Below are positions 1 through 64,000 of a stretch of 64,000 nt of DNA, piece after piece (the stretch's first letter is position 1; every line of letters begins with the position of its first letter). The DNA comes from Sphingobacterium hotanense. Its GTDB lineage: Bacteria; Bacteroidota; Bacteroidia; Sphingobacteriales; Sphingobacteriaceae. Location: NCBI RefSeq assembly GCF_008274825.1, contig NZ_CP030848.1, positions 1,488,001-1,552,000 of the forward strand, written 5' to 3'. Both the position numbers and the translations under genes were made by a program. The notes beneath the pieces are model-generated. The model was not told the origin of the DNA. It worked only from the letters and a program-made list of their open reading frames with translations, and did no database searches.

Positions 1-432
1 AAAAATAGTTCAAATTTCGTGCTAGTTTTTCGTACGGATCGAGTAGTGTAAATTTGGATTTTGAAAGTGTATAAAAAATTGATTTTAGCGTTTTTAATTA
101 CCTGATTATAAGTGTATAATATTTTTTTTGCTAAAATATTGTACCAGCCTATTTGTATGTATTTGACTGATTATCAGTGTTTTTGTAAAGTTCTTTCATT
201 TCGCTGTTTATATTTAAGTGGTTTGCTAAAACATAAATATTGAATTATTTGTTTTTATAATACTTTGTAAGTTGTTATTTTATAAAGTATTATAAATTAT
301 AATGATAAATATTAGCAAGTAAAAAATGAGGTGTGTTTAGCAAGTAATTTTGGTTACTTTAGGAGCACGGGGTACCACTCCAGTGGAATGGCATAGAGGG
401 GGAAAATTACAAAAAAAAGTTGAGTTTCTAGC
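1..432. other. AT-rich non-coding stretch
   Basis: I find no credible gene here. The stretch is very AT-rich. It holds a direct repeat TTAGCAAGTAA at 312-322 and 337-347 (25-bp step) and an imperfect palindrome CCACTCCA-g-TGGAATGG near 373-391. It lies downstream of the leftward fur gene, so it could be the 3' region of that transcript or the leader of a gene to the left of the window. A short frame around 370-430 has no start codon and I do not call it. Confidence 0.4.
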
Positions 433-891
433 TTATTTTTCTGTGCATTGATTGCATAGACCGACAGCATTTACGGCGATGGATTGCAGACTGAAACCTT
501 TCGGAAGATTGATTTTTGGAACGTTCGTTTCATCTAAACAAAATACCGAATTGCATACTGAACAGATGAAATGTACATGTTGGTCGTGGTGATGATGCTC
601 GGTACATTTCGTCGAACAAAGGGCATAAGTCGCTGTACCGTTCAGGTCAAAAACTTTATGAAGAATCCCCTTCTCTTCGAAGCTCGCGAGTATTCGATAT
701 AAGGTAACCCGATCTATTTCGGAGCCTAATATTTTTTCTAATTCGGGTTGAGATATCGCTGCAGTTTTAGTAGAGATGGTGTCCAAAACACGGAGTCTAG
801 GCTGGGTAATTTTTAACTTATTTGCCTTTAGAATTTGTGCGAATTCTTCTTGTTGATGATCTAAATTTTCCGAGTCCATGTCCACTTTCAT
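433..891 (-). CDS. Fur-family transcriptional regulator
   Basis: This 152-residue protein is a ferric-uptake-regulator family repressor, which binds DNA as a metal-loaded dimer. Residues about 20-85 form the winged helix (TQPRLRVLDTI, then DRVTLYRILASFEEKGI). The C-terminal half carries the dimerisation and metal region: a His-rich run at 99-107 and two CxxC pairs, C110-C113 and C146-C149, which form the structural zinc site of Fur, Zur and PerR proteins. The sequence does not say which metal or signal it reads, so Fur, Zur and PerR all remain possible. The next gene upstream is a transaldolase on the same strand, separated from it by a terminator, so fur is probably transcribed alone. Confidence 0.9.
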   Translation of the reverse strand: MKVDMDSENLDHQQEEFAQILKANKLKITQPRLRVLDTISTKTAAISQPELEKILGSEIDRVTLYRILASFEEKGILHKVFDLNGTATYALCSTKCTEHHHHDQHVHFICSVCNSVFCLDETNVPKINLPKGFSLQSIAVNAVGLCNQCTEK

Positions 892-921
892 AAGGTTAAA
901 TTTACGAAATATTTATGTGAA

Positions 922-953
922 TAAAAAAGCCTCCGAACGCAAGTCCGGAGGCC
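922..953 (-). terminator. Terminator after the transaldolase gene
   Basis: Read leftward, GCCTCCG and CGGAGGC (946-952 and 929-935 in window terms) form a stem, followed by a run of six T residues. It lies directly after the transaldolase stop codon and should insulate fur. Confidence 0.85.
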
Positions 954-977
954 TGTATATTTGCATTTGATGCTTGC

Positions 978-1637
978 TTACTTGCCTGCAGCTTTTGCGT
1001 GATCTGCTAAGAATTGCGCCAATCCGCTATCCGTTAATGGGTGCTTTAAAAGCGCGGTGATTGCTGATAGAGGACCTGTCATTACGTCAGCTCCAATCTT
1101 CGCACAGCCTAAAATATGTGCACTGTGGCGTACAGAAGCTGCTAAGATTTGTGTCTGAAAACCGTAGTTATCATAGATCTCACGGATCTCTTCGATTAAG
1201 CCTAAACCATCAACAGAGATGTCATCTAAACGACCGATAAACGGAGATACATAAGTTGCTCCTGCTTTCGCAGCTAATAAAGCTTGACCAGCAGAAAATA
1301 CCAATGTACAGTTTGTTTTAATCCCTTTTTTACTGAAGTATTTGATAGCTTTTACGCCGTCTTTAATCATCGGAACCTTTACAACGATCTTGCTATCCAA
1401 TGCCGCTAAAGCTTCTCCTTCTTTAATCATACCCTCGTAATCCGTAGAAATTACTTCCGCACTCACATCGCCATCGACGATTGCACAAATCGCTTTATAA
1501 TGATTAATTACGTTTTCCTCGCCAGAAATACCTTCTTTAGCCATTAAGGAAGGATTTGTTGTTACACCGTCTAAAACGCCTAAATCTTGCGCTTCTTTGA
1601 TTTGCTCTAAATTAGCGGTATCAATAAAAAATTTCAT
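978..1637 (-). CDS. fsa: Fructose-6-phosphate aldolase / transaldolase-like protein
   Basis: At 219 residues this matches the short, single-barrel transaldolase subfamily that includes fructose-6-phosphate aldolase. The expected landmarks are present: [10 protein letters not shown] at the start with the active-site Asp at 6, TTNPS at 26-30, the Schiff-base lysine in KIVVKVP (K87), and the C-terminal [12 protein letters not shown] loop. Members either cleave fructose 6-phosphate to dihydroxyacetone plus glyceraldehyde 3-phosphate or act as transaldolases in the pentose phosphate pathway. Sequence alone does not separate the two activities safely, so the symbol is provisional. The gene stands alone, with its own promoter-like box upstream and a strong terminator downstream. 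Confidence 0.88.
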
Positions 1638-1701
1638 GTTGTAAAGTGTTGAATGATTGTGTTTATTCTTGTCCTAAAATAAGCTAATCGCTTTGTTGCC
1701 A

Positions 1702-1709
1702 CAAAGGTA
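1702..1709 (-). promoter_or_regulatory. -7 box for the transaldolase gene
   Basis: Read leftward the sequence is TACCTTTG, a perfect match to the Bacteroidota -7 consensus TAnnTTTG. It would start transcription near 1695, some 58 bases before the ATG. No good TTTG -33 element is visible at the usual distance. Confidence 0.5.
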
Positions 1710-1804
1710 GCTATATTGTTTCAGATTGAAAAGATGAACGTCAACTAATTGACGCTTATGCTCCACCTAAGATTAGCATCATCAGGTCTAATTACTAAGT
1801 ACTA

Positions 1805-2837
1805 ATGCGAATTAAGGGTTGAAATATATTGGAAAAAGCTTCTTAAAAAGAGGGGTGAAAACTTGCATAAAAGCCTGATTATCAGTATATTTATAATGTT
1901 CCTTACGCATTATAAAACAACATGATCAATCAGGCCAAGGCTCTAAAATTAATAAAATTATACCAGTATGTTTGTGATAAATATGACAGTGAACTGCAAT
2001 ATTACTGTCAGCGATTTTCAAACAATAACAAACCTGACTTTACTGATCAGGAGGTTTTGACCATCTATTTATTCAGTGTGCACGAGGAACAGCGGCTAAG
2101 GATCAAGCAGATCCATAAATTCGCCTCCGATTATCTGATGGATTGGTTTCCCAAGCTAACTTCATACGTAGCATTCAACACCCGTATCAACCGCCTTTTT
2201 GATGTTTTGAGATCTCTCTGTCAGTCAGTTGTAGAGGACTTTGCTCCAGAGGAGTGCTCCAGAGAATTTTCCCTACTGGACTCTATGCCCATCATAACCT
2301 GCAGTGGGACTAGAAGGGCAAAGGTAGCTCTGGAGATAACGGATAAAAGCTTCTGCTCAACGAAGAGGCTTTGGTATTTTGGATTAAAGCTTCATGCGCT
2401 CAACAGTTATAACAAATCCACGCTGCCTCGTCCGGAAAGCATTGTAATAAGCAAGGCATCTGAAAGTGACCTGAACATATTTAAGGAGAATTGGGCATCC
2501 ATCGCAGGTAGGACGTTCTTTGGTGACAAGATATATCGTGACGCCCCGTTCTTCGAGTGGTTTTATAAAGAAAAAAAATCAATTATGTATACTCCGATAA
2601 GGGAAACCCAAGGAAAACCAGATTGTTTAAAAAACAGGGATCGTGCTTATAATGACCTGTTTTCAAGAGCAGTATCTAAGGTAAGACAACCAATCGAATC
2701 CTTTTTTAATTGGATAAATGAAAAAACACAGATACAAAACGCAAGTAAGGTCAGATCTACCAAAGGACTATTAGTACATGTGTTCGGTAAATTAACAGCC
2801 TGTTTCATAAAGCCTATTTTCAACCCTTAATTCGCAT
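1805..2837 (+). mobile_element. IS982-family insertion sequence, copy 1
   Basis: This is a 1033-bp element with terminal inverted repeats beginning ATGCGAATTAAGGGTTGAAA at the left end and its complement at the right end. The flanking bases 1800-1804 and 2838-2842 are both TACTA, a possible 5-bp target duplication. The target is itself a CTAANTA heptad repeat, so the exact boundary is ambiguous. One intact transposase gene fills the element. A second copy of identical length lies at 14466-15498 in opposite orientation. Confidence 0.88.
1922..2830 (+). CDS. IS982-family transposase
   Basis: The 302-residue protein is an intact DDE transposase of IS982 type. Candidate catalytic residues are D120 (SLLDSMPI), D202 (FFGDKIYRD) and E259 (RQPIESFFNW). 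The family catalyses cut-and-paste movement between short inverted repeats. The stop codon lies within the right terminal repeat, as is common in compact IS elements. It differs from the second copy in the window at only four residues (V104, R114, T167 and K253 here), so the two copies share a recent origin. Nothing suggests inactivation. Confidence 0.93.
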   Translation: MINQAKALKLIKLYQYVCDKYDSELQYYCQRFSNNNKPDFTDQEVLTIYLFSVHEEQRLRIKQIHKFASDYLMDWFPKLTSYVAFNTRINRLFDVLRSLCQSVVEDFAPEECSREFSLLDSMPIITCSGTRRAKVALEITDKSFCSTKRLWYFGLKLHALNSYNKSTLPRPESIVISKASESDLNIFKENWASIAGRTFFGDKIYRDAPFFEWFYKEKKSIMYTPIRETQGKPDCLKNRDRAYNDLFSRAVSKVRQPIESFFNWINEKTQIQNASKVRSTKGLLVHVFGKLTACFIKPIFNP

Positions 2838-2957
2838 TACTAACTACTAAATACTATTGATTAGTTTCCGTTTACTATTATAAAATGCTACATTTATCGT
2901 ATTAGGGCAAACTCTTTAGGTTGCTTTGGGTTACATTATATAGGCGACCCTATATCT

Positions 2958-4187
2958 ATGCAGTTATTTAGATCATTAGCATATCCGAACTTTAGACTCC
3001 ACGTCATTGGACAAGCCATCTCACTTTTGGGAACTTGGATGCAAAGGATAGCTATTAGTTGGTTGGTATATCAGTTAACAGGCTCCGTTTTCTGGTTAGG
3101 ATTCGTTTCTTTTATCTCCCTATTGCCTTCTTTAGTGCTATCACCGTTTATCGGTGCTTTCGTCGATAGGCATAAAAAGTATAGATTAGTATTTATTACG
3201 CAGATAGGCTTGATGATACAAGCCGGATTGTTGGCGTTGTTGGTTTATTTGAAACTAGAATCTGTTCTTTATTTGTCAATTCTAGGCTTTATCCAAGGTG
3301 TTATCAATGCTTTTGATGTGCTTGGTAGACAATCCTTATTGGTTTCTTTAGTTGATGATAGAAAGGATCTGCCGAATGCAATAGCTTTGAATTCGTCCAT
3401 ATTCAATGCTGCACGAATGGTAGGACCCGCGATTGGCGGGGTGTTGCTATCTACTTACGGTGAATTAGCTTGTTTTACGCTAAATTTTATCAGTTTTATC
3501 CCGGTTATCATATGTTTAATGCTGATGAAGGTGCAGGAAAAGGTGATTATAATCCCTAACGAAAGTGCATTTGAAGGGCTGAAGCATGGATTTGAGTACC
3601 TGAAAAGGTCTCCGCATATTATGTCGCTCATTGTTATTTTGACCTTTTCGAGTCTTTTAGTAATTCCCTATACATCCTTGTTACCAGCCGTCGCTCGAGA
3701 ACTATTTGCAGGGGATGAGCGCACTTTTTCTTGGTTTGAGAGTGCAGCTGGATTAGGCGCAATGATTGGTGCCATCAACATGGCACGTCTAAAATCTGGC
3801 GATAACCTTCGTTATCGGGTCCTATTCTCCGCTTTAGCGATGGGTATTTCATTAGCTTTGTTAGCATACGCGCAATATCTTCCCGCAGCTTTATTCTTTA
3901 CTATGGGCGTCTCCTTTGCGATGATGATGCAGAATTCGTCAATCAACACCTATATTCAGACTCATGCCATGCCAGCGTATCGGGCTCGGGCGATGTCTTA
4001 TTATGTAATGGCATTTCAAGGGATATTCCCTATTGGTAGTTTATTAACAGGAGCTATTGCTGAAATTGTAGGCATAAAAAACACCCTCTACATTATGGGA
4101 GCATGCGGGGTGCTAATATCTGTTGGCTTTTATATCTATCTAAGAATTCATATTCAACGGCGCCTATTTAAAGCTAATTTCCGTTGA
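2958..4187 (+). CDS. MFS transporter, EntS-like drug/siderophore exporter type
   Basis: The 409-residue protein has about twelve hydrophobic segments and belongs to the major facilitator superfamily. The N-terminal signature SLLGTWMQRIAISWLVYQLT and the motif GAFVDRHKKYR in the first cytoplasmic loop resemble the MFS_3/EntS subgroup of exporters. It should sit in the inner membrane and export a small molecule by proton antiport; the substrate cannot be read from the sequence. The gene follows IS copy 1 by 120 bases, so the IS may have separated it from its original promoter. Its last 34 bases overlap the 3' end of the convergent retropepsin gene. Confidence 0.85.
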   Translation: MQLFRSLAYPNFRLHVIGQAISLLGTWMQRIAISWLVYQLTGSVFWLGFVSFISLLPSLVLSPFIGAFVDRHKKYRLVFITQIGLMIQAGLLALLVYLKLESVLYLSILGFIQGVINAFDVLGRQSLLVSLVDDRKDLPNAIALNSSIFNAARMVGPAIGGVLLSTYGELACFTLNFISFIPVIICLMLMKVQEKVIIIPNESAFEGLKHGFEYLKRSPHIMSLIVILTFSSLLVIPYTSLLPAVARELFAGDERTFSWFESAAGLGAMIGAINMARLKSGDNLRYRVLFSALAMGISLALLAYAQYLPAALFFTMGVSFAMMMQNSSINTYIQTHAMPAYRARAMSYYVMAFQGIFPIGSLLTGAIAEIVGIKNTLYIMGACGVLISVGFYIYLRIHIQRRLFKANFR

Positions 4188-4606
4188 TTTAGCCTGAGCT
4201 CATTTTTTTTATAATCGATGATCGCTCCGTAAGCTTTAAGGATATCACCGCCTAAAACTCCGATGACAGGGGCTATTCCGATTTGCGTATAGGCATAATT
4301 GATCGAACTCAAGTCAAGAACTGCGACTGTGAAATTCTTCACCGACCAATCATGAAGTTTCAACTCTGGAATACTAAGCATAAAGCTTTCCATGGTATTA
4401 GTGCCTAATCCAGTGGAAAGGATATCTGTATTTTGGAAATTGTCTTCTGCTAATCCCGAACTTAAGAGCGTTTGTTTATCGAGAACGGTCTTTGAAGCCC
4501 CTGTGTCAATAACAATCTTGAACGTCTTGTCGTAGATAGTGGTTTTAGTTATAATATGAAAGCCATCGGCTTGTAGGCCGATGACTTCAAATGGGATTTT
4601 ATACAT
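4154..4606 (-). CDS. Retropepsin-like aspartic protease
   Basis: The 150-residue protein carries the pepsin/retropepsin signature FKIVIDTGASKTVLD with the catalytic Asp at 34. Retropepsin-like proteases act as homodimers, each subunit giving one D-T-G. The later IIGVLGGDIL-like stretch (GVLGGDILKAYGAIIDYKKNEL) matches the family's C-terminal flap and strand region. There is no signal peptide, so it is probably cytoplasmic. Bacteroidota often encode such single-domain proteins, and their substrates are unknown. The 3' end overlaps the MFS gene by 34 bases tail-to-tail. The next gene upstream on this strand, mdh, is only 27 bases away, so mdh and this gene may be co-transcribed. Confidence 0.85.
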   Translation of the reverse strand: MYKIPFEVIGLQADGFHIITKTTIYDKTFKIVIDTGASKTVLDKQTLLSSGLAEDNFQNTDILSTGLGTNTMESFMLSIPELKLHDWSVKNFTVAVLDLSSINYAYTQIGIAPVIGVLGGDILKAYGAIIDYKKNELRLNQRKLALNRRR

Positions 4607-4633
4607 GTAAAGTATAGGTTATATGTCTGTTTT

Positions 4634-5578
4634 TTACTTCTTTAAAATGCCTTCATCATAAAGAACGTCGTTCATTTTTCGAACCGCGTCGGCCGAAGCA
4701 GCAAACAATTCTTGCTCTTTATCAGAAAGCTCCATAGGTACTATTCGGTCCCAACCTTTATTGTTAATAATTACAGGGACGCCGATATTTATATCTTCCT
4801 GTCCAAACTCGCCTTCCAAGAATACAGAAGCTGTGAACAGTTTATTTTGATTTTTAACAATGCTTTCGACCATCGCTGCTGCCGCGGCTCCTGGTGCATA
4901 CCAAGCCGAGGTACCGATCAAGGCAGTTAATGTAGCTCCACCGACCATCGTTTTCTTTACGATTTCCCCTTCTTCCTCCTCTGTTAGGAAAGATGAAACT
5001 TTTACACTGTTCCAAGTGGCATGTTTGATCAATGGAATCATGGTCGTATCGCCATGGCCACCGATAACGATAGCATTTAGATCATTTGCCGATGCATTCA
5101 ATTTATCACTGATCTGATATTTGAAACGTGCGGAATCTAATGCACCTCCCATTCCAATGATTCGATTCTTTGGAAGCCCGCTGGTTTTCAAAGCTAAATA
5201 AGTCATCGTATCCATTGGGTTGGAAACGATAAGAATAATGATGTCTGGAGAGTGTTTAATCAGGTTTTCTACTACTGATTTAACGATTCCGGCATTCGTT
5301 CCGATTAGTTCTTCGCGCGTCATGCCGGGTTTACGCGGAATTCCGGAGGTAATAACTGCTACGGCGGAACCTGCAGTCGCTTGATAATCGTTCGTGACGC
5401 CTTTGATATGCGATTCGAAGCCTAATAAAGCAGCGGTTTGCATCATATCTTGTGCTTTACCTTCTGCGAAGCCTTCTTTAATATCAAGCAGCACAATTTC
5501 TTCTGCTACATTGCGTCTTACCAGATTGTCTGCGGTAGTTGCTCCAACTGCGCCTGCACCAACAACGGTTATTTTCAT
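4634..5578 (-). CDS. mdh: Malate dehydrogenase
   Basis: The 314-residue protein is a lactate/malate dehydrogenase family enzyme that interconverts malate and oxaloacetate with NAD in the TCA cycle. Visible parts are the Rossmann motif VVGAGAVG at 5-12, Asp32 at the end of the second strand (NAD preference), the active-site loop IPRKPGMTR with R82 and R89, the LDSAR motif at 147-151 and the catalytic His175 in IGGHGDTTM. Arg82 in the specificity loop points to malate rather than lactate. Length is normal. The retropepsin gene follows closely and may share the transcript. Confidence 0.95.
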   Translation of the reverse strand: MKITVVGAGAVGATTADNLVRRNVAEEIVLLDIKEGFAEGKAQDMMQTAALLGFESHIKGVTNDYQATAGSAVAVITSGIPRKPGMTREELIGTNAGIVKSVVENLIKHSPDIIILIVSNPMDTMTYLALKTSGLPKNRIIGMGGALDSARFKYQISDKLNASANDLNAIVIGGHGDTTMIPLIKHATWNSVKVSSFLTEEEEGEIVKKTMVGGATLTALIGTSAWYAPGAAAAAMVESIVKNQNKLFTASVFLEGEFGQEDINIGVPVIINNKGWDRIVPMELSDKEQELFAASADAVRKMNDVLYDEGILKK

Positions 5579-5697
5579 AGTATTGGGGTTTGTATTTACC
5601 TTTAAATGTAATAAATTTTATCGTGAATCACTTGTAAATCCCCCTTAAAATTTCGAATAATGCGCTATGTCACAAGTTGATTGAAAAAGCCTTGACC

Positions 5698-7995
5698 TTA
5701 GAATGGATATCCGATTGCTAGGTTGAATACTAAGTTGTCACGGCGCCAGTCGCGTTCACGAATATCGATATATTTGAACACCCAACGGTCGCCTTTATCG
5801 CGATAAGGTACGCGGAACGGAATTGCAAAATCTGTACGTATTATCAAGAAGTCTAGGTCCACACGCAGTCCGACACCGCCGCCAACGGCCAGTTCTGACA
5901 AGAATGCCTTACTGAATTTTCCACCTGGTTTGTTTTCATCCTCGCGCTGCAGCCATACGTTTCCAGCATCGATAAAAGCTGCCCAATGGAACATGCCAGC
6001 GATTTTAGAACGATATTCTGTGTTTAATTCCAGCTTTAAGTCACCGGTTTGGTCAGCGAAGAAGTTGTCTTCTCCGATGTTTTCAGGAAGTGACGACCCG
6101 GGGCCTACTGAACGCGCTCTAAATGCACGTAACCCATTTGGACCACCTGTGAAATATTGTTTTAAGTAGGGAAGGGAACGGGAGTTACCATAAGAGTAAC
6201 TTGTTCCGATCATAATACGGGATGCTAATTGCGAAGACGCCGATAATTTCATATAATGACGTAAATCAGCCTCAGCCTTCACAAATTGTGAATACGGTGT
6301 CCCAAACAATTCTTTGATGTTTCCCTCTTTGTAGTCTGCACCTTGAATCAAACCCAGGATATTTCCCGACGTATTTAAACCAGCTTTAGCATAAAAAGTA
6401 TGCTTTTTCTCCTCCATCGTATTGGTGAAGGTATAGGTGTAATTAGGGCCAAACGAGAATTGCGGATCGACAATATGGCGAAGGGTAGGGACGGTATCCA
6501 TCTGCGCCCTATACTCATCGGATATCCCACGAGGCTGAACGTAGATAATCTCCGCAAGTGTTAAGTTGTGCTCTTTCTGCCCGTTTTCTTTCCAGGCATA
6601 ACCGAAGTTCGTCGTGAAAGAATTCAGGGTATAAGCCGTTCTTCTGTTCAGGAATTCATAGCCAACCTTCAAGAAGGTTCTAGGAATATATTGTTTTCCC
6701 GGCGCCCATTTGTAAGGTGAAAGGAGTCGTGGCCAATTGATCCCAACTTCTGCGCCATAGCGGATATAGCTGGAATTCAAATTGACATTTCCGCCCGTTT
6801 GCGTTTCATATCCACCGAATACGGATAATGTAACTGTTTCAAAGCCTTTAAATGCATTCTTAAAGGTCCAATTGATATTCGCCTCGGTACCATTATATAC
6901 TGCAGCGGTCTTCGCGATCAATTCTAAGCGCAAAGCCCGTTTTTGCATCGGCGTGAGGTAATAATAAACATCGAGTGTATTTGCAGAATCCGGACTATCA
7001 ACAAAGTCGTTCTTCACAAATTTAAAAGCATTTAAATTAACTAAGTGATTGATCGTTTGCTGATGTTCCCAACGATGATACAGTTTTCCAGGTTCTAGGA
7101 AGATGTGATTTGCCAACACCTTCTTACGAAAGCGGTTTTCCCGGTCAATAATATAATATTTGCCATCATATTTCTCTGTCCCGCGAGGGATACGACGTCT
7201 ATTCGTGCCTGTGGTTTCGCGATAGTTAGGGAATATATAAACATTCCCGATTTTTTGCGGTGTTTTTGCCTTTTCGGGAGTCTCTGGTTTGATCGTTAGG
7301 AACATATCAACTTTATTATTCCCGATTGTGCTGTCCACTTCCACTAAAATATTGTCTGCGCCGAAATAGTAATATCCTTTGTACTTAAGTTCATTGTCAA
7401 TTCGCTCGCGCTCATTCAGAATGACGTCAAGATTATAGTTGTTGCCAGGGCGTAACACCGATTTATTATGAACGTCATGGATAGAGCGTCCGATTTGTGT
7501 TGTACTATCGATATCGATTTGCACCTTATTGATACGGTATATCTTTCCGGGGAATGCGTCGTATCGAACAGTAGCAAATTTGCCATCGATTAGGGTATCG
7601 GAAGTTACGCGCGCTTGGAAGAACCCCAGATTCTCCATCTTACCGCGTAAGAGGTTTTGATTGTATTCACGATTCACATCGCTCAATAATACCGGTTCTT
7701 CACCATTGCGCTTTAACCATTTACGAACGAAGTTATTGGTTGAATCAGGACCGCCACCCATATTCCACATCCCTAATTTAAAGTAAATGCCAGCAAACTT
7801 CTTGTTTGGCTTCGGCATAAGCGATGATTCTAGAAAAGTTTCAAAGCCTTCTCTACGCTCTTCAGAAATAGAATCATGATGTATGACTACATCACCTTCC
7901 TTATAAAGCTTTTCGTTCTCTGCAACATATTTGGTGGGGTTACAACTGCTAAGTAATAACCCTAAAAAGCAAGGTAATATTAGTTTATTTCTCAT
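5698..7995 (-). CDS. tamL: TamL: lipoprotein BamA/TamA-like outer-membrane assembly protein
   Basis: From the ATG at 7995 this is a 765-residue lipoprotein: MRNKLILPCFLGLLLSSC puts the lipidated Cys at 18. I prefer this start to the in-frame ATG at 8019 because a strong ribosome binding site (GGAAGGGGA) lies five bases upstream. N-terminal POTRA-like regions are followed by a C-terminal Omp85 beta-barrel with the expected GGPNGLRAFRARSVGPG loop, and it ends in a typical barrel Phe (AIGYPF). In Bacteroidota, TamL is the lipidated TamA homologue working with TamB in outer-membrane biogenesis. It overlaps the end of tamB by 11 bases, so the two are translationally coupled. Confidence 0.9.
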   Translation of the reverse strand: MRNKLILPCFLGLLLSSCNPTKYVAENEKLYKEGDVVIHHDSISEERREGFETFLESSLMPKPNKKFAGIYFKLGMWNMGGGPDSTNNFVRKWLKRNGEEPVLLSDVNREYNQNLLRGKMENLGFFQARVTSDTLIDGKFATVRYDAFPGKIYRINKVQIDIDSTTQIGRSIHDVHNKSVLRPGNNYNLDVILNERERIDNELKYKGYYYFGADNILVEVDSTIGNNKVDMFLTIKPETPEKAKTPQKIGNVYIFPNYRETTGTNRRRIPRGTEKYDGKYYIIDRENRFRKKVLANHIFLEPGKLYHRWEHQQTINHLVNLNAFKFVKNDFVDSPDSANTLDVYYYLTPMQKRALRLELIAKTAAVYNGTEANINWTFKNAFKGFETVTLSVFGGYETQTGGNVNLNSSYIRYGAEVGINWPRLLSPYKWAPGKQYIPRTFLKVGYEFLNRRTAYTLNSFTTNFGYAWKENGQKEHNLTLAEIIYVQPRGISDEYRAQMDTVPTLRHIVDPQFSFGPNYTYTFTNTMEEKKHTFYAKAGLNTSGNILGLIQGADYKEGNIKELFGTPYSQFVKAEADLRHYMKLSASSQLASRIMIGTSYSYGNSRSLPYLKQYFTGGPNGLRAFRARSVGPGSSLPENIGEDNFFADQTGDLKLELNTEYRSKIAGMFHWAAFIDAGNVWLQREDENKPGGKFSKAFLSELAVGGGVGLRVDLDFLIIRTDFAIPFRVPYRDKGDRWVFKYIDIRERDWRRDNLVFNLAIGYPF

Positions 7996-10900
7996 TGGAT
8001 TCCCCTTCCTCTTCTTCATTTTTTATCGCAGCTTTCTTCGGCTCGGTTACTTTGCTTGTATCAGGCAAATTCCTCGTGCTATCTTGTTGTTCTTGTTGTT
8101 TTTTCAATTCTTCCTGTTGCTCTTTTTCGATGCGTTTTCTGTACTCAGGACTGTGCGTCATCAAACTATCGCGGATGACCATGCGGACGCTGTCGCGATA
8201 TACCGAATCCGTATCCATACGCTCAACATCGAAACGTCTTCTAAATCCTCGGCTATCGGTGTTATACGCTGCGATAGCTTTTGAGCTCATGAACAATTCT
8301 CTGAATCTGTCGTAGCTCATGTTGATGATGAAACCAATACCCGTCTCAACAAATTGTCCTTGTAGCGTCGCTTGATATTGATTCTTACGATATACGCGCG
8401 CAAAATAGCGACCATCTTTCGATAACTGATAGTCAAGAGAGATATCACCGGCAATATTTGTTGCTTTTTCTCCCGGTCTAGAATTGCCCTCAACCTCGAA
8501 GTTCGAACCAATTGTGATCTTCAATCGATCATCAAATAACATTTTAGAAATACCGACGTTCAGATCCGTACGTGTTTGCGCTGATCCCGTCAAATAGTCT
8601 TCCTCCGAATTTAAGTTAAAATCTAATTCCACTCCTTTGATCAAATCGGAAGCAAGATTATTCAGCTGGCTCGTTAGGAAAGAACTCACCGTGCTTCGCG
8701 CTAATGACTCCGGTCCACCGCCCGATAAACTTTCAAATGGATTATTGGACATAAAGCGACCTAAGGCAATTAGCGAGAAAACTTGCTTGTTAAGTTCTGC
8801 AGGATCCTCTCGTATATTCGCTAAGGCGATATTCACCTTGCTGATTACATCTTGTGAAGCCACTGCGTTATTCTCATCGACATCTATATCGAAGTTGATT
8901 TGCGGCTTAAACAGCTCACCAGTCAAAATCAATTTTACGTTGAATGGAATACGTTGCTTATAAAGGTTCTGACTCTCTGCGCCGATTTGGTTCTGAACCA
9001 GTTCTAATGTTGCGAACTTACCAGAGTAAAGGGCAGTGATATCCAATCGGGCATCCAGCGGATCCCCGTTCCAGGTAATTGTACTACCTTTTTGGAACCT
9101 AAAGTCTTTCGATATCGGACCGAATGAGAACGTGTAATCACCATCTTCGACCGTGAATGTTCCTGACATCGTAATCTTGTCGTTGGCGTCGATTGTGGTG
9201 TTAATCTCGGCGATACCTTGAATATTTAAGGCGTCCTGCGTTCCTTCATCCAGAATAATTTTAAACTTTGCGTCCGGATCGGTACTTAAATTTAAGGCGA
9301 TGTCATAGCCCGACAGCGTCGTCGCAGTCGTCATGGAATCTAGTTTCGCGAAAACGTTAGCACGTGCGGTATCACTCTTATCCACAAATTTAACCACGCC
9401 GTCACGTTGCGTTACTCCAGGGTCATCGTTTGGTACGATGAAACTAAAATCCGTACGATCATTAGCCTTCACATTACCATCGATTCTAGGTTTATTCAAA
9501 TCTCCTGTAATACGTAGATTGGATGTGATGTACATCTTTCCAAAGAACATGTCATTGTCTTCACGAGTTGAGTTCATCACTTCAAAATCATCCGTGGTCA
9601 GGTTCAAGTTAAATACAAAGTCCGTATAGGTTGTTGTTCTTATCGACCCGTTCAGGCGAGCAACGTTGTTTCTCGAATCTAACAAGTTAAATTGACGGAA
9701 GGTGATTCCCTGATCGTTAAAGTAGATCTTCTGGTTGTCAATCTTCATATTGGAGTTCAACATCGAGGCGTTAATAATGGCATCATTAAAAGTCAAATCA
9801 CCATTTATACGAGGGGCAGATGTCGTGCCGGTTATACGCAAAGATCCTGATAAGTCGCCTTGGGAGCCTTTAAGTTGCCCCATACTAAAGGCTTCAATTG
9901 TTTTGATGGTCATTGGTTTAAGATCCAAAGTCGCATCGATTTGCATATCGCCTTCTGCCGGAACGATAATATCACCAATCAATTGAACATCATTGCCATT
10001 CTCGGTAATTCTAACGTCGGCGGAGTATGTGTTTTCTTTAATGTTGTTTACCTTCAACATCACATTCCCAATCGTATCTTTTCCGAAGAAGAACTTTTCG
10101 ATGTTCAAATCAGAAACAAATACAGGGTTCGCCTCCAATCGTGAAACCGTTGCAGTACCATTGATTCCCCCACCTAATGTTAGGTTCTCGGAATTCAACA
10201 TGCGCGTAATGGTTTCAATACGGAAGTTATTAAAGGTTAAATCGATAGGGGAGTTCATGGTGGAGTCTTTCGACTGAATAATCATCTCCTGACCATCTTT
10301 GGAAAGATGGAAGTCATTTGCTCGAATCCCTGCGCTACCAAAACTTAATAAGTTATTCGGATTGATGCCCCATTTCTCATAATTCAGCATTAAGCCGTCC
10401 TCTTTCAATGAGAAATTGTAATTATTAGCATCAACCGACATATTCGCACCCAAATGGTACTGTTCTTTGTCTTCTTTGTCTTTTATCCAAAGTCCCAAGT
10501 CGACTTTGTTTTCAACGACATTTCCACTTAATACGGTATTACGCAATTCCACACCGCTCACTTTGATGTGCTCGATCAAGGCGTTATAATACATGGTGCT
10601 GTCAACAGTGATAATATCCATACCAATATTCTCAACTTCAGTACCGTCGTACATTATCTTTGGCGCGAGCAACTTCGCCATCAAGGCCTTATCCTCACTA
10701 TTAAAAGTACCGTCTAAGGTTATATCTTGTAATTCTTCCAATGCTGGGAAAAACTCTCTGATAATCCTCGCATTATTCAAGCGCGCACTAAACTCAAACT
10801 GCTGTGGGGAATAAACAAGCGGCGTATGATCATTAGATGGGTTATAATAAGTTCTGATGATATCTTGTACTGAAGCTCCTAACTCAGTCAATTTATATTT

Positions 10901-13252
10901 GCCCGCCAAATGCGCATTCATAAATTCGGAACTGAGTATTAAAATGTTTCTGTTCGTGTCCGCCTGTGCTGTTAATGCGACCGTATCTAGCACATATCGA
11001 TCATCATTGTAAGCAATAGACGAATTTGCAATCTGTAGGGAACCGTTCAAATGATCTAAGTCGAAAGTCTCGAAATCTGCGATGATTTTTCCATGATAAC
11101 GTAGATTTTCATCCATCAACTTCAAATTCTTTAAGTTGATGCTGTCGATCATCATCTCGGCATAGAGCCTCGGATATTGCCCCTGCATATTTGCTTGGAT
11201 GCTTGCATTCAGCTGCACATTTGGATCCGGACTATGTAGATTGCCCGAAATGTCACCTCGATCCGCTGTAAAGTCAAAGTCGATATCTCGGTAGCCATAA
11301 CCCATGGCGTCGAATCGTTTTAAGGTTCCGGTCGCATCAGCAACCATCGTCTTCGGATTCAAGCCGGTGCCTTTTACCTGTGCCTGTGCGGCAATGAAAC
11401 CTAAAACGGAATCTTGTTTTAAGAATTCGCCTAAATTGAAGTTATCAACCGATACGAAAGCATTATAGGTTGTATCTCTACCCATATTTAATGTCCCGTT
11501 GACAGTTGCATTTCCCTGTTCCGTAACCAATTTCAAATCGGTATCAAAACCGCTCATGCCACCTTTGAACGTACCAACCAAGCTAATATTTCTTGGTAAT
11601 TGAATGCTGTCTGGTAATAAGGAAGGAGCAATCAAACGGTTAAGGTCAGCACGACTCGTCGTCATCTTTCGGATGTCTAGATCCAGATACATTTTGTTCA
11701 TGTCCGGAAGCCCTTTGATGTGAGCCGAGGCGATAAGATGGGTGTTATTTAATGTTTTGAACTCCACTTTCGGAATTCTTAAATCGTTCAATTTTCCTAA
11801 TACCTTTCCATCGATATAGAATTTCTTATCCATTAAAGGCTTCATCGTTTCCTCTTTTTCGAGATCCGGAGCCAAATAGCGGATATCGCGCATATCGATC
11901 TGCGTCTTCTTTAGCGTAGCCTCGATCGTGACGTTGCTAGGATTTTCTGAAACGGCGGCTAGGGAAGGGTAAGAAACTTTTATATTATCACGGATTATTG
12001 AATTCGGAGTTTCGATCAAGAAATCTTTTACGATAGCCCCGGTATTGGTGTATACGAAATCACCTTTTAACTGTCGTAGCTCAAATCCCGAATGATCTTT
12101 AACGGCAAGGTTTGCCAGATTTCCGGAAATGGAATCCGCTGAATAGTAGACATTGTCCATCGCGCCGGCAAGGTCGGTCAACTTCAAGTTGAAATAGTCC
12201 AAACCTTTCATTCTTGGCTGATTATCATCTCTAAACCAAACGTTTGTTTTCGCAATACCAATCTTATCAACCGATACAATCCAATTTACAGAACTGCTGT
12301 CAGCGCTCTCCGTCTCTGCCTTTGGAGCAGATTTTCCTAGGAATACTTCAGATTCTGAGTCTGTTAGTTTTACCTCTTTCAGTTTGACCAGTTCCTTGTT
12401 CAGATCAATCTGATCGACATTCGCGATGAGTTCTTTAATCGTAAATTTGGTATTGATGTTCGATGCCTCGTCATCATACTGTATATAAATATTCTTCAAG
12501 CCGAGAACCTCAGTTGCCAAATTTGGTAAGAGCGAGGACGCTTCTACGGATGGGTCGGTAATTCCGAAGTCGGAGGCATCGGGTGCTTCCTCTTCCGCAG
12601 TAACCTGCCATTGCTTAATCCTTGCCTGCAAACCGTCGATATTGATCTTCGGCATATCGAAGGTCATATTTTTCGTAAGATCGAAGGTTTTGATGCGAGT
12701 ATCGAAATGGTTAAGATAAAGATCGGCCGAGGTACCAATAACATCATCTTTATATACAAACTTAATCCGTTCGAACAGTACCTTATCGATATCGAATGTT
12801 AATGCCGACGTAGAATCTGCAGTCGCTGTGCTTTCTTTTTCGGTGGCAAAGGCGTTGACGATGTAACTAAAGTTGAAAGCACTATCCGGTAGCTTACGGT
12901 TGATTTTTGCAGTGATACCTTTCAACTCGAGTTCTTCGATTTCGACAGTGTTTTTTAATAGTTTGAACATATTGATGTCAACGAGCAACTGCTCGCCGGC
13001 AATTAAAGTGTCCTTTGACTGATCTGCGAAGAAGACGTTTTCTAATACTAGTTTTTTAGGAAAGGTTATATTGATATGACCGATATCTACCTGCGTACCG
13101 ATCTTATTTTCCAAGTAATTCGTCACCTTGCCGACAATGTAATTTTGTACAGCAGGTAATCTTACGAGGAAAATAACCAGTAATAGCAAAGCGATGATGG
13201 AACCAATTATCCATAAGAAAGTTTTGATTGCAATACGGCCGAATTTATTCAA
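7985..13252 (-). CDS. tamB: TamB: translocation and assembly module protein
   Basis: This 1755-residue protein has one N-terminal membrane anchor (IAIKTFLWIIGSIIALLLLV, about 8-28), then a very long, beta-strand-rich periplasmic region, and the TamB/DUF490 C-terminal domain around 1300-1650. TamB proteins are AsmA-like bridging proteins thought to form a lipid- or protein-conducting groove between inner membrane and outer-membrane TamA/TamL. The last 60 residues are charged and low in complexity (EEQQEELKKQQEQQ, then EEEEGESNEK), a tail beyond the folded domain. The 3' end overlaps tamL. A TATATTTG -7 box lies about 107 bases upstream. Confidence 0.93.
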   Translation of the reverse strand: MNKFGRIAIKTFLWIIGSIIALLLLVIFLVRLPAVQNYIVGKVTNYLENKIGTQVDIGHINITFPKKLVLENVFFADQSKDTLIAGEQLLVDINMFKLLKNTVEIEELELKGITAKINRKLPDSAFNFSYIVNAFATEKESTATADSTSALTFDIDKVLFERIKFVYKDDVIGTSADLYLNHFDTRIKTFDLTKNMTFDMPKINIDGLQARIKQWQVTAEEEAPDASDFGITDPSVEASSLLPNLATEVLGLKNIYIQYDDEASNINTKFTIKELIANVDQIDLNKELVKLKEVKLTDSESEVFLGKSAPKAETESADSSSVNWIVSVDKIGIAKTNVWFRDDNQPRMKGLDYFNLKLTDLAGAMDNVYYSADSISGNLANLAVKDHSGFELRQLKGDFVYTNTGAIVKDFLIETPNSIIRDNIKVSYPSLAAVSENPSNVTIEATLKKTQIDMRDIRYLAPDLEKEETMKPLMDKKFYIDGKVLGKLNDLRIPKVEFKTLNNTHLIASAHIKGLPDMNKMYLDLDIRKMTTSRADLNRLIAPSLLPDSIQLPRNISLVGTFKGGMSGFDTDLKLVTEQGNATVNGTLNMGRDTTYNAFVSVDNFNLGEFLKQDSVLGFIAAQAQVKGTGLNPKTMVADATGTLKRFDAMGYGYRDIDFDFTADRGDISGNLHSPDPNVQLNASIQANMQGQYPRLYAEMMIDSINLKNLKLMDENLRYHGKIIADFETFDLDHLNGSLQIANSSIAYNDDRYVLDTVALTAQADTNRNILILSSEFMNAHLAGKYKLTELGASVQDIIRTYYNPSNDHTPLVYSPQQFEFSARLNNARIIREFFPALEELQDITLDGTFNSEDKALMAKLLAPKIMYDGTEVENIGMDIITVDSTMYYNALIEHIKVSGVELRNTVLSGNVVENKVDLGLWIKDKEDKEQYHLGANMSVDANNYNFSLKEDGLMLNYEKWGINPNNLLSFGSAGIRANDFHLSKDGQEMIIQSKDSTMNSPIDLTFNNFRIETITRMLNSENLTLGGGINGTATVSRLEANPVFVSDLNIEKFFFGKDTIGNVMLKVNNIKENTYSADVRITENGNDVQLIGDIIVPAEGDMQIDATLDLKPMTIKTIEAFSMGQLKGSQGDLSGSLRITGTTSAPRINGDLTFNDAIINASMLNSNMKIDNQKIYFNDQGITFRQFNLLDSRNNVARLNGSIRTTTYTDFVFNLNLTTDDFEVMNSTREDNDMFFGKMYITSNLRITGDLNKPRIDGNVKANDRTDFSFIVPNDDPGVTQRDGVVKFVDKSDTARANVFAKLDSMTTATTLSGYDIALNLSTDPDAKFKIILDEGTQDALNIQGIAEINTTIDANDKITMSGTFTVEDGDYTFSFGPISKDFRFQKGSTITWNGDPLDARLDITALYSGKFATLELVQNQIGAESQNLYKQRIPFNVKLILTGELFKPQINFDIDVDENNAVASQDVISKVNIALANIREDPAELNKQVFSLIALGRFMSNNPFESLSGGGPESLARSTVSSFLTSQLNNLASDLIKGVELDFNLNSEEDYLTGSAQTRTDLNVGISKMLFDDRLKITIGSNFEVEGNSRPGEKATNIAGDISLDYQLSKDGRYFARVYRKNQYQATLQGQFVETGIGFIINMSYDRFRELFMSSKAIAAYNTDSRGFRRRFDVERMDTDSVYRDSVRMVIRDSLMTHSPEYRKRIEKEQQEELKKQQEQQDSTRNLPDTSKVTEPKKAAIKNEEEEGESNEK

Positions 13253-13358
13253 AGCTGAAGATGTCTTGTTTTGTGATTATCTTTTTATACTTAAGTATTA
13301 ACGTAATAAAAGGGTTTTTGTTTGTTTTTCGACAATTTAATTATCCCCAATATCCCTA

Positions 13359-13366
13359 CAAATATA
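13359..13366 (-). promoter_or_regulatory. Candidate -7 box for tamB-tamL
   Basis: Read leftward the sequence is TATATTTG, matching TAnnTTTG. A start near 13352 would give a 100-base leader before tamB. No matching -33 element was found at 19-21 bases. Confidence 0.4.
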
Positions 13367-13473
13367 GCTTTTGCTGTGCAAAATGCGCTAAATTATTGCT
13401 AATCAATCGACAGGTAGAATATTCTAGTAAATTAGTATATTTATTGTTTACAACATCAATCTAAACATTACCT

Positions 13474-13899
13474 ATGAAAAGAAAAGCATTTATCGGAAGC
13501 CTCCTTGTGGGAGCAGCGGCAGGCTCTGTCCTCAACAGCTGTGCAGAACCTAAAACAAATACTACAAATATGGACACATCCCTATCAAAGGAAACAATTG
13601 TACACTCAGTTTATTTTTGGCTCAAAGAAGGCATTACAGCGGAAGAAGAGAAGGATTTTTTGAATTTCTTTACAACCCTCAGCAAGATAGAAGGTATCAA
13701 GGAATTAAAATATGGCAAGCCCGCTCCGACAACCCCACGCCCCGTCGTCGACAACTCATTTTCATATCTCCTGCTGATTACCTTCAACAATATGGATGAA
13801 ATAAACGTGTACGAAAATCACCCTGATCACCTCGCCGCAATAGAAATCTACAAAAAGTACTGGACGAAGGTAGAAGTAAAAGACGCGATTCTGATGTAA
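13474..13899 (+). CDS. Dabb-family stress-responsive alpha/beta-barrel lipoprotein
   Basis: The 141-residue product starts with MKRKAFIGSLLVGAAAGS and a lipobox LNSC, so it is probably an exported lipoprotein. The mature part (TIVHSVYFWLKEGITAEEE ... LLITFNNMDEINVYENHPDH) is a Dabb domain, a dimeric ferredoxin-like fold with the typical HxVxF first strand and the YxxHPxH motif. Dabb proteins include stress-induced plant proteins and small cyclases; bacterial secreted versions have no firm function. It is monocistronic and divergent from tamB. Confidence 0.85.
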   Translation: MKRKAFIGSLLVGAAAGSVLNSCAEPKTNTTNMDTSLSKETIVHSVYFWLKEGITAEEEKDFLNFFTTLSKIEGIKELKYGKPAPTTPRPVVDNSFSYLLLITFNNMDEINVYENHPDHLAAIEIYKKYWTKVEVKDAILM

Positions 13900-13967
13900 C
13901 AAATAGCAGACGTTAATCAAATCCAATTCTAACCTCAATCATAACCCTTTCGGAGCGGCTATGATTG

Positions 13968-14000
13968 GGGTTTGTATTGGGTTTACATTGGGTTTGAAAG
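13968..14000. repeat. 11-bp tandem repeat, GGGTTT type, locus A
   Basis: Three adjacent 11-bp units read GGGTTTGTATT, GGGTTTACATT and GGGTTTGAAAG, followed by a decayed unit. The same 11-bp period and GGG-pyrimidine start recur at 49175-49218. Confidence 0.7.
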
Positions 14001-14020
14001 GGAAGTGGGGTTTAGGTGTC

Positions 14021-14422
14021 TTTTAGATGTTAGATTTTAGATATGAGACAGTAGAGTCTGAACCAGGAAAGGAAGGATTTAAGGATTCGCGGGATGTTTC
14101 GTTTGGATGTTTGTTTTGAACCAGGAAAGGAAGGATTTAAGGATTGTCAGGATCTAGTACGGTGTTAGATGTTGGTCTTAATCGTAAGTTTCAGGAGACG
14201 TTTAGTGAAACGTCTCTACGCATTGGCGTCCAATTGGCTTCTATACAATTTTGAACCATATAGGTGGTAATCATGGCGAGCCGCGTAGAGACGTTTCACT
14301 AAACGTCTCCAACATTAGCAGATTATTGATCCTGACCATCCTTACATCCTTTTTTTTCTGGTTCAAAGACAAATCTCACGTCCAAAATCTAACCTCTAAT
14401 GTCTCACATCTAAAATCTAAAT
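14021..14422. repeat. Nested inverted-repeat island with heptad arrays
   Basis: This 400-bp gene-free stretch is organised symmetrically. Outer arms are heptad arrays: five NNNTAGA-type units at 14021-14055 and seven TCTAANN-type units at 14374-14422. Next inward on the left are two direct copies of a roughly 28-bp sequence beginning TGAACCAGGAAAGG (14059-14087 and 14117-14145). Part of it and the adjoining GTCAGGATC (14146-14154) recur inverted at 14328-14364. The core is a perfect 28-bp inverted repeat, 14194-14221 against 14283-14310, each arm of which is itself a hairpin around GAGACGTTT and AAACGTCTC. IS copy 2 begins 43 bp after the last heptad. Confidence 0.85.
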
Positions 14423-14465
14423 TCCGGTAGCCGCCATAGGTCTAACTACTAAGTACTAAATACTA

Positions 14466-15498
14466 ATGCGAATTAAGGGTTGAAAATAGGCTTTATGAAA
14501 CAGGCTGTTAATTTACCGAACACATGTACTAATAGTCCTTTGGTAGATCTGACCTTACTTGCGTTTTGTATCTGTGTTTTTTCATTTATCCAATTAAAAA
14601 AGGATTCGATTGGTTGTCTTACCCTAGATACTGCTCTTGAAAACAGATCATTATAAGCACGATCCCTGTTTTTTAAACAATCCGGCTTTCCTTGGGTTTC
14701 CCTTATCGGGGTATACATAATTGATTTCTTTTCTTTATAAAACCACTCGAAGAATGGGGCGTCACGGTATATCTTGTCACCAAAGAACGTCCTACCTGCG
14801 ATGGATGCCCAATTCTCCTTAAATATGTTCAGGTCACTTTCAGATGCCTTGCTTATTACTATGCTTTCCGGACGAGGCAGCTTGGATTTGTTATAGCTGT
14901 TGAGCGCATGAAGTTTTAATCCAAAATACCAAAGCCTCTTCGTTGAGCAGAAGCTTTTATCCGTTATCTCCAGAGCTACCTTTGCTCTTCTAGTCCCACT
15001 GCAGGTTATGATGGGCATAGAGTCCAGTAAGGAAAATTCTTTGGAGCACTCTTCTGGAGCAAAGTCCTCTATAACTGACTGACAGAGAGATCTCAAAACA
15101 TCAAAAAGGCGGTTGATACGGGTGTTGAATGCTACGTACGAAGTTAGCTTGGGAAACCAATCCATCAGATAATCCGAGGCGAATTTATGAATCTGCTTGA
15201 TCCTTAGCCGCTGTTCCTCGTGCACACTGAATAAATAGATGGTCAAAACCTCCTGATCAGTAAAGTCAGGTTTGTTATTGTTTGAAAATCGCTGACAGTA
15301 ATATTGCAGTTCACTGTCATATTTATCACACACATACTGGTATAATTTTATTAATTTTAGAGCCTTGGCCTGATTGATCATGTTGTTTTATAATGCTTAA
15401 GGAACATTATAAATATACTGATAATCAGGCTTTTATACAAGTTTTCGACCCTCTTTTTAAGAAGATTTTTCCAATATATTTCAACCCTTAATTCGCAT
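14466..15498 (-). mobile_element. IS982-family insertion sequence, copy 2
   Basis: The element is 1033 bp, the same length as copy 1, in opposite orientation, with the same terminal inverted repeats beginning ATGCGAATTAAGGG. TACTA flanks it at 14461-14465 and 15499-15503. As at copy 1, the left flank reads AGGTCTAAYTACTAAGTAC, so both copies sit in the same dispersed heptad repeat. Confidence 0.88.
14473..15381 (-). CDS. IS982-family transposase
   Basis: An intact 302-residue DDE transposase, with candidate catalytic residues D120, D202 and E259. It differs from the other copy only by I104, K114, K167 and R253. Both genes therefore look functional and recently duplicated. The flanking 11.6 kb lies between inverted copies, so homologous recombination between them could invert that segment. 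Confidence 0.93.
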   Translation of the reverse strand: MINQAKALKLIKLYQYVCDKYDSELQYYCQRFSNNNKPDFTDQEVLTIYLFSVHEEQRLRIKQIHKFASDYLMDWFPKLTSYVAFNTRINRLFDVLRSLCQSVIEDFAPEECSKEFSLLDSMPIITCSGTRRAKVALEITDKSFCSTKRLWYFGLKLHALNSYNKSKLPRPESIVISKASESDLNIFKENWASIAGRTFFGDKIYRDAPFFEWFYKEKKSIMYTPIRETQGKPDCLKNRDRAYNDLFSRAVSRVRQPIESFFNWINEKTQIQNASKVRSTKGLLVHVFGKLTACFIKPIFNP

Positions 15499-15509
15499 TA
15501 CTAACTACT

Positions 15510-15551
15510 ATAAAATAAAAAGAGATGCCTCGGCATCTCTTTTTATTTTAT
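15510..15551. terminator. Bidirectional terminator between IS copy 2 and the DUF4342 gene
   Basis: A perfect 20-bp stem (15510-15529 with 15532-15551) encloses the core AGAGATGCC-TC-GGCATCTCT and is flanked by A-rich and T-rich tracts, so it can work in both directions. It follows the leftward DUF4342 gene closely. Confidence 0.85.
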
Positions 15552-15859
15552 TAATGGACTTCAATATCTCTAGGGCCATCGTTCTGCTCTGGGGCAGCTT
15601 CTTTTTCAGGTTCTGTAGGCTTCTCCGAACGCTCTACTGTGATTTTACACTCCGTTAGTAATGCTGCTAGTGCACCAACGGCTGCGAATATGGGTGCTAA
15701 TACGACACCGATAACACCTAGGGTCACAGGGAAGCTCATGATCTCTTTTCCTGATTTGTCTGAAATGCTGATCTTTGTAACATTACCTTCAGCAATTAAT
15801 TCCTTTACTCTTTTTAATAAGTTCTCACCTGTAATAGTGAATGTTTCTTTGATTGACAT
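15551..15859 (-). CDS. DUF4342 domain protein
   Basis: The 102-residue protein matches the DUF4342 pattern: an N-terminal helix and strand (GENLLKRVKELIAEGNVTKISISD), then KEIMSFPVTLGVIGVVLAPIFAAVGALAALL, a hydrophobic segment at about 48-68, and a charged tail rich in Glu and Pro. The function of the family is unknown; the hydrophobic stretch suggests a membrane-associated protein. A TACTTTTG -7 box (15915-15922, leftward) lies about 55 bases upstream. The stop codon falls at the edge of the bidirectional terminator. Confidence 0.8.
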   Translation of the reverse strand: MSIKETFTITGENLLKRVKELIAEGNVTKISISDKSGKEIMSFPVTLGVIGVVLAPIFAAVGALAALLTECKITVERSEKPTEPEKEAAPEQNDGPRDIEVH

Positions 15860-15914
15860 ATCTCTTCTTTTATTTGATTAACAATTATTTACGTTACTTG
15901 TTTAATTTGTTATT

Positions 15915-15922
15915 CAAAAGTA
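15915..15922 (-). promoter_or_regulatory. -7 box for the DUF4342 gene
   Basis: Read leftward it is TACTTTTG, a perfect TAnnTTTG match. Further upstream, ATTCGGTGAA occurs twice with a 21-bp step (15972-15981 and 15993-16002), which could be a binding site. Confidence 0.45.
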
Positions 15923-16012
15923 CGTGAACTTCTTAATATCTGTAACTAGGAATAGGTTAAAAGAGTATAAAATTCGGTGAACTACACGTTTTATTCGGTG
16001 AATTCGATGAGA

Positions 16013-16798
16013 CTAATGCAACTCTTGGTAGAGGATCCATATTGCCATGAACAGTACAAAATAGCCAAAGAAAGGTTTTAATTTTGCAGCATCCGCTTTT
16101 TGGCTTATCCAGCTGCCGAGGAGCATACCAGCGAGTGCGATTGCTGTGATTTCGAGCAATAGCGGCCAGTGAATCTCGTCGATATTTGTGCTGCTGATGA
16201 AACCAAATAAGGAGTTCAATGCGATAATCAATAAGGAAGAACCAATAGCGGTCTTTAGTGACATTTTATTGAAAATAATCAGTGCAGGGATAATTAGAAA
16301 TCCTCCACCTGCGCCAACTAATCCAACTAAGATCCCAATTAATATTCCCTGAATGATTATTTTTCCAATTTGGTCATTTGCTTGATGAACGTCTGTTGCT
16401 ATCTCCTTCTTCCAGATCATATTTAGTGCAGCGAAGACCATTAGCACTGCGAAAAGCAACATTAAGAGCATATCCTTACTGAGCATCCAACCGTTAATCT
16501 GGATGATATCATTTGGTATTATAGGGTGTATATAACGCCGAGAGACAAATACCCCCAAAATGGACGGAAGTCCGAAGAATATGGAAGTCTTAAAATCCAC
16601 TTGTCTTTTTAAGGTATACGGTACAATACCCGCCAAGCTGCTGATGCCCACGATAAACAGGGAATAAGTCGTCGCTAAAAAGGGATCGATTGCAAATAAG
16701 TAAACCATGACCGGGACAGTTAATATACTACCTCCAGCACCGATTAACCCCAATATCAATCCTATACCTATAGCTGCTATAAATCCTAATATTTCCAT
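16013..16798 (-). CDS. TauE/SafE-family sulfite or organosulfur exporter
   Basis: From the ATG at 16798 the protein has 261 residues and about eight membrane segments arranged as two repeats, each beginning with a glycine-rich helix (GLILGLIGAGGSILTVP and GILVGLVGAGGGFLIIP). This is the TauE/SafE (DUF81) signature. Members export sulfite, sulfoacetate or related anions. I chose this start because the candidate promoter at 16820-16864 lies between it and the upstream in-frame ATG at 16894. AGAAGGA directly abuts the ATG. In Staphylococcus a TauE is encoded with CstB to deal with sulfide and persulfide, and the same pairing occurs here, so sulfite export is the most likely role. Confidence 0.87.
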   Translation of the reverse strand: MEILGFIAAIGIGLILGLIGAGGSILTVPVMVYLFAIDPFLATTYSLFIVGISSLAGIVPYTLKRQVDFKTSIFFGLPSILGVFVSRRYIHPIIPNDIIQINGWMLSKDMLLMLLFAVLMVFAALNMIWKKEIATDVHQANDQIGKIIIQGILIGILVGLVGAGGGFLIIPALIIFNKMSLKTAIGSSLLIIALNSLFGFISSTNIDEIHWPLLLEITAIALAGMLLGSWISQKADAAKLKPFFGYFVLFMAIWILYQELH

Positions 16799-16819
16799 TC
16801 CTTCTATAATTTGATGGTT

Positions 16820-16864
16820 CAAAGGTGACAGTTTCGCTTTGCTATTTTGGTTACCTTTGTTACA
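16820..16864 (-). promoter_or_regulatory. tauE promoter with Crp/Fnr-type operator
   Basis: Read leftward, TGTAAC-AAAG-GTAAC (16864-16850) forms an imperfect dyad centred at 16856.5. CACCTTTG (16827-16820), one mismatch from TAnnTTTG, begins 29.5 bp from that centre. The inferred start near 16813 leaves a 14-base leader. Two other promoters in the cluster have the same geometry. Confidence 0.65.
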
Positions 16865-16924
16865 GAGGGAGATTACTGACCTAGAAATGATCAATTAGGA
16901 ATGGGGTGCGTATGCGCTTGTCGG

Positions 16925-16969
16925 TGTAACTTATGTTACCATTCGTCTGTTATCAGGGCAGTACCTTTG
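16925..16969 (+). promoter_or_regulatory. yeeE-pair promoter with perfect GTAAC-N4-GTTAC operator
   Basis: TGTAAC-TTAT-GTTAC (16925-16939) is a perfect 5-4-5 dyad, also readable as GTA-N8-TAC, centred at 16932.5. TACCTTTG (16962-16969) begins 29.5 bp downstream of the centre. The inferred start near 16976 puts the operator at about -43.5. There is no recognisable -33 element, as expected of an activator-dependent promoter. Confidence 0.7.
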
Positions 16970-16988
16970 TAAAAAAATGAAAGGAAAT

Positions 16989-17537
16989 ATGGAATTAATT
17001 TTAGGACCCTGGCCATGGTATGTGGGTGGAGCGCTTGTTGCGCTAATCATGGTGGCATTAATCTATCTAGGGAAAAGCTTCGGATTCTCATCCAATTTTA
17101 GGAATCTCTGTTCTGCATTGGGCGCTGGAAAGTCCTGCAGTTTTTTTGATTTCGATTGGAAAGCACAGCGTTGGAACCTATTGTTTCTTGTAGGATCTGT
17201 TATTGGAGGTTTTGTTGCGGCGCATTATCTGTCCGACAATCAAGTGCCAGCGATTTCGGAAAGCAGTATTGTACAGTTAAAAGCAATAGGCATTGAATCC
17301 GCCGGAGCAGCGTACTCTCCTTCGGAAATTTTTGAAGTGATGAGTGTAAAGAACATTCTTATTTTAGCGATTGGAGGTCTTTTAATAGGTTTCGGTACAC
17401 GTTACGCAGGCGGCTGTACCTCCGGACACGCAATATCAGGTTTGAGCGATCTGCAATGGCCATCTTTGGTGGCGGTAATCGGATTTTTTATTGGTGGGCT
17501 AATGATGGTTCACGTATTATTCCCCTTAATCTTCTAG
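16989..17537 (+). CDS. YeeE/YedE-family protein, first half (thiosulfate/sulfur uptake type)
   Basis: The 182-residue membrane protein begins MELILGPW at 16989, preceded by the ribosome binding site AAAGGA. The in-frame ATG at 16977 would coincide with the inferred transcription start. About five hydrophobic segments are visible. It carries family cysteines in LCSALGAGKSCSFFDFDW and in GGCTSGHAISGLSDLQWPS, the latter being the hallmark motif of YeeE/YedE proteins. In single-chain members such as E. coli YeeE (TsuA), such cysteines relay thiosulfate across the membrane. Here the protein is split; the second half starts six bases after the stop codon, and the two should form one transporter. 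Confidence 0.88.
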   Translation: MELILGPWPWYVGGALVALIMVALIYLGKSFGFSSNFRNLCSALGAGKSCSFFDFDWKAQRWNLLFLVGSVIGGFVAAHYLSDNQVPAISESSIVQLKAIGIESAGAAYSPSEIFEVMSVKNILILAIGGLLIGFGTRYAGGCTSGHAISGLSDLQWPSLVAVIGFFIGGLMMVHVLFPLIF

Positions 17538-17543
17538 ACTATT

Positions 17544-17957
17544 ATGAGAAAAGTATTATTTATCCTTTTAGGAATATTGTTTGGTGTGGTGATGTATAAA
17601 GCGGAAGCTGCGTCATGGTTTCGGATTTATGAAATGTTCAATTTCCAATCATTTCATATGTATGGATTTATCGGAACGGCACTTGTAGTTGGTGTAATTG
17701 CTGTGCAGCTGATTAAACGCACGCGTGCGAAGGATGTAGACGGTGGTGATATTGTTATTGCCGATAAGGCAAAATCTATTCCTCGCTATCTTATTGGAGG
17801 TATCCTTTTCGGCTTGGGTTGGGCTTTAGTAGGGGCATGCCCTGGTCCGATCTTTGTTTTATTGGGTGCTGGCGTTTATCCGATGTTGATTGTAATCGCA
17901 TTCGCCCTATTGGGTACTTATCTTTATGGTTTGCTGAAACATAAATTGCCTCACTAA
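17544..17957 (+). CDS. YeeE/YedE-family protein, second half
   Basis: The 137-residue membrane protein has about four hydrophobic segments and the second YeeE motif, FGLGWALVGACPGPIFVLLGAG, with one conserved Cys. It begins six bases after the first half and is certainly in the same operon. The pair corresponds to the two halves of a full-length YeeE. Such split pairs sit beside MBL-fold persulfide dioxygenases in many Bacteroidota and proteobacteria, which fits import or handling of thiosulfate or a related sulfane-sulfur compound. The substrate is inferred from the family. Confidence 0.87.
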   Translation: MRKVLFILLGILFGVVMYKAEAASWFRIYEMFNFQSFHMYGFIGTALVVGVIAVQLIKRTRAKDVDGGDIVIADKAKSIPRYLIGGILFGLGWALVGACPGPIFVLLGAGVYPMLIVIAFALLGTYLYGLLKHKLPH

Positions 17958-17969
17958 TCTATCGTTCTG

Positions 17970-18014
17970 TGTAACATTTGTAACTGTCTATGCTGAAATT
18001 AAGCTATAGCTTTG
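17970..18014 (+). promoter_or_regulatory. cstB-like/crp operon promoter with Crp/Fnr-type operator
   Basis: TGTAAC-ATTT-GTAAC (17970-17984), centred at 17977.5, differs at one base from a perfect dyad. TAGCTTTG (18007-18014) fits TAnnTTTG and begins exactly 29.5 bp from the centre. Transcription would start near 18021. The 74-base leader contains an inverted repeat CTATTGTC (18032-18039) / GACAATAG (18055-18062) and a possible 17-codon frame at 18022-18075. Confidence 0.68.
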
Positions 18015-18094
18015 TTATATTATGAAAGTTTCTATTGTCCACGTTTTAATTATAGACAATAGGGACAAGTTTTAAACGAAATATAAATTTAAAG

Positions 18095-19471
18095 ATGTTT
18101 TTTCAACAAGTTTACGACAAGACGCTAGCTCAAGCTAGTTATTTTATAGGCTGCCAAGCAAAAAAAGTTGCGATCGTTATTGATGCACAGCGAGATATCG
18201 ATGTTTATTTGGACATTGCAAAGCAGAACAATTTGGAGATAACTCACATCGCTGAAACGCATATCCACGCTGACTTTCTGGCCGGTTCTCGCGAACTCGC
18301 GGAGGTTACTGGCGCAAAGTTATATCTATCAGATGAAGGCGGCGAGAATTGGCAGTACGAATTTGCACACGAGGGATTAAAAGACGGGGATGTAGTTAAA
18401 GTTGGGAACTTGAGCCTTACCGTGATGCATACACCGGGGCATACTCCGGAGAGCATCAGTTTCATTCTTCGCGATCATCCAGCATCCGATGAACCTGTTA
18501 TGATCTTTACAGGCGACTTTGTTTTTGTTGGCGATATCGGCCGACCTGATTTGCTTGAGGAAGCGGCAGGCTTGATCGGTACGAAGGAAATTGGCGCAGA
18601 ACAGATGTTTCAATCATTGAAGAAGTTTGTGACATTGCCCGATTATGTTCAGGTATGGCCTGGCCATGGCGCAGGTTCTGCCTGTGGGAAAGCCCTAGGA
18701 GCCGTGCCTAGCAGTACAGTTGGGTATGAAAAAATACGTAATTGGGCTTTCCAATTCGGCGACGACTATGAAGGTTTTAAGAACTATCTATTGAGCGATC
18801 AACCGGAGGCTCCAACCTACTTTGCGATGATGAAGAAGCTAAACAAGATCGATAGACCATTGTTAGTGGAAGTGCCGACCCATCCGACCTTGTCTATTGA
18901 GGAAGGTTTGGCGAAAACAGATAGTATTCTAGTCGATACGCGCAATAAGGTCGAGTTTGCCAAAGGACATGTAAAGGATTCTATAAATATTCAAAATAAT
19001 AATTCTCTTGCGAATTGGGCCGGTTGGATGTTGCCTTACGATAAGAAATTGGTTATTGTGGCTGAAGAGGGGCGTCAGGAAGAGATTACGCGAAAGCTGA
19101 TGCGTATTGGAATGGATCATATCCACGGATTTGTGACGGATTTATCCGGTGTGCCTTTGGAGGAAACAAAGCTTGTCGATGCTGATACGGTTGCGGCTTG
19201 GAAAGATAGGGATGATACAGTTCTATTAGATGTTCGAGGTAAAACAGAATTTGAAACGGCTCACATTCCTGGAGCAATTCATAAATTTATTGGTAACTTA
19301 CCGAAGAAACTGCCAACGGAGTATAAAGACAAGAAAATTATTATACAATGTCAATCCGGTGACCGCGCCACAATCGCGACCTCCTTTTTAGAAAGGAACG
19401 GATTTGAAAAAGTTTATAATTATGCAGGCAGTTTCATTGATTGGAAAAACAAAGGAAAAGAAACAACCTAG
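18095..19471 (+). CDS. CstB-like persulfide dioxygenase-rhodanese fusion
   Basis: The 458-residue protein has an N-terminal metallo-beta-lactamase-fold domain of ETHE1 type (about 1-240) and two rhodanese domains (about 270-350 and 365-455). Dioxygenase landmarks are THIHAD (H56, H58), HTPGHTPES (H116), GDFVFVGDIGR (D141) and WPGHG (H191). The first rhodanese has lost its catalytic cysteine (VAEEGRQ at 322-328), while the second keeps CQSGDR with C419. This order of dioxygenase, pseudo-rhodanese and active rhodanese is that of staphylococcal CstB, which turns persulfides into thiosulfate and sulfite. The neighbouring TauE and YeeE fit export and uptake of the products. A crp-type gene follows after ten bases. 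Confidence 0.9.
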   Translation: MFFQQVYDKTLAQASYFIGCQAKKVAIVIDAQRDIDVYLDIAKQNNLEITHIAETHIHADFLAGSRELAEVTGAKLYLSDEGGENWQYEFAHEGLKDGDVVKVGNLSLTVMHTPGHTPESISFILRDHPASDEPVMIFTGDFVFVGDIGRPDLLEEAAGLIGTKEIGAEQMFQSLKKFVTLPDYVQVWPGHGAGSACGKALGAVPSSTVGYEKIRNWAFQFGDDYEGFKNYLLSDQPEAPTYFAMMKKLNKIDRPLLVEVPTHPTLSIEEGLAKTDSILVDTRNKVEFAKGHVKDSINIQNNNSLANWAGWMLPYDKKLVIVAEEGRQEEITRKLMRIGMDHIHGFVTDLSGVPLEETKLVDADTVAAWKDRDDTVLLDVRGKTEFETAHIPGAIHKFIGNLPKKLPTEYKDKKIIIQCQSGDRATIATSFLERNGFEKVYNYAGSFIDWKNKGKETT

Positions 19472-19481
19472 CAAACGCTTT

Positions 19482-20108
19482 ATGAGTTTAATAGCAGACG
19501 CTTATCAAAATATATTAGAACCCGCCTTGATCGAAGAGATTGAGGCGGTTGCTATTATGAAGACTTTCGAAACTGGAGAAGTCATTATCGATATTGGACA
19601 GTATGTGCGCTCCATGCCACTGTTGATTGACGGCGCCATTAAAATTGTGCGTGAAGATTCGAAAGAAGGGGAGATTCTGCTTTATTATTTGGCCAAAGGA
19701 GAGACTTGCACGATGTCGATTGCTTGTTGCGTTGGGACGAAGAAAAGTGAGATCAGAGCACAAGCGGAGATGCATACCTTGGTGGCGATGATCCCCAATC
19801 AATATTTAAATGAATGGCTCGCCAAATACAGCTCCTGGCGGGAATTTATCCTGAGCAGTTATTCTTCCAGAATGAACGAGATGTTGGGCGCTATTGACAA
19901 CTTGGCGTTTTCCAACATGGAAATGCGCATCATGAATTATTTGAAAGAAAAGGTAAAATTGACGGAAAATCCGATTTTGACTTTAACGCATCAGGATATT
20001 GCTTCTGATTTGAATAGCTCTAGGGTCGTGGTCTCTAGGATATTAAAAAAGTTAGAAAACGAAGAACAGATTGTGCTGCTAAGGAACGAAATTAGGGTGT
20101 TAGTTTAG
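19482..20108 (+). CDS. Crp/Fnr-family regulator, likely sulfur-responsive
   Basis: From the ATG at 19482, ten bases after the CstB-like stop codon, the protein has 208 residues: a cyclic-nucleotide-binding-type beta-roll (about 15-110), a dimer helix (about 118-145) and a C-terminal winged helix. The effector region has three cysteines, GETCTMSIACC (C76, C82, C83), where CRP has its cAMP-binding cassette; the CRP Arg-Ser pair is not preserved (K88-S89). The recognition helix reads SSRVVVSRILKK, with Val where CRP and FNR have Glu. From memory, NtcA (RVTVTR) has the same feature and binds GTA-N8-TAC. It probably activates its own operon and the tauE and yeeE promoters. Sensing of persulfide through the cysteines is inference. 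Confidence 0.85.
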   Translation: MSLIADAYQNILEPALIEEIEAVAIMKTFETGEVIIDIGQYVRSMPLLIDGAIKIVREDSKEGEILLYYLAKGETCTMSIACCVGTKKSEIRAQAEMHTLVAMIPNQYLNEWLAKYSSWREFILSSYSSRMNEMLGAIDNLAFSNMEMRIMNYLKEKVKLTENPILTLTHQDIASDLNSSRVVVSRILKKLENEEQIVLLRNEIRVLV

Positions 20109-20126
20109 TTGCGCCTGCTATAGATG

Positions 20127-20711
20127 TCAGTTCGTTGAAATCAAGGATATTAGCATGGCATAGAATGAGATATCCTTATTTTTGAATGTTTCTTTAAGCA
20201 ATGAGATTGCTTTAGAGCGCGCAAAGTAAACATTGTTTGCGCTTGTCCCCAATTCTGACGATATCTCGTCAGCATTCTTACCCTCAAAAAAGGACATTTT
20301 GAAAATTTGTGCCTGCTGCTTGGGCAGCTTCTCTATTTCTTTAACGATCAATTCCAGCAACTCAAAGTATATGATCTTAGTCAGCATATCCTTGTCTGGA
20401 TTTTCTAATTCATACAACCACTCTTCTTCATGCTCGAATCGGAGGCGTCCTTGCTTTACGTAATCTAAGCAAGCATTTTTGGTGACTAGATAAAGGAAGG
20501 ACTTAATGGTTTCCGCGCAGCTAAAATTTGATTTTCTTTCCCATAATTTGACATAGGCGTCGGAAACGATTTCCTCGCTAATGAGTTTATCTTTGACCAT
20601 TTTCATCGCAAAGAAACGGAGTGAATGGGCATAACTATCCATGAAGAAACTGAGGGCTGATTCTTTTCCAGCGCGCAAATCAAGTATTTGCTGTTCAAAG
20701 TTCTTATTCAT
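20127..20711 (-). CDS. ECF-type RNA polymerase sigma factor
   Basis: The 194-residue protein has sigma region 2 (about 12-80, including ISEEIVSDAYVKLWERK) and region 4 (about 125-180, LPKQQAQIFKMSFFEGKNADEISSELG). It resembles the Bacteroidota sigma factors that serve SusCD loci together with a FecR anti-sigma factor. The matching fecR lies at the far upstream end of this locus (27109-28299), with susC, susD and a lipoprotein gene between. A terminator hairpin at 20825-20855 separates it from those genes, so it probably has its own promoter. Pairing with that FecR is inferred from proximity. Confidence 0.85.
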   Translation of the reverse strand: MNKNFEQQILDLRAGKESALSFFMDSYAHSLRFFAMKMVKDKLISEEIVSDAYVKLWERKSNFSCAETIKSFLYLVTKNACLDYVKQGRLRFEHEEEWLYELENPDKDMLTKIIYFELLELIVKEIEKLPKQQAQIFKMSFFEGKNADEISSELGTSANNVYFARSKAISLLKETFKNKDISFYAMLISLISTN

Positions 20712-20824
20712 GTGATTTTTAAGTTGTATAACTGGCTACCGTAAATTTAACATTAAAAAATGAAATGCAAGGGCTAACTATTAGTCTAATCTTAGCTTAG
20801 ACGTTAAAAAAGCAAATATGACAA

Positions 20825-20855
20825 AGGGCTGTATCTCTTTCGATGATACAGCCCT
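20825..20855 (-). terminator. Terminator of the first SusCD operon
   Basis: AGGGCTGTATC (20825-20835) pairs perfectly with GATACAGCCCT (20845-20855) around a 9-base loop. It lies just after the lipoprotein stop codon and before the sigma-factor gene. Confidence 0.7.
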
Positions 20856-20882
20856 ATTCACACTAACTATTAATTTATTGAT

Positions 20883-21716
20883 TTATTCGGCTCGAAATAC
20901 CCAAAACCATGCGGTTCCCCAGGCTGCGGCGCCCGGCTCGGCATAGCTGAGGATCATTTTTTCGTTGTTCAGAATCATAATGTCGTATTCATAAACCGGT
21001 GCATTGCCCTCATTTGGAGATTTGCCACATAGTACGGTGACACCTCTTGTAGTAAGTTTGCCTTTTGCCCACACGGTTCCGTCATCAAGCTTGGTGACTT
21101 TGGTCATATCAAATGAGAATGCTCCTTCTTCTTTTTCTCCTGTAGATTTTGTCTTGGTCAACTTGGCTCCCCGAAGGCTGAATGTCATCTTTGCGCCAAT
21201 GCCTTCACCCGGTGCTTGTCCGTTAATATCGGCTTCTTTCAATGTCCACCATGCCGGAGCAGAGTTGCCTAGATAACCACCATTGCCCCATACGGCGGGT
21301 GCTGTTTCATCCCATTTCCAATTCCGTTCGGTTCCTCCAGTTAGGTATCCCCATTCTAATGGTACAGGAAAGGTCAGTTCATCAACTGTTACTTCCACTT
21401 TTTTAGTGATTTTGGTGCCCTCTGGATTTAAACCGGTGAAGATGATTTCACTCGTTCCTGTGGTCACCAATAGAACGGTATCGGTTTTTTTCTGTGTGGT
21501 TCCGGTTCCAAAGTCCCAAGAAGAAAGAACGGGACTTTTATTGTCAAGCACGACTTTGTTGGATTTCTTTCCATTGATGATCACTGGAGCCGCCGTAATG
21601 TCTAATTGGTCGGCAGTAATGGTACTGCCAAGTTCCATACGGTCTTCAATCGGCTCGCAGGCATACGCCAATAATCCGAGGATTAGGAGACCGATATATG
21701 TTATAATTTGTTTCAT
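20883..21716 (-). CDS. SusCD-associated outer-membrane lipoprotein
   Basis: The 277-residue protein has a lipoprotein signal ending LLAYAC (C20). It takes the position of SusE/SusF-type surface glycan-binding lipoproteins, 20 bases downstream of susD. The N-terminal part (about 45-115) looks like an immunoglobulin- or PKD-like beta-sandwich (SPVLSSWDFGTGTT). The C-terminal part (about 120-277) is rich in Trp (ERNWKWDETAPAVWGNGG, SAPAWWTLKEADI, GTAWFWVFRAE), which suits carbohydrate stacking. I do not recognise a named family. A role in capturing the substrate at the cell surface is inferred from position and composition. Confidence 0.75.
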   Translation of the reverse strand: MKQIITYIGLLILGLLAYACEPIEDRMELGSTITADQLDITAAPVIINGKKSNKVVLDNKSPVLSSWDFGTGTTQKKTDTVLLVTTGTSEIIFTGLNPEGTKITKKVEVTVDELTFPVPLEWGYLTGGTERNWKWDETAPAVWGNGGYLGNSAPAWWTLKEADINGQAPGEGIGAKMTFSLRGAKLTKTKSTGEKEEGAFSFDMTKVTKLDDGTVWAKGKLTTRGVTVLCGKSPNEGNAPVYEYDIMILNNEKMILSYAEPGAAAWGTAWFWVFRAE

Positions 21717-21735
21717 GATTAAGCTCTATTTGATA

Positions 21736-23427
21736 TTACCAACCTGTAAATTCCGCTGCAGGCGTTCCCCAACCTTTGTTTTGTGTTAATACACCGTCGG
21801 TTAGGATTATTTCTGAGTTTGGAATCGCCCAGAATCCACCCGTTGCTTCATAGCGAGCTTTATATCCGCCGCCAAAGCCTTTCATCGCCGTATTTACGCC
21901 TTTGTTTTTGATGGTGACCCCTTCTTGTTTCGCTAAGGCATCTGCCGCGTCATGCCAGCGCATTAGATCGAAATAACGCAATCCTTCGAACGCTAGTTCC
22001 CAACGTCGCTCACGCTTTAGCGCGGCGAGAGAATAAGCTACAGCAGGTAGTTTTGCTCTTGCGCGAACTCGATTGAGATTTGTTGCGTCCTCTTTTAGCT
22101 CGGCATGCATCAGGAGCACATCGGCGAAGCGAATCAAAACCAAGTCTTGCGTATGTGCAAGTTGATAGTCTACCGCTGCAGCGTCGCTTAATACCGCGTA
22201 AGAAGGTAGTAAAGCACCTTCGCGATAGGCGGTTACAGGGATGTACTTCTTTTGCCAAAACCCAGTTTCTTCCATCTGATTATCTGCGCCATAGACGTAA
22301 TCTTGTAAATCTACATCGGCATTGATAATAGATGCGGTTCTTCGGATATCGGTCGGTTCAGCTTGTCGCCATTCGTTCCATAAACTAGTATTGACAGGTC
22401 CTGCTCCCCAACCTTGCCCAAATGGAAAAGTGCCGGCAAGCCCATTGTTAGAGCGCAAACCAAAATGTAATAAATACTGATTGGAATATCCGAGAATATA
22501 TTGATCGCCCCAATCTGCTAAAGTTCCAAATTTAACAGCAAAGACGGTTTCCATATGTCCATCGCCGACCCATTTAAGGTTGTTATCTTTCGCGTATTCG
22601 TAGTCTTTCGCGGTATGTTCATTGCTGTACGGCCAAAGGTTTCTAAATTCAGGGACTAGATTGTGTCCTGAGTTTTGGATACAATCCTCGAGATGCTGAA
22701 TTACTAAATTTTTAGCTATAGTTCCGCCGCCAGCGACTGGCAAGTCTGCTTTTTTATAATAGCCCGTATAGAAAAGATAGGCTCTCGCCAATAGGGCTTG
22801 TGCTGCCCATTTTGTTGCATGGCCCGAAGGAACTGCATTATAGGCACGTGCCGGGATCAGCTCTATAGCCTTCTGTAGGTCAAATGCTATTTGCGCGAAT
22901 ATTTCATCGGCTGAAGCCTTTGGTTTGACAGTAGCGACAGATTCGACTAGTAAAGGCACTTCACCAAACATTTGAGCGAGTTCGAAATAATATAGTGCGC
23001 GAAGAAAGTGTACTTCTCCGAGCAGTTGGTTTTTCTCAGCATCGCCGCTCCATCCGGATACTTTATCTAGGGTTTCGATTGCCGTGTTTGCACGGAATAT
23101 TCCCTCGTATCGTGCTTCCCAAAAGTTAAGGAAGCGATCGGGTTGTGTATTCATTAAATGATCTAGACCTTGCATATCACGGTCGTTCTCTCCTCCGCCA
23201 CCGAAGCGGTCGTCGGATGCGAGTTCGGCCATGTAAAAGTGACTATGCTGTGGGTTGGAAACTGCACGACTAAGGCTGGCATATATTCCGGTGAGCATCT
23301 GATTGGCATCTGCCACGTTGACCGGGAAATTTCCTGTATTCTTTTTATCTAAGCTATCGGTGTCCAGGAACTTTTCGCAAGAGGTCATGAGGAATGCGGT
23401 AGCTAATAATATAATTGTCTTTTTCAT
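21736..23427 (-). CDS. SusD/RagB-family nutrient-binding lipoprotein (locus 1)
   Basis: The 563-residue protein has the lipobox FLMTSC (C17) and the SusD layout: a TPR-rich helical scaffold (RALYYFELAQMFGEVPLL near 138-155) and a C-terminal RERRWELAFEGLRYFDLMRW motif typical of RagB/SusD proteins. It sits on the cell surface as the lid of its SusC partner, encoded nine bases upstream. The substrate cannot be read from the sequence. Confidence 0.93.
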   Translation of the reverse strand: MKKTIILLATAFLMTSCEKFLDTDSLDKKNTGNFPVNVADANQMLTGIYASLSRAVSNPQHSHFYMAELASDDRFGGGGENDRDMQGLDHLMNTQPDRFLNFWEARYEGIFRANTAIETLDKVSGWSGDAEKNQLLGEVHFLRALYYFELAQMFGEVPLLVESVATVKPKASADEIFAQIAFDLQKAIELIPARAYNAVPSGHATKWAAQALLARAYLFYTGYYKKADLPVAGGGTIAKNLVIQHLEDCIQNSGHNLVPEFRNLWPYSNEHTAKDYEYAKDNNLKWVGDGHMETVFAVKFGTLADWGDQYILGYSNQYLLHFGLRSNNGLAGTFPFGQGWGAGPVNTSLWNEWRQAEPTDIRRTASIINADVDLQDYVYGADNQMEETGFWQKKYIPVTAYREGALLPSYAVLSDAAAVDYQLAHTQDLVLIRFADVLLMHAELKEDATNLNRVRARAKLPAVAYSLAALKRERRWELAFEGLRYFDLMRWHDAADALAKQEGVTIKNKGVNTAMKGFGGGYKARYEATGGFWAIPNSEIILTDGVLTQNKGWGTPAAEFTGW

Positions 23428-23436
23428 GATCTTCGA

Positions 23437-26400
23437 TTAAAATTTAAGGTTAATACCAAACATATAAGTCCTAGGCTGTGGATAGAATCCCAGATCGATT
23501 CCGGAAACCCAAGGTGCCGTATCTCCGTATCCGACTTCAGGGTCCATGCCTGAATAGCCGGTAAAGGTGTAAAGGTTTTGTACGGTGAAATAAAGACGTG
23601 TTTGGCTGAATGGTAACTTTGGAAATAGCTTAGCAAAGTCATAACCGATAGTAATATTCTGCAGTTTCAGGAAATCTGCATCTTCAATATATAAGTCGGA
23701 CACATATTGATTGTTGGTGTGACTTCCCGAGGTTAGCCTAGGTATCTTGTTGGAGGTTCCTTCGCCATGCCATCTACCGAATATTTCCGTCGTATAATTC
23801 TGCAAGGGACTATCTGCAAATGAGCGGTAGGATTTAGCCACCTGTTGGCCGAAGGCACCGAAAGCAGTTGCTGCGAAGTCGAAGCCTTTATAGCCTAAGC
23901 TGATATTCATACCTGCAGTAAAGTCGGGATGTGGATTTCCAATCATTACTTTATCCGCATCAGTGATGGAGCCGTCTTGGTTTGTATCCACAAAATAAAG
24001 ATCTCCCGGTTGTGCAGTTGGTAATACCCCAACTCCATTGGCCCTAAGCTCATTAATCTGTTCTTGTGTTTGGAAGACTCCGTTTGTTCTGTATCCGTAG
24101 AAATAGCCAATTGGGAAGTCAACCTGTGCACGATACATTTCCGTGGTTCCTTGACTCAGCACATGGTTCTCGCCGTGGATAATGCCTTCATCATTTTCGA
24201 TTTTCAACACTTTGTTTTTATTGTAGGCTCCATTTATTCCTATGCTATAACGGAAATCCTGTTTCTTATCGCTCCAGTTTAAGCCGAGTTCGACACCCTT
24301 ATTTTGAACTTCACCACCGTTCACATAGGGTGCACCCGTTCCGAATATTTTTGGGATCGGCGCTTGTACCAACCAGTCAATTGTTTTCTTGTTGTACCAG
24401 TCGAATACAACTGCGAGCCTATCTTTTGCGAAGCGAGCGTCGAAGCCTATATTAAGTTGGTCTGAGGTTTCCCAAGTGACAATTGGATTGGAGAGAATAT
24501 CAGGGTAAGCGCCCTTAATCAACGTATTCTTATTGTTTCCGAAATAATAGCCATTGCGATTATCGATGGCTACGGTGGAAAGGTAATTGAAGTTCGGGAT
24601 ACTTTGATTACCATTTTGTCCCCAGCTGGCGCGTAATTTAAAGAAGTCCAGCCATTCGGAGGATGCTTCCATAAAGTCTTCGCTGCTCAATAGCCAACCA
24701 ACAGAAACAGAAGGGTAGTATCCCCATCGTTCGCCCGTTGCGAAATTGGAGGAGCCATCGGCACGGAGACTTACACTGGCCATATATTTTTCCTTATAGT
24801 TGTATATCGCACGCGCAAAGAATGAAGCAAGGCTTCCTTGTCCCCATCCCATTCCGCTTACTGCAGGAATATAGCCATCATAGCCTTGGGCATTGGAGAT
24901 CCAAGCATGTTCCCAGCTATTTGGGAAGGATGAGTTGGTATGTGTCGCACTTAGGTCCGAGCCCATGCCTGATTTCTCTAAAGACTGACCGATGAGGAAG
25001 TCGAAATCATGGCCACCGTTCGTCGCATAACGGTAGTTTACTGTGTTTTCAACGACCCAACTGTATCCCATTCCTTGATTTTGGGAAATATCGTCATCAG
25101 CGTTGACCAAAGTGGTTGATAGTTGGTAGGCGGGGGTGTATTGTCTGTAGTTGTAACTGTTCATTTTATAGCCGAAGCTGCTTCTCCATTTTAGATTTTT
25201 AATGGGTTGCACTTCCAGGTAGGCATTGATATTCAATGCGTGACTGTTGCTTAAGTTTTGACCTCTGCGGTACACCATCTCAGCAATAGGATTCGCGATA
25301 GCGCCATCCAATCCCCATTTGTCGGCAACTTTGCTTGGTTGATCGTAGTATTCGCCTTCTGCATTGTAGAGTGGAAGCAATGGGTTTCCAACCAACAAAT
25401 TGTGGATATCATTCCAGAAAATATTTCCGATACCCAATCCCGTTTTCTTATTAAATGTATATGTAATGTTTTCGCCAAATTTGATGATATCGAACGCTTC
25501 ATTTTTTAGGATGACATGATCGGAATTTAAGCGGACGTTATTTCTTTTGTAGTCTGGCTGTACCGGTTTACCAAAAATTCCCTCCCGGTGGCTGTTAGAA
25601 TAACCAAAGGAGAATTTGGAGGCGTCAGTTCCGCCGAGGAGAGAAACTGCTGTGTTAAATAAGGTTGCATTTTCGTTGTACGCCTCTTTAATCCAATTTG
25701 TGCCATTCCATGTGCCATCTTGGATTTGTTGGTATTGTTTCGGAATAATGCTTTCCCAATTATACGGGGTTGAACCCTCATTAAATCGACGTTCATCTTG
25801 AATGATCATATATTCCTTTGCCGTTAGGAGGGAGGGCAGCTTTTGCGCTTGCTGCATACCTAAGTAGGAATCGAGATAAACAGACATTTTGCCGGCTTTT
25901 CCTTGTTTGGTCGTCACAAGGATAATCCCGTTAGCTGCTCTTGAACCGTAGATTGCCGCCGATGCTGCATCTTTCAATACATCGATACTTTCAATATCAG
26001 CAGGGTTTAGGTTATTGATGTCACCCCCCGGTACACCATCTATAACATATAGCGGGTTGGAGTTGTGTATCGTTCCGAGTCCGCGTATCGTGACTTTATA
26101 ATTCTCCCCGGGCATCCCTGAGCTTTGGGTAATTTGGACGCCGGGGGATTGGCTTTGCATGGCTTCGAGTACATTTGGCGTGCTGAGTTTTTCGATGTCT
26201 TCCCCTTTAACCTGTACAGTTGCACCCGTGTTTAATTTCTTTTTCTGAGTTCCATAGCCAATAACGATGACCTCATCCAAATCGCTCATTTCTTCCTTAA
26301 GGTTGATGCGTACGGCAGTTCTACCGTTCAATGAAGTTTCAGAGCGCAAGTATCCGAGATAGGTGACAACGATTGTTGCATTGCTATTTACACTTTCCAA

Positions 26401-26925
26401 TTCGAAATCACCTTGTTCATTTGTTGTTGTTCCCAAGTTGGTACCTTTGACAGTCACCGAGGCTCGGGCAATCGGTTTTCCATCGTCGCCAACGACCTTT
26501 CCAGAGATTCGTTGCTGAACAGCGGTTCGATTTTTCTCGCTATTATCGATCAATCGTTTCTGCAGGTCCGTTCGGAGAATAATCGTTCCGCCCGATATCT
26601 CCCAAGAGATGGGTTTGTCGGCGAGAATCAAAGCCAATGCTTTCTGTAGTTCGACCTGTTTCAATTCGGCGTCAATCTTGGTATTCGCTAATTCTTTTCC
26701 TTGCAGCAAAAAGGGTGTGCCACTTTGTTGCTGCACTTTCCGCATGACCTCAATCAGAGGGCTATTGACCGCTTTTAGCGAGACATGCTGTGCGAAACCA
26801 TTTGCAGATAGCTTAAACACACATAAGACGGTTAAAAAAAAGGTTAATTTCATATGGAGTACCCATGGTTTTATTTTTGGTATTGCGCAACTGCGCGTAC
26901 CATCGTTTTGTTGTATAAAAATCAT
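23437..26925 (-). CDS. SusC/RagA-family TonB-dependent transporter with STN domain (locus 1)
   Basis: I place the start at the ATG at 26925; the frame extends four codons further only through a TTG. The 1162-residue protein has an N-terminal extension of about 24 residues, a signal peptide, an STN domain (about 50-115), a carboxypeptidase-regulatory-like domain (about 140-215), a plug with the SusC signature (NPLYVIDGVPGGDI, DVLKDAASAAIYGSRAANG) and a 22-strand-type barrel ending INLKF. The STN domain marks transporters that signal through a FecR anti-sigma factor, and one is encoded directly upstream. Transport is TonB-driven across the outer membrane with the adjacent SusD. The ligand is unknown. 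Confidence 0.93.
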   Translation of the reverse strand: MIFIQQNDGTRSCAIPKIKPWVLHMKLTFFLTVLCVFKLSANGFAQHVSLKAVNSPLIEVMRKVQQQSGTPFLLQGKELANTKIDAELKQVELQKALALILADKPISWEISGGTIILRTDLQKRLIDNSEKNRTAVQQRISGKVVGDDGKPIARASVTVKGTNLGTTTNEQGDFELESVNSNATIVVTYLGYLRSETSLNGRTAVRINLKEEMSDLDEVIVIGYGTQKKKLNTGATVQVKGEDIEKLSTPNVLEAMQSQSPGVQITQSSGMPGENYKVTIRGLGTIHNSNPLYVIDGVPGGDINNLNPADIESIDVLKDAASAAIYGSRAANGIILVTTKQGKAGKMSVYLDSYLGMQQAQKLPSLLTAKEYMIIQDERRFNEGSTPYNWESIIPKQYQQIQDGTWNGTNWIKEAYNENATLFNTAVSLLGGTDASKFSFGYSNSHREGIFGKPVQPDYKRNNVRLNSDHVILKNEAFDIIKFGENITYTFNKKTGLGIGNIFWNDIHNLLVGNPLLPLYNAEGEYYDQPSKVADKWGLDGAIANPIAEMVYRRGQNLSNSHALNINAYLEVQPIKNLKWRSSFGYKMNSYNYRQYTPAYQLSTTLVNADDDISQNQGMGYSWVVENTVNYRYATNGGHDFDFLIGQSLEKSGMGSDLSATHTNSSFPNSWEHAWISNAQGYDGYIPAVSGMGWGQGSLASFFARAIYNYKEKYMASVSLRADGSSNFATGERWGYYPSVSVGWLLSSEDFMEASSEWLDFFKLRASWGQNGNQSIPNFNYLSTVAIDNRNGYYFGNNKNTLIKGAYPDILSNPIVTWETSDQLNIGFDARFAKDRLAVVFDWYNKKTIDWLVQAPIPKIFGTGAPYVNGGEVQNKGVELGLNWSDKKQDFRYSIGINGAYNKNKVLKIENDEGIIHGENHVLSQGTTEMYRAQVDFPIGYFYGYRTNGVFQTQEQINELRANGVGVLPTAQPGDLYFVDTNQDGSITDADKVMIGNPHPDFTAGMNISLGYKGFDFAATAFGAFGQQVAKSYRSFADSPLQNYTTEIFGRWHGEGTSNKIPRLTSGSHTNNQYVSDLYIEDADFLKLQNITIGYDFAKLFPKLPFSQTRLYFTVQNLYTFTGYSGMDPEVGYGDTAPWVSGIDLGFYPQPRTYMFGINLKF

Positions 26926-26932
26926 ATTTTTG
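26925..26932 (+). promoter_or_regulatory. Candidate antisense -7 box at the susC 5' end
   Basis: TATTTTTG on the + strand fits TAnnTTTG exactly and overlaps the leftward susC start codon. Transcription rightward would begin near 26939. The nearest TTTTG lies only 14 bases upstream of the box, too close for an ideal -33 element. Confidence 0.35.
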
Positions 26933-26938
26933 TACAAT

Positions 26939-27043
26939 TAGGATTAAACATTGGTTAAGGATTAAATTCAGCATTTCGTTCTTGGCTCAAGATTATCTTA
27001 ATATCTGCCGAGCAATGTTGCAACCATTGTTCGGTATTTTTTT
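26939..27043 (+). ncRNA. Possible antisense small RNA opposite the susC leader
   Basis: A short transcript of about 105 bases is bounded by the + strand -7 box at 26925-26932 and a rho-independent terminator at 27008-27043. It would lie opposite the fecR-susC intergenic leader. In Bacteroides, antisense RNAs of the DonS type occupy this position relative to susC homologues. This is inference from two signals; no conserved RNA sequence was recognised. Confidence 0.3.
27008..27043 (+). terminator. Rightward terminator between susC and fecR
   Basis: CCGAGCAATG (27008-27017) pairs with CATTGTTCGG (27025-27034) with one G-U pair and a 7-base loop, followed by TATTTTTTT. The T tract lies on the + strand, so it cannot end the leftward fecR transcript in the classical way. 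No annotated rightward gene precedes it. Confidence 0.6.
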
Positions 27044-27108
27044 GATAATCTGATGCCTGTTCAGGGTGGTATCGATTTATTCATGGTTTGTCGTTAATAG
27101 GTATGATT

Positions 27109-28299
27109 TTAAGGGAGTACAATTAGTTTAGGTTCTTTACCTTGATGATCTAGCTTAAATTTGAGTCCGCTTTTTTCCAATAATGTCAGCACCTCTGCAA
27201 GGTTTTTATTACGTTCGATCTCTCCGTAGAAGTAGGTTGCCGGAATGGTGCCATTATATCCCACTTCGATGTCGTACCACCTAGAGATATCCTTCATTAC
27301 TTGGCGTAAGTCCGTTTCGTTGAACAGGAACTTGTTGTTTTTCCAGGCGATGAAGCTCGTGACATCCACCGTTTGAACCCTCGCCTTTTTGTTTTTCCAG
27401 GTTAGCTGCTGATTCGGTTTTAGGCTGGACAGCTTCTGCCCATGTAATACATTGACGCTTCCTTCCACTAATGTTGTTGTGATGTCTGATTCGTCGGGGT
27501 AAGCAGAGATATTAAACTCTGTTCCCGTTACGTGGACTTCCTGATCTCGTGATGTTACGATAAATGCCTTTTTCATCCCTTGATGGTAAGATTCGTTTAC
27601 CGAAAAGTAGGCTTCACCCTCTAACTTCACTACTCTACGCTCTTGAGGGAATCTTAAAGGATAACTAAGTTGACTTGAAGCATTCAAAAAAACCGTTGAA
27701 CCGTCGGGCAAGGTGACTTGATATTTCCCGCCTTTTGGAACTTGTACGGTCGCAGTCAACTTTGAAAGTTCTTGATCATCGAGCTTGAGTAAGTCTGTTC
27801 CGTCTTGATAGGTTAATTGCTCGTTGATCTTTATTCCGTCTTTATCAGCTCTTAATTGGATGGTCTGACCGTTGGAGAGTCTCAATTCGGCTTTATTCTC
27901 AGCTGGCTGTATGTCGCTAAAGGAAGTTGGAAGTTGACTTGCTTGTTTTTCCCAGTTTGGGATTAGGAAAACGTATGAAATAGCGGCTAGAAGTATGATT
28001 GCTGCGGCATATCCCAACCAATTATTTCTGCGTTTTAGTGGTCTTTCCTTCTGGCTGTCTATTTTCTGAATAGTTTTTGCTTTTAAGCTATTCAACCAAT
28101 CTTCGCTATCGTCGGATTTTAGTTGTAAATAGGAAAGTGCATCTTCATACAGTTCGTCACTTTGGATGAGTTTATCGAAAAACTGTTGATGACTTATATC
28201 TTCCTCAAGCCATTGGTTCAATTCAATAGCGTCGGTTGATGACAAATTTCCCTCTAAATGCTTCTTGATGAGAGCAGCAATTTCAGCACTTAATTTCAT
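27109..28299 (-). CDS. FecR-family anti-sigma factor
   Basis: From the ATG at 28299 (MKLSAEIAALIKKHLEG) the protein has 396 residues. A cytoplasmic N-terminal domain (about 1-90) that should bind the sigma factor is followed by one membrane segment (LGYAAAIILLAAISYVFLI, about 95-115), the FecR domain (about 180-280, with VPKGGKYQVTLPDGSTVFLN and EGEAYFSV) and a C-terminal STN-like domain (DLRQVMKDISRWYDIEVGY). It relays the SusC/STN signal to the ECF sigma factor. The usual neighbour directly upstream would be that sigma gene; here the upstream gene is a divergent thioredoxin. Confidence 0.92.
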   Translation of the reverse strand: MKLSAEIAALIKKHLEGNLSSTDAIELNQWLEEDISHQQFFDKLIQSDELYEDALSYLQLKSDDSEDWLNSLKAKTIQKIDSQKERPLKRRNNWLGYAAAIILLAAISYVFLIPNWEKQASQLPTSFSDIQPAENKAELRLSNGQTIQLRADKDGIKINEQLTYQDGTDLLKLDDQELSKLTATVQVPKGGKYQVTLPDGSTVFLNASSQLSYPLRFPQERRVVKLEGEAYFSVNESYHQGMKKAFIVTSRDQEVHVTGTEFNISAYPDESDITTTLVEGSVNVLHGQKLSSLKPNQQLTWKNKKARVQTVDVTSFIAWKNNKFLFNETDLRQVMKDISRWYDIEVGYNGTIPATYFYGEIERNKNLAEVLTLLEKSGLKFKLDHQGKEPKLIVLP

Positions 28300-28459
28300 G
28301 TTGTTTATAATGGTTGTTACTTGTTCAAACGACAGGGGCGGATAAACCTTAGTAGAAAAGTGAAATTTTTTGAAGCGACAGATTATGGCCATCAAGAGTT
28401 TTCATCCCTGTTGGGGTTTTTATGGAATGATGAAAATTTTTAAAAACATAGTTTTTCCA

Positions 28460-28467
28460 TATTTTTG
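28460..28467 (+). promoter_or_regulatory. -7 box for the tlpA-like gene
   Basis: TATTTTTG matches TAnnTTTG and would start transcription near 28474, 33 bases before the ATG. No good -33 element is visible. Confidence 0.4.
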
Positions 28468-28506
28468 AGACGGAATCGTTTGTTTGGTATTCTTAAAATG
28501 TAATTC

Positions 28507-29049
28507 ATGAAGTTTAAATATCCTTTCGCCCTCTCTTTCTTGATTTTTTTTCTTTTTACTTCTGTTGAGCTAATTGCACAGGAAGAAGTAACAGTGACTT
28601 CGGACAGCGATGTTGATTCCTCTGACTTGGCATTGGTTGATAAAGATGGAAAGCTGATCAAGTTATCGGAAATGAAAGGGAAAGTGATTGTTTTGAATTT
28701 TTGGGCTACCTGGTGCCAGCCCTGTATAGCTGAACTACCTTCTTTAGAAAAACTTTATTCTTCTTTAGCGTCTGAAGAGGATATTGTATTTGCGGCTGTT
28801 GAGATGGATCAGGATCCGGAGAAAGCGGCGAAATTCTTTAAAAAGAGAAAATATAGTATTCCTTTATACTCCTTAGGTTCAGCATTGCCCTCACAAATGC
28901 ATACGAACTCTATCCCGATGACTGTCATCATCGCAAAAAACGGAGAAATTGTAGTGAAAAAGATCGGGATGATTGATTTTGGATCAGCGAAACTTCGCAA
29001 CAATTTGCTCCAATTAACGAAAGAGCGAGCGGATATTTCTTATCTTTAG
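28507..29049 (+). CDS. TlpA-like thioredoxin-family protein
   Basis: The 180-residue protein has an N-terminal signal peptide (about 1-24) and a thioredoxin fold with the active-site motif FWATWCQPC (C70, C73) and a cis-Pro in NSIPMTVII. It is therefore a periplasmic or membrane-tethered thiol-disulfide reductase of the TlpA/ResA type. Such proteins reduce cytochrome apoproteins or other exported cysteines. It is monocistronic and divergent from fecR. A link to the neighbouring SusCD locus is not supported. Confidence 0.87.
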   Translation: MKFKYPFALSFLIFFLFTSVELIAQEEVTVTSDSDVDSSDLALVDKDGKLIKLSEMKGKVIVLNFWATWCQPCIAELPSLEKLYSSLASEEDIVFAAVEMDQDPEKAAKFFKKRKYSIPLYSLGSALPSQMHTNSIPMTVIIAKNGEIVVKKIGMIDFGSAKLRNNLLQLTKERADISYL

Positions 29050-29135
29050 TTGAAATCTCTTTCGAAATAGCCTTAGAGGAAGGGTTTTTAAATAAAATTA
29101 AACATAGATTTAATATTCTATTAATAACCTGCTTT

Positions 29136-29143
29136 TATTTTTG
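29136..29143 (+). promoter_or_regulatory. -7 box for the PHP phosphodiesterase gene
   Basis: TATTTTTG matches TAnnTTTG and would start transcription near 29150, 17 bases before the ATG. Confidence 0.4.
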
Positions 29144-29166
29144 GATAAAATAAAATAACCTCTATC

Positions 29167-30312
29167 ATGAAATTTACTTCAGCCCTAGCAAGCGCTTTGC
29201 TATTAAGCGTTTCGTTTCTCCAGGCACAGACTGATCCTGGAATTATGCGCCTTCAAGAATTCGCATATCCTGCAAAGCGTCAGATTTTAAATATTCCGAA
29301 TGTTAATGGTCTCCAAGTGTTGAAATGTGATTTCCATATGCATACGGTCTTTACAGACGGACATGTATGGCCTAATGTCCGCGTACAGGAAGCATGGCGC
29401 GAAGGGTTAGATGCAATCTCTTATACCGAGCATATGGAATACAATCCGCATTCAAAAGATGTTAAAGTAGATCATAATCGCTCCCACGATTTGGCGGTAG
29501 AACTAGCAAAAGAAAATAATATTGTTTTGGTGAAAGGGACAGAGGTTACTCGTAAAACTCCTCCAGGACATTTCAATGCGCTGTTTATCCAAGACGCTTC
29601 TACTTTGGTTGAGAATAATGATTCTGCTTTAGATCAGGAAGCCATCGATAAGGTTGCTGCTCAGAAGGCTTTTATTTTTTGGAATCACCCGGGATGGAAG
29701 GCAACGACGATAGAAGGCTCTTACGAATGGATTGATTTTGTTGAAAAAATGTACCAGGAGAAGAAACTTCACGGTATTGAAGTAGTGAATGGTTTAGGAT
29801 TTCATAAAAAAGCGTTGGATTGGGCATTAGACCGTAATTTGACCATTATCGGAAATACGGATATTCATAACCTAATTGCCCATGATTATAATATTGGGCA
29901 GGAGGGTGTACACCGCACCATGACGCTGATTATGTCAAAAGATCGTTCGGCAGCTGGTATCCGAGAAGCTTTGGAAGCAGGACGTACTGTAGCATGGTCT
30001 AGTAAATATCTATTTGGCAAAGAAGAGCATGTTAGAAATCTGATGAATGCTTGCGTTTCGGTTGGTGCTCCGTATCATGAAAAGACAAATAAAAATTCAG
30101 GATCAACAACGAAGTATTATGAAATATCGAACAATTCTGATCTTTATTTTGAGATGCAGTTGAAATCCGGAAATGGAACAAAACGGATTGTTCTATATCC
30201 AGAGTCTAAACAAATCCTAACCGCGGAAGCCGGACAGTCTAAATTATCGTATGAAGTAGTGTCTACTTTTATCCGTAGCGACAAGCACTTAATGTTTGAT
30301 GTTAAGTTATAA
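29167..30312 (+). CDS. PHP-domain (Sb-PDE-like) phosphodiesterase
   Basis: The 381-residue protein has a signal peptide (about 1-20) and a PHP metallo-phosphoesterase domain. Metal ligands are visible in DFHMHTVFTDG (H57, H59), YTEHMEY, KGTEVTR, WNHPGW and NTDIHNL. The C-terminal 80 residues form a separate beta-rich region. The closest family I recall is the Sb-PDE type of secreted phosphodiesterase, known from organophosphate degradation. It would release phosphate from phosphodiesters in the periplasm or outside. Its position just before pstSCAB fits phosphate scavenging, although a terminator separates the two. Confidence 0.83.
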   Translation: MKFTSALASALLLSVSFLQAQTDPGIMRLQEFAYPAKRQILNIPNVNGLQVLKCDFHMHTVFTDGHVWPNVRVQEAWREGLDAISYTEHMEYNPHSKDVKVDHNRSHDLAVELAKENNIVLVKGTEVTRKTPPGHFNALFIQDASTLVENNDSALDQEAIDKVAAQKAFIFWNHPGWKATTIEGSYEWIDFVEKMYQEKKLHGIEVVNGLGFHKKALDWALDRNLTIIGNTDIHNLIAHDYNIGQEGVHRTMTLIMSKDRSAAGIREALEAGRTVAWSSKYLFGKEEHVRNLMNACVSVGAPYHEKTNKNSGSTTKYYEISNNSDLYFEMQLKSGNGTKRIVLYPESKQILTAEAGQSKLSYEVVSTFIRSDKHLMFDVKL

Positions 30313-30345
30313 TATTCAACTAACCTTTTACAATTCATAATCGAA

Positions 30346-30374
30346 GTCGTCCAGCTCTGCTGGGCGGCTTTTTT
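30346..30374 (+). terminator. Terminator after the PHP phosphodiesterase gene
   Basis: GTCGTCCAGC (30346-30355) pairs with GCTGGGCGGC (30359-30368), with two G-T pairs, followed by seven T residues. Confidence 0.8.
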
Positions 30375-30426
30375 TATGCACTATGCTGTACTTTTGCCGC
30401 TAATTAATATTCAGTTCTCATCAACT

Positions 30427-30506
30427 TTACAATTCTCTTACATGAATCTGATAATCTACCATTACGATAATATTAGCTTAACATTGAGGTAATATTGAAA
30501 CCTCAA
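30427..30506 (+). promoter_or_regulatory. pstS upstream region: TTACA repeats and inverted repeat
   Basis: TTACA occurs at 30427-30431 and 30438-30442, an 11-bp step like that of Pho boxes. Closer to the gene, TTGAGGT (30484-30490) and ACCTCAA (30500-30506) form a perfect 7-bp inverted repeat around nine bases, ending 10 bases before the pstS ATG. It could be an operator or a leader hairpin. I cannot assign a regulator. Confidence 0.35.
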
Positions 30507-30516
30507 TTTTGTAGGG

Positions 30517-31392
30517 ATGAAACAAAAGATTATTAACTATTTCCCGAGTTTTTGTGTCATTTCTCTATTGTTTTTCAATTCGTGTAGTACGAATACGAGT
30601 TCGATTAAGATGAAAGGCTCTGATACAGAGGTGAATTTGGCGGTCAACCTTGCTGAAGAATTCACAGAGCTCGATCCCACTTTCAGTATTGCGATTTCTG
30701 GCGGTGGTTCTGGTTTAGGGATAACCTCGCTCATGAATGGTCAAGCCGATATTGCAAACTCATCGCGCCCATTATCGGATGAAGAGATTCAACAATTTAA
30801 GGAGAAAGATATAGAGATAAAGACGATTGTATTCGCGGAAGATGCAACGGCATTTGTGGTGCATAAAGACCTGCCTTTGGAGGAGCTTTCTGTAGATACA
30901 CTAGGACTGATTTTAAGTGGTAAGATCAAGAACTGGAATGAGATCATTGAAGTTGATCAGCCTATTAATATCTATGGTAGACAGAGCAGTTCAGGAACGC
31001 ATTCTTTTATCAAGAAGAAGCTTAAGATTGAATTCTCCAACACTGCAAAGGAAATGACTGGTAATGCCCAGATTATTGAGGGAGTAAAAGCTGATAAAAC
31101 GGGTATTGGTTATGTGGGAGCTGGCTATGTTGCTCATGATCCGAATAGTGGTCAGAAGGTGAAGATTTTAAAGATTCGCGAAAATGCTACTGCAGTAGCT
31201 TACTCTCCATTGGATCCTGACGCTATTAACAATAGCTTGTACTATTTCCAACGTCCCTTATACCAATTTGTATTGGCTAAATCCTGGGATAAAGTAAGGC
31301 CTTTTATCAACTTTGAGCGTGGTGGAATCGGTAGAAAATTGATTGAAGATCACGGTTATTATACGCTAGAAAATCAACAACATGAAATATAA
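30517..31392 (+). CDS. pstS: PstS phosphate-binding lipoprotein
   Basis: The 291-residue protein has a lipobox FFNSC (C23) and a PBP-like fold. Phosphate-contact regions are visible: KMKGSDTEVNLA, SGGGSGLGI with the Ser-rich loop, DIANSSRPL and RQSSSGTHSF. It binds phosphate in the periplasm for the PstCAB importer. It overlaps pstC by 11 bases, so the four pst genes form a tight operon. Confidence 0.93.
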   Translation: MKQKIINYFPSFCVISLLFFNSCSTNTSSIKMKGSDTEVNLAVNLAEEFTELDPTFSIAISGGGSGLGITSLMNGQADIANSSRPLSDEEIQQFKEKDIEIKTIVFAEDATAFVVHKDLPLEELSVDTLGLILSGKIKNWNEIIEVDQPINIYGRQSSSGTHSFIKKKLKIEFSNTAKEMTGNAQIIEGVKADKTGIGYVGAGYVAHDPNSGQKVKILKIRENATAVAYSPLDPDAINNSLYYFQRPLYQFVLAKSWDKVRPFINFERGGIGRKLIEDHGYYTLENQQHEI

Positions 31393-32272
31393 AACTCGAT
31401 TGTCTTTAGACCTTTGTTTTAAATATGTTTTTAAAGCAACAGGTTTACTGGTTCTAGCATTATTAGGCGGTATTCTTGCCATGCTAGTTTATAATTCTTT
31501 TTCTTTTTTCCTGGATGTAAAGCCTTTGGACTTTATCACAGGGATGGAGTGGAATCCGACGGCTAATGATCCGAAGTATGGCATGCTTCCGTTGATTCTA
31601 AGTACGACTTTGGTGACATTCGGCGCGATGCTAATTGCTATTCCGTTGGGAATTGGTACAGCCGCTTTTATCGCAGAATATGCGAGTCCGAGAGTTAAGA
31701 ATATCTTGAAACCTACTGTAGAGATGTTGGCTGCAATTCCATCGGTTGTAATTGGCTTTTTAGGTATTGTAGTAGTGAGTCCGGGTATCGCTAGTTTAGC
31801 GGACTTGTCGAATGGCTTAAACGCTTTGAATGGTGCTATCCTCTTAGCGGTTATGGCTTTACCTACAATTATTACTGTTGCTGAGGATGCTATTCACGCT
31901 GTTCCGAAGACTTATAAGGAAGCAAGCTATGGTGTCGGAGCGACGAAATGGGAAACTTTGATTAAAGTCGTCATTCCTGCTGCTGCGCCTGGTATTATCG
32001 CTGCGGTGATGTTAGGTGTTGGGCGTGCCATCGGAGAGACGATGACCGTATTGATGGCAACGGGTAATGCCGCATTGATGCCGACTGGTTTCTTTGACTC
32101 AGTAAAAACGATGACAGCGACAATTGCGATTGAAATGGGCGAAGTACCTTATCAAACGACGCACTATTTTGCACTTTATGCCATAGCAACCGTTCTATTT
32201 ATGATGACCCTTGCAGCAAATATGCTAGGGGAGTATTTCATTAACCGTTTTAGAAAATTCCATGCAGTATAG
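31382..32272 (+). CDS. pstC: PstC phosphate ABC transporter permease
   Basis: The 296-residue protein has six hydrophobic segments and the ABC permease EAA-like loop (EASYGVGATKWETLIKVVIPAAAPGI). Together with PstA it forms the inner-membrane channel of the high-affinity phosphate importer. It overlaps pstS and pstA by 11 bases each, indicating translational coupling. Confidence 0.93.
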   Translation: MKYKTRLSLDLCFKYVFKATGLLVLALLGGILAMLVYNSFSFFLDVKPLDFITGMEWNPTANDPKYGMLPLILSTTLVTFGAMLIAIPLGIGTAAFIAEYASPRVKNILKPTVEMLAAIPSVVIGFLGIVVVSPGIASLADLSNGLNALNGAILLAVMALPTIITVAEDAIHAVPKTYKEASYGVGATKWETLIKVVIPAAAPGIIAAVMLGVGRAIGETMTVLMATGNAALMPTGFFDSVKTMTATIAIEMGEVPYQTTHYFALYAIATVLFMMTLAANMLGEYFINRFRKFHAV

Positions 32273-33119
32273 ATCATCGAAATTATCTAAAGTTGTAGAA
32301 TGGGGTACTCTATTGACTAGTACCACCCTGGTTTGTTTCTTTTTAGTTGTTGTTATTTGGGAGATTGTTTCCAAGGGTGCTGGACAACTTTCATGGGAAT
32401 TTGTGTCGACTGTTCCAACAGACGGAATGACAAAGGGAGGAATTCTAACTCCAATTATAGGAACTGTATTATTGACTTTGATCACCGCGATATTCTCGAT
32501 ACCATTTGGTGTTTGTTGTGCGATTTACTTGCACGAATATGCGGAGGACAATTGGTTGACCCGAACAATCAGAGCTTCTATTCGTAATCTATCAGGCGTG
32601 CCGAGTATCATTTACGGTTTATTTGGTCTGGCACTGTTTGTACAGTCTATGGAACTCGGGACGTCCTTGTTGGCTGCCGGATTAACATTGGGCTTGCTTT
32701 CCTTGCCTTATATCATCACAACTACCGAGGAGGCATTAATGCGAATTCCAAACAGCACGCGCGAAGCTGCGCTTGCAGTGGGAGCAACGAAGTTTGAGAC
32801 CATCAAAGATGTGGTTATTCCCTCTGCGATGTCAGGTATTTTGACGGGAGTCGTATTGACTTTAAGTCGCGCAGCTGGTGAAACCGCACCGATTTTATTC
32901 ACGGGTGCTGCATTCTATATCAATGGCACCACCGGATTTATCAACCAAGAGTTTATGGCATTGCCATACCACTTATATATGTTATCGACACAGCATCAGT
33001 CCATCGATGAGGTTCGTCCTATCGCTTACGGAACGGCTTTAGTGCTTGTTGTTGTTGTCTTTTTATTGAACCTTACTGCGTTCTACATTCGTTATAAGTA
33101 TAGAAAAAATGAAGTCTAA
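32262..33119 (+). CDS. pstA: PstA phosphate ABC transporter permease
   Basis: The 285-residue protein has six membrane segments, the loop EAALAVGATKFETIKDVVIPSAMSGI and the conserved LSRAAGETAPILFTG motif of PstA. It pairs with PstC. It overlaps pstC and pstB by 11 bases each. Confidence 0.93.
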   Translation: MQYRSSKLSKVVEWGTLLTSTTLVCFFLVVVIWEIVSKGAGQLSWEFVSTVPTDGMTKGGILTPIIGTVLLTLITAIFSIPFGVCCAIYLHEYAEDNWLTRTIRASIRNLSGVPSIIYGLFGLALFVQSMELGTSLLAAGLTLGLLSLPYIITTTEEALMRIPNSTREAALAVGATKFETIKDVVIPSAMSGILTGVVLTLSRAAGETAPILFTGAAFYINGTTGFINQEFMALPYHLYMLSTQHQSIDEVRPIAYGTALVLVVVVFLLNLTAFYIRYKYRKNEV

Positions 33120-33855
33120 ATTATCAGCTGAAAATTTGAATATCAGCTTTGGAGCAAAGCATGTATTAAAGAATGTTAACATTTCTTTTGCAGAGAATGA
33201 GATTACGGCATTGATTGGTCCTTCGGGATGTGGGAAGAGTACTTTGTTGAGAAGTTTTAACCGCATGCATGACCTATCTCCCGATGCGAAGATTGACGGT
33301 AGTTTGAAACTGGAGGAACTTAATCTTTATTCCAAAGGTGTTCCTGTAACGGAAATTAGAAAACGTATAGGGATGGTGTTTCAGAAGGCAAATCCATTTC
33401 CGAAGAGTATCTATGATAACATCGCTTACGGTTTGAAAATTAATAATCTCCCACATGATAAGGGGGTGATCGAGAAAGCATTGCGCGAGGCATTCCTTTG
33501 GGAAGAAGTGAAGAATGACTTGAAGATGCCGGCGACTCGCTTATCTGGTGGTCAGCAGCAGCGATTATGTATTGCGAGAGCAGTGGCTTTACGTCCGGAA
33601 GTAATTCTGATGGATGAGCCATGTTCAGCTTTGGACCCTGTAAGTACCTTGAAGATTGAAGAACTAATCACTCATCTGAAGAAAAATTATACCATTGTTA
33701 TTGTGACACACAATATGCAGCAGGCACAACGTATTGCCGATAAAACGGTATTTATGTATTTAGGTGAAGTGAAAGAAGAGGGACCGACGAAGCAGATTTT
33801 CGGAAACCCTTTAAATGAAATGACCGCGAATTATATTAACGGGCAATTCGGATAG
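33109..33855 (+). CDS. pstB: PstB phosphate ABC transporter ATPase
   Basis: The 248-residue ATPase has Walker A GPSGCGKSTLL, the PstB-typical RSFNRMHDL that follows it, the signature LSGGQQQRLCIARA and Walker B VILMDEPCSALDP. It energises PstCA. No phoU follows; the next gene is the convergent sulP, and a bidirectional terminator closes the operon. PhoU may be encoded elsewhere. Confidence 0.95.
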   Translation: MKSKLSAENLNISFGAKHVLKNVNISFAENEITALIGPSGCGKSTLLRSFNRMHDLSPDAKIDGSLKLEELNLYSKGVPVTEIRKRIGMVFQKANPFPKSIYDNIAYGLKINNLPHDKGVIEKALREAFLWEEVKNDLKMPATRLSGGQQQRLCIARAVALRPEVILMDEPCSALDPVSTLKIEELITHLKKNYTIVIVTHNMQQAQRIADKTVFMYLGEVKEEGPTKQIFGNPLNEMTANYINGQFG

Positions 33856-33895
33856 AAGATAAAACTTGATAATGCACATCTGATATTGATGCAGG

Positions 33896-33928
33896 AAAAC
33901 CGACTTGAAAAAGTCGGTTTTTTTATTT
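33896..33928. terminator. Bidirectional terminator between pstB and sulP
   Basis: AAAACCGACTT (33896-33906) pairs perfectly with AAGTCGGTTTT (33911-33921) around a GAAA loop, with A and T tracts on either side. It serves both convergent genes. Confidence 0.9.
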
Positions 33929-35452
33929 TTTGGGCATGACTTTGTAAGTCGGATCTTCTAGAATATTAACCTCAATAATTCCTTTAGCATTGTCTAATAG
34001 CTTAATCGAATCTTCGCTTAAATGACGAAGTACTACAGTTTTCTGTTGGCTAGCATAGCGAGAGGTCAGTTTATTGACTGCATCGATGGCGGACATGTCG
34101 ACAATTCTTGATTCTCGGAAGTCTATGATAATGCGCTCTGGATCTTGATCAACCTCAAATTTGTCCATGAAGTGAGTCACTGAACCAAAGAACAGCGGCC
34201 CATAAATTTCATACACTTTATTGCCATACTCATCGTTTGATTTTCTTGCGCGGATCCGCACAGCACTGTCCCATGCAAAGACAAGTGCGGAGATAATTAC
34301 ACCTACGAGCACGGCTAATGCAAGGTTATGGAGCACTACGGTAATCGCTGCGACCAAAATGCCCACAAAGATATCGGACTTCGGCATTTTGCTCAGCATC
34401 TTAAAGAAGCCCCATTTGAAGGTGGTAATAGCTACAATCATCATCACACCGACGAGTGCCGCAAGTGGAATTAATTCGATAAAAGGAGCGCCTACCAAGA
34501 TGATAATTAGAATAGTTATTGCTCCAATGAATGCGGATAGTTTTGTTCTCGCACCTGCATTGATATTCACTAGGGTCTGCGCGACCATCGCGCAACCTCC
34601 CATACCGGTGAAAAATCCATTGACGATATTAGCTGTTCCTTGTGCAACGGCTTCCTTATTGGAGGACCCTTTTGAGTTCGTCAGTTCATCCACCATACTA
34701 AGCGTTAATAATGATTCGATTAAACCTACTGAAGCCATAATCAACGCATATGGGAAAATGATTTGCAGCGTCTCTAAGTTTAATGGAACTGCCGGGATAT
34801 GAAATGGAGGGAAGTCTCCGGCAATACTTGCGATATCTACAACCTTCTTCGTATCGATGCCAATTAACTGTACTATGGCAAATACGATTAAGATTGCTAT
34901 TAAAGATGAAGGTACCGCTTTGGTGATTTTAGGGACGATTAATACAATCGCAACGGTCAAGGCTGTTAATCCTAACATGGTATAAAGCATGGAACTTGTC
35001 ATCCATTGTGCTACACCGTTTTCGACGATTTTAAACTGTTCAAGTTGTGCCATAAAGATAATGATGGCGAGACCATTTAAGAAGCCGAACATGACCGGTT
35101 GAGGAATCAATCGCACAAACTTGCCCAGTTTGAATGCACCTACTGTTATCTGTAATATTCCGGCGAGTGCCACTGTTGCGAATAGATATTCCACCCCATG
35201 CGAACTAATTAAAGCGATCAAGACGACGATGGTGGCTCCAGCACCGCCGGATACCATACCTGGTCTACCTCCTAAGATCGACGTCACTAAACCCATTAAA
35301 AATGCTCCATATAATCCCGTCAGCGGACTTAGACCTGCCAAGATCGCAAAGGATAAGGATTCCGGAATCATCGTCATCGCGACGGTTAAGCCGGAGAGAA
35401 TTTCCGTCTTCCAATTGATTTGTCTTACGTCTTGAATGGAGAATTTGAACAT
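33923..35452 (-). CDS. SulP-family inorganic anion transporter
   Basis: The 509-residue protein has about twelve membrane segments and the SulP signature near the N-terminus (GLTVAMTMIPESLSFAILAGLSPLTGLYGAF). A C-terminal STAS domain (about 410-505, with IIDFRESRIVDMSAIDAVNKL) follows. SulP proteins move sulfate, bicarbonate or other anions. Substrate cannot be assigned; sulfate is possible but the gene lies 14 kb from the sulfur cluster and lacks its operator. A TATCTTTG -7 box lies upstream at 35484-35491. Confidence 0.92.
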   Translation of the reverse strand: MFKFSIQDVRQINWKTEILSGLTVAMTMIPESLSFAILAGLSPLTGLYGAFLMGLVTSILGGRPGMVSGGAGATIVVLIALISSHGVEYLFATVALAGILQITVGAFKLGKFVRLIPQPVMFGFLNGLAIIIFMAQLEQFKIVENGVAQWMTSSMLYTMLGLTALTVAIVLIVPKITKAVPSSLIAILIVFAIVQLIGIDTKKVVDIASIAGDFPPFHIPAVPLNLETLQIIFPYALIMASVGLIESLLTLSMVDELTNSKGSSNKEAVAQGTANIVNGFFTGMGGCAMVAQTLVNINAGARTKLSAFIGAITILIIILVGAPFIELIPLAALVGVMMIVAITTFKWGFFKMLSKMPKSDIFVGILVAAITVVLHNLALAVLVGVIISALVFAWDSAVRIRARKSNDEYGNKVYEIYGPLFFGSVTHFMDKFEVDQDPERIIIDFRESRIVDMSAIDAVNKLTSRYASQQKTVVLRHLSEDSIKLLDNAKGIIEVNILEDPTYKVMPKK

Positions 35453-35483
35453 GAATGTGTTTAGTTGGGCAATTAAAAACAGA

Positions 35484-35491
35484 CAAAGATA
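35484..35491 (-). promoter_or_regulatory. -7 box for sulP
   Basis: Read leftward it is TATCTTTG, a perfect TAnnTTTG match. Transcription would start near 35477, giving a 25-base leader. Confidence 0.45.
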
Positions 35492-35657
35492 GGTTTTCGA
35501 AATCTAAGAGATTTCAATTTCTGACAATTTTTAATGTTTTATAGGTCTAGTTAATCGTTAAATTTTCTTAGTGAAAAGATTTTTGGCACGGTTGTTTCCT
35601 TTTATTTAGCGTAATACGATTTTATACGTTTATCTAAATAAGAAAATTAAATTATTT

Positions 35658-36104
35658 ATGGGTAAATTATTATTAATTTTAGGTGTTTCGATGCTGATCT
35701 CAAGCTGCGGTTTGAAGAACTCATCGGAATCTTTCAAAGAAGAAAAGGCATTAAGGGTTGAGTTTATCGGAACAACGACGCCAACCATTTCAAATACAAA
35801 AGGAAAAGCCACCTTATTTGCAGTTGCAGCAAACCTAGCTGATGCTGCAGCAACGGAGATTGCTGTGGCAGACTTTGATGCAAAAGCCATCCCATTTAAC
35901 GTGGATTTCGAATTGCCCAAGGATTACCTAAAGCTTATAAAGCCTGAGGTGACTAAAGGTGATTCGGTGAAGTATTATGTAGCAATCGAATGGGATTCGA
36001 ATGCGGATGGGAAGATTGAAGAAGGTGATGTCATGATCGACTTTGATAAGCAGTTTCCTCATGTGCAACTCGGAAAGCAAACCCAACAGGTATTTGTGAA
36101 GTAG
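35658..36104 (+). CDS. Small lipoprotein with EF-hand-like loop
   Basis: The 148-residue protein has the lipobox MLISSC (C17). The mature part looks like a compact beta-sandwich (about 30-148), distantly like YbaY-type lipoproteins. Near the end it contains DSNADGKIEEGD, which fits the calcium-binding EF-hand loop pattern D-x-N-x-D-G-x-I-x-x-x-D. I do not recognise the family with confidence. It is monocistronic, with a strong terminator downstream. Confidence 0.7.
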   Translation: MGKLLLILGVSMLISSCGLKNSSESFKEEKALRVEFIGTTTPTISNTKGKATLFAVAANLADAAATEIAVADFDAKAIPFNVDFELPKDYLKLIKPEVTKGDSVKYYVAIEWDSNADGKIEEGDVMIDFDKQFPHVQLGKQTQQVFVK

Positions 36105-36129
36105 CCGATCGGTAATACGTTAAAATATA

Positions 36130-36158
36130 AAGGCCACCTGATGTAGGTGGCCTTTTTT
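36130..36158 (+). terminator. Terminator after the EF-hand-like lipoprotein gene
   Basis: AAGGCCACCT (36130-36139) pairs perfectly with AGGTGGCCTT (36145-36154), followed by a T run. Confidence 0.9.
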
Positions 36159-36263
36159 ATTAACAATATTTTCCGTCGCTGATGTGCTGCCAATCAAATA
36201 TCGGGATACCTCGAACCAATAGCGATGGTGAACCGTACGCGCTCGCAATCGCTGCATGCAGAA

Positions 36264-36950
36264 TTACAGGATGCCTTTTAAATGCTTCCAAACATTCTCA
36301 GCTAGGATAAGCTGTCCCTCCTTGGTCGGATGCACTGCGTCTTGTTGATTGAGCTTCGTAATTCCAGCAACATTATCTAGTAGAAAAGGAACCAAGGTCA
36401 TGTTCTTTTCTTGAGCCAATGCTGGAAAGATTGCTTCGAACTCTTTGAAATAAGCTTCGCCCATACTCGGCGGAACTTTCATCCCCGCCAATACCAATTT
36501 ACAATTGGGATAAGCTTTGATAACCTTATCGACTATTTCCCCCAAATTCTTCTTCGTGGCCTCAGGTTTAATTCCTCTCAGTCCGTCATTTGCTCCTAAC
36601 TCCAGCACAAAAACGTCGATAGGTTCTTTCAGTAACCAATCAATACGATCTTTTCCTCCAGCGCTTGTCTCACCGCTTAAACCGGCATTAATGCAGGTAT
36701 AGTTTAATCCTAATGAGTCGATCTTCTGTTGAATCAATGCAGGAAATGCCTCAGTTTGATTCTCTAAACCTAAGCCTGCAGTTAAACTATTACCAAAGAA
36801 AACAATATTCTGCTTTTTCTCAGTGGGTGTCGCTTCTCGGACTACAGTATCCTGTTGTTGTTCAGTCGCTTGTTGCGTTTGGGGATTATTGCAAGCCGTA
36901 AGTAAAATTATGGCTGATAATGTCGAAAAAGTCGTTTTGATATAGTTCAT
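36264..36950 (-). CDS. TesA-like SGNH esterase/lipase (lipoprotein)
   Basis: The 228-residue protein has a lipobox ILLTAC (C20), a Gln/Thr-rich linker and an SGNH hydrolase domain. Block I is FFGNSLTAGLG with catalytic Ser55; ELGANDGLRG is the block with Gly-Asn; DAVHPTKEG holds the catalytic Asp and His. It resembles E. coli TesA, a periplasmic thioesterase/arylesterase I/lysophospholipase. It is divergent from an ABC system of the YbbA-YbbP type, exactly as in E. coli, where tesA and ybbAP are divergent neighbours. Confidence 0.9.
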   Translation of the reverse strand: MNYIKTTFSTLSAIILLTACNNPQTQQATEQQQDTVVREATPTEKKQNIVFFGNSLTAGLGLENQTEAFPALIQQKIDSLGLNYTCINAGLSGETSAGGKDRIDWLLKEPIDVFVLELGANDGLRGIKPEATKKNLGEIVDKVIKAYPNCKLVLAGMKVPPSMGEAYFKEFEAIFPALAQEKNMTLVPFLLDNVAGITKLNQQDAVHPTKEGQLILAENVWKHLKGIL

Positions 36951-36991
36951 GGAACTAAATTAACCAAAAAAAGATATACTTTTAGTGATAT

Positions 36992-37660
36992 ATGTCTACT
37001 ATGATTTTAGAATTACAGCATGTTTTCAAAAACTACAGCTTAGAAGGGAAGGATATTCCAGTTTTAAAAGATATTAATATTCAAGTGGAAGAAGGGGCGA
37101 CGGTAGCCATCGTAGGCCCGTCGGGGAGTGGTAAATCCACCTTGCTGGGCCTATGTGCTGGTCTTGACCAGGCTTCCGAAGGCTCCATTCGCTTGAATGG
37201 TATCGAATTAACCGGGTTAAGCGAAGACAAGCTGGCACAGATACGTAATGAACATGTGGGATTCGTATTCCAGAACTTCCAACTATTGCCGACGTTGACA
37301 GCTTTGGAAAATGTTATGGTTCCGATGGAGCTGAAGGGGATTCGCAATAATCAAGCAGTCGCTATGGAGCTGCTGGAACGTGTTGGTCTTGCTGCAAGAG
37401 CCAATCATTATCCCTCGCAGCTTTCCGGAGGTGAACAGCAACGCGTATCGCTTGCTCGCGCTTTTGCGAACAAACCCAAGATTCTATTTGCCGACGAACC
37501 AACTGGAAACCTGGATGCGGCGACAAGCCAAATTATTGAAGGGATGCTTTTTGAACTCAATAGGGCTTCCGGTACGACCCTTATTATAGTCACCCACGAC
37601 CTTGAATTAGCTGCAAAGACACAACAGGTTATTCCCATTAAAGGAGGGCAGATTCAATGA
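36992..37660 (+). CDS. YbbA-like ABC transporter ATPase
   Basis: The 222-residue ATPase has Walker A GPSGSGKSTLLG, signature LSGGEQQRVSLARA and Walker B ILFADEPTGNLD, as in the LolD/MacB/YbbA group. It overlaps the permease gene by four bases (ATGA). These systems are mechanotransmission ABC complexes rather than importers. With the adjacent TesA-like esterase the closest match is YbbA, thought to move or release lipids or hydrophobic compounds; that role is inferred. Confidence 0.9.
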   Translation: MSTMILELQHVFKNYSLEGKDIPVLKDINIQVEEGATVAIVGPSGSGKSTLLGLCAGLDQASEGSIRLNGIELTGLSEDKLAQIRNEHVGFVFQNFQLLPTLTALENVMVPMELKGIRNNQAVAMELLERVGLAARANHYPSQLSGGEQQRVSLARAFANKPKILFADEPTGNLDAATSQIIEGMLFELNRASGTTLIIVTHDLELAAKTQQVIPIKGGQIQ

Positions 37661-40188
37661 ATTGGCGATGGATCTTCTTAATGGCATGGCGAGATAGTCG
37701 AAAGAACAGATCTCGATTATTTCTATTTATATCATCTATTATCTTAGGTATTGCCTCCTTGGTTTCCATGAATTCGTTCAATCGAAACCTGAAAGTTGAT
37801 ATTGATAATCAGGCGGCAGAGTTGATTGGTGCTGATTTAGCTTTGGAGAGCAATCGCAAACCTACAGCGGAGACCTTAGCCTTTATTGATTCGCTTAAAG
37901 ATCTCAGCTTAGGATTCGCTAAAGAGGAGCGCTTCATGTCGATGCTACGTATTCCAAAGGCAAATGCTTCCCGATTTGTTCAGGTCAGGGCGTTGGAAGG
38001 GCCATATCCATTTTACGGTGCTGTAGAAACTCATCCGGATCACGTTTTTAAAGAATTTGGAAAGAATGAAGGGCTCTACATCGACAACTCGCTGTTTTTA
38101 CAATATGAATCTTCTCTAGGAGATACAGTACAGTTAGGGACTAAAAGCTATCCTATTTTGGGAAGCATGACGTCTCAACCCGGTCAGAGTGCCTTTTCGG
38201 GCGCAATGGCTCCGAGTCTGTTCGTCCCTTTGGAACAGTTGAAAGATGCGGGACTACAGCAGCAAGGTAGCCGCATTGAATATCATTTCTATTTTAAACT
38301 ACCTAAAAATTTTGCTGTCGATAAGAAGATAGCGGATTGGAAAGACAAACTCAGTACGCTTCAGCTTCGGAGTTCGACCATTGCGACGACGAAAGAAAAC
38401 ACCGGACGGTCATTTGCTGATATGGCCAGTTTTATGGAGTTGGTTGGCTTTGTTGCGCTGTTGTTGGGCTGCATTGGAGTTTCTTCTGCGGTGCAGATCT
38501 ACGTTCGGGAAAAGTTGATGTCGGTTGCTATCCTCCGTTGCTTAGGAACGACCGCAAAACAAGCATTCTTTATCTTTCTGATTCAATTTGCTGCTATAGG
38601 ATTGATCGGAGGAGTTATCGGCGCTGTGCTCGGTACGGCAATACAGTATGCCATCCCTTTTGTGATGCAGGATGTGCTTCCTGTTCAGTTGACTACACAA
38701 ATCGTATGGCCTGCTATTTTTGAAGGGATTATCATCGGTTTAGTGATCGCGGTATTATTTGCTTTATTGCCATTACTTTCCGTCCGGCATATATCTCCGC
38801 TGAATTCCTTGCGCGTCCAAGATGATGATGAGGGGCTTTTTAAGGACCCGTTAAAGGGATGGATCTATCTTTTGATTGCTGGCTTCATTGTTATGTTCGC
38901 CAGGATACAAATGGAGAATTGGACACAGACCCTATTATTTAGCCTAGGGATATCCTTGACTTTCTTTTTACTCTATGGAGTAGCGAAAGGTTTTACCTGG
39001 CTTATACGCAAGTTTTTCCCTTCTAAATGGCCATATCTTTGGCGCCAGGGACTTTCCAATCTTTGGCGACCGACCAATCAAACAGTTATTTTGATCGTCT
39101 CTATTGGCTTAGGAACCACGTTAATTTCAACCCTATATTTCGTTCAGGATATTCTGCTGAAGCGCATTTCTGTCTCTGCGGAGCAAAATGAGGCAAATAT
39201 GCTGATGTTTGATATTCAACCATCTCAACGGGACTCCCTTCAAAATATGGCGACGGCTGCGGGCTATCCAATAGTAGAAAGTGTGCCGATCGTAACAATG
39301 TTCATGGAAGAGGTAAATGGCACCTCCTTGAAAGACGTGTTGAAAGATACCACCATTGAGATTTCTAATCGTGCATTTCGCGGAGAGATACGGGCGACCT
39401 ACCGAGATAGCCTTTCTGCATCTGAGAAGGTAACAGCGGGGAAGTGGGTAGGACAGGTGGCCGCTGGTGATACGGCTTCGGTATCTTTAGATGAACGCTA
39501 CGCTGAAGGAATTGGTGTAAAAGTCGGAGACATCTTAACGATGAATGTCCAAGGAATGCGTTTGCCTGCTAAAGTGAGCAGCTTGCGGCAAGTAGATTGG
39601 AACCGCTTTCAGTCAAATTTCCGTATGGTCTTTGCCAAAGGAAGTATCGATGATGCCCCTCAATTTTATCTCATGATGACCAAGGTGTCGGGAGAACGGG
39701 AGGCGAGCCAGTTTCAACAAAAAGTAGTCAATCAGTTTCCGAATGTCTCGGTAATCGATATGAATGCGATCCTAGTTATTCTTAACAACATTCTAGAAAA
39801 AATCGGTTTCATTATTCAATTTATCGGAGGATTCAGTATTCTTACCGGAATCGTCGTATTGATCTCTTCGGTGCGGATCAGTAAGTACCAGCGTATTCGT
39901 GAGAATGTGTTATTACGTACGATAGGAGCGAGTCGAAAACAAATATTCCTTATTACCATTAGCGAATACATGTTTCTCGGCCTATTAGCGGCAATTACTG
40001 GTCTGTTCATCTCGCTGATAGCAAGTAATATCCTCGCTATCTTTGTCTTCGAAAGCGCATTTGTTCCAAATATCGGCTTTGTATTGCTGCTCATCCTTTT
40101 GGTCAGTGCAATGACAGTCATAATCGGACTGTTAAACAGCCTTTCGGTTTTGCGAAAATCGCCACTGGAAGTATTGAGAACGTCGTAG
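37657..40188 (+). CDS. YbbP-like ABC transporter permease
   Basis: The 843-residue protein has about ten membrane segments arranged as two FtsX-like units, with large periplasmic domains (about 45-245 and 490-690). The FtsX loops GCIGVSSAVQIYVREKLMSVAILRCLGTTAKQ and VLISSVRISKYQRIRENVLLRTIGASRKQI are clear duplicates. Length and layout match E. coli YbbP. It works with the ATPase encoded four bases upstream. A strong terminator follows. Confidence 0.9.
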   Translation: MNWRWIFLMAWRDSRKNRSRLFLFISSIILGIASLVSMNSFNRNLKVDIDNQAAELIGADLALESNRKPTAETLAFIDSLKDLSLGFAKEERFMSMLRIPKANASRFVQVRALEGPYPFYGAVETHPDHVFKEFGKNEGLYIDNSLFLQYESSLGDTVQLGTKSYPILGSMTSQPGQSAFSGAMAPSLFVPLEQLKDAGLQQQGSRIEYHFYFKLPKNFAVDKKIADWKDKLSTLQLRSSTIATTKENTGRSFADMASFMELVGFVALLLGCIGVSSAVQIYVREKLMSVAILRCLGTTAKQAFFIFLIQFAAIGLIGGVIGAVLGTAIQYAIPFVMQDVLPVQLTTQIVWPAIFEGIIIGLVIAVLFALLPLLSVRHISPLNSLRVQDDDEGLFKDPLKGWIYLLIAGFIVMFARIQMENWTQTLLFSLGISLTFFLLYGVAKGFTWLIRKFFPSKWPYLWRQGLSNLWRPTNQTVILIVSIGLGTTLISTLYFVQDILLKRISVSAEQNEANMLMFDIQPSQRDSLQNMATAAGYPIVESVPIVTMFMEEVNGTSLKDVLKDTTIEISNRAFRGEIRATYRDSLSASEKVTAGKWVGQVAAGDTASVSLDERYAEGIGVKVGDILTMNVQGMRLPAKVSSLRQVDWNRFQSNFRMVFAKGSIDDAPQFYLMMTKVSGEREASQFQQKVVNQFPNVSVIDMNAILVILNNILEKIGFIIQFIGGFSILTGIVVLISSVRISKYQRIRENVLLRTIGASRKQIFLITISEYMFLGLLAAITGLFISLIASNILAIFVFESAFVPNIGFVLLLILLVSAMTVIIGLLNSLSVLRKSPLEVLRTS

Positions 40189-40213
40189 AATTAAGAAGCG
40201 CAATTAAAGCCTC

Positions 40214-40267
40214 AAATCTAGTCTCTATATATGTCGATGAGGTTATATAGAGGCTAGATTTTTTTAT
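40214..40267 (+). terminator. Terminator after the YbbP-like gene
   Basis: An 18-bp stem (40214-40231 with 40244-40261, one G-T pair) with a 12-base loop is followed by a T run. Confidence 0.85.
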
Positions 40268-40336
40268 TTCCCAAGAACCTTTTTCATGATGGATTGTTGT
40301 TACAACGTATTAATAAAACACTCAATCCTCTTAACT

Positions 40337-42466
40337 ATGAAAAAACAGAATAAGCCAAATCCTAAGACTGTTCAGATTGATGCTCATGTTGTTGATAATC
40401 AAAATCGGACCATGACAACCAATGATGGGGTTCCTATTCATGATAATAATAATACGTTAAAAGCTGGAGAACGCGGTCCATCTCTATTGGAAGATTTTAT
40501 CTATCAGGATAAGCTAGCCCATTTTGATCGCGAGCGTATTCCTGAGCGCGTGGTTCACGCGCGTGGATCCGGAGCACATGGTGTTTTTGAAGCTACGGCG
40601 GATATGAGCAAGTACACAAGAGCCAAGTTCCTACAAAAAGGAACTGTGACGCCCTTGTTTACTCGATTTTCTACGGTAGCGGGCTTTAAAGGATCTACCG
40701 ATCTAGCACGCGATGTACGTGGCTTCTCCGTAAAATTCTATACCGAAGAGGGGAATTACGATCTTGTCGGAAACAATATCCCGGTCTTCTTTATTCAGGA
40801 TGCTATGCAGTTTCCAGACGTCGTACATGCGGTGAAACCAGAACCAGACAAAGAAATTCCGCAAGCCGCTTCGGCACACGATACCTTTTGGGATTTTATC
40901 TCTTTGATGCCCGAATCAGCGCATATGTCGTTGTGGGTTATGTCCGACCGTGCTATCCCTCGTTCTTTAAGAATGATGGAGGGTTTTGGTGTCCATACGT
41001 TCAAATTCATCAACGACCAAGGTAAGGCGACTTTCGTTAAGTTCCATTGGAAACCTAAATTGGGCGTTCATCAGGTAGCTTGGCAAGAAGCGCAAAAGAT
41101 ATCTGGATACGATGCTGATTTTCACCGTCGTGATTTATGGGAAGCCATCGATAATGGAGACTTTCCGCAATGGGATTTAGGCGTGCAGTTGATTCCGGAA
41201 GAAGATGAGATGAAATACTCTTTTGATATTCTTGACCCTACTAAAATAATACCGGAAGAGCTTGTGCCTGTTCAAATTATAGGAACAATGACCCTGAACA
41301 GAAACCCGGAAAACTTCTTTGCGGAAACTGAGCAGATCGCATTCGACCCAGGCCGTTTAGTACCTGGTATAGACTTCAGTAACGACCCGCTATTGCAGGG
41401 TAGAGTGTTCTCTTATGCCGATACACAGAACTATCGCCTTGGTGGGCCGAATTTCCATGAACTTCCGATTAATAGACCCGTTAATGGGAAATATAACAAC
41501 CAAAAAGATGGCTTCCATAGAACCGACGTTCTGAAAGGCAATGTCAGCTATTTTCCAAACAGTTTAGGTGGAGGATGTCCATATCATGCGATGCTGAAAG
41601 GTGAAAAAGGTTTTGAATCGCATGCTGAAAAAATAGATGCGAAGAAGATCCGCGGACGTTCTAGTTCATTTGCTGATCATTTTACACAAGCTCGCTTATT
41701 CTTCAATTCACAATCTGAAGCCGAGCAACAACATATTATCAGCGCTTTTAGCTTTGAATTATCCAAGGTCAATTCGGTTGCCGTGCGTAGGCGCGAATTG
41801 GCAATTTTAAATCAAATCGATAAGAAATTAGCAAATGGCGTTGGTAAAAACCTAGGGATTGAGCCTCCTCAGCAATTGGATGAATTGACCTTGCAGTTTG
41901 CACGTCAAAATCATCCAAACTACCCAATTAAACCGAATAAACCCGAAATTGAGAAATCGCCAGCGTTAAGCATGGAGACTAAAGCAGGAGAGGGTAGTAT
42001 TGAAACACGAAAAGTGGCGTTCCTCGTCGCTGACGGCGTGAGCAAGAAATCAGTCGACAAAATGAGAAAAGCACTGAAAGCAGAGAAAGCACAAGCAGTT
42101 TTGATATCGACAAAAGTAGGCGCGCTGAAGTATAAAGAAGGAGATACGGAAGAAGTTCAGCATTCTTACTTAACCGACGCTTCCGTATGCTTTGATGCCT
42201 TCTATACGCCAGAGGGAGACTCGATAGAAGTTTTAAAATCGGAACCCGACTATATTCAATTTATTAACGAGGGATACAGACATTGCAAAGCCTTGGCATT
42301 TGCAAAAGGTGCGGAGTCTTTGATTGATCTCAGTTATATTAAAATGAAGGGCTTGGACAAAGGTGTCGTGCTTGAATCGGCTAACGATTTAACAGGCGAT
42401 TTCATCGAAGTCATGAAGGGTCATCGTATTTGGGAAAGAGAAGCCGATAGAAAAATACCAGTTTAA
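40337..42466 (+). CDS. katE: Large-subunit (clade II, KatE-like) catalase
   Basis: I take the ATG at 40337 ([13 protein letters not shown]) rather than the in-frame one at 40286, giving 709 residues, the length of large catalases. The core has the catalytic His in [13 protein letters not shown], the NADPH/haem-region Asn and the proximal haem Tyr in [16 protein letters not shown]. The C-terminal 150 residues ([16 protein letters not shown] onward) are the DJ-1/GATase-like domain that marks KatE-type enzymes. It breaks down hydrogen peroxide in the cytoplasm. A CsbD-type stress gene follows after 76 bases, so the two may be one stress unit. Confidence 0.93.
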
Positions 42467-42542
42467 AAAAAAGCAAACTATTTTGTTTTTGAGTTGTTCT
42501 CTATATAAATCACATTAATAAACATTAAAAAGGAGAAAAAGT

Positions 42543-42728
42543 ATGAACAAGTTAACATGGAAAGGCCGTTGGAACGAAATCAAAGGAAAAGTGAAGCAAC
42601 AATACGCAGATCTTACTGATGATGATCTACTTTATGCAGAAGGAAAAGAAGACGAGTTATTAGGAAAACTTCAAAAGAAAACAGGGAAGACTAAAGAAGA
42701 AGTTGAATCTTGGTTAGATGAAATGTAA
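42543..42728 (+). CDS. CsbD-family stress protein
   Basis: The 61-residue protein has the CsbD pattern: [28 protein letters not shown], then [26 protein letters not shown]. CsbD-like proteins are small helical proteins induced by general stress in many bacteria; their mechanism is unknown. A strong ribosome binding site (AAGGAG) precedes the ATG. Position after the catalase suggests co-regulation. Confidence 0.92.
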
Positions 42729-42805
42729 TCAATTTGACTTCTGAGTAGTCAGATATTGAAAAGCGGAAATTCGGATGAAAACGAATAGAAGTTTTTTTAA
42801 AAAGA

Positions 42806-42838
42806 GAAGGGTTGTTCAATTTGGACAACCCTTCTTGA
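42806..42838. terminator. Terminator between the csbD-like gene and the response regulator gene
   Basis: GAAGGGTTGT (42806-42815) pairs perfectly with ACAACCCTTC (42825-42834). Leftward it is followed by CTCTTTTT, so it best serves the response regulator operon but may act in both directions. Confidence 0.75.
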
Positions 42839-42839
42839 T

Positions 42840-43478
42840 TTATGACTTTACCTCCAAAATAAGCCCATATTCATAAGCCATTTTAATGGCCGAACTCAAA
42901 TTTGAGGCCTTGAATTTCTCAATCAAATTCTTTCGATGGCTTTCAACCGTATGGTGGCTGATGAATAGTTTTTCGGCAATCTGAATTGTTGTTAATCCCA
43001 TTGCTGCTTCTATTAATATCTCCTTCTCGCGGCGGGTCAGTTTCGGGACGCTCTTCAGTTCGCTCTGATTTTTTTTATCAACGATGCTCTTGGTTTGAGA
43101 ACACATGAAGCGCTTACCATGCAAGATATGCTGAATTCCTGTCAGAATCTCATCAATAGAGGAGTTCTTTTGAATATACCCTTCCGCGCCCTCTTCAAAG
43201 GCTGAGTTGATAACTGCATATTCATTATGCACACTAATAATGATGATGTGCATGCTAGGATAACTCGCACGCAGTGGACGAATAAGTTCTAAGCTATTGG
43301 TGTCAGAAAGGTTGATGTCCAATAAGAGAATATCAATCTTTTCATACTTTAGTGCCGCTTGTAGTGCCTCAGCACTAGGGAAGCATCCGACAACCGTTAG
43401 ATCCTCTTCCTTGGATAGTATATTTCGTAGACCCTCTAATAATAAAGGGTGGTCATCCGCGATCGCAATGTTTATCAT
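42840..43478 (-). CDS. NarL/LuxR-type response regulator
   Basis: The 212-residue protein has a receiver domain (1-120) with the acidic pair D8-D9, phospho-acceptor D54 (ILLLDINLSD) and conserved Lys near 104 (YIQKNSS). A C-terminal LuxR-type helix-turn-helix (about 148-207, LTRREKEILIEAAMGLTTIQIAEKL) follows. It is the partner of the histidine kinase whose gene overlaps it by four bases. Target genes are not evident from the sequence. Confidence 0.93.
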   Translation of the reverse strand: MINIAIADDHPLLLEGLRNILSKEEDLTVVGCFPSAEALQAALKYEKIDILLLDINLSDTNSLELIRPLRASYPSMHIIIISVHNEYAVINSAFEEGAEGYIQKNSSIDEILTGIQHILHGKRFMCSQTKSIVDKKNQSELKSVPKLTRREKEILIEAAMGLTTIQIAEKLFISHHTVESHRKNLIEKFKASNLSSAIKMAYEYGLILEVKS

Positions 43479-45736
43479 ACGTTTTGAGATTTGGGAAACT
43501 GAAACTCAATGCTCGTTCCTTGATTAATTTCCGAGTTAATTTGGACTGATCCTTTTAAGAATTCTACTCTCGATTGGATATTATGCAGTCCGGCAGACTG
43601 ATTGTTTTTTAATGTTTTAAAGTCGAATCCTGCGCCATCATCTTCTACCGTAATCTGATAGCTGTTCTCTTCTTCCACTACCTGTATCAAGATTTGTGCT
43701 GGCTTGGCATGCTTAATCGCATTATTTACCAATTCCTGGATAATTCGATACACGATAAGTTGTTTATCGATCGGAAGCTGCTTATCGTAGTGCAGAAACT
43801 GCACATCCACGTCTAATGTGTCGGTTGACATGCGAGTAGCATAGTCTGATAACGCTTCTTCCAATCCATACTTTTGCAACAGATCTGGCATCAAATTATG
43901 GGCAACACGGCGTAACTCATCCACAGCTAAATCCAAGTGCCCCATCGTCTTGTCCATGGTTTCCTTGTTGTTTTCTGTAATGCGGTCGTTTAATTGCGAT
44001 AAATGAAGCTTCGTGCCTGAAAGTAACCCACCTAAACCATCGTGCAGGTCGCGAGCTAATCTGCCTCTTTCCAATTCTTGCCCATGCAGCATGGCGGTCA
44101 GCGTTGATATTTTTGAATGCTGACGCTCCTGTTCTAACGCTAATTGATGCAGCGCATCATTCTGTTTCATATGCTTGGAACGCTGTTGATAAGCATATAA
44201 CAAGACCAAGAACAATAAAAATATAGTCGCAAACGAAAGAATGAAATAAGTGTTTACTTTTTCCCTGAAATTGATTTCCTGCTGATAATTGCTGATCTCC
44301 GCGGCTATGTTTTGTGCCTCGAGTTTCGACATCCGCAGTTCCTGATTCTGTTTCTCAGTTTCCAGTTTCGCTAATTCCAATTCTTTCGATTGGTTATCTT
44401 GAATAAGCTTCATGTTTTCCAGATCTTGCTTCTGTTGAATACCAAGAGCTGCCATTAAACTCAATTGCTGTTCTTTCTTTTCCGATTCCAAGCGTAAATT
44501 CTGCACTTGTTGCTCTTGCCGACCCTTCTCAAACTGCGCTTCCAGTCGCTTCCCTAAATTCAATTGCTCCTGATCGTAAACCCGCTTGAATATTTCGATA
44601 TACCGCTTATAATAGTTTACCGCCTCATCAAATTTCTTTTCCTTCTCACTAATATTCGAAAGACTTTCATAGATGCTCATCAAAACGTTCTGATCCTGAT
44701 TGCTTGAGTTGTTGATCTCGGAAAGCGATGCCAATAGATATTCCTTGGCTAAGGCAGGGTTGTTCTCCTGCATCGCCATTTCCGCCATAATACCATATGC
44801 CGATGATACATGATTATGTTCATTGCTTTCTTGCCCATGCTGCTTCGCTAATTCGGCATATTTCTTTGCTTTCGCGCGATACGAGGCCGGATATGACCGC
44901 AAATAAAGATGTGCTAAGTTGCTGGAAACAAAGGATAAATTAGAGGAAAAAGGAATTTCAGCTTTATTATTCTGATAGGTTTCTAATGCCTGTAGATAGT
45001 ATTTTTCTGCTAGATCCCGATGCTTCAAATCTGCTTCATCTCTTAAAAACTGCTGCTCATGTAAGTATCCTAAAGACATATACCCATCAAATATGGAAGA
45101 CGGATCCTTTTGCTTTATCGCCAAGTCTAAGGATAACTTAGAGTACTTATCCTGCAATTCAGTTTCATTCCAGTTGGAATATATTGCCGTTAATTCCTTA
45201 TAGATGGACGATTTCCGGCCTAACAAAGTATTCGAATGCGGCGCTCTATCTAAATATTCTAGCGCTGTGACAAAACTACGCACCGCTTCAGCTTCCTTCA
45301 ACTGTCGCGATTGAATCCAACCCTGCCCATACATCACGTAGCCTTTGGTTTCGTTGTCCAGCGTTCGAGCCATGTTGCTCCTAGCTTTGGAGATTTGGAT
45401 ATTCGCCTGCGCCGGGTTCTCTGCAATCTGAAAATTAATAGCCAATACGGTCTGCAGATAAGCAACATATTTAGCCTCTTTAAGTTTCGATGCCGAGGCA
45501 ATATTATCATGCAAAAGTTTAAATGCTTCGTCCACCTGATCATTAAAAAACATAGCCTGCGCATATTTGCCGGTCAATAAATATCGCTCGGCGCTATTCG
45601 CTGCACTTTTCTGATATTGCGACGCTAAACTGCTAAGCAGATCTTGCGCCATCACAGACTTCCCCAAGGAAAGCATGACAGATAAAATGATTATCCGAGG
45701 AACGTATTTAGTAAATATGGCGTAATATCTCAACAT
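43475..45736 (-). CDS. TPR-containing sensor histidine kinase (HisKA_3 type)
   Basis: The 753-residue protein has a signal/anchor region (about 8-32), a periplasmic array of TPR-like helices (about 35-400), a coiled coil (about 400-490), one membrane segment (VNTYFILSFATIFLLFLVLLYAY, about 495-518) and a cytoplasmic kinase core. The phospho-acceptor is His565 in LARDLHDGLGG; the ATP-binding domain has the N box ELVNNAIKHA and the G box DDGAGF. This is the NarX-like family common in Bacteroidota. The signal read by the TPR domain is unknown. Confidence 0.93.
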   Translation of the reverse strand: MLRYYAIFTKYVPRIIILSVMLSLGKSVMAQDLLSSLASQYQKSAANSAERYLLTGKYAQAMFFNDQVDEAFKLLHDNIASASKLKEAKYVAYLQTVLAINFQIAENPAQANIQISKARSNMARTLDNETKGYVMYGQGWIQSRQLKEAEAVRSFVTALEYLDRAPHSNTLLGRKSSIYKELTAIYSNWNETELQDKYSKLSLDLAIKQKDPSSIFDGYMSLGYLHEQQFLRDEADLKHRDLAEKYYLQALETYQNNKAEIPFSSNLSFVSSNLAHLYLRSYPASYRAKAKKYAELAKQHGQESNEHNHVSSAYGIMAEMAMQENNPALAKEYLLASLSEINNSSNQDQNVLMSIYESLSNISEKEKKFDEAVNYYKRYIEIFKRVYDQEQLNLGKRLEAQFEKGRQEQQVQNLRLESEKKEQQLSLMAALGIQQKQDLENMKLIQDNQSKELELAKLETEKQNQELRMSKLEAQNIAAEISNYQQEINFREKVNTYFILSFATIFLLFLVLLYAYQQRSKHMKQNDALHQLALEQERQHSKISTLTAMLHGQELERGRLARDLHDGLGGLLSGTKLHLSQLNDRITENNKETMDKTMGHLDLAVDELRRVAHNLMPDLLQKYGLEEALSDYATRMSTDTLDVDVQFLHYDKQLPIDKQLIVYRIIQELVNNAIKHAKPAQILIQVVEEENSYQITVEDDGAGFDFKTLKNNQSAGLHNIQSRVEFLKGSVQINSEINQGTSIEFQFPKSQNV

Positions 45737-45788
45737 GAACCGTTAACAGCATTTATTCTTGGGCGAAGATAAGTCTTTCTTTTTTGAG

Positions 45789-47183
45789 TTAGTTTTCCTC
45801 CACGCGCTCGCCTCTCATATTAATGATATATTGGTCTTCACCATCGGGATCTTCTGCAACAATAGCTTCGCCGCTCGCGAAGGTACCGGCCGCCGTATAT
45901 TTGATCGGGATCACAACTTCCCCCAATGGATTGATGAAACCAAACTTTGCACCTTGCTGCACGGTAATCAATGGCGAATCTTGCGATAGCGAGATATAGT
46001 CGTAGCCCTCTTTGACCAATTTATTCGTTTTTAAATTGTATAGCGCCATTATTCCCTCGTGGTAAACAACGAAATTCGTCTTATTTAGTTCAGTAATCAT
46101 TTCGTATTCAAAAGGAATAACGATTTTACCATTTACATCGATGATTCCCCAAAGATCGTCCTTAGAAACTGCGGCTTTTCCATCGATCATCGTTGCAATT
46201 TGATCATATTCCGGCTTCACTAATATTTTTCCCTCCTTATTCAATAAACCTACTTTTCCATCTTCACTAAAAAGATACGCTTCCGAATTATAATCCACCG
46301 CTACATATTCGTATTTCAATGGAACAACAGGCTTTCCGTTGATGTCGATTAAACCAAACTTGTTATCTGGATCGGATGCGATAGCAACGTCATCCCGATA
46401 ATAATCAATAAATGTGAATTCCAAACCAGTGATATGTTGGTCATCATGGTCTGCCAAACCATATAGCGTGCCCTCATCATTTGAATAGATAAAACGGTTG
46501 TCCGCCACTTGCATGCCTGTCAAACTACCGATTGAATCTACCTCATTCGCTTCTTCTTCATCTAATTCTAATAGGGTATAGTCTTTCGGAACTTCAAATT
46601 CCGATTGCTTTACATCAACCTTCGAAACCTTCGTGACGACAAATCCATTTCCTGCACTCGTAAATTCCAATACCGCGCCTGGAATTAATGATAGCATTTC
46701 AAATTCGCCCCAATAGATTGATGGGATAGCTTCGGTATACCAAAAGTCAATAATACTTGCCTCAACACCTTCTGCGAAAGACTCAATACGCAGCTGAGCT
46801 AATTTACAATCATAACCTGCAATTTTTTTGGTCTTCCCCTCGACAAAGTCAAAACTCATGCCTTCAACCGCGTCCATCGTTGTACCGCCAGTGCTAACCT
46901 CAACAAATTGTTTCTCTTCTGGGAATAGGATAGAACCCTTGTTCGACTCTTTGTTTATTAAATAAATTGGGCTTTCCAAAGTGCTTGGAGATACTTTGAT
47001 CAGTTTGTCATTAACATAGACTGTTTGAAAGGCTTCTATCTCGGCCATCTCGGCATCGCTCGGCATTTCAGAAGCAACAAATCGGTAGTCTAATTTGAAA
47101 AATTTTTGCATCTGAGCATAAGTAGACCCTAGCGAAAATACACTTAGGGATAGGGAAAGAAATAATGATTTCATAGTTCGCAT
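45789..47183 (-). CDS. WG-repeat protein with GLPGLI-like N-terminal domain
   Basis: The 464-residue protein is secreted (MKSLFLSLSLSVFSLGSTYAQ). Residues about 22-215 resemble the GLPGLI-type domain seen in exported Bacteroidota proteins. Residues about 230-460 contain WG repeats of roughly 45 residues (FGLIDINGKPVVPLKYEYV, VGLLNKEGKILVKPEYDQI, WGIIDVNGKIVIPFEYEMI, FGFINPLGEVVIPIKY). WG repeats form beta-rich, probably protein-binding folds. An in-frame ATG at 47174 is an equally good start. It lies 52 bases before the histidine kinase gene on the same strand, so a shared transcript is possible. Confidence 0.85.
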   Translation of the reverse strand: MRTMKSLFLSLSLSVFSLGSTYAQMQKFFKLDYRFVASEMPSDAEMAEIEAFQTVYVNDKLIKVSPSTLESPIYLINKESNKGSILFPEEKQFVEVSTGGTTMDAVEGMSFDFVEGKTKKIAGYDCKLAQLRIESFAEGVEASIIDFWYTEAIPSIYWGEFEMLSLIPGAVLEFTSAGNGFVVTKVSKVDVKQSEFEVPKDYTLLELDEEEANEVDSIGSLTGMQVADNRFIYSNDEGTLYGLADHDDQHITGLEFTFIDYYRDDVAIASDPDNKFGLIDINGKPVVPLKYEYVAVDYNSEAYLFSEDGKVGLLNKEGKILVKPEYDQIATMIDGKAAVSKDDLWGIIDVNGKIVIPFEYEMITELNKTNFVVYHEGIMALYNLKTNKLVKEGYDYISLSQDSPLITVQQGAKFGFINPLGEVVIPIKYTAAGTFASGEAIVAEDPDGEDQYIINMRGERVEEN

Positions 47184-47279
47184 TTATCTAAAACAAAGTT
47201 GCCAAATTCTTCTAGATTTCCATATCCCTGATTATGGCTAATTTGCTACCTTCGTTTAAATAAACCCAATCCGCTAGCT

Positions 47280-48926
47280 ATGAAAAGATACGTTTCCTTC
47301 CTATTTTCTGCTCTAAGTTTACTGTCTTTCAGCGCCATGCAGATCTATGCACAGGAGAAGAAACCTAATATCATCTTTATTTTTTCTGACGATCATGCCT
47401 ATCAGGCAATCGGTGCTTATGGTAATAAGCACGTGAAAACGCCAAACATTGACCGGATAGCGAAAGAGGGTGGCTTATTTGAAAATTTTCTGGTCACCAA
47501 TTCCATCTGCGGCCCCTCGCGCGCAAATCTGCTTACCGGAAAGTACAGCCATAAAAATGGATACTTAGCCAATGAAGGTAAATTTGATATGGACCAAACG
47601 CTGTTCAGCCGGTTGATGAAACAAGGTGATTATCAAACCGCTTGGATAGGGAAGTGGCATTTAGGTTCATTGCCAGGCGATGCATTCGATGATTGGAAAA
47701 TTTTGCCCGGTCAAGGATATTATTACAATCCCGATTTCATTGATTCGAAGAACGATACAGCGCGATATGAGGGTTATGTGACGGATATCATAACCGAGTT
47801 TGCAACTGATTGGATGGATAAACGAGATAAGGACAAGCCTTTCTTTTTGGTTGTGGGTGAGAAGGCTACCCATCGCGAATGGTTACCGTCAATTGAAGAT
47901 TTAGGCATTTATGATGATGTCGAGTTTCCTCTGCCGGAAACATTTTATGATTCTTATGAAGGTAGAAAAGCAGCCGCCGATCAGGACATGACCATCGAAA
48001 AAAGCATGCGCATTTCAGACGATCTAAAAGTACATGCGAAGTTTGGACTGTCGGATGAACAGGCAGCGGCAAAGCGCAAAAGAATAACACAGCGGCGCTA
48101 TGGCGATAAGGTATTGAACGATCGCGAGAAGCAGGCCGTAGAACGCTTGGTCTATCAGGGTATGTACGAACGCCTGAATAAAGAGCAAGCTGCCAAGGTA
48201 CAAGCTTATTATGATGAAATTGCAAAAGATTATGATGCAAAGAAATTAACGGGCAACGCATTGACCGAATGGAAATATCAACGTTACCTAAAAGATTATC
48301 TGGCAACCGCCAATTCGCTGGATCGCAATATCGGAAAGCTGCTGGCCTATTTGGATCAGCATGGGTTAGCAGAGAATACCATTGTCATTTATGGCTCCGA
48401 TCAAGGATTCTACCTCGGTGAGCACGGCTGGTTCGACAAACGTTTCATTTATCAGGAATCCTTGAAGACACCTTTCGTCATCCGCTATCCCAAGGTCATT
48501 AAGCCAGGCACGAAATTCAAACAGCATGTGTTAAATATAGATTGGGCGCCAACCTTATTGGAAATTGCCGGAGTTTCCGTATCTTCGGATATACAAGGAA
48601 CATCTTTCCTTGATCTATTGAAAGTGAACGGAAAGAACGTAGTGACGCGCGAAGCTAGCTACTATCATTATTATGAATTTCCACAACCGCACCATGTGTC
48701 TCCGCATTTTGGGATAACCACAGAACGCTATAAACTGGTTCGTTTTTATAAAGGACAAGAAGCTTGGGAGCTTTACGATCTGAAGAAAGACCCAAAAGAG
48801 CTGAATAATTTATACGGGCAGAAGAAATACGAAAAGACAATACAGCACTTAAAAAACACATTAAAAGATTTAATAATACAATACGATGATCAAGATGCTG
48901 CAAAGATTTTAAATCAAGCAGATTAA
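47280..48926 (+). CDS. Sulfatase (S1 family, Cys-type)
   Basis: The 548-residue protein has a signal peptide (about 1-24) and a sulfatase fold. Metal and active-site motifs are FIFSDDHAYQAIG, then the formylglycine signature CGPSRANLLTG with the modifiable Cys at 77, GKWHLGSLPG, and YGSDQGFYLGEHGWFDKR. It hydrolyses sulfate esters on glycans or small molecules, after the Cys is matured by an anaerobic or formylglycine-generating enzyme encoded elsewhere. A susC/susD pair on the same strand starts 655 bases downstream, so it may serve a sulfated-glycan locus. The exact sugar cannot be read. Confidence 0.92.
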   Translation: MKRYVSFLFSALSLLSFSAMQIYAQEKKPNIIFIFSDDHAYQAIGAYGNKHVKTPNIDRIAKEGGLFENFLVTNSICGPSRANLLTGKYSHKNGYLANEGKFDMDQTLFSRLMKQGDYQTAWIGKWHLGSLPGDAFDDWKILPGQGYYYNPDFIDSKNDTARYEGYVTDIITEFATDWMDKRDKDKPFFLVVGEKATHREWLPSIEDLGIYDDVEFPLPETFYDSYEGRKAAADQDMTIEKSMRISDDLKVHAKFGLSDEQAAAKRKRITQRRYGDKVLNDREKQAVERLVYQGMYERLNKEQAAKVQAYYDEIAKDYDAKKLTGNALTEWKYQRYLKDYLATANSLDRNIGKLLAYLDQHGLAENTIVIYGSDQGFYLGEHGWFDKRFIYQESLKTPFVIRYPKVIKPGTKFKQHVLNIDWAPTLLEIAGVSVSSDIQGTSFLDLLKVNGKNVVTREASYYHYYEFPQPHHVSPHFGITTERYKLVRFYKGQEAWELYDLKKDPKELNNLYGQKKYEKTIQHLKNTLKDLIIQYDDQDAAKILNQAD

Positions 48927-48957
48927 AAATACTCACCAACCAAATCAATTAACCTCG

Positions 48958-48988
48958 AATCCACGAACTAGTGTCGTGGATTTCTTTC
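48958..48988 (+). terminator. Terminator after the sulfatase gene
   Basis: AATCCACGA (48958-48966) pairs perfectly with TCGTGGATT (48974-48982), followed by a short T-rich tract. This separates the sulfatase transcript from the susC gene downstream. Confidence 0.65.
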
Positions 48989-49174
48989 TGCCTCCTATTT
49001 TGCGCCGTCCGTGTCCTTCTGTTCTTCAGAAAGTATATTCTTTTAATGACGATTAAGATCGATTATCACTGTTCCTGTTACTATGGACACAGGAAGGTTT
49101 TGTTGCAAAGGTACCTTCGTCTACTCTCACTTTTTCCATAACCCTTATTTACCCAAATTAAAGCCTTTCGAGAA

Positions 49175-49218
49175 GGGTTCTGATAGGGGTTTATAAGGGT
49201 TCTGAAAGGGCTTTGAAA
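49175..49218. repeat. 11-bp tandem repeat, GGGTTT type, locus B
   Basis: Four adjacent 11-bp units read GGGTTCTGATA, GGGGTTTATAA, GGGTTCTGAAA and GGGCTTTGAAA. The period and consensus match the repeat at 13968-14000. Confidence 0.75.
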
Positions 49219-49445
49219 GAGAACTATGCAAAAGGAGGTCTTTCCTAAACTCGACTGGGGCAAGACGAAATTTCCTCCTTACGGGAACAAAAATTTGGCT
49301 ATATTATATCTTTTTTACAAAAAACTTGTATATTCGTTAACGTACCCAATTGACGATGAGTCATGTTGCGAGCGTTTAGGGTTTCCTAAGCGTACTGTAC
49401 TAACTGAGAAAAACTTAAAGCCTATAACATTACATATTTAGCTCT

Positions 49446-49502
49446 CTTGATCTAGCCGATAGGACAGAGGATTTTATTGAAATTCAATAAATTCAGATCA
49501 AG
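49446..49502 (+). promoter_or_regulatory. Nested inverted repeat upstream of susC 2
   Basis: CTTGATCT (49446-49453) and AGATCAAG (49495-49502) form outer arms. Inside is a near-continuous palindrome TTTATTGAA-A-TTCAATAAA (49473-49491). It ends 79 bases before the susC ATG and may be an operator or a leader RNA structure. Confidence 0.4.
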
Positions 49503-49581
49503 CTAGCTAATTGCCTGGTTTCGAACGAGTCCAGCATAGTATTGTTATTAAAAATAAAATCAACATTATAAATTCAACATT

Positions 49582-52500
49582 ATGAGATCAAAAATCTACA
49601 TGCTATGTTTCTTTTTGAGTTCTCCTTTATTAAGTCAAACCGATTTGTATGCTCATGCAACGGAGATGTCTTATTTAAAGGTGTATGCACAGGAGAAACT
49701 ATCGGGAAGGGTGACCGATTCAAATAATCAGCCATTGGCGGGGGTAACTGTTCGAGTGAAGGACGGCTCGGCTTCTGCTAGCACGAATAATGCCGGCGAA
49801 TTTGAGATCGCGGGTCAACTCCAGGGGAAAACTTTGGTTTTCACCTATGTCGGGTACGTACCAAAAGAGGTAACTGTTGCTAATAACAGCAATTTACAAG
49901 TTATTTTGGAATCTGAACAGGCCAATTTAGAAGAAGTGGTCGTTGTAGGTTATGGTACGCAACGCAGAAAAGAATTGACCGGTTCGATATCCTCGGTGAA
50001 GGCGAGCGATTTGGAGAAAGTAGCAACAAACTCCTTTACTTCTGCTATTCAGGGTAAAGTCCCTGGAGTGACGATTACACAAACCAGTGGTGCACCGGGC
50101 GGTTCGAGTTCGGTTCGTATCCGCGGGGTAGGGACCACGGGTGGAAACCAACCGCTTTACGTTATTGATGGCTTCCCGGTAGGCGGTGGCAATATCGGAA
50201 TCAGCGGGAGTTCGGATCAAGTGGATGGTATGTCGATCGTTAATCCCAACGATATTGAGTCCATCGAAGTATTGAAAGATGCTGCTGCCGCATCCATTTA
50301 TGGAGCTCGCGCGGCAAACGGGGTTATTTTGATTACGACCAAGCGTGGTAAAGAAGGGGTAACATCGGTAGATGTGAATGCCTATACCGGATTTCAGAGC
50401 TTATGGAAAAAGCCGAAGTTCTTAAATGCTGAGCAATTTGCGACGCTTGCCAATGAGCTTTACAAAAACTCAAATATGGCTCCTAATCCAGAATGGGCAA
50501 ATCCAGCTTCTTTGGGCGAGGGAACCAACTGGATCAACGAAGTTTTCCGTACGGCGCCTATGTATAACTTAGATGTCTCTATGACAGGGGGCAACCAAAA
50601 GATTAAGAATGCACTATCCTTAGGCTATCGCGATCAGACCGGTACCTTGATTGAGACTTGGAATAAACGCTATACAGGTCGTGCGAATGTCGATATCCAA
50701 GCCAATGAGCGCTTAAAATTCGGTGGTAGTATGGCTTTCACATACACACAAGGGAAGGGACAGCAGAATGAGGATTTCCGCTTGGGTATCTTCAACCTAG
50801 CGCAGCAATTCTACCCTACCTTAGGCTTGGAGGATGTGGTTAGTGGTTCTTCAGCATACTATTCTACGCAGGGTGATAACCCTTATTTGCGTGCGAAGAC
50901 GGATGAAAACTACCTTAGAAATATGCGTCTTTATGGTAATGCTTTCGGAGAGTTGACCATTATGGAGGGATTAAAGTTCCGGTCGAGTGTAGGTTTGGAT
51001 TTCAACTCCAATCGTACGAGCACCTGGGAACCTAAGGTGCAACGCGGATTCTATAGCAACCCGCAAGCTGTATTGGGCGAAACACAGACTCAAGGTTTAA
51101 ATTGGTTGATCGAGAATACGCTAAGTTATACCAAACAATTTGATAAACACAACCTATCGGCAATTGTAGGTCAAACCGCTCAACGCAATGCGAGCGATTG
51201 GATTTCAATTACAGCGCGCGAATTCCAAAATGAAACAATCCGCGTCGTGAATACGAGTTCCGAAGCCAATCGTCGTGGTTCCGGTACAGGTTCGGTTTAC
51301 ACTTTGGCTTCCTATCTTGGCCGTGTCAATTATTCCTACGATAATAAGTATCTCTTCTCGGCAAGTATTCGTCGTGATGGATCTTCTAATTTTGGACCAT
51401 CTTATAAGTGGGGTAACTTCCCATCGGTATCGGCAGGATGGAATATCTCTGAGGAGAGCTTCTTCAATCAGGCTGGGCCTATCAATAGCTTAAAGCTTCG
51501 CGGTAGCTGGGGACAATTGGGTAATGACGCAATCGGAGCCTTCGGCTATTCGAGCACCTACGGCTTAGGTCGCGTATCAGACAACTATATATTGGGGCCA
51601 GGCCAAGTTTTGGTGACTGGAGCGAGTATGATGCGTCCGGGCAATATGGACTTGAAATGGGAAACCAGTGAGCAGATCAATTTTGGTGTGGATGCGACTT
51701 TCCTGAACAACAAGGGTTATTTAACAGCAGAATACTATATCAAAGATACGCGCGATATGCTCGTGAGCTTACCGGTTTCGTTGGAGGCGGGTTTTGAATC
51801 AGCTCCTTCAGTAAACGGCGGTAAGATCAGAAACTCGGGTTTTGAATTATTGTTGGGTTATGCGAGCGGCAATGAGTTCAAGTATGATGTGAGTGTGAAT
51901 CTATCAACTTTAAAGAATGAAGTGATTTCAATGGGTGCCGGAAACCCAATTTCGGGACCGATTGTAGGCTTTACAAGCATGAACAGTTCGTATACGGAAG
52001 TTGGAAATCCTATAGGTTACTTTAGAGGGTATATCGTGGATGGTATCTATCAGACGAATGCGGAAGTCGATAAGGCTTTCCAACCAAATGCTTCGGCTGG
52101 AGATTTTAAATACCGCGATGTAAATGGCGATAATGCTTTAACGGATGAAGACCGCGTAATGTTGGGGACACCTTGGCCTAGCTTGACTTACGGTATGAAC
52201 ATGGATCTATCGTACAAGGGTTTCGATCTGAATATGTTGTGGCAGGGTGTTGCTGGAAACGAGATCTTTCACGTCGCTAAGTTTTCGACCTATCCGATTA
52301 AATATTTTGGCGGTAGTGGCGTAATCAATGCATCAGCAGAGGTATTGAACCGTTGGACTCCTGAAAATGGTGGTAACTCGGTGCCAATTTTAAAGTACAC
52401 CGATGTCAATGGGAACTATGCGAATTTATCATCTTTCTATATTGAAGATGGTTCTTACCTGCGTCTTCGCAACATTACGCTAGGCTATAGCTTGCCTTCG

Positions 52501-52692
52501 AATATCTTCGAAAACAGTAAGATGGTGAAGCGCGTACGCGTATATGGTTCGGTTCAAAACGCATTAACATTTACGAAGTACTCAGGATTCGATCCGGAAG
52601 TAGGGTCGACAAACCCGTTAGCATCGGGTGTGGATGATGGGGTTTACCCAATGCCGAGAACCTTTATGTTTGGAGTGAAAGTAGGATTCTAA
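49582..52692 (+). CDS. SusC/RagA-family TonB-dependent transporter (locus 2)
   Basis: The 1036-residue protein has a signal peptide, a carboxypeptidase-regulatory-like domain (about 40-115), a plug with QPLYVIDGFPVGGG and SIEVLKDAAAASIYGARAANG, and a barrel ending FMFGVKVGF. Unlike the transporter of locus 1 it has no STN domain, so it should not signal to a FecR. It imports an oligosaccharide or similar ligand across the outer membrane with the SusD encoded 17 bases downstream. The upstream sulfatase hints at a sulfated ligand. Confidence 0.94.
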   Translation: MRSKIYMLCFFLSSPLLSQTDLYAHATEMSYLKVYAQEKLSGRVTDSNNQPLAGVTVRVKDGSASASTNNAGEFEIAGQLQGKTLVFTYVGYVPKEVTVANNSNLQVILESEQANLEEVVVVGYGTQRRKELTGSISSVKASDLEKVATNSFTSAIQGKVPGVTITQTSGAPGGSSSVRIRGVGTTGGNQPLYVIDGFPVGGGNIGISGSSDQVDGMSIVNPNDIESIEVLKDAAAASIYGARAANGVILITTKRGKEGVTSVDVNAYTGFQSLWKKPKFLNAEQFATLANELYKNSNMAPNPEWANPASLGEGTNWINEVFRTAPMYNLDVSMTGGNQKIKNALSLGYRDQTGTLIETWNKRYTGRANVDIQANERLKFGGSMAFTYTQGKGQQNEDFRLGIFNLAQQFYPTLGLEDVVSGSSAYYSTQGDNPYLRAKTDENYLRNMRLYGNAFGELTIMEGLKFRSSVGLDFNSNRTSTWEPKVQRGFYSNPQAVLGETQTQGLNWLIENTLSYTKQFDKHNLSAIVGQTAQRNASDWISITAREFQNETIRVVNTSSEANRRGSGTGSVYTLASYLGRVNYSYDNKYLFSASIRRDGSSNFGPSYKWGNFPSVSAGWNISEESFFNQAGPINSLKLRGSWGQLGNDAIGAFGYSSTYGLGRVSDNYILGPGQVLVTGASMMRPGNMDLKWETSEQINFGVDATFLNNKGYLTAEYYIKDTRDMLVSLPVSLEAGFESAPSVNGGKIRNSGFELLLGYASGNEFKYDVSVNLSTLKNEVISMGAGNPISGPIVGFTSMNSSYTEVGNPIGYFRGYIVDGIYQTNAEVDKAFQPNASAGDFKYRDVNGDNALTDEDRVMLGTPWPSLTYGMNMDLSYKGFDLNMLWQGVAGNEIFHVAKFSTYPIKYFGGSGVINASAEVLNRWTPENGGNSVPILKYTDVNGNYANLSSFYIEDGSYLRLRNITLGYSLPSNIFENSKMVKRVRVYGSVQNALTFTKYSGFDPEVGSTNPLASGVDDGVYPMPRTFMFGVKVGF

Positions 52693-52709
52693 CCTTAAGA
52701 AGAATAACA

Positions 52710-54227
52710 ATGAAAATAATAAGAAATATAGCGTTGTTTGCTTTGTTGAGTTCAGCAACAGCGTGCAGTGATAGCTTTTTAACGTTATCACCTACCGATA
52801 TACTAGTGGAGGATAAGTTTTTCACCAGCATCTCCGATGCGGAGGCTGCGCTGATCGGTGTTTATGGGTCGCTGCAGAAAGAGGAAGCTTTTACCAATGT
52901 TCGCGATGCAGCAGATATAGAATGGGCTATTTCCGGAGATATGTATGAGATGGACGGTAGTGCAAACCGTATCGAATTGCACTCCTTAGCTTTTCCTTCA
53001 ACAAATACAATCTTGCGCGATGTGTACACCGCAGCCTATTTAGGGATCAGCCGCGCGAATACGGTTATAGCTAAAGTGGCAAGCATGACGGACGGCGAGG
53101 AAGATGCGAAGAAGAAAATCATTGCGCAGGCGAAGTTTGTTCGTGCTTTATTCTACTATCGTTTGGTAACTTATTTTGGCGGTGTTCCTTTGATTTTAGA
53201 GCCTCTGGATGCGAGTTCGGATCTGCAGATTGCGAGATCAAGTTCTACCGATGTGTGGGGACAGATCGAGAAGGATCTACAGGAAGCAAAGGCGGACTTG
53301 CCTGTAAAATGGGAAGGCAATAATGTGGGTAAAGTGACGTCCGGCGCTTGTAAAGCATTATTGAATAAGTCGTATTTGTGGCAGAAGAAATATCAGGAGG
53401 TGGTTAGCGTGACGGAGGAATTGTTTGCTGAAGGCCATTACTCTTTGTTACCAGATTATCGCTCGGTTTTCATGGAGACGAACGAGAATAATGCGGAGAT
53501 TCTATTCTCTACGCAATTTAAAGAAGGTGTGGATGCAGAGGGCAATAACTTAGTGAAGCGTACGGCACCTCGTGGGGCTCCTGCGGAATTTACCGGCGGC
53601 GCGGCATGGAGTAACTTCGTACCACAGCAGCACTGGGTGAATGCGCATGAAAAAGATGCCAGCGGGAAAATAAAAGATAAGCGCTATTGGGCTTCTATCA
53701 TTGGTCCTGGCGAGAAGCATCAGGATATGCCTGCATTTGTAATGCCGACCAATGTACCTGCAGGTTGGTCCAGATCGGGATTTATTATGACGAAGTATTG
53801 GCAGAAGCCGACGTTAAACAACTCAGGGGTCAATCCACCGGTTATTCGTTTTGCGGAGATCTTGTTGAACTATGCTGAGGCGTTGAATGAGTTGAACCAG
53901 TCGGCAAAGGCGATTGGCGAGGTGAATAAAATTAGAACGCGCGCCGGATTGGACAACCTTCCAACAACCCTTAACAAGAGCCAGACACTGGATGCAATCT
54001 TTAAAGAGCGTCGTCTGGAGTTTATTTGGGAACCTACAGGCGGTTTCTCTGATTTGAACCGTAGCGGTCGCTTCTTGAAATTCATTGAACAAGAACGCCC
54101 TAACTATGCGGATCTAAATGTGGCGCAGAAACCTTGGTTGAAGACCACGCCGATCGTATTCCCAATTCCTCGAGATGCATGGGATAGAAATAAAGCGCTT
54201 GAGCAGAATGAGCATTATAGCTATTAA
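52710..54227 (+). CDS. SusD/RagB-family nutrient-binding lipoprotein (locus 2)
   Basis: The 505-residue protein has a lipobox SSATAC (C19), the helical SusD scaffold (FVRALFYYRLVTYFGGVPLIL) and the C-terminal signature KERRLEFIWEPTGGFSDLNRSGR. It forms the lid of the SusC encoded just upstream. A bidirectional terminator follows. Confidence 0.93.
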   Translation: MKIIRNIALFALLSSATACSDSFLTLSPTDILVEDKFFTSISDAEAALIGVYGSLQKEEAFTNVRDAADIEWAISGDMYEMDGSANRIELHSLAFPSTNTILRDVYTAAYLGISRANTVIAKVASMTDGEEDAKKKIIAQAKFVRALFYYRLVTYFGGVPLILEPLDASSDLQIARSSSTDVWGQIEKDLQEAKADLPVKWEGNNVGKVTSGACKALLNKSYLWQKKYQEVVSVTEELFAEGHYSLLPDYRSVFMETNENNAEILFSTQFKEGVDAEGNNLVKRTAPRGAPAEFTGGAAWSNFVPQQHWVNAHEKDASGKIKDKRYWASIIGPGEKHQDMPAFVMPTNVPAGWSRSGFIMTKYWQKPTLNNSGVNPPVIRFAEILLNYAEALNELNQSAKAIGEVNKIRTRAGLDNLPTTLNKSQTLDAIFKERRLEFIWEPTGGFSDLNRSGRFLKFIEQERPNYADLNVAQKPWLKTTPIVFPIPRDAWDRNKALEQNEHYSY

Positions 54228-54247
54228 GCTGTTGCTTTAGATAAGAG

Positions 54248-54284
54248 AAAAGGCAGCGACTTTTGAAGTCGCTGCCTTTTTTTA
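54248..54284. terminator. Bidirectional terminator between susD 2 and the propeller gene
   Basis: AAAAGGCAGCGACTT (54248-54262) pairs perfectly with AAGTCGCTGCCTTTT (54266-54280). A and T tracts on both sides suit the two convergent genes. Confidence 0.93.
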
Positions 54285-54286
54285 TT

Positions 54287-56239
54287 TTAGTGCTTTTCCT
54301 CGGGCGTATAGCTCCAGAGGTCGGTATCCCTTCGGAAGTATAATTTATTATCCTTTCCAAGGATCATCAGGGATGCATTATCCCTTAGCTTTGTAAGCTT
54401 CTTGCTTTTCGGATCGAAACTGTACATGCTATCGGAAAGCGTAAAATAAATCATCCCGTTCGGATGATAAACACCTAAACCGTTGCGCCAAATATGACTA
54501 GGATATTTCGGATAACGATAGACAGGAAGCTCATAGATCACTTTCTTTTGGTCCGGGTCGTATTCGAACAACGTACCATCTGCGAATCCCCAGATATGGC
54601 CGTTCGGTCCGGAAAATAACCCGGATATAGACCAGTAATTTGCTACGCTATCTGTCCATAATACTTGCTTGCGCTCAGGATCCCATTCGAAGATCTTCCC
54701 TCTTTTTTCTGTAGGTAGAATACCTAAGCCTCCGGAGATTGACGATCCACCAAATACGCGTCCATTATGGTTAAGTAATGAAATGATCGATTGGTTGGGA
54801 ATGACATTTTCGAACGTCTTGATCTGCTCGGTTTCTGCATCAAGATGGCTGATCGTACCGCCTAATTCGCCATATGGTGGCACTGTTCCGAAGATCAGCT
54901 CGTTTCGGTCTGCTAGCGTAATAACTGCAAATGGTCGGTCTTGATCTTTGATCTGTCCTAGATGTTTAGGGTTTCCGGAGCCTACTTTCCATGGTTTCGT
55001 CAAGTCATATGAATAGATATGCGCCTTGGTATAGATGCCGAAATACAGCTTGTTGTTCAGGCTGCTCATACCTTCCGTTTGATGGAGACCGGGATACTCT
55101 TGATGCTCTCCCGTTTTTGGGTCATAGCTTCCATGCTGCCCTGCAAGATATCCGGCACTCCAGACTTTATCGTCCGGCCCCCAATAGATCGTTTGAATAT
55201 GAATAGGCGAGTTTGGTACTTCCAGGGTCAGGCTATCTTTTTGCTTTGTTTTCGGCTGGATACGATAGACGATTTGCGCATTGCTGAAAACCTGGTATTC
55301 GCCTTTGTTAGTCCATGTCCCGGCTTTGCCAGCACCTTTGATATCGCTAATTGCGATAGGTTCCGCGTTCTTATTTCCTAAGTCTAAGGCATAAACTTGA
55401 GATCTCGAGGTGTAATAAATGGTATTAGACTTCGGATCTTTGACCACAGATTTCATGTCGAAAGGAGGGAGGAAGCGCAGGATTTCTTTGGATTGTATAT
55501 CATATACAAAGTTCTGCGAGTTTGTATTACTGTTGATATAACCTAGGATAAGATCCTTTCCATTGATGTTACACACAATATCCATGTCATAGAAGAACTC
55601 CTTGAAGTCTTTGACATGAGGAAGCAAAGTTGTTTTTTGCTTCGTCTTCGGGTCGAGTAGGATAAACTTAGCATTCGATCCGGTACCAGCGTATATCTTT
55701 TTATCGTTTTTGTTATACACCAATCCGCGTACGTAATTTTCGCCTTCGTAAATGGGTCCGCCCGAAACTTCTTCGAAACCCGTCTTGGGATGATACTTGA
55801 ATACCAAGCCATCCGGATAGGTTCCACCGTAAATTACGCCGTTTTCAGCGGGATGTAAATCCCAAACGACTTTCTGATGGAGTTCATTTAGCGGTAGGGC
55901 GGTAGGTTTAGCATCGCCAAGCTTGTAGGAATAAATATGTCCATTTCCTGTAGCATATAGGATATTATCCGTCGACACCGTCATGTCCCAAGAGCCGTCA
56001 GTACCCGTTAATTCGGATTCTAATATTTTGTTTCCAGTACTTAGTTCATATCCCAATATTCTACCTGGAATTCCTCGAACAACAGTAAATAGGTATTCTT
56101 TACCCTGCTTATCCTTCATGAAATGGCTTCCTTGCACTGCTTTCGCAAATACCTGAGGGCCGTGATTCTGAAACTGGGCTTGGCTGGGTGTTAATAAACA
56201 ACAAAGGGATAGAGCTAATAAAATTGATTTTGTCTTCAT
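54287..56239 (-). CDS. Secreted beta-propeller protein of locus 3
   Basis: The 650-residue protein has a signal peptide (about 1-21) and is built of repeated four-strand blades with ...VYGG/IYGGT...F.YDPKT... patterns (GVIYGGTYPDGLVFKYHPKTG, KIYAGTGSNAKFILLDPKTK, HGSYDPKTGEHQEY, GKIFEWDPERKQVLW). Two propellers in tandem would fit the length. It resembles SMP-30/virginiamycin-lyase or WD40/YVTN-like propellers, but I do not see a decisive catalytic motif. It is the last gene of the leftward locus 3 operon, 34 bases after the DUF4886 gene. It could be a lyase, a binding protein or a scaffold. Confidence 0.75.
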   Translation of the reverse strand: MKTKSILLALSLCCLLTPSQAQFQNHGPQVFAKAVQGSHFMKDKQGKEYLFTVVRGIPGRILGYELSTGNKILESELTGTDGSWDMTVSTDNILYATGNGHIYSYKLGDAKPTALPLNELHQKVVWDLHPAENGVIYGGTYPDGLVFKYHPKTGFEEVSGGPIYEGENYVRGLVYNKNDKKIYAGTGSNAKFILLDPKTKQKTTLLPHVKDFKEFFYDMDIVCNINGKDLILGYINSNTNSQNFVYDIQSKEILRFLPPFDMKSVVKDPKSNTIYYTSRSQVYALDLGNKNAEPIAISDIKGAGKAGTWTNKGEYQVFSNAQIVYRIQPKTKQKDSLTLEVPNSPIHIQTIYWGPDDKVWSAGYLAGQHGSYDPKTGEHQEYPGLHQTEGMSSLNNKLYFGIYTKAHIYSYDLTKPWKVGSGNPKHLGQIKDQDRPFAVITLADRNELIFGTVPPYGELGGTISHLDAETEQIKTFENVIPNQSIISLLNHNGRVFGGSSISGGLGILPTEKRGKIFEWDPERKQVLWTDSVANYWSISGLFSGPNGHIWGFADGTLFEYDPDQKKVIYELPVYRYPKYPSHIWRNGLGVYHPNGMIYFTLSDSMYSFDPKSKKLTKLRDNASLMILGKDNKLYFRRDTDLWSYTPEEKH

Positions 56240-56273
56240 GTAAGTTTCGCGTGTTCTTAAGCGGTCAGAGCGC

Positions 56274-57881
56274 TTATTTGTTTGGTGATTCTGTGATGCT
56301 TAAAGCATTGATTACGGCTGTTGCATCTTGAATTCCTTTTGTCAATTCAAAGCCGATGAACAGTTTGCCATCCTTTGTAGGTTTTATTGCTTCGAAAGTA
56401 GCGGTTTTATCCAAATTGAAGCTGCTATTTAAAGACTTTTTCCCTTTTATAGCTTCGGATTTTATCCAGTAAAATAAAGGATTCTGTTGGCTATTCTGAG
56501 CAGCGTAAATGTTGATTTTATAGGATTTTGAACTGTCGAGTCCTGCAATTTCTAAGAATGGGCTCTTCTGATTTTCCTTATCAATTCTTACAATAAAATA
56601 GGATTTGGACACTTCCGCCGGCATCTTGAAATTCGTAGCTGTCCGTTGCGGTCCATTGGCAGCTCGGGCATCAAAGTTCTGCAGCAAGCGGATGGATACA
56701 TCGGTATTCTTATTCTGATTATCGCTGAGGTCGGAAAGCTTTGTATTCGCTTTTTCAAATAAGAAAGAGTTCCATCCTGGCATAACCAAGTCAGCTCCAA
56801 AGTTGACTTGTATGGTTGCAAATGCTATTTTCTCTATCTTTTTGAGTCGTTCTGCAGATACTGTTTCTACGAAAGGATTTTTTACGGCGTTGATAGCAGC
56901 TTCGCGCGCTATCGCAGCCTGCGTTTTGCTCAGATTGAAAGGTTTAAAACTATTGTTTTCCAAATCGCCAAATAGACTTTCATACCAGGCGCATGCTGCC
57001 GTGAAGCGGCCAATCTTTAGATCCAGATGATATCCTTCTCTGGTGAAGTTATCCTCGATATAGGACGTTCTCCCGTTCTGAATTGCTGTTCCTGAAGGGA
57101 TTAGGATATCGACAGGCATGATGTGCTTCACTTCCTTTGCCACTTGGACGATCTGTTGGAACATATAGTTCTGGTCGCGATTATACTTCTCGAAGTTCTT
57201 TGTAGATGCATTCTTGGCATATGCCCAAGTTTGATGATATGCATAGCGAACGCTGGAGATCGGGTAATTCGCTTGAACGTAATTGAAGAGTTCTGGCAGA
57301 TCTTTTTGAACAGAGGTCAAATCTCCTGACAAGACGCTCGCTTGCTGAAAGCAGATAATATCCCAATTCTCATCTTTCAATGCCGACAGGATAGAAGTCT
57401 TTCGGGTATTGATCTTTGCGCCATCAATAAAGGTCTTGCGGTAGTCGTAGATGGCTATATCTTCCAGTGCATTTTTTAGATGGAAGTCTAATGGAGCACC
57501 CCCACGAAAAAGGTTGCCAATTACTAATGGCTTGCCGGTTTGTTTAGCCAGATCGTGCAGGTAATACTCCACACCGTCGTCGGAAAAGCTATTCCCGATA
57601 ACTAGCACCTTCGTTACTCCATCATCCAATGGGTCAGCGATTTGGAATCGCTGACCTTCGAATGAAAGGGTACCTAATTTGTTGATAATAAATTTTGAAG
57701 GTTGGTCATTAACCGGTCGCAGATACTGCTTTCCGGATTTTTCCCATTCACCTATTTGTTTCGGTGTTAGGCTTAGCGTGTCGCCTAGGAACACCAAGCT
57801 ATCCTTTTCTTGGGCTTGAACAGCTTGCGATAGCATGGTTATTGAAAGGCTTATACATAGACCTATCCACTTGAGTTTCAT
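56274..57881 (-). CDS. DUF4886 SGNH-like hydrolase
   Basis: The 535-residue protein has a signal peptide (about 1-23). Residues about 88-330 match DUF4886: TKVLVIGNSFSDDGVEYYLHDLA holds a GNS block like that of SGNH hydrolases, followed by LFRGGAPLDFHLKNA, then WDIICFQQASVLSGD and a C-terminal block including EGYHLDLKIGRFTAACAWYE with candidate His. A probable beta-sandwich (about 400-535) follows. Members are predicted esterases in carbohydrate loci. The substrate is unknown. It lies 32 bases after the FAD oxidoreductase gene in the locus 3 operon. Confidence 0.83.
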   Translation of the reverse strand: MKLKWIGLCISLSITMLSQAVQAQEKDSLVFLGDTLSLTPKQIGEWEKSGKQYLRPVNDQPSKFIINKLGTLSFEGQRFQIADPLDDGVTKVLVIGNSFSDDGVEYYLHDLAKQTGKPLVIGNLFRGGAPLDFHLKNALEDIAIYDYRKTFIDGAKINTRKTSILSALKDENWDIICFQQASVLSGDLTSVQKDLPELFNYVQANYPISSVRYAYHQTWAYAKNASTKNFEKYNRDQNYMFQQIVQVAKEVKHIMPVDILIPSGTAIQNGRTSYIEDNFTREGYHLDLKIGRFTAACAWYESLFGDLENNSFKPFNLSKTQAAIAREAAINAVKNPFVETVSAERLKKIEKIAFATIQVNFGADLVMPGWNSFLFEKANTKLSDLSDNQNKNTDVSIRLLQNFDARAANGPQRTATNFKMPAEVSKSYFIVRIDKENQKSPFLEIAGLDSSKSYKINIYAAQNSQQNPLFYWIKSEAIKGKKSLNSSFNLDKTATFEAIKPTKDGKLFIGFELTKGIQDATAVINALSITESPNK

Positions 57882-57913
57882 ATCAAATATTTAAGTGAGT
57901 TTAACTTATTGCT

Positions 57914-59953
57914 TTATTTTACTTTTTTCCAAATCACCGCATCGGCAATCACTCTGCCGGAGTTCTGTACAGCCTTAACTTTCACATAACTCTTTGCGTT
58001 CTTATTGATTTGATATTCGCCTAAATCAACCCACTCACCTGATGCCAAGCCTAGGCTTTTGATATCCGATTTATTGATATTGACTTGTTTTTTTGACTTT
58101 CCATCAAAGATCTCAAAACTTAATTGCTCAGCTAGCGCCTTATCTTCAGCGATGTAAAAATAGATACGGTACTTTGCTGTTTCCGCGATGTTCGCATGAA
58201 AGCTGATAGAAGCATTCTCATCTTTTTGATCTAAGGCATATTTGTTTTTAACATATCCTCCACGGATCGTATTCCAATTGCCGGTAACTGTGACATTTTC
58301 CTCGTCTAGGTTGTCAACCAAGACCTCTGGCGTGCTGCCATCTGCAAGGGGATCAGTTTGAAGCTTGTTGATTAATTTCTGAACATCGATATCTTGAACA
58401 GATTGCTTATTGTCAATAGCTTGTGTAGCTGCAGTAGCTGCCGATTGCGCTAAAACCATGAATACTGGCTCCATACGGATAGATCCAAAAGCGATATGTG
58501 AAGATGACATACAAACAGGAACTAACAGGTTCGAACATTCTTCAGCTTTTGGAGTGATAGCTTGGTAAGAGATGGGGTAGGGTGCAGGTACTGGCTTCTG
58601 CACATCACCTTCATTTTTCACCATGCCGTTCACTACCAAACGTTGGATATTATGAGAGTCCATTTGGTAAGCCGCCATGCCGATCGGGTCGTCGATCACT
58701 TCTTCACCTTCACAGTGTTTTTGAGTCATGACCTTACGTCCGATCATACGGCGTGCTTCACGAACATATAATTGGTTGGAAAAACCATTAGTTTCTTTGA
58801 ACTCGTCTTTACAGAAACCCCATGATTTCATTTCAGCACGGATATGTGCAGGAACGCGCTCATCGTGACTTAAGAAATAGAGTAATCCTTTTGTGTAGTC
58901 CTCATGCTTCTTCCAAATCGCTTCTCTTGTTTTAAAATCACCCTCCGGGTAATCGTAATTCTCACCGATCATGTCGGTTGAGAAAGCACCAAAGTTGTTG
59001 AAGTCTGTCTTGCCGTTAGGCATGTACTTAATCAAAAAGCCGCCTGTATGTCTGTATTCTTTCTCTCCGTTCGGAAGATCAACAATATCAAGGTTACTGA
59101 AGATCGTTGTCCATTTCTCTTTAGCGATTTGTCTTAACAACAATTCAAATTGCTCTGGATTGTAGTTGTCTGGCTTGGTAAATGGAATCTGATTGCTTTT
59201 ATCTTGCGTCAGCGTCAAACGGAAGTTGTATGCTTGAATTTTTTTGTCCGCGGAACCATGTGGTGCTAGCTTCTCGTTGGATATTCCCCACAGTAAGCCA
59301 CTTTCCGGTTTTCCGGGAATCTTGTAAGGGTCGATTCCATCAGGGAATTGGTGGATTTCTTGCAATTGCACCCCATTCTGACTTTCGCCATATTGAGAAA
59401 TTGCCTCCCGACCCACAGCATAGCTAACACCCGCCTTTGCCATTAAATCACCTTCGTAGGTACAGTCGATAAACATCTTCGCCTTAATTCTAAGCTGCTG
59501 ATTCGAAGCATCGTTCTTACGAACTACAATTTCTTTAATCGTATTTCCCTCTTTAATGACTTCTTCTAAAAGGTAGTTCTTTTCAATGTCAAGCTTTGCA
59601 GCTTGTATATAATCGTTAAAGACTTTGCTTGCCACATGCGGCTCGAATGTCCATTGTTCAAAGCGATTATATTCAACGCCTAGTCGGCGGTAGAAATCAC
59701 GCGCTAATCCAGTAATGGCAAATTTATTCCCGATGTCTGTTGCACCTAGACCGCCCGTCGTAAGACCGCCCAAGTAGTTACGCGGCTCAATTACAAGCGC
59801 TTTCTTGCCCAACTTATTTGCTGTGTATCCGGCGATAATTCCAGCGGAGCTCCCGCCGTAAATACAAATGTCGACCTCTACAGTCTTATTTCCAGCTTTA
59901 GCAAAGCTGGAAATACTGAAGACCATAAAGCATATCAATAATAGCTTTTTCAT
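57914..59953 (-). CDS. FAD-dependent oxidoreductase with golvesin-like C-terminal domain
   Basis: The 679-residue protein has a signal peptide (about 1-20) and an FAD-binding Rossmann region beginning VDICIYGGSSAGIIAGYTA with the acidic end VIEPRNYLGG, which is the FAD_oxidored (PF12831) pattern. Further conserved regions are FIDCTYEGDLMAKAGVSY and RRMIGRKVMT. Residues about 545-679 form a golvesin/Xly-type beta-sandwich (ENVTVTGNWNTIRGGYVKNKY ... ADAVIWKKVK), a likely carbohydrate-binding module. Periplasmic members occur in many Bacteroidota glycan loci and may oxidise a sugar, but no activity is established here. It follows susD by nine bases. Confidence 0.87.
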   Translation of the reverse strand: MKKLLLICFMVFSISSFAKAGNKTVEVDICIYGGSSAGIIAGYTANKLGKKALVIEPRNYLGGLTTGGLGATDIGNKFAITGLARDFYRRLGVEYNRFEQWTFEPHVASKVFNDYIQAAKLDIEKNYLLEEVIKEGNTIKEIVVRKNDASNQQLRIKAKMFIDCTYEGDLMAKAGVSYAVGREAISQYGESQNGVQLQEIHQFPDGIDPYKIPGKPESGLLWGISNEKLAPHGSADKKIQAYNFRLTLTQDKSNQIPFTKPDNYNPEQFELLLRQIAKEKWTTIFSNLDIVDLPNGEKEYRHTGGFLIKYMPNGKTDFNNFGAFSTDMIGENYDYPEGDFKTREAIWKKHEDYTKGLLYFLSHDERVPAHIRAEMKSWGFCKDEFKETNGFSNQLYVREARRMIGRKVMTQKHCEGEEVIDDPIGMAAYQMDSHNIQRLVVNGMVKNEGDVQKPVPAPYPISYQAITPKAEECSNLLVPVCMSSSHIAFGSIRMEPVFMVLAQSAATAATQAIDNKQSVQDIDVQKLINKLQTDPLADGSTPEVLVDNLDEENVTVTGNWNTIRGGYVKNKYALDQKDENASISFHANIAETAKYRIYFYIAEDKALAEQLSFEIFDGKSKKQVNINKSDIKSLGLASGEWVDLGEYQINKNAKSYVKVKAVQNSGRVIADAVIWKKVK

Positions 59954-59962
59954 AGGTAAATA

Positions 59963-61645
59963 TTAGTAGTTCTTATTTTGTGTAAGGTTAGGATTAGTTT
60001 CCGTTTCAATGCGAGGGATAGGCCATACGTAGTCACGATCTGCATTGAAATTACGCTTCTCAATGACGCGCATCTCTGTTCTATTCGTCACCTGGCTATA
60101 GTTCGGTGTACCATTCTCGTCAATCGTCGGTGCATTTGCCAACCATCCGGTGCGGATACGGCCTAGCAGATCGCCTGGCATCACCTGATGCGCAATGTTC
60201 CATCTGCGGATATCGAATAAGCGAAGACCCTCAGCAGCTAGCTCATACTTTCTTTCTTTACGCACGATGGAACGCATCTGTGCCTGCGACTTGCCAGTAC
60301 TGATGGCTGGCATCGCAACAGAAGGACGTTGTCTAACCTGATTGATCGCTTCATAAACCGAATTGTCAATCTGATTAAGCTCAGTCTTCGCCTCTACGTA
60401 ATTCAATAGTACTTCGGCATATCGGAATAAGATGGCATTCAACTCCGAATTCGAACGGTCGATGAAATCCGCAGGATCCGCGTATTTGCGCCATAAATAA
60501 CCTGAGAAAGTCGCATAAGCGTTCGTAGCATCCGTGTTGGCTATACGCTTAGGCGTAGCCTCTCTATAATCCCAAGTCATGGTACTATCCGGATGCGTTT
60601 CAAAGATCACACCTAAGGAAAGTGTCTGCGGCAATACCACGGTCTGCGTCAATCTAGGGTCGCGATTCTTGAACGGCTTGGTAGGGTCAAATAAAGGTGA
60701 TTTATCAATATTCAAACCATCAATACATTCGTAAGAATCCACTAAAGATTGAACCGGTATTTTATTCGAAAAGCCTTGCATCAATCTCGAGTAGAACTGC
60801 GATGAGATACTATGCGTCGCTAAGCCTCGCTTATATTGAATTGCCCAAATAATCTCCTTAGAAGACTCGCCCGCATATTTAAATAGCTGCTCAAAGTTAT
60901 TATGCAATTGATACTGATTCAATTCCATGACAGCCTTTGCCGCGTCGGCCGCTTCCTGATATTTCTTGTTGAAAAGAGCTGATCTTGATTTTAAAGCCAA
61001 CGCAGCGCCACGCGTCGCGCGACCTAGATTATTGCCTGTAACGGTCTCTGGAAGAAAGCCAACAATTGCATCTATTTCCGACATAATGAAGTCGTTCACC
61101 GCTTCCTTTGATTCTCTAGTCACATTCTTCGAGTCAGCAAGCGAGATGGTCGTGGTAAGCAATGGAACTCCGCCGAAAAGCTCATTCAGGAAGAAATAAT
61201 AATAAGCTCTCAGAAATCTTACTTCGCTTATTCTTGTGTTCAGGGTTTCCGCAGGGACCACGCCATTCAAGCCTTCAGCTTTGTCTAAAATGGTATTGCA
61301 GCGTTGTATCCCCACATACAGTAAGTTCCAGAAATCAGAAGTGAAATCATTGTTCGCATCCGCATTTCCTAAGCCTAATATTTGTAAGGCATTGGTATTT
61401 CTTTCCCAACCAATATCAGATGCATAGTCTATTGTCAACGGGAAAGGCATAGGCGTTGCCTTTGGCGCTTGATATAGCGCGTTGTACGCGCCTGTGATCG
61501 CCATATTGAGTTCCTCTTCATTCGAGATAAAAGTCTCCGTAGAAGGGCTATCCAAAGGGTATTTAATCAGGTAATCTTCCTTGCACGAGTAGAGCGAAAT
61601 ACTGAGTAGCAGTCCTAATGTATATGATAATGTTTTTCTTTTCAT
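59963..61645 (-). CDS. SusD/RagB-family nutrient-binding lipoprotein (locus 3)
   Basis: The 560-residue protein has a lipobox SISLYSC (C21), the scaffold stretch RFLRAYYYFFLNELFGGVPLL and the C-terminal KERKYELAAEGLRLFDIRRW. It is the surface partner of the SusC encoded ten bases upstream and the second gene of the locus 3 operon. Confidence 0.93.
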   Translation of the reverse strand: MKRKTLSYTLGLLLSISLYSCKEDYLIKYPLDSPSTETFISNEEELNMAITGAYNALYQAPKATPMPFPLTIDYASDIGWERNTNALQILGLGNADANNDFTSDFWNLLYVGIQRCNTILDKAEGLNGVVPAETLNTRISEVRFLRAYYYFFLNELFGGVPLLTTTISLADSKNVTRESKEAVNDFIMSEIDAIVGFLPETVTGNNLGRATRGAALALKSRSALFNKKYQEAADAAKAVMELNQYQLHNNFEQLFKYAGESSKEIIWAIQYKRGLATHSISSQFYSRLMQGFSNKIPVQSLVDSYECIDGLNIDKSPLFDPTKPFKNRDPRLTQTVVLPQTLSLGVIFETHPDSTMTWDYREATPKRIANTDATNAYATFSGYLWRKYADPADFIDRSNSELNAILFRYAEVLLNYVEAKTELNQIDNSVYEAINQVRQRPSVAMPAISTGKSQAQMRSIVRKERKYELAAEGLRLFDIRRWNIAHQVMPGDLLGRIRTGWLANAPTIDENGTPNYSQVTNRTEMRVIEKRNFNADRDYVWPIPRIETETNPNLTQNKNY

Positions 61646-61655
61646 GATTCTTTAA

Positions 61656-64000
61656 TTAAAACTTGGCACTTAATCCAAAACTGTAAACTTTCATTTGCGG
61701 ATACCATCCACCGGTACTGATCGGACCTTCCGGGTCATATCCTTTCCAGAAGTTTGTTTTCGTAAATAAATTCTGTCCGGAAGCGAAAATGCGCAATGCA
61801 CGCACTGGCATATTAGCTGATGTCGGAAGTGGTACGTTATATCCTAAAGTCACGTTTTTCAATCTTAGGTACGCCGCATTCTTCATCCAGAAAGTAGAGT
61901 TTTGAATGTTGTTATTCTCATTGAAAGCAAAGCGAGGGAATGCCGCGTTCGGGTTGTCCGGAGTCCAACGATCTTTATGTTGCTCTTGAATCGTTCCGCC
62001 CTGATAGAAAGGCATAATTCCTTGTCCATACAAGTATCCATCTGCCTTTCCTACACCTTGGAAGAACAACGCGATATCCAATCCGCGATACGAAGCACCT
62101 AAATTAGCACTGTAAGTATAGCGAGGAATCGGGCTTCCCATAATGATCTCATCGGCTGCGTCAATCTTGCCATCCCAGTTCTGATCTTTATATTTGATAT
62201 CCCCCGGCGCGATGTTACCGATCTGTGTTGCTGAGCCAGCCACATCTTCCGCTGAGCTGAAATAACCAATCGCTTCGTAGCCATATAGCGAACCGATTGG
62301 ATGTCCCTCATGGTTTACTGTCAGACCAGTACGTAATACGCCGCGCATGTCCAATATTTTATTCTGCACATCAGAAAGATTGACTGCCACATTGTACTTA
62401 AAGTCGCCGATAGCGTTGTTGTATGCAACAGACACATCCCAACCTTTATTTTCAACAACTCCAGCATTTTGGAAAGGTGGCGTAGAGAAACCCAGATATC
62501 TTGAAATGTCTAATTGTAGTAGAATCCCTGAGGTTTTTCTATAGAAATAATCTGCTGTAATGTTCAGATTTCTCCAAAGAGTCAAATCAAGACCTACATT
62601 GCTCACATTTGTCGTTTCCCATCGAATATCCGAATTTGCCATCGTCGTCAATGCCGCGCCGGTACTGATATTCTCTCCAAAAGCATAGTTTGTAGCACCA
62701 ATATTGAAATAAGAGGCAAATGAATATAAGCCTGTGATATTTTGATTTCCTAATTTACCCCAAGAACCGCGGATCTTCATGTCGGAAACAACCGAGCTCA
62801 AGGATTCCATAAAAGGCTCCTGACTAACGCGCCATCCGGCGGAGAAAGAGGGGAAGAATGAAAATTTATTCCCTACAGCAAATCTTGACGACCCATCATA
62901 GCGAGCATTCGCTTCAAATAGATACTTCCCTTGGAAGTCGTAGTTTAAGCGTCCAAAAACCGAACGTAGCGACCATTCTGAGGAGGTTCCGCGCGCTATA
63001 TTATTTTCTTGATTTCCAGCATTCAACTCCTGTAATTCAGGGATCAAGAAAATCTCACGATAGCCTGATAAGAAATTATCACGTTGGTCTTCCTGTTGGA
63101 AACCTGCCATCACATTGAAGTTGTGGTCTGAAGCCAATGTTTTCTCATAAGAAACAACTGCACGTAGGTTGTTGTACCAATATTGTTCATATTTTTCCGT
63201 CAAGCTGTTTTTCTGAGGAGTCAAATATGCTTTATCGCCATTCCAATAATAGGATTGCACGGTATTGTAGAACAACTTCTCATGATTGATCTCGTATTTC
63301 GTAGAATAAACCAAATTAACGGTCATTCCGTCAATAGGCTTATACTTTAAATCGATATTAAAAACGGAATTCAAAGGATTTTCCAGGTTCAACCCGCCAT
63401 CTCTTGCTTTTGCAATTGGGTTATCGCCGTTCCATCCCTCGCCATATTGACCTGTCGATAGAATCCCCGCTTGATTTGCCGGAATACGACGCATCCAATG
63501 GAAAATGGAAGTAGTTCCGCCTGCCGGCTCTTTCAATTCCGATTTGGTGAAGAAAAAGTCTAAAGCTGCGCTTACCTTATTGGAGATCTGCAGATCACTG
63601 TTCAATCTAAAGTTATAACGTCTGAAATTGGTGTTTTCCAAGATACCGTCCTGATCAAAGAAACCTAAGGATCCTAAAACTTTCACCTTTTCCGATCCAC
63701 CCTGCGCGGCGATATAATGGTTCTGCATGAACGCATTGTTTTTCATGGTCAGATTTTGCCAATCCGTATTCGGGAAGCGGTCAGGATTGCTTTCCATGCC
63801 GGCTGTATAATCTTTGATCATCTGCTCCGTAAAGATGGGGCTCTTGCCGGTATTGGTATAGGCCTCGTTCAATAAGTTCATATGATCCAAGCCGCTAACC
63901 ATGTCCGTCATTTGCGTTGGAGTCTGCCAACCCGCATAGTTGTTATAATCTACTGTGACGCCCTCGTTCTTCGCACGCTTGGTGGTTACTAAAATAACTC
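61656..64000 (-). CDS. SusC/RagA-family TonB-dependent transporter (locus 3), 5' end outside window
   Basis: The frame stays open to the window edge, giving about 781 residues of the C-terminal part. It starts in the end of the plug (VILVTTKRAKNEGVTVDYNNYAG) and continues through the TonB-dependent barrel to the terminal FGLSAKF. About 200 to 350 residues, including the signal peptide, the plug and perhaps an STN domain, lie beyond 64000. So whether it signals through a FecR cannot be judged. It is the first visible gene of the five-gene locus 3 operon. Confidence 0.93.
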   Translation of the reverse strand, partial: VILVTTKRAKNEGVTVDYNNYAGWQTPTQMTDMVSGLDHMNLLNEAYTNTGKSPIFTEQMIKDYTAGMESNPDRFPNTDWQNLTMKNNAFMQNHYIAAQGGSEKVKVLGSLGFFDQDGILENTNFRRYNFRLNSDLQISNKVSAALDFFFTKSELKEPAGGTTSIFHWMRRIPANQAGILSTGQYGEGWNGDNPIAKARDGGLNLENPLNSVFNIDLKYKPIDGMTVNLVYSTKYEINHEKLFYNTVQSYYWNGDKAYLTPQKNSLTEKYEQYWYNNLRAVVSYEKTLASDHNFNVMAGFQQEDQRDNFLSGYREIFLIPELQELNAGNQENNIARGTSSEWSLRSVFGRLNYDFQGKYLFEANARYDGSSRFAVGNKFSFFPSFSAGWRVSQEPFMESLSSVVSDMKIRGSWGKLGNQNITGLYSFASYFNIGATNYAFGENISTGAALTTMANSDIRWETTNVSNVGLDLTLWRNLNITADYFYRKTSGILLQLDISRYLGFSTPPFQNAGVVENKGWDVSVAYNNAIGDFKYNVAVNLSDVQNKILDMRGVLRTGLTVNHEGHPIGSLYGYEAIGYFSSAEDVAGSATQIGNIAPGDIKYKDQNWDGKIDAADEIIMGSPIPRYTYSANLGASYRGLDIALFFQGVGKADGYLYGQGIMPFYQGGTIQEQHKDRWTPDNPNAAFPRFAFNENNNIQNSTFWMKNAAYLRLKNVTLGYNVPLPTSANMPVRALRIFASGQNLFTKTNFWKGYDPEGPISTGGWYPQMKVYSFGLSAKF

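What the first reader, a model, noticed from the sequence alone, without database searches (positions are those of the whole stretch)
16820..18014. Three sulfur-gene promoters share an operator at an identical distance from the -7 box
Seen directly: TGTAAC-AAAG-GTAAC (leftward, centre 16856.5), TGTAAC-TTAT-GTTAC (centre 16932.5) and TGTAAC-ATTT-GTAAC (centre 17977.5). Each centre lies exactly 29.5 bp from the first base of CACCTTTG, TACCTTTG or TAGCTTTG. All lack a clear -33 element. Established: TAnnTTTG is the Bacteroidota -7 consensus, and class-II Crp/Fnr activators bind near -41.5. Inference: one activator drives tauE, the yeeE pair and the cstB-like/crp operon from about -43.5, and the last is autoregulated.
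Basis: partly seen in the sequence, partly recalled or inferred. Interest (0 to 1): 0.82.

Follow-up and report, generated by a model that had tools for sequence, protein, structure and literature searches.

The report
Fixed-geometry sulfur switch in Bacteroidota
In a Sphingobacterium-type bacterium, three promoters of sulfur-detoxification genes carry the same DNA tag exactly 29.5 bases before the promoter box, a layout repeated beside the same genes in many relatives, and the tag is likely read by a Crp/Fnr-type activator encoded in one of those operons, which is predicted to switch on sulfide detoxification.

Summary
Three TGTAAC-N4-GTWAC dyads sit 29.5 bp from a TAnnTTTG-like box (0.02 such dyads expected in 64 kb). 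The whole genome holds seven such dyads; a fourth, 0.9 Mb away, has the same spacing and precedes a small membrane protein. In 80 relatives' loci 70 strict dyad+box pairs fall at 29.5 bp; the next commonest offset has 9. Of 168 relatives' sites, 108 precede yeeE, tauE, persulfide dioxygenase/rhodanese or the regulator.

Mapped Flavobacterium starts put TAnnTTTG at -12 to -5 (PMC9723704), so the predicted centre is -41.5, the class II position, not -43.5.

An independent line supports the regulator: the residue equivalent to CRP Glu181 covaries with operator base 4. With valine, A in 215 of 223 sites; with Glu/Thr/Ala, G in 38 of 49.

cAMP-pocket residues and FNR-type cysteines are missing; Cys76 is kept in 91 of 91 relatives' regions, so a thiol sensor of sulfane sulfur is inferred, not shown. 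BigR controls a similar cargo by repression elsewhere. Binding, starts and signal are untested. My searches listed no prior report.

The parts
16849..16864 (-). operator of tauE (dyad TGTAACAAAGGTAAC, centre 16856.5)
16820..16827 (-). -7 box CACCTTTG of tauE; predicted start at 16815
   Evidence: -12 to -5 placement from PMC9723704 passage
16013..16798 (-). tauE, sulfite-exporter family (PF01925)
16925..16940 (+). operator of the yeeE pair (dyad TGTAACTTATGTTAC, centre 16932.5)
16962..16969 (+). -7 box TACCTTTG of the yeeE pair; predicted start at 16974
16977..17537 (+). yeeE half 1 (PF04143 Sulf_transp); several relatives begin at the methionine just before PWPWY, so the true start is probably 16989
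17544..17957 (+). yeeE half 2 (PF20398 / PF04143)
17970..17985 (+). operator of the persulfide dioxygenase-crp operon (dyad TGTAACATTTGTAAC, centre 17977.5)
18007..18014 (+). -7 box TAGCTTTG; predicted start at 18019
18095..19471 (+). CstB-like protein: metallo-beta-lactamase (persulfide dioxygenase type) plus two rhodanese stretches
19482..20108 (+). Crp/Fnr-type regulator (P0001, 208 aa), second gene of the same presumed operon (10 bp after the previous stop)
20022..20039 (+). recognition-helix codons R181-V-V-V-S-R186; V182 aligns with CRP Glu181
19707..19730 (+). codons Cys76 to Cys83 (Cys76, Cys82, Cys83) in the segment that aligns with the cAMP phosphate-binding cassette of CRP

Best explanation
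The Crp/Fnr-type protein encoded at 19482-20108 likely binds the three TGTAAC-N4-GTWAC dyads, whose centres lie exactly 29.5 bp upstream of the -7 box, and would act from a predicted -41.5 as a class II activator of tauE, the yeeE pair and its own persulfide-dioxygenase operon. The fixed spacing would place one subunit beside sigma region 4 and the RNA polymerase alpha subunit in place of a -33 element. The predicted trigger is sulfane sulfur or a related thiol-reactive sulfur species acting through Cys76, helped by Cys82/Cys83 in this clade. Induced products would move thiosulfate or sulfur (YeeE pair), oxidise persulfide to sulfite (CstB-like enzyme) and export sulfite (TauE); the regulator would raise its own level. 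Shown by calls: site geometry, conservation, gene content, residue-base covariation. Inferred: binding, activation, signal, polymerase contacts.
For: Geometry and rarity. Spacing: 70 of 137 strict boxes within 80 bp of a dyad lie at 29.5 in 80 loci, next offset 9; 50 of 84 matches at gap 22 of 31 allowed gaps in 251 genomes, next gap 5, while the reversed control pattern gives 58 over all gaps by my sum of its columns. Targets: of 168 relatives' sites, PDO/rhodanese-type 38, tauE 35, yeeE 29, the regulator 6, other or no ORF 60. Promoters of tauE/yeeE/PDO-type genes: 99 of 119 within 3 mismatches of 17, shuffled mean 6.8-6.9. Co-occurrence 24 of 27 against 2 of 9. Only 1 of the genome's 11 cNMP-domain matches has the SRVVVSR helix. 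CRP Glu181 and Arg185 read G4:C4 of TGTGA (passage of PMC11253593); residue 182 V goes with A (215 of 223), E/T/A with G (38 of 49; 47 of 49 have G in at least one half-site against 12 of 223 for V). Same family and fold as CRP. D59, invariant in 24 sequences, aligns with acidic AR3 of CRP (AR3 recalled). Cys76 in 91 of 91 regions.
Against: No binding, start-site or expression data. Many sites are inherited copies, so P values overstate independence. 15 of the 80 relatives' loci show no site at the loose tolerance and 20 of 119 promoters beside a regulator have none within 3 mismatches. Cys82/83 are not universal: GG, CA, AG and other pairs occur in relatives with the same targets, which weakens a three-cysteine sensor. 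Two of nine genomes without an orthologue still have a site, and 7 of 41 promoters there score within 3 mismatches; some of those genomes carry a sister-clade regulator, but G031 and G034 have dyads with no such regulator in the fetched regions. In the E class 11 of 46 sites start with A. 60 of 168 sites precede other genes or no ORF, some without an evident sulfur link.
Confidence: 0.82

Rival explanations
1. The dyads are read by another Crp/Fnr protein of the genome, for example the 33% paralogue at 1442644-1443240, and the in-operon regulator is only a target.
For: The genome has 11 cNMP-domain matches; a sister clade with an ARVVVSR helix also sits beside TGTAAC sites and tauE in other genomes.
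Against: Of the 11, only the in-operon protein has the SRVVVSR helix; the paralogue has SREVISR, and relatives with Glu there mostly go with TGTGA sites. Sites occur in 65 of the 80 loci found through the in-operon regulator.
Confidence: 0.08
2. The regulator is the reader but a repressor, or acts at a promoter with a different start.
For: Starts are not mapped here; BigR controls a similar gene set by repression (PMC5823870 passages).
Against: A single exact spacing at unrelated genes is expected of an activator that must touch polymerase, not of a repressor (general knowledge); the inferred -41.5 equals the class II position (position recalled).
Confidence: 0.07
3. The signal is not sulfane sulfur but redox state, oxygen, nitric oxide or another ligand.
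For: Some dyads precede cytochrome bd, peroxiredoxin and efflux genes; Cys82/83 are not universal; no ligand was tested.
Against: The recurrent targets are sulfide/persulfide genes (PDO, rhodanese, CoA-disulfide reductase, SQR-like, tauE, yeeE); no FNR-type N-terminal cysteines.
Confidence: 0.3
4. The spacing is inherited: the three promoters are copies of one ancestral promoter and the match has no function.
For: Orthologous promoters are related by descent.
Against: The stretch between dyad and box is near background: at most 0.43 bits at -31 to -13; the three window spacers are unalike to the eye; dyads are absent in three regulator-less genomes (G001, G006, G028) where yeeE and PDO-type genes remain.
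Confidence: 0.03

Closest known systems
E. coli CRP/FNR class II promoters
   Same: Crp/Fnr fold, half-site TGTnA in a 16-bp dyad, predicted centre -41.5, fixed dyad-to-promoter-element distance (class II position recalled)
   Different: Half-site TGTAAC rather than TGTGA; Val in place of Glu181; E72, T127 and S128 of the cAMP pocket are not kept; promoter is the Bacteroidota -7 type
BigR operon (Xylella, Agrobacterium), winged-helix repressor (PMC5823870: abstract and passages seen)
   Same: [quoted passage not shown] cysteine-based sulfide sensing (shown there)
   Different: BigR is a repressor over the -10 region; here a Crp/Fnr protein is predicted to activate from -41.5
CstR/CstB system of Staphylococcus (recalled; PMC5480029 seen in a listing only)
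   Same: Metallo-beta-lactamase plus rhodanese enzyme and sulfur transporters under a thiol sensor (recalled)
   Different: CstR is a CsoR-family repressor (recalled)
3dv8, Eubacterium rectale Crp/Fnr protein
   Same: Best sequence match among solved structures (E 1.8e-21); has Cys at the positions of Cys76 and Cys82 in that alignment
   Different: Ligand and function not known to me; lacks the second cysteine of the CC pair

Membership tests
Crp/Fnr superfamily | cNMP-binding-type beta roll plus Crp-type helix-turn-helix | tested here: met
   PF00027, PF13545 and PF00325 over cut-off; predicted fold matches CRP structures, mean pLDDT 86.8
cAMP-responsive CRP | cAMP contacts E72, R82, S83, T127, S128 (recalled) | tested here: not met
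   By the alignment: E72 is Met/Leu in 24 of 24; R82 is Lys in 21 of 24, Arg in 1, Val in 1, Ile in 1; S83 is kept in 24 of 24. T127 aligns with residue 134 (Met 19, Leu 5, whose script labels that column S128, one off) and S128 with L135, Leu in at least 90%
FNR [4Fe-4S] sensor | N-terminal cysteine cluster plus one more Cys (recalled) | tested here: not met
   Cysteines occur only at columns 76, 82 and 83 in 24 aligned sequences
Class II Crp/Fnr-dependent promoter | dyad centred at -41.5 from the transcription start | tested here: inconclusive
   Predicted -41.5 from the -12 to -5 placement of TAnnTTTG in another species; starts not mapped here
Class II Crp/Fnr-dependent promoter | activator contacts with RNA polymerase (AR2/AR3) | not testable with these tools
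   Invariant D59 at an AR3 position is only suggestive
BigR/SqrR (ArsR) persulfide sensors | ArsR winged-helix fold | tested here: not met
   Regulator matches Crp/Fnr families only
Thiol-based sulfane-sulfur sensor (functional class) | conserved reactive cysteine required for response | tested here: inconclusive
   Cys76 in 91 of 91 regions and in all 82 matches; Cys82/83 variable; chemistry untested
TsuA-type YeeE thiosulfate transporter | NCBIfam NF052577 above cut-off (400 bits) | tested here: not met
   33.4 bits for half 1, no match for half 2; both halves match Pfam Sulf_transp

The most novel reading that the evidence does not exclude
Bacteroidota answer sulfide with a Crp/Fnr activator in the role that ArsR- and CsoR-type repressors fill elsewhere: a cysteine-based sulfane-sulfur sensor, freed from cAMP, that works from a rigid -41.5 site on the Bacteroidota-type promoter, and whose operator preference was switched between TGTAAC and TGTGAC in evolution by the residue at the CRP Glu181 position.
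Probability: 0.55. Interest if true: 0.78.

Novelty: new variant of a known kind. Interest (0 to 1): 0.66.

Why it matters
It gives Bacteroidota a concrete, testable regulon for sulfide and persulfide handling, a predicted regulator, operator and start geometry, and a natural recognition-code experiment (residue 182 against base 4). It also suggests that classical class II geometry is kept on the phylum's divergent -7 promoter. A TGTNAC dyad at fixed distance from TAnnTTTG can now be used to find candidate sulfur-response genes, including an unnamed small membrane protein with a cysteine-rich loop.

Tried and rejected
'No -33 element' as a diagnostic: not used. cAMP- or FNR-type sensing: residues missing. 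Three-cysteine sensor as a universal feature: rejected, only Cys76 is kept in all the regions examined. Absence of the dyad in every genome without the orthologue: true for G001, G006, G028 and one copy in G003, not for all nine; sister-clade regulators explain part. The fifth genome hit (FeoA-like, 2 mismatches) is treated as chance because the reversed control pattern gave 3. Of the 30 loci read (30 of the 84 matches), 16 have a gap other than 22: 8 without a downstream ORF, 6 inside an open frame of 500 bp or more, 2 neither; 14 have gap 22, of which 13 precede a tauE (1), PDO (1), rhodanese (1) or small-membrane-protein (10) gene, all named by eye, and one (L057) is unclear. The small membrane protein has no Pfam hit over cut-off and no NCBIfam hit. 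My first sum double-counted overlapping regions; one search is the recount on unique sites, and the odds did not need changing. Literature: searches for a sulfur-sensing Crp/Fnr in Bacteroidetes showed no such paper among the titles and abstract openings listed; one search listed 25 of 59 and one search listed 12 of 24 papers, and the library lacks preprints and most subscription journals.

Full report
Observation. In the window 0.02 matches to TGTAAC-N4-GTWAC are expected. The genome is one 4.49 Mb contig with seven matches: four have the box at the exact spacing, three do not. The fourth site, at 586.7 kb, lies outside the window and precedes a 79-aa membrane protein.

Genes. 16013-16798 (-) is TauE/SafE family; 16977-17957 (+) are two YeeE-type halves; 18095-19471 (+) is a metallo-beta-lactamase with two rhodanese stretches; 19482-20108 (+) is a Crp/Fnr regulator. 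The last two are 10 bp apart, hence presumably one operon (sequence). The genus is inferred to be Sphingobacterium from 92% identity of the regulator to a named Sphingobacterium protein.

Spacing in relatives. Among dyads with up to two mismatches (each palindrome read on both strands), 137 strict TAnnTTTG boxes fall within 80 bp, 70 of them at +29.5; the next offset, -13.5, has 9. At a looser tolerance 65 of the 80 loci have at least one site and 15 have none. In 251 genomes of the family, 62 had the composite with a free gap of 8-38; of the 84 matches 50 had gap 22 and the next most common gap (21) had 5. The reversed control pattern gave 58 matches over all gaps by my sum of its columns, about two per gap, so the excess is at gap 22 alone. 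The P of 3e-52 ignores shared ancestry. Between dyad and box, positions -31 to -13 carry at most 0.43 bits each, so the distance and not the sequence is kept.

Targets in relatives. Of 168 dyad+box pairs (box with up to one mismatch; 70 strict), BLAST places PDO/rhodanese-type genes behind 38, tauE 35, yeeE 29, the regulator 6, and 60 other or no ORF; the PDO label includes lone rhodaneses and CoA-disulfide reductase-rhodanese fusions because they share the rhodanese domain. Ten target proteins were scanned against Pfam and six proteins, five of them among those ten, against NCBIfam: outer-membrane efflux, two SQR-like flavoproteins (below NCBIfam cut-offs), peroxiredoxin, a YeiH-type transporter (below the NCBIfam cut-off), fatty-acid hydroxylase, cytochrome bd, cytochrome c, CoA-disulfide reductase-rhodanese (below the NCBIfam cut-offs) and a second PDO-rhodanese type. 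Clusters without an evident sulfur link also occur, for example DinB-like and TetR-like proteins (named by eye).

Co-occurrence. Of 36 genomes of the genus searched (own included), 27 have an orthologue at 50% identity or more and 9 do not. With at most one mismatch the composite is present in 24 of 27 and 2 of 9 (Fisher p 4e-4); over all 59 genomes of that search I count 53 matches against 6 for the reversed control. In loci with the regulator, 99 of 119 tauE/yeeE/PDO promoters are within 3 mismatches of 17, shuffled mean 6.8-6.9; in the nine genomes without it, 7 of 41 (overlapping loci counted more than once), and G001, G006 and G028 have none better than 6. Some of the rest carry a sister-clade regulator nearby; G031 and G034 have dyads but no such regulator in the regions fetched.

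Position. The F. psychrophilum study places the sigma-A box TAnnTTTG at -12 to -5 (two passages seen). A dyad centre 29.5 bp upstream of its first base is therefore at -41.5, the class II position of CRP and FNR (recalled).

Who reads the dyad. CRP Arg180 reads G2, and Arg185 with Glu181 reads G4:C4, of TGTGA (passage of PMC11253593). The regulator has Arg181 and Val182 there. I therefore asked whether operator base 4, left free in the pattern, follows residue 182. Set 1 is 116 regions (window stretch, 80 named loci, 35 fetched regions; 4 had no such regulator): Val 98 regions, sites A 180, T 2, G 2, C 1; Glu 12 regions, G 5, A 1; Thr 1 region, G 1; Ala 1 region, G 2. Set 2 is 60 further regions, a few of which overlap set 1: Val 33, A 38, G 3; Glu 27, G 30, A 10. 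On unique sites of both sets together: Val, A in 215 of 223; Glu/Thr/Ala, G in 38 of 49; a G in at least one half-site in 12 of 223 against 47 of 49. In set 2, eight of the ten A sites have GTCAC in the other half, and three of the 30 G readings are a dyad that also occurs as an A reading on the other strand. Twenty other spacings give means of at most 3.75 per base, residue class and spacing in set 1 and at most 0.75 in set 2. Within one sister clade, Val members go with TGTAAC and the Thr and Ala members with TGTGAC, beside PDO and tauE genes. Fisher p values treat sites as independent, which they are not. Only 1 of the genome's 11 cNMP-domain matches carries this helix.

Sensing. Cys76, Cys82 and Cys83 are invariant in 24 homologues and in 81 of 82 matches; the exception is the genome's own paralogue, C-T-M. 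They flank or end the short helix 77-83 of the predicted model, in the segment that aligns with the cAMP cassette of CRP. In 91 wider regions Cys76 is present in all, while 82/83 are CC in 37 and otherwise GG, CA, AG and others. So Cys76 is the candidate sensor; this is inference.

Known systems. The bigR operon has an ETHE1-type enzyme and a TauE-related exporter under a cysteine-based winged-helix repressor (PMC5823870, abstract and passages). Here a similar job is predicted to be done by activation through a Crp/Fnr protein. My searches showed no report of this among the papers listed (listings were partial).

Limits. Everything is comparative. Binding, start sites, induction and signal are untested. 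The structure is a prediction from 24 sequences with pTM 0.61, so its domain arrangement is uncertain.

Noticed in passing
L001:1186-1425 (-), genome position about 586 kb: A 79-aa membrane protein with a Cys-containing stretch (NTCSSGAC), no Pfam hit over cut-off and no NCBIfam hit, sits under the same operator; look-alikes (by eye) do so in L058, L060-L067 and L076.
   Followed up: partly
L123:9992-10621: Porphyromonas loveana carries an orthologue (SRVVVSR helix, C..CC) beside a peptidylarginine-deiminase-like gene (named by eye); no sulfur gene was evident among the ORFs listed there.
   Followed up: no
L231, L232, L235, L236: A sister clade of regulators (AR[V/T/A]VVSR helix, Cys76 but GG instead of CC) sits beside tauE and PDO genes under the same geometry.
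   Followed up: partly
positions -34/-33 of 68 aligned sites: T and G follow the dyad in 63% of sites each; possibly a remnant of a -33 element or an extended contact.
   Followed up: partly
offset -13.5: Nine strict TAnnTTTG boxes overlap the left edge of a dyad, the second commonest offset; perhaps a second promoter or chance.
   Followed up: no
window:14473-15381 (-): DDE-type transposase ORF next to a DUF4342 gene (15551-15859), beside the sulfur cluster.
   Followed up: no
window:20127-20711 (-): Sigma-70 region 2/4 protein (ECF-like) convergent with the regulator gene.
   Followed up: no
L186 and L188: A TGTAAT-N4-GTTAC site at the same spacing precedes a cytochrome-c-biogenesis-like gene (named by eye) in two genomes; perhaps another Crp/Fnr regulon.
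   Followed up: no
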